Assembly (NCBI GenBank): GCA_012034765.1
Contig: JAAUOU010000051.1
Coordinates: forward strand, 1 to 32,165
Origin: Pleurocapsaceae cyanobacterium CSU_1_1
GTDB lineage: Bacteria; Cyanobacteriota; Cyanobacteriia; Cyanobacteriales; Xenococcaceae
Length of the DNA stretch: 32,165 bases
Reading direction: 5' to 3'
This document shows positions 1-32,165 of the stretch, in pieces (within the stretch, counting starts at the first letter, position 1; the number at the start of each line of letters is the position of its first letter). Under the pieces are notes generated by a model. It ran no database searches, was not told where the DNA came from, and saw only the letters and a list, made by a program, of their open reading frames with translations. The position numbers and the translations under genes are program-made.

Positions 1-37
1 TCGTTATTTGTTACAAGTTCCCCCTGCTAAGTCAACT

Positions 38-107
38 CATTGAACATTGAACATTGAGCATTGAACATTGAGCATTGAGCATTGAACATTGAACATTGAG
101 CATTGAA
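38..107. repeat. Heptanucleotide tandem repeat (CATTGAA/CATTGAG), 10 units
   Basis: Ten consecutive 7-bp units alternate between CATTGAA and CATTGAG, with a partial unit after them, and end about 80 bp before the next gene. The same heptamer in the opposite orientation forms the array at 15045-15142. This is the short tandemly repeated repetitive (STRR) type known from cyanobacteria. No coding role is seen. Confidence 0.95.
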
Positions 108-188
108 CATTTAAGTATTTCAGATTAGATTGTCAGAAAACGTGGTTTAGGATATTAATGTTCAATTTGGAACTCAATTATCTCATCC

Positions 189-1565
189 ATGAAATCGGCT
201 TGGTCAATTATTACCCTTTCAAAACCTCAGTTAAATCAGTGGCTCAAGGGAAGCTATCTCCATCGATTCTCAGGCTGGCTCTCAGACTGGCGAGAAGGCA
301 GTTGGCTCTTTCAGTGGTCTGAAGCAATTGGTGCAGCTTTAATCAGCATCATGTTGTTACTTGCTCCCTATATTTCTACAGCTCTAATTGGCTTGCTGCT
401 GGTTGCAGTGGCGGGATATTGGCTGATTAACACCCTCACAGCAGCTAAAAGAGCCATCATTACTCCTGTACATGTTTTGGTATTCTTGTACTGGTGTGTC
501 GCCACAGTTGCCACGGCTTTTTCTCCAGTCAAGTCCGCTGCCTTGAATGGTTGGATTACTTTAACCTTGTATCTAGTTCTTTTTGCTCTAGCTGCTCAAA
601 TATTGCGATCGCCCAAGCTATTTAACTGGATTATTACCAGCTACCTCTTAACGGCTTTGATAGTTAGCTCTTATGGCGTGCGTCAAGAGTTTTTTGGCGT
701 ACAGCAATTAGCAACCTGGAACGATCCTAATTCTCCTCTAGCTAACGATACCAGGGTATATAGTTACTTAGGAAATCCTAATTTACTGGGAAGTTATTTA
801 TTGCCAGCGATCGCTTTTAGTATTGCTGCGATCTTTATCTGGCAGGGTTGGATTCAAACAACCTTGGCAATAATCATGACGGCAGTAAATTCAGCCTGTT
901 TGTATTTCACCGATAGCCGTGGTGCGTGGTTGGCAATGGCAGTATTAATTGGCGTATTATTACTGTTGTTTTATGCTTGGTGGCGCGAATATCTGCCTCG
1001 ATTTTGGCAGATCTGGCTGTTACCGTTGGTATTCGGCTCTCTAGCAGGACTATTACTCATTGCCTTTATTACTTTAGAACCTCTACGCTTGAGATTGATG
1101 AGTATTTTTGCAGGAAGAGAGGATAGTAGCAACAATTTTCGGATTAATGTCTGGGAAGCTTGTTTTGAAATTATCAAAGATTATCCCGTAATTGGGATCG
1201 GACCAGGACACGATGCTTTTAATCAAATTTATCCTCACTACATGGACTCGCGCTATCCTGCGTTAAGCGCCTATTCTATTTATTTAGAACATATTGTCGA
1301 GATGGGATATTTAGGCTTTAGTTGCTTTATCTGGCTAGTAGCTGTTACCTGTAATCATGGTCTGCGTCAGCTATCTCGTCTGCGCCAAAGCAGAAATAAA
1401 CGAGGTATTTATTTAATTGCGGCGATCGCTGCAACTGCTAGCCTAGCTTTCCACGGAGTTGTCGATACAGTTTGGTATCGTCCTCAAATTAACACCGTTT
1501 GGTGGCTACTATTGGCGATTATTGCCAGTTTTTACGATGACGTTAAAAATAGCGTTAGTGATTAG
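189..1565 (+). CDS. ictB: IctB-family (O-antigen ligase/polymerase fold) membrane protein
   Basis: A 458-residue multi-spanning inner-membrane protein with about ten hydrophobic segments. A large hydrophilic loop near residues 300-370 contains NNFRINVWEACFEIIKDYP and GIGPGHDAFN, which are typical of the Wzy/WaaL-like domain. Length and N-terminus fit cyanobacterial IctB. That family was first reported as an inorganic-carbon transport factor, but its fold is that of O-antigen ligases, so the biochemical role is uncertain. The ATG at 189 is the first in-frame start and no strong Shine-Dalgarno is visible. A sugar transferase lies downstream on the same strand but across a 630-bp gap, so co-transcription is unlikely. 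A glycan-ligase role would also fit that neighbour. Family assignment is strong; transporter function is unproven. Confidence 0.85.
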   Translation: MKSAWSIITLSKPQLNQWLKGSYLHRFSGWLSDWREGSWLFQWSEAIGAALISIMLLLAPYISTALIGLLLVAVAGYWLINTLTAAKRAIITPVHVLVFLYWCVATVATAFSPVKSAALNGWITLTLYLVLFALAAQILRSPKLFNWIITSYLLTALIVSSYGVRQEFFGVQQLATWNDPNSPLANDTRVYSYLGNPNLLGSYLLPAIAFSIAAIFIWQGWIQTTLAIIMTAVNSACLYFTDSRGAWLAMAVLIGVLLLLFYAWWREYLPRFWQIWLLPLVFGSLAGLLLIAFITLEPLRLRLMSIFAGREDSSNNFRINVWEACFEIIKDYPVIGIGPGHDAFNQIYPHYMDSRYPALSAYSIYLEHIVEMGYLGFSCFIWLVAVTCNHGLRQLSRLRQSRNKRGIYLIAAIAATASLAFHGVVDTVWYRPQINTVWWLLLAIIASFYDDVKNSVSD

Positions 1566-1574
1566 TAATTGTTT

Positions 1575-1598
1575 GTTCCCGCCTAATCATGCGGGGAC
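1575..1598 (+). terminator. Hairpin downstream of ictB, possible terminator
   Basis: GTTCCCGC, an 8-nt loop, then GCGGGGAC form an 8-bp stem with one G-T wobble, starting 9 bp after the ictB stop. There is no immediate U-run, so intrinsic termination is only a possibility; it may instead stabilise the 3' end. Confidence 0.35.
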
Positions 1599-1663
1599 AG
1601 CAGATCGACTTGATTAATTTCTTGGTTTTTAAGCTTTTTCCCCGCTTAAATATTAGTACTTAA

Positions 1664-1762
1664 TATAGCCGTACAAAATTAAATTAGGACAAGTCTAGTT
1701 AACTGTTCGTAGGTAGTAGGTAGTAGGTAGTAAGTGTCCTAACTGAAATACGTATTGCTATA
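1664..1762. repeat. MITE-like element with imperfect terminal inverted repeats
   Basis: The left end starts TATAGC and reads on to TTAGGACAAG. The right end reads AAGTGTCCTAA and finishes GCTATA, so the two arms are imperfect inverted repeats about 30 bp long. The interior holds a GTAGGTA tandem. The right arm (1731-1762, minus) also matches 12039-12070 (plus) over 32 bp at roughly three quarters identity, which supports a dispersed family. No ORF is present. Confidence 0.55.
1709..1734. repeat. Heptanucleotide tandem repeat (GTAGGTA), about 3.7 units
   Basis: Three perfect GTAGGTA units followed by a partial unit (GTAAG). It is unrelated in sequence to the CATTGAA arrays but has the same 7-bp period. 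Confidence 0.9.
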
Positions 1763-1799
1763 CATCAAAAAAAATATTTTAAGATTTTACAACAAGTTC

Positions 1800-1966
1800 A
1801 CGTCTGATGTGAATTAGCTTCGTTCAAATTAGCTAGTTTTTAGTCTTTAGTTCTTAACCTTTCAAGCTCTAAGCAAAAAAGTGAAATGAGATTCGCGGCT
1901 TTTGAACGGCGCATTTACTTCGTGCTAGTTGCTGTGAAACTCCAGCTTTTAATTCACATCAGACGT
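1800..1966. repeat. 167-bp segment bounded by a perfect 17-bp inverted repeat
   Basis: ACGTCTGATGTGAATTA at 1800-1816 is the exact reverse complement of 1950-1966. The enclosed 133 bp has no ORF. It includes a stretch near 1918 (ACTTCGTGCTAGT) resembling a decayed copy of the GACGCGAAGCTAGT repeat core seen elsewhere in the window. The outline is that of a non-autonomous MITE-like element or a long regulatory hairpin. Confidence 0.6.
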
Positions 1967-2194
1967 AGTTCAGATAATTTTTACTTTAAGCGCTTTATTT
2001 AGTTGTTTTATCTGGATTTATTAATCAGATTTATTAATCATATATTGTCTTCAATTATTAATTTGCATAAATCAGTAAATCCACAGATTGTCTTGATTAT
2101 AAAGTAACTATAATTGATCAGTAAATTTACAGTTTGTCCTGTAGAATTAAACTATAAAAATCCCTTGAACTAGCCTTTTTAATAATCCAAATTT

Positions 2195-3631
2195 ATGTTG
2201 TATGGTAAGCGATCGTCGAGGTATCTATCGACTCTATTAATGTATAGTCATACATCTCGTATGATTATAGTCTGCTTGTTGGTGATCGGAGATATCATTG
2301 GTTTGCTGTTGTGCTTTAATTTAGCGCTAGAGTTGCGAGTGTCAAAATCTTTAGATTTAGGGATGCCAATTCTATATGCTCTAATTGCGATGTATTTGTT
2401 TGGATTATATCTAAGCGATACCTATAAACTCAATCGAGAAGTTTCAGGAGTTCGCCTTTCAGAAAGAGCAATACTGGGTATAGTTGCTACAGTGGCAGCG
2501 GTGACTTCTCTGATTTACATTACAGGATTGTGGGGTAGCGAGCCGATTGTCGGTAGGGGTGTCTTATTAATTAGCGTTGGCTTGTTTTCGCTCTGGGCGG
2601 TAGTCAGCAGAGCAATTATAGATGGATGGCTCAAAGCAAATCAGCAACCTAGCCGATTTTTAGTATTAGGTGATTATCAAAAGGTTGTCGATTTTGGGAA
2701 AGAACACCGCAAATTAAACTCTCAGACTGAATTTGTTTCTTTTACTGATTTTGCCAGTGAAAATTCCGATGTTTACAATCAATCCAACAGCAACACAGTA
2801 GTACTCAATAAAGTAAATAGTCTAAACTCTACCTGGAAACAACAGTATTGGTCAGGAATTCTCATTGATGGAGCAGAAAGAAGCCTCTCCCAACAGATGG
2901 TTAGAGAGTTGATGGAAATGAGGCTACAAGGAGTTTATGTCTATAGTATTGCTGATTTTTGTGAGCGATTTTGGCAAAAGATTCCTCCTGCATACGTTCA
3001 GGATGACTGGTTTGCCTTTACCTCTGGGTTCAACATTTTACATAATAGAATCAAAGCTAAGTTAAAACAGTTAATTGATATTGTAGTGGCAGCAGTAATG
3101 ATTGTTGTTTCTCTACCAATTACTATTCCTGTGGCGATCGCCATTAAGTTAAGTAGTCCAGGTCCAATTTTTTATTCACAGGTAAGAACTGGATTAAATG
3201 GGAAAAAGTTTCGCGTCTATAAGTTTCGCTCAATGCAACAAAATGCTGAATCGAAGGGAATTCAATGGGCAAAAGAAAAAGATCCTCGCATCACTAAAGT
3301 TGGTTCTTTTATTCGCCTAACGAGAATTGATGAATTGCCTCAACTGTGGAACGTATTTAAAGGGGAAATGAGTTTGGTAGGTCCTCGTCCTGAGCGTCCT
3401 GAATTCGATATGCAGTTAAGAGAACAGATTCCTTATTATGACGTGCGCTACTTGGTTAAGCCTGGAATTACTGGCTGGGCGCAAGTTTGTTATCCCTATG
3501 GCGCTTCGGTTGAAGATGCTTATCAAAAGGTGGCGTATGATTTGTATTATATCAAAAACTATTCTCTCTTGATGGATTTGGCGATCGCTTTTAAAACTTT
3601 AAGAGTAGTTATATTAGGTAAAGGTAGGTAG
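2195..3631 (+). CDS. Polyprenyl-phosphate sugar-1-phosphate transferase (exopolysaccharide initiation)
   Basis: A 478-residue protein with the usual two-part layout of the WcaJ/EpsE-like family. The N-terminal half has four to five membrane segments (about residues 22-140) and a Rossmann-like middle. The C-terminal bacterial sugar transferase domain starts near residue 285 with a further membrane helix. Visible family motifs are SPGPIFYSQVRTG, FRVYKFRSM, TRIDELPQLWNVFKGEMSLV and GPRPERPEF, plus KPGITGWAQV near the end. The family moves a sugar phosphate from a nucleotide sugar to undecaprenyl phosphate at the cytoplasmic face of the inner membrane, starting capsule or exopolysaccharide synthesis. 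The exact sugar cannot be read from sequence. It ends 6 bp before the convergent mnmE. Confidence 0.92.
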   Translation: MLYGKRSSRYLSTLLMYSHTSRMIIVCLLVIGDIIGLLLCFNLALELRVSKSLDLGMPILYALIAMYLFGLYLSDTYKLNREVSGVRLSERAILGIVATVAAVTSLIYITGLWGSEPIVGRGVLLISVGLFSLWAVVSRAIIDGWLKANQQPSRFLVLGDYQKVVDFGKEHRKLNSQTEFVSFTDFASENSDVYNQSNSNTVVLNKVNSLNSTWKQQYWSGILIDGAERSLSQQMVRELMEMRLQGVYVYSIADFCERFWQKIPPAYVQDDWFAFTSGFNILHNRIKAKLKQLIDIVVAAVMIVVSLPITIPVAIAIKLSSPGPIFYSQVRTGLNGKKFRVYKFRSMQQNAESKGIQWAKEKDPRITKVGSFIRLTRIDELPQLWNVFKGEMSLVGPRPERPEFDMQLREQIPYYDVRYLVKPGITGWAQVCYPYGASVEDAYQKVAYDLYYIKNYSLLMDLAIAFKTLRVVILGKGR

Positions 3632-3637
3632 TTTATT

Positions 3638-5011
3638 CTATTTGCCGATGCAGAAACGGCTGAAGATGCGATCGAGTACAGACTCGGTAACCTCTTCTCC
3701 TGTAATTTCGCCTAATGCTTGAATTGCACCTCTAAGGTCAATAGTCCAAAAGTCTAAGGGCAGTTGATTGGTGACGGTTTCCTGTACCTGTTTTAGGGCA
3801 ACTCTGGCTCTAGTTAAGGCGGATGCCTGTCTTTGATTCACTGCTACTTCTGAGTTAGCTGCCATCACTTTACCCTGATGAGCCAGACTAATAATTGCCG
3901 TTTCTAAATCCGTAATTCCCTGATGATAAGTAGCACTAGTATGGACAGTGGATTCTATTTCCTGGGGATAGTTTAGAGACTTGGGGGAAGCTAGATCGGC
4001 TTTATTAATTACGAGGATTAAAGGTCTATGTTTTACTTGTTGATAGATCTCTCGATCCTCATCTGTCCAGCCTTGGGAAGCATCAACAGTTAAGAGAACC
4101 AAGTCGGCATCTTGAGCTGCGCTACGCGATCGCTCTACCCCAATTCTTTCCACAGTATCAGCAGTTTCCCGAATCCCTGCGGTATCGAGTACCTGAATGG
4201 GAATTCCCGCAACTACCAAAGTAGACTCAATCACATCACGAGTTGTTCCTGGTAAGTCAGTGACAATGGCGCGATCGCTTTTGCTCCAGGCATTGAGTAA
4301 ACTAGACTTGCCTACGTTTGGGCGACCAACGATCGCAACTTTTAGACCATTTCTCAGCAATTCTCCCTGTTCTGCTGTTGCCAAGATCTGGTTTACTTGA
4401 GCTAAGACATTCTCTAGCTGATGTTCGATCTCCGCTTCATTCAACGGCGGTAAATCGTCAGCAAAATCAATGCGGGCTTCTACTTCCGCCAAAATATCTA
4501 AACAAGTTGTGCGCAGATCGCGGATCGGGCTGCCTAATTTACCCTGTAAACCTGCTAAAGCTATCTGGGAGGCTTGTTTTGATTGAGCGGATACTAGTTC
4601 GGCAATACTTTCAGCTTGAGTTAAATCAATTCTGCCATTAAGAAAAGCTCTGAGGCTAAATTCTCCTGGCTGGGCTAATCTTGCTCCTTGGGCTACACAT
4701 AGCTGTAGAACCTCCTGTACCGCGATAATTCCGCCGTGACAGTGAAACTCGACTACATCTTCACGGGTAAAAGAACGAGGTTGCAGCATTAATAATAGCA
4801 GTGCTTCATCTATGGTCTGTTTGGTTTCAGGATCGCGAATATAACCGTAGAGAATGCGATGAGATGACCATTCCTGATTACCTGGGGTAAAAAACAGACT
4901 TTTGGCGATCGCCAGGGATTTAGCACCTGATAAGCGCACGATTCCCACGCTACCCTGTTGGGGTAATATAGCAGTGGCGATCGCTACAATGGTTTCTCCC
5001 TGGATAGACAT
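3638..5011 (-). CDS. mnmE: tRNA uridine-5-carboxymethylaminomethyl(34) synthesis GTPase MnmE
   Basis: 457 residues, the normal length. The N-terminal folate-binding TrmE domain starts with DTIVAIAT-like residues and [10 protein letters not shown]. The inserted G domain carries the P-loop GRPNVGKSS (near 229), the G3 motif DTAGIRE and the G4 motif NKAD. The protein ends with the conserved FCIGK cysteine tail. With MnmG it modifies the wobble uridine of certain tRNAs using methylene-tetrahydrofolate and GTP hydrolysis. It lies back to back with queC, another wobble-base modification gene, and converges on the sugar transferase. Several HIP1 octamers in the gene indicate long residence. Confidence 0.97.
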
Positions 5012-5076
5012 TTGAGCTATTGAATAGACGAATTTTGATTATATTTATATTAAATGATAAATTTGCCTTAATAAAT

Positions 5077-5760
5077 ATGAACAAAGCAATAGTCTTACTT
5101 TCTGGAGGATTGGATTCCGCCACCACAGCAGCGATCGCGATCGCCGAAGGGTATCAGGTTATTGCTCTTTCTTTCCGCTATGGTCAAAGACACGCAAAGG
5201 AATTAGCAGCAGCGAAAAAAATAGCTGAAACATTGGGAATTAAAGAACACTTTATCACCGACATCGATCTATCTCAGTGGGGGGGATCTTCCTTAACGGA
5301 TCAGTCGATGGCAATCCCTCAAGGAGGTTTGCAGCCTGATATTATTCCTTCTACCTATGTACCAGGACGCAACACCGTATTTATTGCGATCGCGCTTTCC
5401 CTCGCCGAAGCAAAAAATGCCCAAGCAATTTATCTAGGGATTAATGCCGTAGACTATTCTGGTTATCCAGATTGTCGCCCCGAATATTTGACAGCCTATC
5501 AAAAGTTAGCCAATCTCTCCTCTAAAGCGGGGGTAGAAGGCAATGCCCCTCAATTAGTTGCGCCTTTAGTCAAAGATTCCAAGGTGGATATTGTTCGTCG
5601 CGCTTTGGAGTTAAATGTACCTATTGCCGACACTTGGTCTTGTTATGAGGGAGTCGTAAACCCCTGTGGTTTATGTGATTCTTGTCGAATACGCGATCGC
5701 GCTTTAATTGAAGCAGGAAGACCAGACCTCACTAGTGAAAAGTTCACGAGTAATGAGTAA
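5077..5760 (+). CDS. queC: 7-cyano-7-deazaguanine synthase QueC
   Basis: I place the start at the ATG at 5077, giving 227 residues beginning [14 protein letters not shown]. The frame is open 57 bases further upstream, but that extension has no family resemblance. SGGLDS is the PP-loop ATP-binding motif, FRYGQRH and VPGRNTVF are family hallmarks, and SGYPDCR follows. The zinc site is in the C-terminal [19 protein letters not shown] cluster. The enzyme converts 7-carboxy-7-deazaguanine to preQ0 with ATP and ammonia in queuosine biosynthesis. It is divergent from mnmE and converges on folK, with a palindromic repeat between the two stops. Confidence 0.96.
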
Positions 5761-5767
5761 TGAAATG

Positions 5768-5820
5768 AGTAGGGGCGATTCTCCTTCGGAGATGCTGCGC
5801 AAACGCGAATCGCCCCTACT
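5768..5820. repeat. Palindromic small dispersed repeat between queC and folK
   Basis: AGTAGGGGCGATTC at 5768-5781 pairs perfectly with GAATCGCCCCTACT at 5807-5820 (14 bp). The 25-nt loop holds its own small hairpin (TCCTTCGGA). The element fills the gap between the convergent queC and folK stops and reaches the folK stop codon. The same stem type (GTAGGGGCG) recurs at 16704-16755. It may act as a bidirectional transcript end. Confidence 0.8.
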
Positions 5821-6310
5821 AAGCCGTCACGAAGGGTTTTACGCCAGAAGTATCAACATTTCTTAGTAATTTAGCAATCTTCATCCCCGATCTTGGTTCA
5901 ATCCAGTCAGCAGCAATTTCCGCCAAGGGTACTAACACAAATGCTCTTTCTGTCATCCTGGGATGGGGTAGAGTTAAGTTTGGGGTGTTGAGGACTAAAT
6001 CTCCATACAACAGTAAATCTAGATCCAAAGTACGGGGTTGACGATCTCCTTTACTGGTTCTGCCAAACTGAAGTTCCGTAGCTTGCAAAATAGCTATTAA
6101 TTCTTCTGGAGTTTGGGCGACAGATAATAAAACACAACCGTTGAGATAATCATCCTGAGCTTCGGCAGTACCGACAGGTTTGGTTTGATACCAGCTTGAA
6201 GTTGTCTTGAGATTAATCCCAGGAATTTGATTGAGAACATTGAGAGAACTCTCCAAGATGCTTAAAGAATCACCTTGATTACTGCCTAAAGCGATCGCGC
6301 ATTCTGTCAT
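5819..6310 (-). CDS. folK: 2-amino-4-hydroxy-6-hydroxymethyldihydropteridine diphosphokinase (HPPK)
   Basis: 163 residues, the usual HPPK size. Visible signatures are ALGSNQGD at the N-terminus, SSWYQTKPVG, the metal- and ATP-binding RTLDLDLLLYGD, and LPHPRMTERAFVLVPLAEIA. It transfers pyrophosphate from ATP to hydroxymethyldihydropterin in folate synthesis. folC, a later step of the same pathway, lies 1.4 kb away on the same strand, but the two are separated by an oppositely oriented gene, so they do not share an operon. Confidence 0.96.
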   Translation of the reverse strand: MTECAIALGSNQGDSLSILESSLNVLNQIPGINLKTTSSWYQTKPVGTAEAQDDYLNGCVLLSVAQTPEELIAILQATELQFGRTSKGDRQPRTLDLDLLLYGDLVLNTPNLTLPHPRMTERAFVLVPLAEIAADWIEPRSGMKIAKLLRNVDTSGVKPFVTA

Positions 6311-6510
6311 GATTATTTATTTTGAGGGAAAATAGACAACAGCCATGTCATCACTGCGATTACAAAGAACAAAGATGATTTTTCGGCTTAAATTTATAGT
6401 AGAGCATGTTGATTGCTGCTTGGAGATGATTAATTAGCACTCTATGTTGCTTAAATGACGCGAGAGAAAACCGCTACATTCTAAATTAAATATTTATTTT
6501 TATAGCTAAA

Positions 6511-7668
6511 ATGGTTCAACGCCCAATCTATCTAGATGCTCACGCTACTACCCCTATGGATCAACGGGTATTAGAAGCAATGCTGCCCTTCTTTACCGAG
6601 AGTTTTGGGAATCCTTCGAGCAATACTCATATTTATGGTTGGGAAGCTAGTGCTGCCGTCAAAAATGCTCGGGAAATTATTGCTCAGATAATTAACGCCA
6701 CTCCTGAAGAAATTGTTTTTACCAGCGGGGCGACGGAAGCCAATAACTTAGCTATCAAAGGGGTTGCCGAAGCTTATTTTAATCAGGGTAAACATATCAT
6801 TACTGTCGCTACCGAACATCGGGCGGTACTCGATCCCTGTGCTTATTTAGAAACGCTAGGCTTTGAGGTTACCTATCTTCCCGTACAGTCTAACGGCAGC
6901 TTGGATTTGAATAAGCTAGAAGCTGCTATTCGCGAGGATACGATTTTGGTTTCTGTCATGGCAGCTAATAACGAAATAGGCGTATTGCAACCGTTAGCCG
7001 AAATAGGCGAACTCTGTCATCATCGGGGAGTATTATTTCATACCGATGCTGCTCAAGCGATCGCCAAAATTCCTCTAGACGTGGCAGCTATGAATATTGA
7101 CCTGATGTCGTTAACTGCTCATAAAATATATGGACCTAAAGGGATCGGCGCTTTATATGTGCGTCGTCGCGATCCCAGAGTTAAGTTAGCCTCCCAGATT
7201 CAAGGAGGAGGACAAGAAAGAGGTAGGCGATCGGGTACTCTCTATACACCGCAGATAGTTGGCTTTGCCACAGCTTTAGAAATTGGGGTTGAATCTATGA
7301 AAAGTGAATCAGAGCGTTTAATGCAGCTTAAAAAACAACTCTGGTCAATATTTGAACCTCTCGACGGGATTCATTTAAACGGCGATTTTGCTAATAGTCT
7401 GCCCAATAATCTTAATTTGAGTATTGAAGGGGTCAACGGTTCGGCTTTATTATTAGCCTTACAGCCTGTAGTAGCAGTATCATCTGGTTCTGCTTGCTCT
7501 GCCGAATCTACTGCACCGTCTCATGTTTTAACTGCTTTAGGGCGAACTGAAAAACTAGCCCACGCTTCTTTGCGCTTTGGCATTGGTCGCTTTAATACTC
7601 CAGCCGAAATTGCAACTGTCGGCGAAACGGCGATCGCAACTATTAAATCCTTACGCAAAGCCAATTAA
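6511..7668 (+). CDS. Cysteine desulfurase, IscS/NifS family
   Basis: 385 residues. The class V aminotransferase fold is shown by YLDAHATTPMDQRV, FTSGATEANNLAIKG, the PLP lysine in SLTAHKIYGPKG, and the catalytic cysteine in SSGSACSAES, within the flexible loop typical of group I (IscS-like) enzymes. It removes sulfur from cysteine as an enzyme persulfide for Fe-S clusters and thiolated tRNA or cofactors. AHATTP replaces the commoner N-A-T-T-P form. No scaffold gene is adjacent. The gene ends 4 bp from the convergent folC stop. I do not assign iscS or nifS because cyanobacteria often have several paralogues. Confidence 0.93.
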   Translation: MVQRPIYLDAHATTPMDQRVLEAMLPFFTESFGNPSSNTHIYGWEASAAVKNAREIIAQIINATPEEIVFTSGATEANNLAIKGVAEAYFNQGKHIITVATEHRAVLDPCAYLETLGFEVTYLPVQSNGSLDLNKLEAAIREDTILVSVMAANNEIGVLQPLAEIGELCHHRGVLFHTDAAQAIAKIPLDVAAMNIDLMSLTAHKIYGPKGIGALYVRRRDPRVKLASQIQGGGQERGRRSGTLYTPQIVGFATALEIGVESMKSESERLMQLKKQLWSIFEPLDGIHLNGDFANSLPNNLNLSIEGVNGSALLLALQPVVAVSSGSACSAESTAPSHVLTALGRTEKLAHASLRFGIGRFNTPAEIATVGETAIATIKSLRKAN

Positions 7669-7672
7669 GCTT

Positions 7673-8968
7673 CTAGCGATCGGATTTCAAACAACTAATA
7701 CTGCCAATGAGATATAAAGAACCACATAAAACCGTCACTCGCTCTCGATCCTGATCAGGTTGAGATGCGATCGCCACATCAAGAGCCGTAAAAACATCCT
7801 GATGAGTTTGGCAATTTTGCAGACGAGGGCAAACTTGCATGGCTAAAACAGCTAACTCTTCTGGAGTGGCGCTGCTGTGTTCTGGTACGGGAACTAGGTG
7901 CAGTTCATCCTGGGGCTTTAACAACGCCTCAAAAATGTCTTCATGGTCTTTAGTGGATAACATCCCCATCACCCAGGTAACAGGCTGATTGAGGGTGTCT
8001 ACATACTGGCGTAGGGCGATCGCTGCTGCGGGATTATGCGCGCCGTCAACTAACAGAGGATGATCGTTCCAGGTTGTCCACTGCAATCTTCCTCGCCAGC
8101 GAGTTTTATTCATGCCAGTTTGAATTGCTAGTTCAGGAATAATCCATCCTTGCTGTTGTAGAGCTTTAATTGTGGCAATGGCGATCGCCGAATTACTTAA
8201 CTGGACTTGACCTAATAAAGGTAGCGGATATTGCAAATCTTGATAATTTGCCCAGGTAATTTGGTTAGCGCCTGCAATTTTTACTTCGGTAGCAGGTTCA
8301 ACGATGGTCATGGGCGCATTTAATTCTTCTGCCTTCGCTTTAACCACTTCTTTGGCTGATGCTGGCAGTTGACCCACAATGATAGGGCAATTAGCTTTAA
8401 TTATTCCTGCTTTCTCTTGGGCAATATCAGCTAGAATAGGGCCTAAACGTTGCCAATGTTCTTTACTTAAGGAGGTAATCACACTCACTAAGCTATGATC
8501 CTTAACGTTGGTGGCATCAAGCCTGCCCCCCAGCCCCACTTCAACCACGGCAAGATCGACTTGCGATCGCGCAAAATAGACCCAGGCTGCTGCGGTAATC
8601 ACCTCAAATTGGGTCGGACTGGGGGTGTTATTGGTGTTATTTGCGATCGCCAACTGTATTTCCTGTAAAATTTCTACCAAAGCATTATTGGCAATATCCT
8701 GTTCGTTGATCTGGATACGTTCTGTCCAATCGACCAAATGTGGGGAAGTATAGCGCCCGACTCGATAACCTGCTTCGGTCAAGATCGAAGAGAGGTAAGC
8801 ACAGACAGAACCTTTCCCGTTAGTACCTGTCACATGAATAATCGGTACTTGATGATGAGGATTACCTAAGTCTGCTAGCAGTTTTTTAATTCGCTCTAAA
8901 CCGAGGTGAACGCCGAAACGCTGAAAAGGATCTAGAAGAGTGCCAATCCTATTTTCCTGAACCACCAT
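7673..8968 (-). CDS. folC: Bifunctional folylpolyglutamate synthase/dihydrofolate synthase
   Basis: I chose the ATG at 8968 (431 residues, MVVQENRIG...). A GGAG lies about 8 bases upstream, whereas extending to 9004 would need a TTG start. The Mur-ligase-like fold is shown by the P-loop GTNGKGSVCAYLSSIL, the FGVHLGLERI lead-in, and the downstream LVDGAHNPAAA and VMGMLSTKDH motifs. The enzyme adds glutamate to dihydropteroate and to tetrahydrofolate in the cytoplasm. It converges on the cysteine desulfurase and is divergent from ndhH across about 200 bp. Confidence 0.94.
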   Translation of the reverse strand: MVVQENRIGTLLDPFQRFGVHLGLERIKKLLADLGNPHHQVPIIHVTGTNGKGSVCAYLSSILTEAGYRVGRYTSPHLVDWTERIQINEQDIANNALVEILQEIQLAIANNTNNTPSPTQFEVITAAAWVYFARSQVDLAVVEVGLGGRLDATNVKDHSLVSVITSLSKEHWQRLGPILADIAQEKAGIIKANCPIIVGQLPASAKEVVKAKAEELNAPMTIVEPATEVKIAGANQITWANYQDLQYPLPLLGQVQLSNSAIAIATIKALQQQGWIIPELAIQTGMNKTRWRGRLQWTTWNDHPLLVDGAHNPAAAIALRQYVDTLNQPVTWVMGMLSTKDHEDIFEALLKPQDELHLVPVPEHSSATPEELAVLAMQVCPRLQNCQTHQDVFTALDVAIASQPDQDRERVTVLCGSLYLIGSISCLKSDR

Positions 8969-9173
8969 CTTCACAACTCCGCCGAAATATCTCCACTCAG
9001 ACAATCATAATCTATGGCACGGTCGGAGTCTTTAATTTTTTTAAGAATTATCGATTAACTTGGGATCGAGTAAATAATGTAATGTCATATTCAGGTCAAG
9101 AAAATAGATAAGATAGATAACAAAGTTGCAGTTGAAGATAATAATTCCTCATATTAAGATAGACCGCTGATTT

Positions 9174-10358
9174 ATGGCACAGATAGAAACTAGAACCGAA
9201 CCCATGATTCTTAACATGGGACCTCATCATCCTTCAATGCATGGCGTTTTGCGCCTCATTGTTACCCTTGATGGGGAGGATGTCATCGATTGTGAACCCG
9301 TAATCGGTTATCTTCATCGAGGGATGGAGAAAATCGCCGAAAGTCGTACCAGCGTCATGTATGTTCCCTATGTAAGTCGTTGGGACTATGCAGCAGGGAT
9401 GTTTAATGAAGCCATTACGGTCAATGCGCCCGAAAAGCTTGCAGGTATTGAAGTGCCAAAACGCGCTCAATATATCCGAGTCATCATGCTGGAGTTAAAC
9501 CGCATTGCCAACCATTTATTGTGGCTTGGCCCATTTATGGCAGACGTGGGCGCACAAACTCCCTTTTTCTACATTTTCCGCGAACGAGAATTAATTTATG
9601 ATCTTTGGGAAGCCGCCACAGGACAACGATTAATTAACAATAATTATTTCCGTATTGGTGGCGTATCAGTCGATTTACCCTATGGCTGGATTGACAAGTG
9701 CGAAGATTTTTGTGATTATTTCGATCCTAAAGTTGATGAATATGAAAAATTGATTACCAACAATCCTATTTTCCGTCGGCGAGTGGAAGGAGTTGGCACA
9801 ATTTCTCGCGAGCAAGCAATCAACTGGGGCTTATCTGGCCCTATGCTACGAGCTTCAGGAGTCAAATGGGATTTACGTAAGGTAGACCACTACGAATGCT
9901 ATGACGATTTTGACTGGGATGTCCAGTGGGAGACTGCGGGAGATTGTTTTGCTCGTTACCTAGTACGGGTTCGCGAAATGCGTGAAGCAATCAAAATTAT
10001 TCGTCAGGCATTAAAAGGCATTCCAGGTGGCGCTTATGAAAACCTGGAAGCACAAAGAATGGCAGAAGGGCGTAAATCAAAGTGGAATGACTTTGAATAT
10101 CAGTATATCGCCAAAAAAGTTGCACCCACCTTCAAAATCCCCGCAGGCGAACACTATGTCCGCTTAGAAAGTGGTAAAGGTGAATTAGGGATCTTTATCG
10201 TCGGTAACGATAACGTCTTCCCTTGGCGTTGGAAAATTCGCGCCCCTGACTTCAACAATCTTCAGATTCTACCTGAACTACTAAAGGGCGTTAAGTTGGC
10301 AGATATAATGCCCATTCTTGGCAGTATAGACATAATTATGGGATCAGTAGATCGCTAG
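9174..10358 (+). CDS. ndhH: NAD(P)H-quinone oxidoreductase subunit H (NDH-1 49-kDa type)
   Basis: 394 residues, standard for cyanobacterial and plastid NdhH. Hallmarks include [41 protein letters not shown] and the C-terminal [13 protein letters not shown]. NdhH sits in the peripheral arm of the NDH-1 complex near the quinone site and serves respiratory and cyclic electron flow at the thylakoid or plasma membrane. It is a single-gene unit here, followed after 28 bp by a strong intrinsic terminator. No Shine-Dalgarno is visible before the ATG, as is common in cyanobacteria. Confidence 0.98.
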
Positions 10359-10386
10359 AATAATATAATTCAAGCTACATTTTGCT

Positions 10387-10412
10387 AAAGGTGGGATTTA
10401 CCCACCTTTTTT
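10387..10412 (+). terminator. Intrinsic terminator of ndhH
   Basis: AAAGGTGGG, a 5-nt loop and CCCACCTTTTTT form a 9-bp stem running into a T-run, 28 bp after the ndhH stop. Confidence 0.9.
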
Positions 10413-10499
10413 ATTAAATTAATCATTTAATCAAGTATGGCGATCTCTCATAATATCAAATCAAATAGCTCTTCCTACACAAACTGATTTATTGTCTTG

Positions 10500-10700
10500 T
10501 GACATCCTCCCGACGCTAACTCTCCGAGTATAGCGCGGGCGTTGCCCTAATCTCTGCTAGGCATTGCTATCCTGCGCCACTTATCTAGGCAGAATGCCCC
10601 CGACAGCCCGACTTGATAGCCAATTTCTTTCCCCCAGAGTCCCTGGGTACTATGTTTTTCGACACCTCGGTTACATATTTCTTGTGCCGAGGCGATATCT
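10500..10700 (-). ncRNA. Predicted omega/reRNA region at the tnpB 3' end
   Basis: In TnpB systems the guide scaffold RNA spans the 3' end of tnpB and the right-end hairpin, with the guide taken from flanking DNA. Here the hairpin at 10508-10539 lies directly after the tnpB stop in the expected place. The RNA itself is inferred by position; no guide boundary can be read with certainty. Confidence 0.35.
10508..10539 (-). repeat. Right-end subterminal hairpin of the tnpB element
   Basis: CCCGACGCTA and TAGCGCGGG pair across a loop with one bulged base. It lies 8 bp beyond the tnpB stop and closely matches the left-end hairpin at 11931-11963. Confidence 0.8.
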
Positions 10701-11842
10701 CTATCTACCTTCTCATGTACTCCATAACCGCATTCATGGCAGACATGGTATCTATCAGATAGTTCTTTTCTGACTTCACTACGACAATTAGGGCAGGTTT
10801 GGGATGTTCCTCTATGGTCAACTTCATCTACAAATACTCCTCTACGTTTCCCTACATATTTGAGTATTTGTCGGAACTGACCAAAAGCAGCGTCGAGAGT
10901 ATGCTTGCCTAAAAAACCTTTAGCCATAATTCTAAAGTCACAATCTTCAACAAAGATTGTGTCTGCCATGTCACAAAGTTTATGGACAAGTTTAAATTGA
11001 TAGTCTTTGCGCTGCCAAGCGATATGATTGTGCATCGCTTCTACTTTCTTTCTTGCTTTTTCGTAGTTAGCAGAACGTTTCTGTTTCTTAGACAGACGCT
11101 TTTGCAGCACTTTCAGCCTACGATAGCTCTGTTTGAAAAACTTACTTGGTCGCTCTACATAGTTGTCTGAGGTACAAAGATAAGAAAGTAACCCAACATC
11201 GACCCCGATACAATGCCCGTGTGGTGTTGGTTCTGGTATTTCAATATCCGATTGAATTGCCACAACAGCAAACCAGCCTTTAGCTTTTTTGAGAACTCTT
11301 ACTTGTTTGACCACAAAACCCTCTGGTATTGGTCTATGTAAGTTGATTGGTATTAGTCCTAGTTTTGGCAATTTTATTTGCCATCCGCGAACTGGAGTTC
11401 GCCGACAGCTTCGCTGGCGAAACGCTCCAGCGTTTATAGGATTAGTTTTGAACTGAGGAAATAACATTGATTTCATCTGTCCAAACTTCTTGAATCTAGG
11501 GAAACCATAACCACGTTTTTGAAAAAAATCCCAGGCATCATGCAGCCTTCTAACATTGGTTTGAAGAACTTGTGATGGTAATTGTTTGAGTCGTGGGAAT
11601 TCTTTTTTAGCTTTTGGTAAGTTATTCTGCTGTTGATGGTATCCAGGGAACGGATAGTCAGCACTCATAATGTATTCAGATTCCAAACTACACCTATCTA
11701 CTTGGCATTTGCGAGATGCTATCCAATCTTTTAGCTCTCTAAGTGCGTAGTTATAAGATGCTCTGCAAACATCAAGCCACTCAAGAAGTGACTCTTGCTG
11801 TTTTGCATCTGGATAAATTTGATAGGCGTAATTAAGGATCAT
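10547..11842 (-). CDS. tnpB: TnpB, RNA-guided endonuclease of an IS200/IS605-type element
   Basis: 431 residues starting MILNYAYQIYPDAKQQ, a typical helix-turn-helix-like lead. The split RuvC nuclease is intact: first Asp in CIGVDVGLLSYL, Glu in IFVEDCDF, and last Asp in VDRDIASAQE. The zinc ribbon CPNC...CHECG lies between the last two. TnpB cuts DNA under guidance of an RNA from the element's right end and favours element retention. Near residues 144-160 there is an Arg-rich stretch (FRQRSCRRTPVRG) that breaks the usual run from FKTNPI to IKLPKLG. It is encoded by a 39-bp palindromic repeat (11392-11430) that keeps the frame. Activity is plausible if this loop is tolerated. Confidence 0.93.
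   Translation of the reverse strand: MILNYAYQIYPDAKQQESLLEWLDVCRASYNYALRELKDWIASRKCQVDRCSLESEYIMSADYPFPGYHQQQNNLPKAKKEFPRLKQLPSQVLQTNVRRLHDAWDFFQKRGYGFPRFKKFGQMKSMLFPQFKTNPINAGAFRQRSCRRTPVRGWQIKLPKLGLIPINLHRPIPEGFVVKQVRVLKKAKGWFAVVAIQSDIEIPEPTPHGHCIGVDVGLLSYLCTSDNYVERPSKFFKQSYRRLKVLQKRLSKKQKRSANYEKARKKVEAMHNHIAWQRKDYQFKLVHKLCDMADTIFVEDCDFRIMAKGFLGKHTLDAAFGQFRQILKYVGKRRGVFVDEVDHRGTSQTCPNCRSEVRKELSDRYHVCHECGYGVHEKVDRDIASAQEICNRGVEKHSTQGLWGKEIGYQVGLSGAFCLDKWRRIAMPSRD
11392..11430 (-). repeat. 39-bp palindromic repeat inserted in frame in tnpB
   Basis: CTGGAGTTCGCC at the left and GGCGAAACGCTCCAG at the right form an interrupted palindrome around GACAGCTTCGCT. The length is 13 codons, the frame stays open, and the encoded stretch is absent from the usual TnpB pattern as I know it. 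It resembles the intergenic palindromic elements elsewhere in this window. Confidence 0.6.
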
Positions 11843-11880
11843 AAAAATGATGATACCACATTTTTAATTTCTGGTAAATT

Positions 11881-11914
11881 GCATATCTACAAGGCATCGA
11901 GCCTTTTGATATGC
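11881..11914 (-). promoter_or_regulatory. Two-part hairpin upstream of tnpB
   Basis: GCATATC and GATATGC enclose a second stem, AAGGC with GCCTT, 39 bp before the tnpB start and inside the element's left end. It could limit read-through or translation of tnpB, or be a recognition structure of the left end. Only the structure is certain. Confidence 0.45.
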
Positions 11915-11930
11915 TTGAGGTGTCCATGTA

Positions 11931-11963
11931 TCCCGACGCTGATTTTTCAAATACAGCGCGGGA
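11931..11963 (-). repeat. Left-end subterminal hairpin of the tnpB element
   Basis: TCCCGACGCTG pairs with CAGCGCGGGA around an AT-rich loop. It is nearly identical in its stem to the right-end hairpin at 10508-10539, which ties the two ends to one element. Confidence 0.8.
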
Positions 11964-12038
11964 CTTATAGCCCCTCAAACTCCCCAAAGGTTAAATTTAA
12001 AACGATATTGTAAATCTGGATGGTTTACTAGGAGCTTT

Positions 12039-12070
12039 TATAGCAACACGCACCTGTATTAGGACACTTA
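12039..12070 (+). repeat. Dispersed 32-bp repeat (TATAGCAA...TTAGGACACTTA)
   Basis: Shares TATAGCAA and TTAGGACACTTA with the reverse complement of 1731-1762, with about eight differences in the middle. Here it is a lone half-copy between the tnpB element and the end of ilvE. Confidence 0.6.
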
Positions 12071-12086
12071 TTACTCAAATCAAAGA

Positions 12087-13007
12087 TTAATACGCCGAAC
12101 AATCAACTATATGAATCCAATCTTGATATTTTGGGTCTTGATTTTTAGTGATTGAAACTAGTTTAGCTTTAATTTTTTCAGTAATTGGTCGCTCAGTAGA
12201 TAAATGATAACTTTCGATCTGTTTAACGGGGGTTACTTTTGCTGCCGTACCGCTTAAAAATACTTCATCGGCAATGAATAATTCGGTTTTATCGATCGCC
12301 CGTTCTTCTGTTGCAATCCCCATATCTTTAGCAATAGTTAAGATACTATCTCTAGTAATCCCTTCCAAAATATCTTGATTAAACCCAGGAGTGATTAACT
12401 TATTATTTCTCACCATAAAAATATTCATTCCTGATGCTTCGCAAATTTTACCCTGAGAATTCATCAAAATTGCCTCATCAAAACCCGACTCTACCGCTTC
12501 GGTTTTAGCTAAAGAAGAAGTAATATATGCGCCACTGATTTTGCCTCTCAAAGGTAAACTACGATCTTCCTGACGATACCAAGAACTAATGCGACAGCTA
12601 ATGCCATCAGGAGGTAAATAATCCCCAAGTTCTAATCCATAAACAAAAAAATCTTTTTCAATTTTATGCAGTCGTGGAGCAATACCCAAGTCAGAAGTAT
12701 AAACAAAAGGACGGATATAAAAAGGTTTAGTGGGCTTATTTTTTTGGACAAAATCGACAATTATTTGCTGAATTTTTACTCCAGGTAGATCATAATTTAG
12801 GAGCTTGGCGCTATCACTCAAGCGACTACAGTGACGATCCAGTCTAAATAATAATATTTGCTCGGCATTATCTGGATTAGGAATACCTCTCATCCCACCA
12901 AAAGCACCCGTACCGTAGTGAAGAGCATGAGTGGCAATAGAAATATTTGCTTCTTTAAAAGGAACAAATTTATTTTGAAAGTAGGCTGTTGCTAAAAAAT
13001 TATGCAT
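12087..13007 (-). CDS. ilvE: Branched-chain amino acid aminotransferase
   Basis: 306 residues, fold type IV PLP enzyme of normal length. Key stretches are HALHYGTGAFGGMRG, FRLDRHCSRLSDSAKLL, the PLP lysine in RGKISGAY, EAILMNSQGKICEASGMNIFMV, and the cofactor-phosphate loop LSGTAAKVTPV. It interconverts branched-chain amino acids and their 2-oxo acids with glutamate, the last step of Leu, Ile and Val synthesis. It stands alone. A complex repeat region lies directly upstream (13041-13178), so its promoter must lie inside or beyond that repeat. Confidence 0.95.
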   Translation of the reverse strand: MHNFLATAYFQNKFVPFKEANISIATHALHYGTGAFGGMRGIPNPDNAEQILLFRLDRHCSRLSDSAKLLNYDLPGVKIQQIIVDFVQKNKPTKPFYIRPFVYTSDLGIAPRLHKIEKDFFVYGLELGDYLPPDGISCRISSWYRQEDRSLPLRGKISGAYITSSLAKTEAVESGFDEAILMNSQGKICEASGMNIFMVRNNKLITPGFNQDILEGITRDSILTIAKDMGIATEERAIDKTELFIADEVFLSGTAAKVTPVKQIESYHLSTERPITEKIKAKLVSITKNQDPKYQDWIHIVDCSAY

Positions 13008-13040
13008 ATTTAATTACTGATTGCTCATTGTTCATTGCGA

Positions 13041-13178
13041 GACAGTTACGTTGCGGGGGCGACGCGAAGCTAGTACTTTAGTGTTCCCCCCGTTGTCCTA
13101 AAGGACGACGCGAAGCTAGTGCGACACGAAGTTAGTCCTTTAGGGCTTTAGCATACACCTTCGGATAAGTAAACTGTC
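13041..13178. repeat. Composite palindromic repeat cluster between ilvE and the M61 peptidase gene
   Basis: Outer arms GACAGTT (13041-13047) and AACTGTC (13172-13178) enclose two GACGCGAAGCTAGT-type copies, a TTGTCCTAAAGGACG copy and a GTTAGTCCTTTAGGG copy. The core GCGACGCGAAGCTA at 13059-13072 is identical to the last 14 bases of the window. TTGCTCA-type heptamers flank both sides (about 13018-13038 and 13183-13197), and the right one overlaps the stop codon of the peptidase gene. Confidence 0.75.
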
Positions 13179-13193
13179 GAGGTTGCTCATTGC

Positions 13194-14960
13194 TCATTTC
13201 CCTAGCCATCCTAAAAGATTTTGCTGCTGTGACTGGGATAAATTATCTGAGATCGCCAACTCATAACGATTAATTTGAGGGTGAGCTAAAGTCACAGTAA
13301 GAGTTTTCAATTCATCGTTGTGAAACACAGTAACTTCGATTTTATCCTCTGCTTGATAGTCTTTTAATCTTTCGTCAAGAGACTTAGCATCGACCTTAAT
13401 CCCATCAATTGCTAGAAGCTGATCTTTGGCATCAATTCCTCCTAATGCTGCGGGAGAGCCAGCAGCAACATACTCAATGACTTCCCGATTACTATCGGAC
13501 TGTACTCTGATTCCCAGATAAGGGGCATCAGATTCACTGACAGTTTTTAAGTATAAGCCAAAGGGGTTAAGGTAGTCATCAAAAGGCAATTCTTCAGTAG
13601 TTTCAATGTAGCGAGTAAAGAAATCATCTAGGTTTTCGGCTGCCACCTCCGCAATGGTTTCTCTCAGTTGAGTTTCACTAAAGCCGATTTCTTCTTGTCC
13701 ACAACGCGACCACATCAAGCGCATTACGTCGTCAAGCGATCGCTTATTCTGATATTTGGCTCGAATCAAGAGATCGAGCAGCAATGAAACCAGCTCTCCT
13801 TTGAGATAATAGGAAATCTGATTGTTATCACTATAGGCATCACGGCGATAGAGCTTGATCCAAGCATCGTAGCTTGATTCCCCCAGAGGTTGTACATTAC
13901 GCCCAATAGTGTTGAAATATTTACTAATGTCCTTACTCAAGTTTTTAAGACAGGTTTTAGAGTCATAAATCCCCGCTCTCAAAGGAATTATCGCATCGTA
14001 GTAACTAGTTGTTCCCTCACAAAACCAGAGGGATGTAGTATAGTTTTCGGCTTCGTAGTCAAAAATTTCTAAAGCTTGGGGGCGAATCCGCTTCACGTTC
14101 CAGAGGTGGAAGAATTCGTGTGCCACTAGCTGCATAAACCGTTCGTATTTTTCGCGATCGCGAAATCCAAATCGAGGATAATTTAAAGTGCAGCAGTCTT
14201 TATGTTCTAATCCACCGTAGCCACTACCTGAAAGATGTAGCAGAAATAAATACTGTTCATAAGGCAAACCTCCAAACATCTCGGCTTCTGCCTCAATCAC
14301 CTTGGTGGTGTCGGCAATAATCTGTTCGGGATTAGCGTTACCTTGACTCCAGACTGCTAATGAATGAGGTTTACCCAACACTTCAAAATTATATACCTGC
14401 TGTGTGCCGATCTCTACTGGGGTATCAACTAAAGTATCAAAATCTGGAGCGAGAAAAGTATTATCCTCATTGTCTACCTTGACTAGAGTAGTACTAATAT
14501 GCCAATCAGCTTGAGGTGGGGTGATTTTGACTTTAATGGGTTGCTGTTCTAATCCTGGAACAAAGAAAAACAGCGCAGCACCATTAAAATATCCGTGGGT
14601 AGCGTCTAAATGATTAGTACGTACCGTTAAATCGTTAGCATAGATACGATAGCTAACTTTAATTTCGGCAGCATTTGCGGTGGCTATCTGCCAATAATTT
14701 TTACTTAGCTTGCGACTAGTTAATTCTTTTCCCCCAGATTTCGCCGAAAAGTCTTGTAGATGTCTAGCATATTCTCTAACTAAATAAGAACCAGGTGTCC
14801 AGACTGGCATCTTTAAATCCAGGGTTGGCGATCGCCAACCACTAATTTGGAGGGTAACTTCAAACAGATGAGATGCAGGTTGAGACATGGCAACTTGATA
14901 GAACAAGCTAGCCGTTTTGCTAATAGGTTTGGGCTGACGAATAGAAGTGGCTTCAGTCAT
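13194..14960 (-). CDS. M61 (glycyl aminopeptidase) family metallopeptidase with PDZ domain
   Basis: 588 residues. The N-terminal beta-rich M61 domain starts near residue 15 (FYQVAMSQPASHLFEV) and includes MPVWTPGSYLVREYAR. The zinc motif VAHEFFHLWNVKRIRP lies near residues 281-296. The third ligand Glu is probably in LWFCEGTTSYYD. A PDZ domain occupies about residues 465-555 (LGIRVQ... and AAGSPAALGGIDAKDQLLAIDG). No signal peptide is visible, so it is probably cytoplasmic. The family trims N-terminal small residues from peptides; the natural substrate in cyanobacteria is unknown to me. The stop codon lies within a heptamer repeat. Confidence 0.92.
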   Translation of the reverse strand: MTEATSIRQPKPISKTASLFYQVAMSQPASHLFEVTLQISGWRSPTLDLKMPVWTPGSYLVREYARHLQDFSAKSGGKELTSRKLSKNYWQIATANAAEIKVSYRIYANDLTVRTNHLDATHGYFNGAALFFFVPGLEQQPIKVKITPPQADWHISTTLVKVDNEDNTFLAPDFDTLVDTPVEIGTQQVYNFEVLGKPHSLAVWSQGNANPEQIIADTTKVIEAEAEMFGGLPYEQYLFLLHLSGSGYGGLEHKDCCTLNYPRFGFRDREKYERFMQLVAHEFFHLWNVKRIRPQALEIFDYEAENYTTSLWFCEGTTSYYDAIIPLRAGIYDSKTCLKNLSKDISKYFNTIGRNVQPLGESSYDAWIKLYRRDAYSDNNQISYYLKGELVSLLLDLLIRAKYQNKRSLDDVMRLMWSRCGQEEIGFSETQLRETIAEVAAENLDDFFTRYIETTEELPFDDYLNPFGLYLKTVSESDAPYLGIRVQSDSNREVIEYVAAGSPAALGGIDAKDQLLAIDGIKVDAKSLDERLKDYQAEDKIEVTVFHNDELKTLTVTLAHPQINRYELAISDNLSQSQQQNLLGWLGK

Positions 14961-15044
14961 TAAGCTTTGGTGAGTAAAAATTCCATCGAAATAAGGTTGA
15001 TTTATATTTTATCTATATCTGGGAAATTGCCTCGAATGTTTAAT

Positions 15045-15142
15045 GCTCAATGTTCAATGTTCAATGTTCAATGTTCAATGTTCAATGTTCAATGTTCAAT
15101 GTTCAATGTTCAATGTTCAATGCTCAATGCTCAATGCTCAAT
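15045..15142. repeat. Heptanucleotide tandem repeat (GTTCAAT/GCTCAAT), 14 units
   Basis: Fourteen 7-bp units: one GCTCAAT, ten GTTCAAT, then three GCTCAAT. It is the reverse complement of the CATTGAA/CATTGAG array at 38-107. It occupies most of the intergenic space between the divergent M61 peptidase and K+ regulator genes and ends about 60 bp before the latter's start, so it lies in or near both promoters. Confidence 0.95.
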
Positions 15143-15203
15143 GTAAAAGGAGCATCTAATCGATTAAAATGCCAATAGTTCAGAATTATTTAGGTAAGAG
15201 TCC

Positions 15204-15896
15204 TTGAAATCTATCAATTTTTTAACAAATGCCCGTACCCATAGCCGTCAGTTTGCTGTAATTGGTTTAGGACGTTTTGGTAGAGCAGTCTGTACTTCCT
15301 TACATAAGATGGGTTATGAAGTTCTCGGTACAGATATCGATGAAAAATTAGTCTCTCAGGTTTTAGCCCAGAAAGTTGCCTCCCATGCAATTCAGCTAGA
15401 TTCAACTGAACCTGAATCTCTTAAGGAAGCAGGGATTTTTGAAATGGATACTGTGATTGTGGCGATCGGTAACTATCTCCAAGAGAGCATTATTACCACT
15501 CTTAATGTCAAAGAAGCTGGAGTCGAGTATGTAGTTGCCAAAGCATCTTCCGAAATTCATGGCAAAGTACTACGCAGAGTTGGCGCAGATCGAGTAGTCT
15601 TTCCTGAATATGAGGCTGGTTGCGCCCTAGCTAGCACCCTAACTCAACCTGGACTTTTAGAAAGGTTTCAGTTGGATACGGAAAATAGCATCGTAGAAAT
15701 TTTAACCCCTAACGAATTTCATGGTCAAACTTTAGCCCAGCTAGATTTGCGTAAACGTTATGGCGTGAATGTTCTGGCGATTGGTGATGGTGAAAAATTT
15801 CTCACTAATCCCAGTCCAGGACAAATGCTTAAAAAGGGATTGGTGATGGTGGTAATTGGTAGTAACACAAATCTTCAGCGCCTACCAATTCATTAG
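15204..15896 (+). CDS. TrkA/KtrA-type potassium channel regulatory subunit (RCK protein)
   Basis: 230 residues. The RCK-N Rossmann domain is visible as FAVIGLGRFGRAV with GTDIDE at the end of the second strand. An RCK-C domain fills the last 75 residues (ENSIVEILTP... to GLVMVVIGSN). Such cytoplasmic rings bind NAD(H) or ATP and gate KtrB/TrkH K+ transporters. The start appears to be TTG at 15204, with AGGTAAGAG just upstream; the next Met (residue 36) would remove the nucleotide-binding loop. No membrane partner gene is adjacent. The 14-unit heptamer array sits just upstream. Confidence 0.9.
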   Translation: MKSINFLTNARTHSRQFAVIGLGRFGRAVCTSLHKMGYEVLGTDIDEKLVSQVLAQKVASHAIQLDSTEPESLKEAGIFEMDTVIVAIGNYLQESIITTLNVKEAGVEYVVAKASSEIHGKVLRRVGADRVVFPEYEAGCALASTLTQPGLLERFQLDTENSIVEILTPNEFHGQTLAQLDLRKRYGVNVLAIGDGEKFLTNPSPGQMLKKGLVMVVIGSNTNLQRLPIH

Positions 15897-15902
15897 ATAA
15901 AT

Positions 15903-16685
15903 CTAACTAGAAGCGCTGGTGTAAAAACGTAGTGCAAACTGCCAGAAGAAAATCGAGAAAATAAATAAAACGCCCGCTAAAATAGCTGCACCAATACTCC
16001 AGCTAAGTTCACTGCGACTGAGCATTGCTTGAGCGGGAACAGTAGTTAAAAAAGCAACAGGGACAATAAAAGTAAAGAAGAAGCGATAAATAGCAGGATA
16101 GGCTACCATCGGATATCGCCCCGCTTCTAATAAGCCTCGCAACACTTCAGTGACGTTATAAACCTTGACAAACCAAATACTAGTTGCCCCTAAAATAAAC
16201 CACAGGCTATAGAGAATAACCACACCAAAACCCAAGGGAATTAAGCTTGCCAAATAGTCATACCAGGTTAAACCCAATTTATTGCCAGCATAAACTATTA
16301 GGATGCTACCAAACAGTAAATCAGGTAAGCCCCAAGGAGAGATAGTCTTAGTAGATAGCCAAAACTGACTGCTAATCGGCTTGAGCAATACAAAGTCGAG
16401 AGTTCCCTGTTCAACCTGTTTAACAATACTGTTTAAATTAGGGACGAGAAAAGTAGCAGAGAAGCCTTGTAGTAGAGTAAACAAACCCAAAACTATCGTC
16501 GCTTCCTGCCAACTCCAACCCTGGAAAGTATAGCCAGTACGATAAAACAGCGACAGTCCAAACAGACTACCTACTAAATTAGCAATACTAGTAATAGTAG
16601 CGATCGCAAAATTGAGTCGATACTCTAATTCAGTGGCGATCGCCGTAGACCAAAACAACCTGAGAACTTTGAAATAGCGCTGCAT
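15903..16685 (-). CDS. ABC-2 type transporter permease
   Basis: 260 residues with about six membrane segments and no ATP-binding motif. The sequence (YFKVLRLFWSTAIATELEYRLNF, QVEQGTLDFVLLKPISSQFWLS, LLEAGRYPMVAYPAIYRFFFTFIVPVAFLTTVPAQAML) matches the ABC-2 family of permeases often encoded with a second permease and an ATPase. Those partners are not in the neighbourhood. Substrate is unknown. It converges on the K+ regulator gene with a 6-bp gap and is separated from the porin gene by a palindromic repeat. Confidence 0.85.
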   Translation of the reverse strand: MQRYFKVLRLFWSTAIATELEYRLNFAIATITSIANLVGSLFGLSLFYRTGYTFQGWSWQEATIVLGLFTLLQGFSATFLVPNLNSIVKQVEQGTLDFVLLKPISSQFWLSTKTISPWGLPDLLFGSILIVYAGNKLGLTWYDYLASLIPLGFGVVILYSLWFILGATSIWFVKVYNVTEVLRGLLEAGRYPMVAYPAIYRFFFTFIVPVAFLTTVPAQAMLSRSELSWSIGAAILAGVLFIFSIFFWQFALRFYTSASS

Positions 16686-16703
16686 AGTTTATCAAATATT
16701 CTA

Positions 16704-16755
16704 GTAGGGGCGTTTCGCGACGCGGAGCTAGTCCTTTAGGGCGAAACGCCCGTAC
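16704..16755. repeat. Palindromic small dispersed repeat between the porin and permease genes
   Basis: GTAGGGGCGTTTCGC pairs with GCGAAACGCCCGTAC (one mismatch) around a 22-nt loop containing GACGCGGAGCTAGTCCTTTAGG. It combines the stem type seen at 5768-5820 with the loop core seen at 13041-13178. It lies just after the porin stop and may serve as its transcript end. Confidence 0.8.
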
Positions 16756-16760
16756 TCTAC

Positions 16761-18434
16761 TTAAAAGCTAAAAGTGGTTCGCAATGCACCAATAAATAAA
16801 TCATCATTGTTATCATTATTATCTGGTTTATTGACATAGATCACCCCAGGAGTGATAGCAATATTATCGTTAAGCTGATATTGATAAAAAGCCTCGGCGT
16901 GCAAAGATTTCTCTTCATCTTCGCCAAACCCTGGTGTATCAATACTAGAACTGCTGACCCAAGGTTCCATCCCAATTATGATTCCTCCTAGACTGCCTTC
17001 TTTACCTAAATCAGGAAAGGCTAGGGTAGCTGCCCAGTTCCAGATATCCTGTGAGCCACGTTCCACCGTCTGTCCATCGACGCTGACAGTATCTAGGGTT
17101 CTAACCTTACTTAAACCACCCCAGCCGCCAATGACAAGGCGATCGCTCAAGGCATAAGAAAACTGTGCGCCATAGGAATTGCTTGATGTTGGTACACCAC
17201 CTTCCAACTCACCAGGATCTATAGTATTGGGATCATCTATCTCTGTTGAGGTTAAGGATTGGATATTGGCTAAATCACTCCCAACACCAGTATCACTTTG
17301 GTTATAACCATTAACATAAGTCAGAGCAATACCTAGCTTTTCAAAGGGAGTGATAGTTAACTGTCCCAGGGCGCTATAAGAACCATTAAATAAACCCGCT
17401 CCCTGATTAGGATCGCTGGCTTCTCCAGCTAAATATCCCGCACTAAATTCCAGCTTGTCACCAAAACTATGAATTATGCCCAAACCCGTCTCTCCTGGAG
17501 GAGAATAAATTGGACTACGAGTACCAAAAGCTGAAATTGCTCCCGATCCGCCATCCCCGTCTAACACACTCAGGGTATTAGCAATATCATCCGCAGCTAG
17601 TCCTGCTGCACCAATCAACACATTAGTATTCTCGCCAATCGGGCGATCGTAAAACAAGACTTCTAAAGCTAAATTATTATCATCAGGTTGAGCAAAGGCA
17701 AGTTCTCCCTGAAATGTACCCGTGGTTTCGGCAAATTCAGGAAAGTTACCTGTAGATAAACGAGTAAACAGTAAATCTTCCCCTGTAAAGCTAGTGTTTA
17801 ACTCCAGACGAGTGCGATAGCCCAAAACAGGTACTTGATCGAGATCGCCGTTATCATCTGCGTTTAAATCTGCGTTAGAACCGCTAAGTACACTAGCAAC
17901 GCCAAAGATCGCCTCTCCTTCTAGTTTAGTGGTAGTGGAGAACTGACTATCTTCCAGTACCGCAGTTCTGCTTTCAAGCTCGTCAACTCTGCCACCGAGA
18001 CTGGCTAATTCTGCCTCAAATTCTTGGTTTAATCTATTAATTGCTTCTAAATCTTCTTGGCTAACAGAACTTTGAGAAGAAGCAATTAGGCGTTCAATTT
18101 GATTTAAGCAAGAGTTCAAACCCGCAGCAAACTCATAACGAGTCAGGGGTTGATTACCTCGATAGGTTTGATTAGGAAATCCAGCAATACAGCCGTAACG
18201 ATCAACCAAGCTTCTTAAAGCTTCATAAGCCCAGTCCGTCGGCGAAACATCCCTTAACTGGTTAACGTTACTTACTTGTCCTAGATTATTATTTTGACTT
18301 TCTTGTCCGTATTGTTCTACTTGTTTAAGTAGTTCGCTGGATTTTGTTTGAGCCTGGGCTGGACAAGCATATAAACCTGCAACTAAAGCAATAAAAATAA
18401 CTGGGGCAGTTTTAACCAAAGAAACCTTGACCAT
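16761..18434 (-). CDS. SLH-domain outer-membrane porin, cyanobacterial iron-uptake porin type
   Basis: About 557 residues from the ATG at 18434, chosen because GAGG lies 7 bases upstream and a clean signal peptide follows (MVKVSLVKTAPVIFIAL... ending AQA). The mature protein has an SLH domain (about residues 60-110: SPTDWAYEALRSLVDRYGC, FPNQTYRGNQPLTRYEF), a short coiled coil (about 125-160), then an OprB-like beta barrel ending in a terminal Phe (ALRTTFSF), the usual outer-membrane insertion signal. Family members let inorganic ions including iron through the outer membrane. It follows the imelysin gene by 49 bp and is probably co-transcribed. A Fur-like sequence lies in that gap. Confidence 0.9.
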   Translation of the reverse strand: MVKVSLVKTAPVIFIALVAGLYACPAQAQTKSSELLKQVEQYGQESQNNNLGQVSNVNQLRDVSPTDWAYEALRSLVDRYGCIAGFPNQTYRGNQPLTRYEFAAGLNSCLNQIERLIASSQSSVSQEDLEAINRLNQEFEAELASLGGRVDELESRTAVLEDSQFSTTTKLEGEAIFGVASVLSGSNADLNADDNGDLDQVPVLGYRTRLELNTSFTGEDLLFTRLSTGNFPEFAETTGTFQGELAFAQPDDNNLALEVLFYDRPIGENTNVLIGAAGLAADDIANTLSVLDGDGGSGAISAFGTRSPIYSPPGETGLGIIHSFGDKLEFSAGYLAGEASDPNQGAGLFNGSYSALGQLTITPFEKLGIALTYVNGYNQSDTGVGSDLANIQSLTSTEIDDPNTIDPGELEGGVPTSSNSYGAQFSYALSDRLVIGGWGGLSKVRTLDTVSVDGQTVERGSQDIWNWAATLAFPDLGKEGSLGGIIIGMEPWVSSSSIDTPGFGEDEEKSLHAEAFYQYQLNDNIAITPGVIYVNKPDNNDNNDDLFIGALRTTFSF

Positions 18435-18460
18435 AATAATCCTCACACACAAATTCTAAC

Positions 18461-18479
18461 GGTAATAATAATGATTTTA
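18461..18479 (-). promoter_or_regulatory. Possible Fur box upstream of the porin gene
   Basis: The plus-strand 19-mer GGTAATAATAATGATTTTA agrees with the classical Fur consensus at 14 of 19 positions by eye. It lies about 27 bp upstream of the porin ATG. AT-rich spacer DNA can match by chance, so this is tentative. Confidence 0.3.
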
Positions 18480-18483
18480 CTTT

Positions 18484-19368
18484 TCAAGCAATACCCAACT
18501 TATTTTGAGCATTGACTAGTCTATCGCGAAAACGATAAGCAGCATTAACAATTTCGCCTCTTTGGGTAGCATTTAGACCACTATAGGGTTGGGCTGCAAC
18601 CTGACCTTGAGTAAAATAAGGAGCAACAGTTGCGATCGCTGCTTCATAGGCTGTCTTAGCTTCGGTAAAAACAGCAGGATCAACACTTTCTAGCGCCGCT
18701 GCAAAAGGCTCAAACTGGCTATAGATACCTTTCCAATTTTCCTGAAAAATCAACAGACTTTGATCTGACCAAGTTTCTTCTTCACTAGAAATTTTCTTAG
18801 CAGGAATTTCTGTTGCTAAAGCGATCATGCCTTCAAAATGAGAAGGAGAATCAAAGTTTTCTCTGGCTTTTAAATCAGTCATTAAAGTTTTGATACTGGC
18901 AACTAACCCTTGAGCATAGGGTAATGCGGTTTTTAAATCACCATCACGATAAATTAAAGCTTCAATACGGTGAAACCCTTTAAAAGCTTTGTCTAATTCT
19001 CCATGATCAAAAGCATAAGGTCGAGCATCAATATCGCGATCGCTTGCTTCAAAATTGAGTGCTAATACCTCGATCTGCTCATAGGGAGGACGCGATTCTA
19101 CATAAGTTGTTTTAGCTGCCTCTAAGTCTCCACTAGCGATCGCTGCTTCTAATGCTTCTACTAACGGTAGTTGTTTGGTAGCTTGGTCTTGGAAATAGGT
19201 TAATCCTGCATCTACTTGAGCAGCATATTTATCTGCCTGTGCTAACAATCTTGGTTGATTAGTCTTTTGAGCTTGGGCAGAATGTTTTAGCTGAGATACG
19301 GTTACCGCTCCTAAACTTACTATACCTACTCCTTTTAAAAGTCTGCGCCGATTTAACTTGATATTCAT
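18484..19368 (-). CDS. Tat-exported EfeM/EfeO-like imelysin (M75) family protein
   Basis: 294 residues. The N-terminus has a twin-arginine signal (NRRRLLKG, then a hydrophobic stretch and AQA). The mature part is the helical EfeO/imelysin domain: SRPPYEQIEVLA, DARPYAFDHGELDKAF, and the HxxE motif in GFHRIEALIYRDGD. It lacks the N-terminal cupredoxin domain of E. coli EfeO and so is closer to EfeM-type proteins. EfeU and EfeB are not adjacent. The family is tied to periplasmic iron handling. Its place between an exported phosphatase and an iron-type porin in one probable operon (gaps 43 and 49 bp) supports an iron role. Confidence 0.87.
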   Translation of the reverse strand: MNIKLNRRRLLKGVGIVSLGAVTVSQLKHSAQAQKTNQPRLLAQADKYAAQVDAGLTYFQDQATKQLPLVEALEAAIASGDLEAAKTTYVESRPPYEQIEVLALNFEASDRDIDARPYAFDHGELDKAFKGFHRIEALIYRDGDLKTALPYAQGLVASIKTLMTDLKARENFDSPSHFEGMIALATEIPAKKISSEEETWSDQSLLIFQENWKGIYSQFEPFAAALESVDPAVFTEAKTAYEAAIATVAPYFTQGQVAAQPYSGLNATQRGEIVNAAYRFRDRLVNAQNKLGIA

Positions 19369-19411
19369 GAGCTAATTTGTCTTCTTGATTTTGTAGTTTT
19401 TAGATCTTGTT

Positions 19412-20152
19412 TTATAGTTCCGCCCATTCTTCAGGCAGCAGATTAGCCATGACTTCAAAACCGCCATTCCCGTCTGGTTTTACTACATAAGCCATTCCTT
19501 GAGGATCGGGATAAATACCTGTTGCTGCTTCAAAAATATCATCGTGACCGACAATGATGTTGTTAGTGCCATCTTCAGGTACAGCAGTAAGCAGGGGCGT
19601 TACATTAGCTTTCATCTTTTCCATCTGCTCATCGGTATAGTCTTCAAAGGGAAGAAAATTTAAAGCAGGATCTTTTTCGTAATTTCCAAAAGCCAAGGCT
19701 GCGCTATTCCAAGCACGACAATATTCACTGGTGGTAACTTTGCCCAGAGGAATTTCCGATGCAGCAAAAGCATCGCCAATTGCCAATGCTTGCTGAACGC
19801 CTTCTTCACTTAGTACTCTTTGAGTTGAGCAATCATTCACATTTGCTGTTACCTGATCGGCGTAATCTTTCTCGGTTTGAGTGTGTCTAAAGTAGATTAC
19901 ATAACCGCCATTTTGCAGTTCACTCAATAATTCTGCTCCACTCATTTTGTCTTGAAAGTCGGCGTTTGCTTGTTCCCCAGGACTTAATTGTGTGTCCCCT
20001 TCTCCACCTTCTCCACCCTGAGCCATGATTGCAGTATTGGCGCGATCGTGTTTGGCGATCGCTGATGAAGATTCTCCCGCATCTACTGTATTGCCAGATA
20101 GACCAACTGTTGTCATTAATCCCAGCGCTAAAAATAATTTTACTGATTTCAT
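19412..20152 (-). CDS. Exported histidine phosphatase family protein
   Basis: About 246 residues from the ATG at 20152 (MKSVKLFLALGLMTTVG... signal peptide). A GTG eight codons upstream is also open. The histidine-phosphatase residues are present: the phospho-acceptor in YFRHTQTEKD, where RHT replaces the common RHG, an Arg in SEYCRAWNSA, and a second His in IVGHDDIF. After the signal peptide there is a Gly/Glu-rich low-complexity linker (GGEGGEGD). It leads the probable three-gene operon with the imelysin and the porin. Substrate is unknown; a phytate- or organophosphate-iron link would be speculation. Confidence 0.85.
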   Translation of the reverse strand: MKSVKLFLALGLMTTVGLSGNTVDAGESSSAIAKHDRANTAIMAQGGEGGEGDTQLSPGEQANADFQDKMSGAELLSELQNGGYVIYFRHTQTEKDYADQVTANVNDCSTQRVLSEEGVQQALAIGDAFAASEIPLGKVTTSEYCRAWNSAALAFGNYEKDPALNFLPFEDYTDEQMEKMKANVTPLLTAVPEDGTNNIIVGHDDIFEAATGIYPDPQGMAYVVKPDGNGGFEVMANLLPEEWAEL

Positions 20153-20233
20153 CTTAAGAAAGTTTTTGTTATACACTAGAACTTATGAGAATACATTTAA
20201 TGAGAAATCTTGTCAAATAGCCCATTTAAAAAA

Positions 20234-21559
20234 CTAAAAAACGAATTTTAGCTGGATACTCCAAGACTCAGGTTGACTACGCACAATTTCTATTTGCTGA
20301 ATAAATTCACGAAAATAAAACCGCCTTTCTGTTTCAGATAAGTCTAGCCAGAATTGTGGTAGAGAAACAGCTTGAGCGATCGCTTTTAAATTACCTGGAG
20401 GTAGTTGGGCTAGATTGATTTCTAGCTGGGCAATTTCGCTACGAAGTTTGTAGGTACGCAAGGCAACAGTTTCTTGGTCTAAGATACCTTGCTCTTCTAA
20501 GTGGGGTAATTGCTGGAGTATGGCTTGTTTCTCGAAAATCTTTTGTTGATGAGAATTCTTCATAGCAGACTCAGGAGAAAGTTTTAACTGAGCAACTGCC
20601 AAGGGTAGTTCTAGGCAAATTTTGTTAATGGTTTGAGCCAAAACTTGTTCATAGGCGATCGCTTTACACTTGATTCTTTGGGGACATTTAGGGCAACGCA
20701 GATATAAGTATTCAGTTTTTTGGTGATGTTGTGTTACGCGAGCAATATTCATCCCTAACTGACAATACTGACAGACGACTAAACCCGCCAAAGATCGAGG
20801 TGCGCTGGCGGTGCGACTAGGTAGAGAGCGATTACGACGCAGCAGACGATCTATTTGCGCTGCTTCTTCTGGATTAATAATTGCCGTGTGGGTATGGGAA
20901 ATTATTGACTGATCTTGAGATTGTTTTTTATATTGTAAACTGCCTCGATACACAGGATTAGTCAGCCAATTGCGTCCTGTGGTGGGGGAAATTTTTTTCC
21001 CATAACGCTTTTCTAGATAACGAACTGCACCCCGCAAAGAACCAAATAAAATAAACCTTTCAAAAAAATCTTTAACTACTGGAGCTGTACTTTTATCCAC
21101 CAGATAACGATCTTGTCCGCGACGATATCCATAGGGTGCTTTCCCAGGAGGAGGCAGCATTTTTAAACGATTACGAGCATGACCTTGTTCGAGGCGCTGA
21201 CGCTGCTTATTGGTCTGTATTTCTTGCAGTAAATTACTTAATTTAAGCTTTAATTGTTCGCGCTCAAACTGACTCCATTGGGGCGAACTATAGTCTTGTT
21301 CTGTCGCAATAATCTCCACCCCCAAAGATTCTAATTGATTAAGGCGATCGCAAATTATCTCAAGATTGTCTCCCAATTCCTCAAGTCGACGAACTAGCAA
21401 ATACTTAGGTGCTGCTAATGTACAGTCTGCAATTAACTGTTGCAGTTGTTGATGTTCTCCCCTGTCTTGATAAATGCGATCGACTTCTAAACCCCAGATG
21501 TTTTGATTGGGAGCAGTTTCTAATAAAGGATCGCTATATAAATAAGCAATAATTTTCAT
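20234..21559 (-). CDS. Serine-recombinase-like protein with degenerate catalytic domain
   Basis: 441 residues with the layout of a large serine recombinase: resolvase-like N-terminal domain (1-95), long helix (about 105-130), recombinase domain (about 135-240, APYGYRRG, GSLRGAVRYLE, NWLTNPVYRG), zinc ribbon (about 265-300, CQYC...CPKC), and a coiled segment. The active site is altered. The usual YARVS reads AYLYSDP, the DRxG arginine segment reads GEHQQL, and the LDRLGR motif reads LEELGDN. The essential arginines are therefore not where they should be. The DNA-binding half looks intact, so it may bind DNA without recombining it. HIP1 octamers in the gene suggest long residence rather than recent arrival. 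Confidence 0.85.
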   Translation of the reverse strand: MKIIAYLYSDPLLETAPNQNIWGLEVDRIYQDRGEHQQLQQLIADCTLAAPKYLLVRRLEELGDNLEIICDRLNQLESLGVEIIATEQDYSSPQWSQFEREQLKLKLSNLLQEIQTNKQRQRLEQGHARNRLKMLPPPGKAPYGYRRGQDRYLVDKSTAPVVKDFFERFILFGSLRGAVRYLEKRYGKKISPTTGRNWLTNPVYRGSLQYKKQSQDQSIISHTHTAIINPEEAAQIDRLLRRNRSLPSRTASAPRSLAGLVVCQYCQLGMNIARVTQHHQKTEYLYLRCPKCPQRIKCKAIAYEQVLAQTINKICLELPLAVAQLKLSPESAMKNSHQQKIFEKQAILQQLPHLEEQGILDQETVALRTYKLRSEIAQLEINLAQLPPGNLKAIAQAVSLPQFWLDLSETERRFYFREFIQQIEIVRSQPESWSIQLKFVF

Positions 21560-21608
21560 GGAGTAATCTTTAGTTGATAAATTTTAGTTAGAGATTATTC
21601 CGCTCATA

Positions 21609-21638
21609 TTAATAGGCAATAGCTTTATAGTCTATCAA
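21609..21638 (-). promoter_or_regulatory. Possible promoter of the recombinase-like gene
   Basis: On the minus strand TTGATA (21633-21638) and TATTAA (21609-21614) are 18 bp apart and lie about 50-75 bp upstream of the recombinase-like start. The CRP-type site is just upstream of the -35-like hexamer. Position and spacing are reasonable but AT-rich DNA makes chance matches likely. Confidence 0.3.
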
Positions 21639-21644
21639 TTTTTA

Positions 21645-21660
21645 TGTGACAGAGATCACA
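21645..21660. promoter_or_regulatory. CRP/SyCRP1-type operator
   Basis: TGTGACAGAGATCACA is a perfect TGTGA-N6-TCACA palindrome, the consensus of CRP and of cyanobacterial SyCRP1. It lies in the divergent intergenic region, 86 bp from the recombinase-like start and 183 bp before the candidate Cys-rich ORF. Confidence 0.6.
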
Positions 21661-21766
21661 TGTAAGTTAATTTTTTTGTAAAATATACAACATCTTTATA
21701 TTTTTTAATAAGCATTTAATAATTGCTGTAAATGCTTTTAATTTAAATGATATAGCTAGATAATTA

Positions 21767-21792
21767 TGATTGAAATCTTAGAGTTTCAATCA
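21767..21792. other. Perfect 9-bp stem-loop in the 21.6-22.0 kb intergenic region
   Basis: TGATTGAAA, an 8-nt loop and TTTCAATCA form a perfect stem. It lies between the CRP-type site and the candidate small ORF. There is no T-run, so it may be a leader structure or operator rather than a terminator. Confidence 0.5.
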
Positions 21793-21842
21793 AATTTTAA
21801 CTTAATAATATTGGTAACCGTCCCAGTGTCTAACGAAAAAAG

Positions 21843-21983
21843 GTGATTTTTAATGGGCATGATGTTCTAAATCAATTAGAATGTGCTTGTTGTGGCAAAA
21901 AACCAGAGGGGCACTGCCTTGTGAAGCAGCAACAAGAGTTAAATAAAAATAAAATTTACTTAGCTAATGCCATCTACTGCTAA
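21843..21983 (+). CDS. Candidate 46-residue Cys-rich small protein
   Basis: An open frame from GTG at 21843 to TAA at 21981-21983 encodes 46 residues containing LECACCGKKPEGHC and ending in Cys. The CxCC...HC spacing looks like a small metal-binding knuckle. The in-frame stop TAA five codons upstream fixes the longest start. No clear ribosome site is seen, only AAAAAAGG directly before the GTG. I do not recognise the family; it is not the standard SmtA metallothionein pattern. It ends 8 bp before the next gene, consistent with a two-gene transcript. It could also be the tail of a decayed gene or chance. Confidence 0.35.
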   Translation: MIFNGHDVLNQLECACCGKKPEGHCLVKQQQELNKNKIYLANAIYC

Positions 21984-21991
21984 ATTTTAAA

Positions 21992-22594
21992 ATGGGAAAC
22001 AGTGATTTAGCAGTTATGGAATTACATCAAAAAACTTTATTAGAAAAAAGAAGCTTTTATTTATTATCAAACAAACTGAAGCTGTATCTTAAAAATAGAG
22101 AAGGTGAACACGAAAATTATCTAAGCTATGAAAGTCTTACTGGAGAAGCAAAAATATGTTGTCAGCAAAATTCAAAGCTGCTATTTATCGCTATTGCTCT
22201 GCTGACTTTTTCGGCATGTATCTTGTTACAAAGCTTGATAATTAACCAAGGATTTATTTATAGTATTATTCCTCTAATTATTGCCTTTTTATCGGGAATT
22301 ATATATCAGTATCGGCAACAAAACTACATTATTTTAGAAACTAGCGATCGCCGAAAAGTTGTATTTCTAAGAGACGAACCAAATCGTCAAGCTTTAGATC
22401 AATTCTTAGCGCAATTATGGGTCTATCGTAAGCGATATTTAAGAGAAAAATATTTTTATATTAATTACAATCACGATTTAAAACAACAGACACAAAGGTT
22501 AAGGTGGTTATTGGAGCAAAATGTGATTAGTAACGCAGAATATCGATTTGCTCAAGAAGACTGGATTATCGATCGCAGTTATCAGGCTAGTTGA
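21992..22594 (+). CDS. Two-helix membrane protein with PH-like and SHOCT-like parts, unknown function
   Basis: 200 residues. Residues 1-60 are hydrophilic (YLSYESLTGEAKICC), two adjacent membrane helices span about 63-105, then YIILETSDRRKVVFLRDEPNRQALDQFLAQL resembles the second half of a split PH-like domain. The C-terminal QRLRWLLEQNVISNAEYRFAQEDW resembles a SHOCT motif, a short oligomerising tail. An alternative start is the Met at residue 9. No enzymatic motif is seen. Its neighbours give no functional hint beyond a possible shared transcript with the candidate Cys-rich ORF. Confidence 0.7.
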   Translation: MGNSDLAVMELHQKTLLEKRSFYLLSNKLKLYLKNREGEHENYLSYESLTGEAKICCQQNSKLLFIAIALLTFSACILLQSLIINQGFIYSIIPLIIAFLSGIIYQYRQQNYIILETSDRRKVVFLRDEPNRQALDQFLAQLWVYRKRYLREKYFYINYNHDLKQQTQRLRWLLEQNVISNAEYRFAQEDWIIDRSYQAS

Positions 22595-22607
22595 AATTCA
22601 CGATTAA

Positions 22608-22696
22608 GGTCAGGTTCCCTGCCGTCCTAAAGGATATATCCGCAGGTGTATCCTTTAGGACACCTTCGGATATAAAACGACAGGGCTTGCCTGACC
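22608..22696. repeat. Nested palindromic dispersed repeat
   Basis: Outer arms GGTCAGG (22608-22614) and CCTGACC (22690-22696) enclose a second pair, CCCTG and CAGGG. Inside is a perfect 13-bp pair, GTCCTAAAGGATA (22624-22636) and TATCCTTTAGGAC (22649-22661). The 15-mer GTATCCTTTAGGACA also occurs inside the IS5-type transposase gene at 32027-32041. The element lies just after the membrane-protein stop and ends about 60 bp before the next start. Confidence 0.8.
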
Positions 22697-22758
22697 GTTG
22701 GTCAAAATGCGGGGAAGGCAATGCTTTGCCCTCACAGAAGTACAGCATAAAGTAAATT

Positions 22759-23589
22759 ATGAAGTTGGCGATTATTGGTTGTGGGTATGTAGGTAGTGCG
22801 GTGGCTCGCTTGTGGCGCACAGCAGGCAATGAGGTCACGGTGACTACCACTACAGCGGAGAAAGTAGAAGAATTACAGGCGATCGCATCTAAAGTAGCTG
22901 TGTTGACAGGGAATGATTTATCAGGCTTGAAGCAAATAGTAGCTAACCAAGATGCAGTTTTGTTGAGTATTGGCTCAAAACAGCGTACTCCTGAAATTTA
23001 TCGTCAGACGTATTTAGCAACAGCCCAGAATTTAGTAGGGGCAATTAAAAATAATTCTGGAGTTAAGCAGCTTATTTATACTAGTAGCTACGGGGTAATT
23101 AATAATACCAGCGGTGATACTATCGATGAAACCGTTACCGTCAACCCCAAAGACGAATTTGGTGAAATTCTCGCTCAGACAGAGCAGGTGTTACTCAACG
23201 CATCAGCAGCAGATTTAAAAACCTGTATTTTGCGCTTAACAGGCATATACGGAACAGGAAGAGAGTTAATCAAGATCTTTAGACGAGTTGCTGGGACAAC
23301 TCGCCCAGGATCGGGAGAAAGTTATACTAACTGGGTTCATTTAGAAGATATTGTGCGGGCGATCAATTTTGCTAAAGACAAACAGCTACAAGGCATCTAT
23401 CACCTAAATAGCGATGAATTGATGACCACTAAAGAGTTTCTCCAAAAATTGTTTGAGGCTCACGATCTGCCTCCTGTTACCTGGGATAGTTCCCAGACTT
23501 CCAGTCGTACTTACAATATGAAACTGTCTAATCAAAAAATAAAAAGTGCAGGTTTTGAATTAGCCCATCCAAAAATTGAGTTTACGTAG
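22759..23589 (+). CDS. NAD-dependent epimerase/dehydratase (SDR) family protein, YeeZ-like
   Basis: 276 residues with an N-terminal Rossmann fold, MKLAIIGCGYVGSAVARLW, whose GxGxxG motif binds NAD(P). The middle has LIYTSSYGVIN, where the canonical YxxxK triad is not evident, followed by RLTGIYGTGRELI and NWVHLEDIVRAI. These are typical of atypical extended SDRs related to E. coli YeeZ, of unknown substrate. A small GGCAA/TTGCC hairpin lies in the upstream gap. Enzyme class is fairly sure; reaction unknown. Confidence 0.8.
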   Translation: MKLAIIGCGYVGSAVARLWRTAGNEVTVTTTTAEKVEELQAIASKVAVLTGNDLSGLKQIVANQDAVLLSIGSKQRTPEIYRQTYLATAQNLVGAIKNNSGVKQLIYTSSYGVINNTSGDTIDETVTVNPKDEFGEILAQTEQVLLNASAADLKTCILRLTGIYGTGRELIKIFRRVAGTTRPGSGESYTNWVHLEDIVRAINFAKDKQLQGIYHLNSDELMTTKEFLQKLFEAHDLPPVTWDSSQTSSRTYNMKLSNQKIKSAGFELAHPKIEFT

Positions 23590-23918
23590 GGGTTAACGCC
23601 CTAAAGAGCGATCGCCTTGATAATGAGATCGGGGATTTAATTAAGCAAAGTTAATTGTTTTGCACATTCTAGCTTGCGTAAATTATTACTTTCGGTACTC
23701 CAGACATTAAAATATATTTAATTTCTTTTTATTTTACCAAGTCTCTCATTACTTTTGAGAAATGATATAACTGGAAATGTTTTACTGATGCCTTATCTCT
23801 CTAGCTACTTTTGAAAATTGGTATTAGCTGATAGTTATATTTCCGCTATAGATCTTATTCAGCTATTTACGGCTTCGTTTTTCTTTGTTAGTTGGCTATT
23901 TTTAAAGCCCGAATAATC
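23590..23918. other. AT-rich intergenic region, no gene seen
   Basis: It holds a HIP1-like GCGATCGC, a palindrome ATTAAAATATATTTAAT near 23706, and small imperfect hairpins around TCTCATTACTTTTGAGA. No ORF, tRNA or terminator is convincing. Confidence 0.6.
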
Positions 23919-24125
23919 ATGAGTATTAATTATTTATTTAATAAACCCAAGTTTGCCCCTAATCAAACAGTTCGCTTTATCGGAGGCATGGGTGAAATTA
24001 AAAGTATTCAACAGCAAGATAGTCGTTGGGTTTATAATATCGAAATGAGTCTGGGAGCAGAACCCAATTTTGGTAGAGTAGGGGCGGAGACAACTGTTGT
24101 TTTAGCAGAACAAGATCTCCGTTGA
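23919..24125 (+). CDS. Small conserved cyanobacterial protein of unknown function
   Basis: 68 residues from the ATG at 23919 (MSINYLFNKPKF...). A TTG further upstream is open but adds an unlikely tail. The sequence QTVRFIGGMGEIKSIQ, SRWVYNIEMSLGAEPNFGRVGAETTV reads as a compact beta-barrel (SH3/KOW-like) fold and resembles small proteins found across cyanobacteria. No catalytic motif is present. It stands alone. Confidence 0.7.
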   Translation: MSINYLFNKPKFAPNQTVRFIGGMGEIKSIQQQDSRWVYNIEMSLGAEPNFGRVGAETTVVLAEQDLR

Positions 24126-24267
24126 GCAAGACTTACCGTCTAAGCTTTGTTATTAATTGGTTGAATAAGCTGAGTGGGCAAAAATTTCTGATTTATCTAG
24201 AGATATTCTGGTTAATCTATAATTTTGCTGTTATCCTGAATCTTGCTTTAACCAGTTATTCAAGCAT

Positions 24268-26679
24268 ATGACCTCCAACCAACAGCCAACTCAGATTCCT
24301 CAATGTGCCTGGCAACGTGCTATCGGCAAGGGATGGGATAATCCCTACACAGTTCGCTACGCTAGTAATTTGGATGATGGTCCTTGGCATGGAATGCCCC
24401 TGGGCGGAATGGGTGCAGGATGTATTGGTAGATCGAGTAAAGGAGATTTTAATCTCTGGCATTTGGATGGGGGTGAGCATATTTTCCAGTCTCTTCCCGC
24501 CTGTCAGTTTAGTGTGTTTGAACAGACAGAATCGGTTACTCAGGCTTACGCTTTAAGTACAGAAGCACCAGAGGACAATACTCTCTCTAGTTGGTCATGG
24601 TATCCGCAAGAGAAGGGTACATATAGCGCATTGTATCCCCGCAGTTGGTTTGAGTATCAAGGGGTTTTTGCAGCAGACATTACCTGTGAGCAATTTTCGC
24701 CTATTTGGGCAGAGAATTATCAAGAGTCTAGTTATCCCATAGTTAATTTTGATTGGACGGTACACAACCCTACAGATCAGCCGATAACTCTTAGTATCAT
24801 GCTAACTTGGCAAAATACTGTCGGCTGGTTTACTAACGCGATTAAGTCCCCGACGATTAAAGTGCGAGATGATGGTAGTCCTGAATATGAATATCAACCC
24901 AAGTGGCGGGATGGTACAGGGAATTATAACGAGTGGATTCAGGATAACTATCGAGTAGGCTGCTTGATGAATCGGGTACAGCCTTATGAGGATATTCAGC
25001 AAGGTGATGGGCAAATTGCGATCGCCTCAGTTTATAATCCTAGTGTCGAAGTATTTTATCTCAGTCGTTGGAATCCCGACGGTGACGGTGGGGAAATCTG
25101 GGATAACTTTGCCGCCGATGGTTCTTTACCCGACTTACAGGATGAAACTCCTGCCGATCCTGCTGAACAAATTGCCTGTGCGATCGCGATTCGGTTTACA
25201 GTTAAACCAGGTCAAACTAAGAAAATTCCTTTTACTCTAGCTTGGGATTTACCCATCACTGAATTTAAGCAGGGCATTAACTACTACCGTCGCTACACAG
25301 ACTTTTTTGGACGCAATGGTAAAAACGCCTGGAGTATGGTACGAACTTCTCTGAAGCATGGTGACTTGTGGCGCGAAAAGATCGAGGCTTGGCAAAAACC
25401 GATTCTGCAAAGGGACGATTTACCCGACTGGTTTAAAATGGCGTTATTTAACGAGCTATATTTACTGGCTGATGGTGGTACTCTTTGGACTGCCGCTACC
25501 GAAGATGATCCTGTCGGACAATTTGGGGTTTTAGAGTGCTTGGACTATCGCTGGTATGAAAGCCTAGATGTGCGCTTATATGGTTCATTTGGCTTGATGA
25601 TGCTGTGGCCAAGACTCGATAAATCCGTCCTAGAAGCCTTTGCCAGAGCAATTCCCCACCATGATGATACCCCGCGCATAGTCGGTTACGATCGCTCTAG
25701 TGCTATTAGAAAAGAAGCTGGTGCTACTCCTCACGATCTTGGCGCACCCAATGAGCATCCTTGGCAGGAATCTAACTACACTTCTTATCAAGACTGTAAC
25801 CAATGGAAAGACTTACCCAGTGATTTTGTGCTGCAAGTATATCGTGATTACTTACTGACTCCTGGGGAGGATACTAACTTTCTTTGGGAATGCTGGGAAA
25901 GTATTACCCTTACCTTGGCATATCTCAAGAAATTTGATCGCGACAACGATGGCATTCCCGAAAACTCTGGCGCACCCGATCAAACTTTTGACGACTGGAG
26001 ATTAAAGGGTCTTAGTGCATACTGCGGAGGACTTTGGATTGCAGCCTTAGAAGCAGCAATTAAGATTGGTCAGATTCTCCTTGCTACTCCTCCAACCAAT
26101 CCTCAGTTACAGCCAGAAGATTATCCTACAGGTATGCAAAATACCATTGATGTTTATCATAACTGGTTGCAACAATCGCGATCGCTCTATCATAATGCTC
26201 TCTGGAATGGTGAATACTATCGCCTCGATACCGAAAGTGGCTCAAATGCAGTCATGGCAGATCAACTCTGTGGGCAATTCTACGCTCGTTTACTCGGCTT
26301 ACCCGATGTGGTAGAAGAGCAATATAGTATATCTACCCTCAATAAAATTTATGATGCCTGTTTCCTCAAATTTCATGGCGGTGAATATGGCGCAGCTAAC
26401 GGTGTGTTGCCTGATGGTAGTGCCGTTAATCCTGATGATACCCATCCCCTAGAAGTCTGGACAGGAATCAACTTTGGTTTGGCTGCCTTTATGCTGCAAA
26501 TGGGCATGAAAGAAGAGGCTTTTAGGTTAACTGAAACTGTAGTTAAGCAAGTATATGAAAACGGCTTACAGTTTAGGACTCCTGAAGCGATTACCGCAGT
26601 GGGTACTTTTAGAGCGAGTCATTATTTAAGAGCGATGGCTATTTGGGGGATTTATGGTGTTTTGTGTGGGTGGGAGTAG
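24268..26679 (+). CDS. GH116 family glucosidase (GBA2-like non-lysosomal glucosylceramidase homologue)
   Basis: 803 residues with the two GH116 regions: an N-terminal beta domain (about 40-350, starting PLGGMGAGCIGRSSKGDFNLW) and a C-terminal (alpha/alpha)6 catalytic domain (about 385-795). By homology to human GBA2 and the bacterial TxGH116 enzyme, the nucleophile is the Glu in ALFNELYLLADGGT and the acid/base is an Asp in APDQTFDDW; both are present. The family hydrolyses beta-glucosides or glucosylceramide. Cyanobacteria are not known for glucosylceramide, so a glucolipid or glucan substrate is more likely. No signal peptide is visible, so it is probably cytoplasmic. HIP1 sites in the gene argue against recent transfer. 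Confidence 0.93.
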   Translation: MTSNQQPTQIPQCAWQRAIGKGWDNPYTVRYASNLDDGPWHGMPLGGMGAGCIGRSSKGDFNLWHLDGGEHIFQSLPACQFSVFEQTESVTQAYALSTEAPEDNTLSSWSWYPQEKGTYSALYPRSWFEYQGVFAADITCEQFSPIWAENYQESSYPIVNFDWTVHNPTDQPITLSIMLTWQNTVGWFTNAIKSPTIKVRDDGSPEYEYQPKWRDGTGNYNEWIQDNYRVGCLMNRVQPYEDIQQGDGQIAIASVYNPSVEVFYLSRWNPDGDGGEIWDNFAADGSLPDLQDETPADPAEQIACAIAIRFTVKPGQTKKIPFTLAWDLPITEFKQGINYYRRYTDFFGRNGKNAWSMVRTSLKHGDLWREKIEAWQKPILQRDDLPDWFKMALFNELYLLADGGTLWTAATEDDPVGQFGVLECLDYRWYESLDVRLYGSFGLMMLWPRLDKSVLEAFARAIPHHDDTPRIVGYDRSSAIRKEAGATPHDLGAPNEHPWQESNYTSYQDCNQWKDLPSDFVLQVYRDYLLTPGEDTNFLWECWESITLTLAYLKKFDRDNDGIPENSGAPDQTFDDWRLKGLSAYCGGLWIAALEAAIKIGQILLATPPTNPQLQPEDYPTGMQNTIDVYHNWLQQSRSLYHNALWNGEYYRLDTESGSNAVMADQLCGQFYARLLGLPDVVEEQYSISTLNKIYDACFLKFHGGEYGAANGVLPDGSAVNPDDTHPLEVWTGINFGLAAFMLQMGMKEEAFRLTETVVKQVYENGLQFRTPEAITAVGTFRASHYLRAMAIWGIYGVLCGWE

Positions 26680-26710
26680 TTTCGCGCAAAGGCGCAAAGA
26701 CGCAGAGAGG
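26680..26710. repeat. CGCAAAG/CGCAGAG-type short repeat after the GH116 gene
   Basis: TTTCGCGCAAAGGCGCAAAG followed by ACGCAGAGAGG starts directly after the stop codon. This iterated C-G-C-A-A/G-A-G motif is common in cyanobacterial intergenic DNA. Confidence 0.6.
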
Positions 26711-26786
26711 TTTATTTGCATATCTTTCAGTTGATCTAAAAGAATACAAAAGATATATCTAGACTAGCTATTTGAGTACGGATCGC

Positions 26787-27077
26787 TCAATTACCTCGAT
26801 TAGCTAACTCTTGCAAGCCGATGAAACCGACAAAAAAAGTATAAATTCCGTAGCGTAAAGGATTCTTATCATAAGAACGCGCCTTTGCAGCAGCAATCAA
26901 TCCTTCTACGCCATGAGCAAATAAGGCGACAATTCCCAGCCAGAAAAAAAAAGTTAAGTTAGGGGGTAAGGATTTTCCTTGTAAATGTAAAGACAAGTTC
27001 CAGCCTAATAATCCTAAAGCACATGTCATGCTTAAGATAGAGGCAATTTTGATTAATTTTGCTGCGGTGGGATTCAT
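26787..27077 (-). CDS. Small three-helix membrane protein, DUF4499/TMEM254-like
   Basis: 96 residues with hydrophobic segments at about 8-28, 42-60 and 75-92, and an HGVEGLIAAAKAR stretch after the second helix. The pattern fits the DUF4499/TMEM254 family of unknown function. It is divergent from the TspO-like gene across 85 bp. No catalytic residues are evident. Confidence 0.65.
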   Translation of the reverse strand: MNPTAAKLIKIASILSMTCALGLLGWNLSLHLQGKSLPPNLTFFFWLGIVALFAHGVEGLIAAAKARSYDKNPLRYGIYTFFVGFIGLQELANRGN

Positions 27078-27162
27078 AAATTCAGTAATTTTGCTTGAAG
27101 ATCCAGGATAATTATTATCTACAATTTAAGATAAGCTGCTAGTAACTTAAATACTATTAATA

Positions 27163-27954
27163 ATGCGCGATCGCTATACGGTAAATAGTAAACCAGCTAT
27201 CATCAGACAAATATCTACTCTAATTGCCATTATTTCTGCTTTTGGGATGAATATTTGGGCTAACGTTAACCCTCCTAACGGATTAACTATTGGTGCTATA
27301 TCTCAGAATATCTTCAAAAATGTCCTGATTATTCCCGCCAGCTATGCTTTTGCTATTTGGGGGTTAATTTATTTGGGGTTAATTTCTTTGGCAATCTATC
27401 AGGCTTTACCAGCCCAGAAAAGTGATGGTTTATTGTCTAAAATTGGCTATAAGTTAGCGATCGCCTCCATTGCTCAGATAATCTGGGTGATGTGCTTTTT
27501 ATATCGACAATACGGCGCTTCCATGATTGCCATGCTCTGTATTCTGTTACCTTTGATTGGTGCTTACTGGAGTTTACCTTTTAAGACTCGCGTTTCCCGC
27601 AAGCAACAGTGGCTAATTAAGTTTCCAATTAGTATTTATTTAGCCTGGATCAGCGTGGCGACAATCGTTAATGGGGCAATCTTACTTGCATCTTGGCAGT
27701 GGCAGGGCTGGGGTCTTAGCCCGATGGTATGGACAGTAATCATGCTTTTAATAGCAGGCTTAATCACTCACTTTGTGGTTCTTCCTCGCCTCGATTTTGC
27801 CTATGGGGGAGTGTTTATCTGGGCAGCTATTGCGATCGCCATTAAGAATTCTGATGCGATGCTAATTTCGGGTACAGCGATCGGCTTAAGTATTTCTTTG
27901 ATAGTATTGCTTTTGTCTTTTAGCTTTTATACTCAAGATCATCAAACTAATTAA
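27163..27954 (+). CDS. TspO/MBR-related (tryptophan-rich sensory) membrane protein
   Basis: 263 residues with about seven to eight membrane helices. The stretch IIPASYAFAIWGLIYLGL and later WVMCFLYRQYGASM, plus many Trp residues (WQWQGWG, MVWTV), fit the long TspO-related family seen in cyanobacteria and algae rather than the 150-180-residue TspO itself. The role is unknown; short TspO proteins bind tetrapyrroles and act in stress signalling. A HIP1 octamer overlaps the start region. Confidence 0.75.
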   Translation: MRDRYTVNSKPAIIRQISTLIAIISAFGMNIWANVNPPNGLTIGAISQNIFKNVLIIPASYAFAIWGLIYLGLISLAIYQALPAQKSDGLLSKIGYKLAIASIAQIIWVMCFLYRQYGASMIAMLCILLPLIGAYWSLPFKTRVSRKQQWLIKFPISIYLAWISVATIVNGAILLASWQWQGWGLSPMVWTVIMLLIAGLITHFVVLPRLDFAYGGVFIWAAIAIAIKNSDAMLISGTAIGLSISLIVLLLSFSFYTQDHQTN

Positions 27955-28001
27955 AGTGATGAATTAGTTGCTGATGGAGCAAAAATTAGCCATAACATCA
28001 G

Positions 28002-28682
28002 TTAGTTATTGATTTTGATTTTTCCTAAACAGAATATTTCTTCAGATTCAATAGTCAATTTTTCAAGTGCTACATCTGTTCCTAAATCAATTTCTAGCTG
28101 GCGCTCAAGCTTGCCACTATGTAAATCACTAGTAATATTTAACGACGATAAACAAAGAGTATGAGCATTGGTCAAATCTATACCTGTAGATAAAGCCAGT
28201 TCTGTACTCTCTCCTAAAGCATTTTGATAGCTACCTGCAAAGTTTAATTGGTTATTGGCGATCGCTACAGTTTGCCATGCAACCCTGAGTTTGGTCAATT
28301 TTTGAGAGTCTACGTGATCTTGTGTGGTCAAATCCCATAAGTCTGATAAACCACTTTGCAATAAAGCAGAATTAAGAGAAGCTTGTAAATCAGCAGCATC
28401 TAAGCTCAATTGAAGCTCGACAAAAACTGCTTCTAGGAGTTTAAGAGGTTGGCGCTTAAGCACCTCTGGCAAATTAACGGCAATATTCGTACCGTTAAGC
28501 TGCACTCGACTTAAATGTAGCCCTTGGTAGACAACGCGATCGCAACTCATTAATACTTGGGGAATATATCCCTGAAGAATTTGCTTACTTTTCCCCTCAA
28601 TTTTGACCTGTAAATCTTCGACCCCTTCAACTTGCGATCGCAAATAGAGCTTAACCGCGCTGGACAATAATTTTCCGATCAC
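28002..28682 (-). CDS. DUF2993 domain protein
   Basis: 226 residues from a GTG at 28682. The sequence KLYLRSQVEGVEDLQVKIEGKSKQILQGYIPQVLMSCDRVVYQGLHLSRVQL is characteristic of DUF2993 proteins, common in cyanobacteria and actinobacteria and possibly lipid-interacting. It begins 3 bp after the stop of the SLH lipoprotein gene, so the two are translationally close and surely one operon. Function unknown. Confidence 0.85.
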   Translation of the reverse strand: MIGKLLSSAVKLYLRSQVEGVEDLQVKIEGKSKQILQGYIPQVLMSCDRVVYQGLHLSRVQLNGTNIAVNLPEVLKRQPLKLLEAVFVELQLSLDAADLQASLNSALLQSGLSDLWDLTTQDHVDSQKLTKLRVAWQTVAIANNQLNFAGSYQNALGESTELALSTGIDLTNAHTLCLSSLNITSDLHSGKLERQLEIDLGTDVALEKLTIESEEIFCLGKIKINN

Positions 28683-28685
28683 CTT

Positions 28686-30116
28686 TTAACTTTTCATTTT
28701 CGCTGCCGATTGTAACACTTCTTTTGCCGAAATCCCATCTCCTTGAAAGCCAAAATACCAAAGCGAGGCTGCTGCTTCTGCTCTGGTGACAGGTTTCTTG
28801 GGTTGAAATAGGGTGGTATAGCCAAACATGCGTCTAACGTTAGAGCGATCGCCATTTTGAAAATCGGCATACAAAGCTCTTGTGGCAGAGGAATCAATAT
28901 CAGCAGCATCTTGAAATCCCCAGCTTTCTTCAATCGCTTGAATAGATGCTTTAGGTAAAGATTTACGAGTATCTAAGGGTACTTTCCAAGTAATGAAATC
29001 AGCTCTAGTCAGAGCAGTATCTGGGCGAAACAGTAAATTAGTGCTGTCTTCCGTCAGGCGAGAAGGAATTAAACCTGCTTCAGCCAAACTCTGAATTGCT
29101 GCAAAATCAGGATCATTCGGATTGACATCATTAAATGCAGGTTGGCTAGTTTTATTTGCCAGATAGATTTTTTTACCAGGATTATCGGCATAATAGCGAT
29201 TATTAGCCGCCATCAACCAACGAGCATATTCCCCACGAGTAATAACTTGGTTGGGGGCAAATTTTGCCAAATCGACGTTAGCTTGTTTGGTATAGGGAGT
29301 TAAGATGCCCAAAGCAGCAACTGATTCTATAGGTTGCTCTAGCTGTGGAGGGACTTGATCTAAATCTGTAAAATCGGGAGCAGATGAATTGTAAGTATTT
29401 TTATTTAATGTTGCTGTTGAGTTAGGTTGAGCAGTATTTTGCTGAGTTTTTTCTGATAAAGATTGAGCTTGATTTTTTGCTGGCTGTTTAGCAGTTTGAG
29501 GATTAGAAAGTTTAGAGAAGTTGTCTACTTGAGAAATACTAGATTGGGGAATGTCTTGGTTTAGAGGATGATAAACCACTGACAGCCTAGTGCTTTCGTC
29601 CTGAGATTCTGGATTATTTGCCGATTCTAAAAGAGAAAGCTCTACTCTAAGGTTATCTTTAACGGCGATCGCTCTAGCTATTTTTTGCTGAGGATTAATC
29701 GTAAAGGGTTTGATTAGATCCCAATCATTTGCTGGCAATTCTGCTAGATAGTAATCGGCGACTGCTTGGCGATTATCCTTCATCTTCCACAGCATTGTTC
29801 CTGAGTTTTTGTTTTTACTAGAGTTGACTTCTAATAATTCAGCCTGGGGATAGATCGGAAAAGTCTGAGTGAAATTTAGCGCTAGGTTGTTAACAGCATT
29901 AAGATCTCGATTGTTTGATGATGCTGATGTTTTTGCTTGAGGGTTAGCAGCAGGATCTTGAGTTTGGAGAGACACTTCTTGCGCCTTTTTTTTCAACAGA
30001 GGATCTGCTCCCACTAAGCCTTGTAAAGCTACACCATTACCGCAACCACTTAATAGTGTTAATAGACTGGTTAATATAATTCCCTTAATCGCTAGGCGAT
30101 CGCTTTGTTTAAACAT
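28686..30116 (-). CDS. SLH-domain lipoprotein
   Basis: About 476 residues from the ATG at 30116, chosen because it gives a clean lipoprotein signal (LTSLLTLLSGCGNG, lipobox Cys near residue 25). The frame is open ten codons further. Residues 80-180 form a globular domain (FPIYPQAELLEV... YYLAELPANDWDLIKP). A Gln/Asn/Ser-rich linker covers about 190-250, then three SLH motifs follow (ITRGEYARWLMAANN, FNDVNPNDPDFAAIQSLAEAGLIP, LTRADFITWKV and VTRAEAAASLWYFG). SLH domains bind peptidoglycan-linked polysaccharide, so it likely bridges membrane and wall. First gene of an operon with the DUF2993 protein. Confidence 0.87.
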   Translation of the reverse strand: MFKQSDRLAIKGIILTSLLTLLSGCGNGVALQGLVGADPLLKKKAQEVSLQTQDPAANPQAKTSASSNNRDLNAVNNLALNFTQTFPIYPQAELLEVNSSKNKNSGTMLWKMKDNRQAVADYYLAELPANDWDLIKPFTINPQQKIARAIAVKDNLRVELSLLESANNPESQDESTRLSVVYHPLNQDIPQSSISQVDNFSKLSNPQTAKQPAKNQAQSLSEKTQQNTAQPNSTATLNKNTYNSSAPDFTDLDQVPPQLEQPIESVAALGILTPYTKQANVDLAKFAPNQVITRGEYARWLMAANNRYYADNPGKKIYLANKTSQPAFNDVNPNDPDFAAIQSLAEAGLIPSRLTEDSTNLLFRPDTALTRADFITWKVPLDTRKSLPKASIQAIEESWGFQDAADIDSSATRALYADFQNGDRSNVRRMFGYTTLFQPKKPVTRAEAAASLWYFGFQGDGISAKEVLQSAAKMKS

Positions 30117-30307
30117 GGCTACTTGCCAAAAATTAGTAGTTATCAATAATTATCCTAATCTTAATACCTATAGAAGACATCAAAGCATTAACTGGTTGAT
30201 CTAAAGCTTGCTCATTGGTCATAAGTTAAGCTTGAGCACTAGTTGCCAAGTAGGTTTGAGGTATTAAACAAGCGGTACAAGCCCATCGCATTTTTGCCAA
30301 ATATTTA

Positions 30308-30329
30308 AGCGATCGCGCGATCGCTTTTT
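30308..30329 (+). terminator. HIP1 double palindrome with T-run, terminator-like
   Basis: AGCGATCGCGCGATCGCT is an 18-bp perfect palindrome made of two overlapping HIP1-like octamers, followed by four more Ts. As RNA it can form a stem with a very small loop, so termination is uncertain. Confidence 0.3.
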
Positions 30330-30495
30330 GGTTCAAAATTGGTTCAAAGTCAAGAAAACCAAACTTGAAATGCGTTTTTTAGTTTAGTTGACTCCAAAAA
30401 TTTGATATAAAAGCCTTTTACTAATTCTGTATTGGTTAAATAAAGCTGATAACAAGGAAATTAGGGTATAGGAAAATTAGTTTGCATGAAATCAC

Positions 30496-30524
30496 AAGCA
30501 GGTGCTAGGATGCCCTGCTTTTTT
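30496..30524 (+). terminator. Orphan intrinsic terminator
   Basis: AAGCAGG, a 10-nt loop and CCCTGCTT followed by TTTT make a good intrinsic terminator on the plus strand. No ORF of note precedes it, so it may end an unannotated small RNA that starts within the preceding 150 bp. Confidence 0.65.
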
Positions 30525-30673
30525 ATTAAGAGCTTAAATAATCGAGTTATATATGCTCTTTTTACTTTCTAGAGTAATTAGGTTATTCCCCTAAGTGAAC
30601 AATTTTCGATCAGTATTAGGAAGCACGAGCTGCGTGCGGATAAAAGTTTTCCCTGTCAGAGGCGTAAGCCAAA

Positions 30674-30697
30674 TGCGGATAGCGAGACTCGAACTCT
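30674..30697 (-). other. Fragment resembling the 3' end of a tRNA-Leu
   Basis: On the minus strand AGAGTTCGAGTCTCGCTATC followed by CGCA resembles the T-arm and acceptor 3' half of a leucine tRNA (GTTCGAGTC loop region and TATCCGCA end). The T-stem pairs only partly, and the 5' half (an acceptor GCGGATA, D-arm and anticodon arm) is not found upstream. It may be a remnant attachment site or part of a dispersed repeat. Confidence 0.3.
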
Positions 30698-30850
30698 TAG
30701 TATAACGCTTTTCCAACGCATTAGCGTTGTCTCAAACACTTACTCAGGAGTAATCTCTCCTAAAATTTCTTTAGTAGTAGATATTTCTGTCTGAATAGAA
30801 TCCAGTTTTTATCACTAACAATCAGGTTGATAACTACTCCTCTAATCAGT

Positions 30851-31347
30851 GTGCGCCCCTAAAGGTCGAATCTATAATCAAATGTTAGATATTCCCCGAG
30901 GCGGAATAAATAAAAAAGGTAGCTGAAGCCGAAGTTTGTCAACTGCTTGACCGTAGGTTTTTGAGGTACGAGAAACAGTTTACTAACGTAGGTGGAAGCG
31001 TATAATCTCGTGACAACGCCTCGAAGGTATATCGACGGTAGCTACATATGTAAGATAAGCACTAAGTTACTGCTAATCTTCCAGAGTGTGCGTTATTAAA
31101 CATCACTGATTCTCACGGAATACTTAACTTTTCCTATCTGGATAACTACTTACATACCCTAAAAGTGTTGAATAAAGTATTAAACACTTTCCAGATACAC
31201 CCTTTCTGAGTAGGAAAGGGTACGCAGTTATAAACCAATTCATCTAGATGTCTCTAGCTACATTTCACTTAGACTATCTTTGAAACTTAGGATAAAACAG
31301 TACATGATTACTAGTTATGTGAGTGCAGGCAAAAAAAAATCAGCCCT
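30851..31347 (+). mobile_element. Probable 5' portion of a group II intron (domain I), cut by an IS5-family element
   Basis: It begins with GTGCGCCC, the usual bacterial group II intron 5' end. Stretches typical of domain I follow: GGTAGCTGAAGCC, then CTAACGTAGGTGG and CGTGACAACGCC. Strong stems follow at 31162-31190 (13 bp arms, one mismatch) and 31199-31221 (8-bp stem, 7-nt loop). No protein frame is present, as expected for the first 500 bases of such introns. The reverse transcriptase ORF and domains V-VI are not in the window; the IS5-type element begins near 31348. Assignment rests on motif recall and structure. Confidence 0.55.
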
Positions 31348-31369
31348 GAGAGGACATCTGAAAAGTTAT

Positions 31370-32165
31370 TTATGTTGCCAAACGCCTAAGCATAATCCGA
31401 ATCATTGCAACCTGAATCATGGCTTCAGAAGTTTGAGGAAGAACTTCGTAGTCTTTGCTTAATCTTCGACACCAGTTAAACCAGCCAAAAGTTCTTTCGA
31501 CAACCCAACGACGAGGTAAAACCTCGAATCCTTGAGCATCATCTGAACGTAATACTGTTTCAATTATCCAACGATAGGTATCCATTACCCAACGCATAAA
31601 ATCAATACCTCTGTATCCGCCATCAACCCAGATGGTGACTAAACGAAAGAACTCTGATTTGGACTGATGGACTCTCTCAAATACTAATTTTGCCCCCTCT
31701 CTCTCCGGTAAAGATGCCGCAGTCACTACCACTACCATCATTAACCCTAAAGTATCAACCAATAAATGGCGTTTCCTTCCTTTGGTCTTTTTGCCTCCGT
31801 CATAACCTACTTCTGGATGAATCATAGTTGCTGTCTCTACTGATTGACTGTCAAGAATTGCTGCGCTAGGACTGGGATGACGATCTTCTATTGTTCTGAC
31901 CCATTGCCTTAATTGTTCGTGAATGCGTTGCCAGTCTCCATCTATGCGCCATTGTCGAAAATAATGATAGACCGTTTTCCATTTCGGAAAATCATGAGGC
32001 AGTAGATACCACGCATATGCGGAGCGGTATCCTTTAGGACATCCTGCCACCAAAATGTAGAAAATGCCGTTGATAATCTCTCTCATATCTACAGTTCGGG
32101 GACGACCTCCTGGTTTGGCTTCTGGAATTAAAGTTTTGATGATTTCCCATTGCGACGCGAAGCTA
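31370..32165 (-). CDS. IS5-family DDE transposase, N-terminus beyond the window
   Basis: The frame stays open from the stop at 31370 to the window edge. The internal Met at 32086 is not the true start: WEIIKTLIPEAKPGGRPRTVD, the standard IS5-type lead, precedes it in frame. Catalytic residues are present: Asp in AILDSQSVE, Asp in IWVDGGYRG and Glu in RRWVVERTFGWFNW. Two interruptions keep the frame. The PKGYRSAYA segment between GC and WYLLPHDFP comes from a 27-bp repeat (32012-32038). SFAS before QWEII comes from a repeat core at the window edge (32152-32165). Whether the protein is active with these insertions cannot be told. Confidence 0.9.
   Translation of the reverse strand, partial: SFASQWEIIKTLIPEAKPGGRPRTVDMREIINGIFYILVAGCPKGYRSAYAWYLLPHDFPKWKTVYHYFRQWRIDGDWQRIHEQLRQWVRTIEDRHPSPSAAILDSQSVETATMIHPEVGYDGGKKTKGRKRHLLVDTLGLMMVVVVTAASLPEREGAKLVFERVHQSKSEFFRLVTIWVDGGYRGIDFMRWVMDTYRWIIETVLRSDDAQGFEVLPRRWVVERTFGWFNWCRRLSKDYEVLPQTSEAMIQVAMIRIMLRRLAT
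32012..32038 (-). repeat. 27-bp small dispersed repeat inserted in frame in the transposase gene
   Basis: The plus strand reads CGCATATGCGGAGCGGTATC then CTTTAGG. With flanking bases, GTATCCTTTAGGACA (32027-32041) is identical to 22648-22662, and GCGGAGC...TCCTTTAGG resembles 16722-16740. It encodes nine residues absent from the usual IS5 pattern GC-x-W-R-x-LPHDF. Confidence 0.7.
32152..32165 (-). repeat. GCGACGCGAAGCTA repeat core at the window edge, within the transposase frame
   Basis: Identical over 14 bases to 13059-13072 in the intergenic repeat cluster. It lies just before the conserved QWEII of the transposase, in frame as far as can be seen. The copy is cut off by the window end. 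Confidence 0.65.

Follow-up and report, generated by a model that had tools for sequence, protein, structure and literature searches.

What are the short extra segments in the transposase gene at the end of this contig, and how did they come to lie in protein-coding sequence? Here we analyse a window of 32,165 nucleotides, the entire contig C102 of the Pleurocapsaceae cyanobacterium CSU_1_1 genome (G000; 4.6 Mb in 196 contigs), for which a preliminary description had proposed that two small dispersed repeats are inserted in frame in one IS5-type transposase. With a probability of roughly 85%, we read these inserts as copies of two related 24-bp families of small dispersed repeats that would be mobile, now or recently, in one cyanobacterial family. 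The argument turns on the following features at the end of the window:

31350 to 32165, minus strand: IS5-family (NF033580) insertion sequence (IS), from its right end to the contig end, with matches to Pfam DDE_Tnp_1 and DUF4096 and to NCBIfam transpos_IS5_3
31347 to 31349: trinucleotide TGA (TCA on the IS strand) adjoining the terminal repeat
31350 to 31366: terminal repeat GAGGACATCTGAAAAGT of the IS, at its right end
31370 to 32164, minus strand: transposase reading frame, 264 codons, open up to the contig end
32016 to 32039, minus strand: repeat 1, 24 bp, TCCTAAAGGATACCGCTCCGCATA, within the open frame and adding 8 residues; empty site on contig C76, 8-residue gap in relatives
32153 to 32165, minus strand: repeat 2, the 3' 13 of the 24 bp of CCCTAAAGGACTAGCTTCGCGTCG; the remainder is on contig C19

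The carrier belongs to the IS5 family, NF033580 group: its transposase scores 209.8 bits against the NF033580 model (cut-off 110), the left end GAGGATGTCTGAAAAGT on C19 matches the terminal repeat in the window, and it shares with the group both matching terminal repeats (C102, C19) and, by eye, TNA-like trinucleotides adjoining the ends. Unlike the group, it holds two foreign 24-bp repeats, one of which closes its reading frame. At least four right ends of this IS are found in the genome (C102, C121, C185, C76); the C76 copy is without repeat 1, and C121 and C185 start downstream of the repeat-1 site and are therefore uninformative about it. The C76 copy (L105, at the contig end, to base 39172) is internally deleted, with both sides retained and most of the gene gone; C76 stops about 127 nt into the IS, and the 127 nt shared by the starts of C121 and C185 suggest that this deleted form occurs more than once, in a MITE-like manner. 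On C19 (L114, positions 1-420), the IS left end splits an open frame that resembles a tyrosine recombinase by eye, and the right flank of C185 is an open frame that may be its other half, both with the trinucleotide TTA. Elsewhere in the window, the frames at 10547-11842 and 20234-21559 resemble, again by eye, a TnpB protein and a large serine recombinase.

Relatives of the window transposase read GC-AW where it reads GC-PKGYRSAY-AW, a placement that may shift by one residue. The clean gap expected against nearest relatives appeared as an exact 8-residue (24-nt) gap in 35 of 36 site-spanning named loci (from a set of 62) and in 23 of the 24 spanning loci from a family search (29 examined), two sets that overlap in that L026 is L235 and L009 is L215. 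The first of these shared loci is from Pleurocapsa sp. MO_192.B19, with all 1961 bases found exactly in G004 (same genus); the second is from Xenococcaceae cyanobacterium MO_167.B52, with all 1896 bases in G021 (same family). Both exceptions, one named and one from the family search, are poor alignments in stop-containing stretches and neither has the insert, so that relatives with the same residues at this site, which would speak against insertion, did not occur among the spanning loci. At the end of C76, another copy of this IS within the CSU_1_1 genome agrees with the window over the 64 bases to the left of the site and then reads GGCAGGATGTGCGTGGTAT, with the insert absent and the internal deletion directly past the empty site. 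On sequence grounds, we consider the C76 empty site the decisive evidence for insertion. The preliminary description had placed a 27-bp insert, PKGYRSAYA, at the GC-W junction; the extra residues are there, and the size has to be revised, since the A before W is ancestral and the insert is 24 bp or 8 residues, as the C76 site also has it. The junctions leave a one-base T ambiguity, and any target duplication is no longer than that.

The second repeat was said to lie directly before QWEII. The window stops at the contig end inside it, and the first 23 bases of C19 equal the last 23 of the window; C19 reads GATGAG, then CCCTAAAGGACTAGCTTCGCGTCG, then CAATGG, a 24-bp insert, and runs on through the IS left end, and a relative reads GATGAACAATGG at the same place. 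The claimed position is thereby borne out, with C19 completing the 24 bp. Repeat 2 preserves the phase yet reads DE-P-stop-RTSFAS-QWEII, introducing a TAA stop, so 'in frame' holds for its length only: two inserts do lie within one IS gene, and the idea of a readable second insert, and hence of two protein-coding ones, has to be given up. The left flank of C19 has the trinucleotide TTA and the right flank of C102 has TCA, and the two contigs may come from different IS copies, so that the two complete units need not lie on one copy; C102 itself holds the whole of unit 1 and, of unit 2, 13 bases.

Both sequences are far more numerous in the CSU_1_1 genome than chance would allow, which disposes of the possibility that the cores are no more frequent than expected. 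Allowing up to 3 mismatches, repeat 1 is present at 72 places, 33 of them exact; repeat 2 is at 48 places with up to 2 mismatches and the 14-mer core at 21 places, and reversed-pattern controls gave 0 for each. In the repeat 1 set, one of the 72 places (on C180) was left out and the remainder make 61 distinct contexts, or 60 under a differing context key; the places on C5, C84, C162 and C168 merge into one context, as do those on C61, C127 and C182. The two units have 24 bases each and share their first ten save base 1 (YCCTAAAGGA, a possible small hairpin), and their 14-nt 3' parts differ.

All matches of both repeats in a sample of 60 genomes fall within one family. Repeat 1, with up to 1 mismatch, is in 23 of the 60: 12 of 13 in the genus (the CSU_1_1 genome included), 11 of 14 elsewhere in the family and 0 of 33 outside. 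In a phylum-wide set it is in 2 of 386 genomes, both in the genus and again counting CSU_1_1, with 0 copies at this threshold in the 384 sampled genomes outside the genus. Repeat 2, with up to 2 mismatches, is in 20 of the 60 genomes (13/13, 7/14 and 0/33, respectively). A single-contig genome of the same genus, G006, has no repeat 1 copy (up to 1 mismatch) and one repeat 2 copy (up to 2); it nonetheless has relatives of the IS and AddA-like, GlcE-like and BchH-type genes, and so offers a natural near-empty reference genome.

Within the window, the transposase inserts had been described as sharing exact 14-15-mers with sites at 13.06 kb and 22.65 kb, and the coordinates agree: an exact 15-mer joins 32027-32041 to 22648-22662 and an exact 14-mer joins 32152-32165 to 13059-13072, where 200 mono-shuffles of 31990-32165 shared a mean of 0.18 13-mers. 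Two further matches have no connection with the repeats, a 14-mer (32127-32140 with 18881-18894) and a 13-mer (32052-32064 with 9565-9577); a single shared 14-mer is therefore weak proof, and it is the genome-wide counts that carry the case. The sites concerned are:

22637 to 22660, minus strand: diverged repeat 1 copy TCCTAAAGGATACACCTGCGGATA, 4 mismatches, overlapping a 13-bp inverted repeat with arms at 22624-22636 and 22649-22661
13059 to 13144, plus strand: composite with the repeat-2 core (13059-13072 exact; 13105-13118 with one mismatch)
13097 to 13144: inverted repeat CCTAAAGGAC/GTCCTTTAGG inside the composite

Filled and empty sites recur in genes of other kinds. An AddA-like gene, with matches in 22 of the 27 family genomes, has the insert in CSU_1_1 and in G005, its nearest relative by this protein, and an exact 8-residue gap in 19 other genomes; G021 has an unrelated longer stretch at the site. 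Two independent empty sites, that of the IS and that of the AddA-like gene, thus each give a net insertion of 24 bp, with a duplication that never exceeds one base. In a GlcE-like gene, G002 has the HIP1-like sequence GACGATCGCC, and the longer insert that CSU_1_1 has at this site contains repeat 1, an arrangement that looks nested. The G005 copy of this gene (L244) has an unrelated 24-bp insert, ATCCCGAAGAGTTCTCGATGGGAA, exactly between GCG and ATCGC of the HIP1 site. In a BchH-type gene, a variable stretch before IRDLLxQNTDEMTNLLRG carries repeat 1 in CSU_1_1, a repeat-1-like piece in reversed orientation in G003, a repeat-1-like peptide in G009 and repeat 2 in G005; across the family this stretch (L297-L319) is hypervariable and apparently holds several small repeats, one of them like GGGGCGAAAGGCTTTCGCCC. 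Clean unit insertion, dispersal and hitch-hiking of the repeats can be regarded as shown at the level of sequence comparison.

How often do the copies lie in genes? We counted as open-frame any repeat 1 copy (up to 3 mismatches, own genome) whose frame stays open for 40 or more codons to either side, and found 18; two more rows are closed, and one of these is antisense to an open row. Mobile genes hold five of the 18, namely the window IS5 transposase, three genes for TnpB and one IS4-like gene; 12 are in other genes and the remaining one, L200, is unassigned. The non-mobile hosts, named by Pfam and NCBIfam, are a chelatase H, two polyketide synthases, an AddA/UvrD-like protein (with a PD-(D/E)XK domain, and AddA models below cut-off), a GlcE-like oxidase (model score below cut-off), a histidine kinase, a TonB receptor with two copies, a DUF3854 protein, a Ycf66 protein, a glycosyltransferase and L182, which has no Pfam match. 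The chelatase, L120, scores 1276.7 bits against BchH (TIGR02025; cut-off 829), with two further chelatase-H models of that name below their cut-offs; by NCBIfam it would be a BchH-type chelatase and not CobN, and the role in chlorophyll synthesis could belong to another homologue, further ones being present in the genome at 35-50% identity. In this protein the insert falls where solved ChlH has no aligned counterpart (query 200-261).

The CSU_1_1 genome has an excess of open-frame copies. Repeat 1 rows are open in 18 of 20 cases against 60% expected from a random-insertion control (p 0.004), and repeat 2 rows in 9 of 12 against 34% (p 0.005; 48 contexts), or 7 copies open and 3 closed with antisense rows set aside, rows that are non-independent through antisense frames, two copies in one gene and similar TnpB genes. 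When three recognised closed cases are added (L187, and L127 and L185, which fall below the threshold), the count is 18 open to 3 closed and differs weakly from two thirds (p 0.046), and 29 copies from relatives, with 8 open and 3 closed at 35 or more open codons on both sides, give no clear excess. Contexts with a qualifying row are fewer than under random placement in the same stretches (19 of 60 against 60%), and many contexts without one look intergenic. The closed-frame repeat 1 cases that can be named by eye are mobile genes (the transposase L187, the IS1-like L185 and the integrase L127); in relatives, the closed-frame L147, L155 and L158 resemble transposase genes, and the closed repeat 2 rows are L333, L338 and L343. 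We infer that, 24 being a multiple of three, open-frame insertions would survive selection as 8-residue additions, and that closed-frame ones would persist mainly in dispensable genes.

As to how the units move, we propose a copy-and-insert route that may pass through a single-stranded, structured intermediate, either RNA or ssDNA, with the enzymes supplied in trans. A two-hairpin structure of repeat 1 is suggested by an alignment of 39 of its 42 distinct units, in which the pairs 1-10, 2-9 and 3-8 and 11-24, 12-23, 15-21 and 16-20 are satisfied in 89.4% of cells, the copies being related to one another. Pair 2-9 is C-G in 27 units and G-C in 5, and pair 15-21 is G-C in 34 and C-G in 4. Both-side changes fill 11 cells, a number reached by 0 of 500 shuffles and at most 3 in slid structures, and the covariation score is 0.146 against 0.053. 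The pairs with a both-side change number 3 (reached by 140 of 500 shuffles) and the further pair types 6 (by 103 of 500), neither measure standing out from shuffles, and the repeat 1 consensus folded singly does no better than shuffles (z 0.21).

Such a structure recalls REP/REPIN sequences and their RAYT enzymes, REP being expanded in the abstract of PMC3733652 as repetitive extragenic palindrome; both kinds of repeat are short, dispersed and possibly hairpin-forming. On this account the repeats would be hairpin substrates of a Y1 transposase, of the IS200/IS605 or REP-associated type, and would be moved as single strands. The possible small hairpins with some paired changes fit it, as do the lack of a long target duplication and the presence of Y1 transposases in all 27 family genomes. 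However, repeat 1 is without GTAG, and the Y1 counts, in which RAYT-type genes are pooled with other Y1 genes, do not follow copy number over the 27 genomes (rho -0.08, p 0.69): G006 combines 7 Y1 matches with 0 repeat 1 copies, and in G011 18 copies accompany a single weak Y1 match (6e-4). This absence of correlation speaks against Y1 transposases as the driver, which they might still be, and we hold the REP/RAYT-like account as a whole to be unlikely, at perhaps one chance in five.

Somewhat less probable again is that the 24-mers are templated insertions, in which slippage or template switching at short matches would copy an existing repeat and a dedicated element would be absent. The one-base T ambiguity at the junctions would suit this, as would the strong G at position -1 (across 103 distinct repeat 1 copies with up to 4 mismatches in family stretches, G precedes 83 and T follows 70) and the composites and nested copies that occur at clustered repeats, but the same 24-bp boundaries are found at unrelated sites (the IS and the AddA-like gene) and the second family has the same unit length, 24 bp.

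The preliminary description had also suggested that the repeat either targets or rides on transposons, and here its two halves part. An ISAs1-like IS end (by eye) with repeat 1 in frame (NNMAQA-YAERYPLG-KRKSQ) is joined to four different right flanks, and three are seen for the end of a TnpB-like element (by eye) that bears repeat 1; since these carriers recur with the repeat at different flanks, repeat 1 multiplies along with its carrier, and riding holds for two other multicopy carriers. Specific targeting of transposons is very improbable: it would account for two inserts in one IS, for the share of open-frame copies, 5 of 18, that transposase and TnpB genes hold and for the copies seen by eye in the ISAs1-like IS, an IS1-like gene, a transposase and an integrase, but 12 of the 18 are in other genes, and relaxed selection together with IS multiplication would likewise raise the share in mobile genes. 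There may be a mild preference for mobile genes, the 5 of 18 being a figure not scaled to the background share of such genes.

Where do the families belong among known repeats? Elhai et al. 2008 are said to have described small dispersed repeats, SDR1-8, of 21-27 nt in Nostoc punctiforme, and reportedly found the structure of SDR4-6 to be conserved, as judged from compensatory changes. The repeats here share with these a length of 24 nt, dispersal, nesting, copies inside mobile elements, filled and empty sites at two loci and many copies above chance (72 and 48 against 0); they differ in belonging to another host family and in having many open-frame copies in genes. Furthermore, a passage of PMC4390886 places SDR5 between GCG and ATCGC of a HIP1 site, and the 24-bp insert in the G005 GlcE-like gene has that same position. 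In Rickettsia palindromic elements, described in a passage of PMC10969869 as about 150 bp long and inserted in frame in many unrelated protein genes, there is a second likeness, in that repeat 1 too lies in open frames of unrelated genes; against the elements of that passage, the units here have 24 bp instead of about 150 and at most two tiny hairpins in place of one long palindrome, and the host is unrelated. The earlier comparison with both systems was apt, since the repeat is dispersed, its sites are found both filled and empty, and many unrelated genes carry it in open frames. Identity as MITEs was rejected, a terminal inverted repeat not being seen in the unit and the duplication being at most 1 base at two empty sites. 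The best reading is that these are new small dispersed repeat families of the Nostoc kind described by Elhai, a comparison with SDR1-8 made by description and not by sequence. The literature searched yielded no in-frame small dispersed repeats in cyanobacterial proteins, and Elhai 2008 may describe cases.

Small mobile repeats are commonly regarded as intergenic. The units described here, 24 nt long, are tolerated inside conserved protein genes, and their filled and empty sites are clean among close relatives; the 8-codon length is such that the repeats can persist in proteins, as Rickettsia palindromic elements do. A bolder possibility, which we put forward tentatively and think rather doubtful, is that these are the smallest known protein-coding mobile elements, 24-nt units whose length would be held at eight codons by their spread through coding DNA and which would supply conserved enzymes across the family, among them a BchH-type chelatase, an AddA-like nuclease and polyketide synthases, with new 8-residue segments, in both orientations and several frames. 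The finding offers a plain dispersal route, in which a unit enters a mobile element and then multiplies with it, and it makes testable both how short sequences without a gene of their own move and at what rate selfish DNA gives bacterial enzymes new peptide segments.
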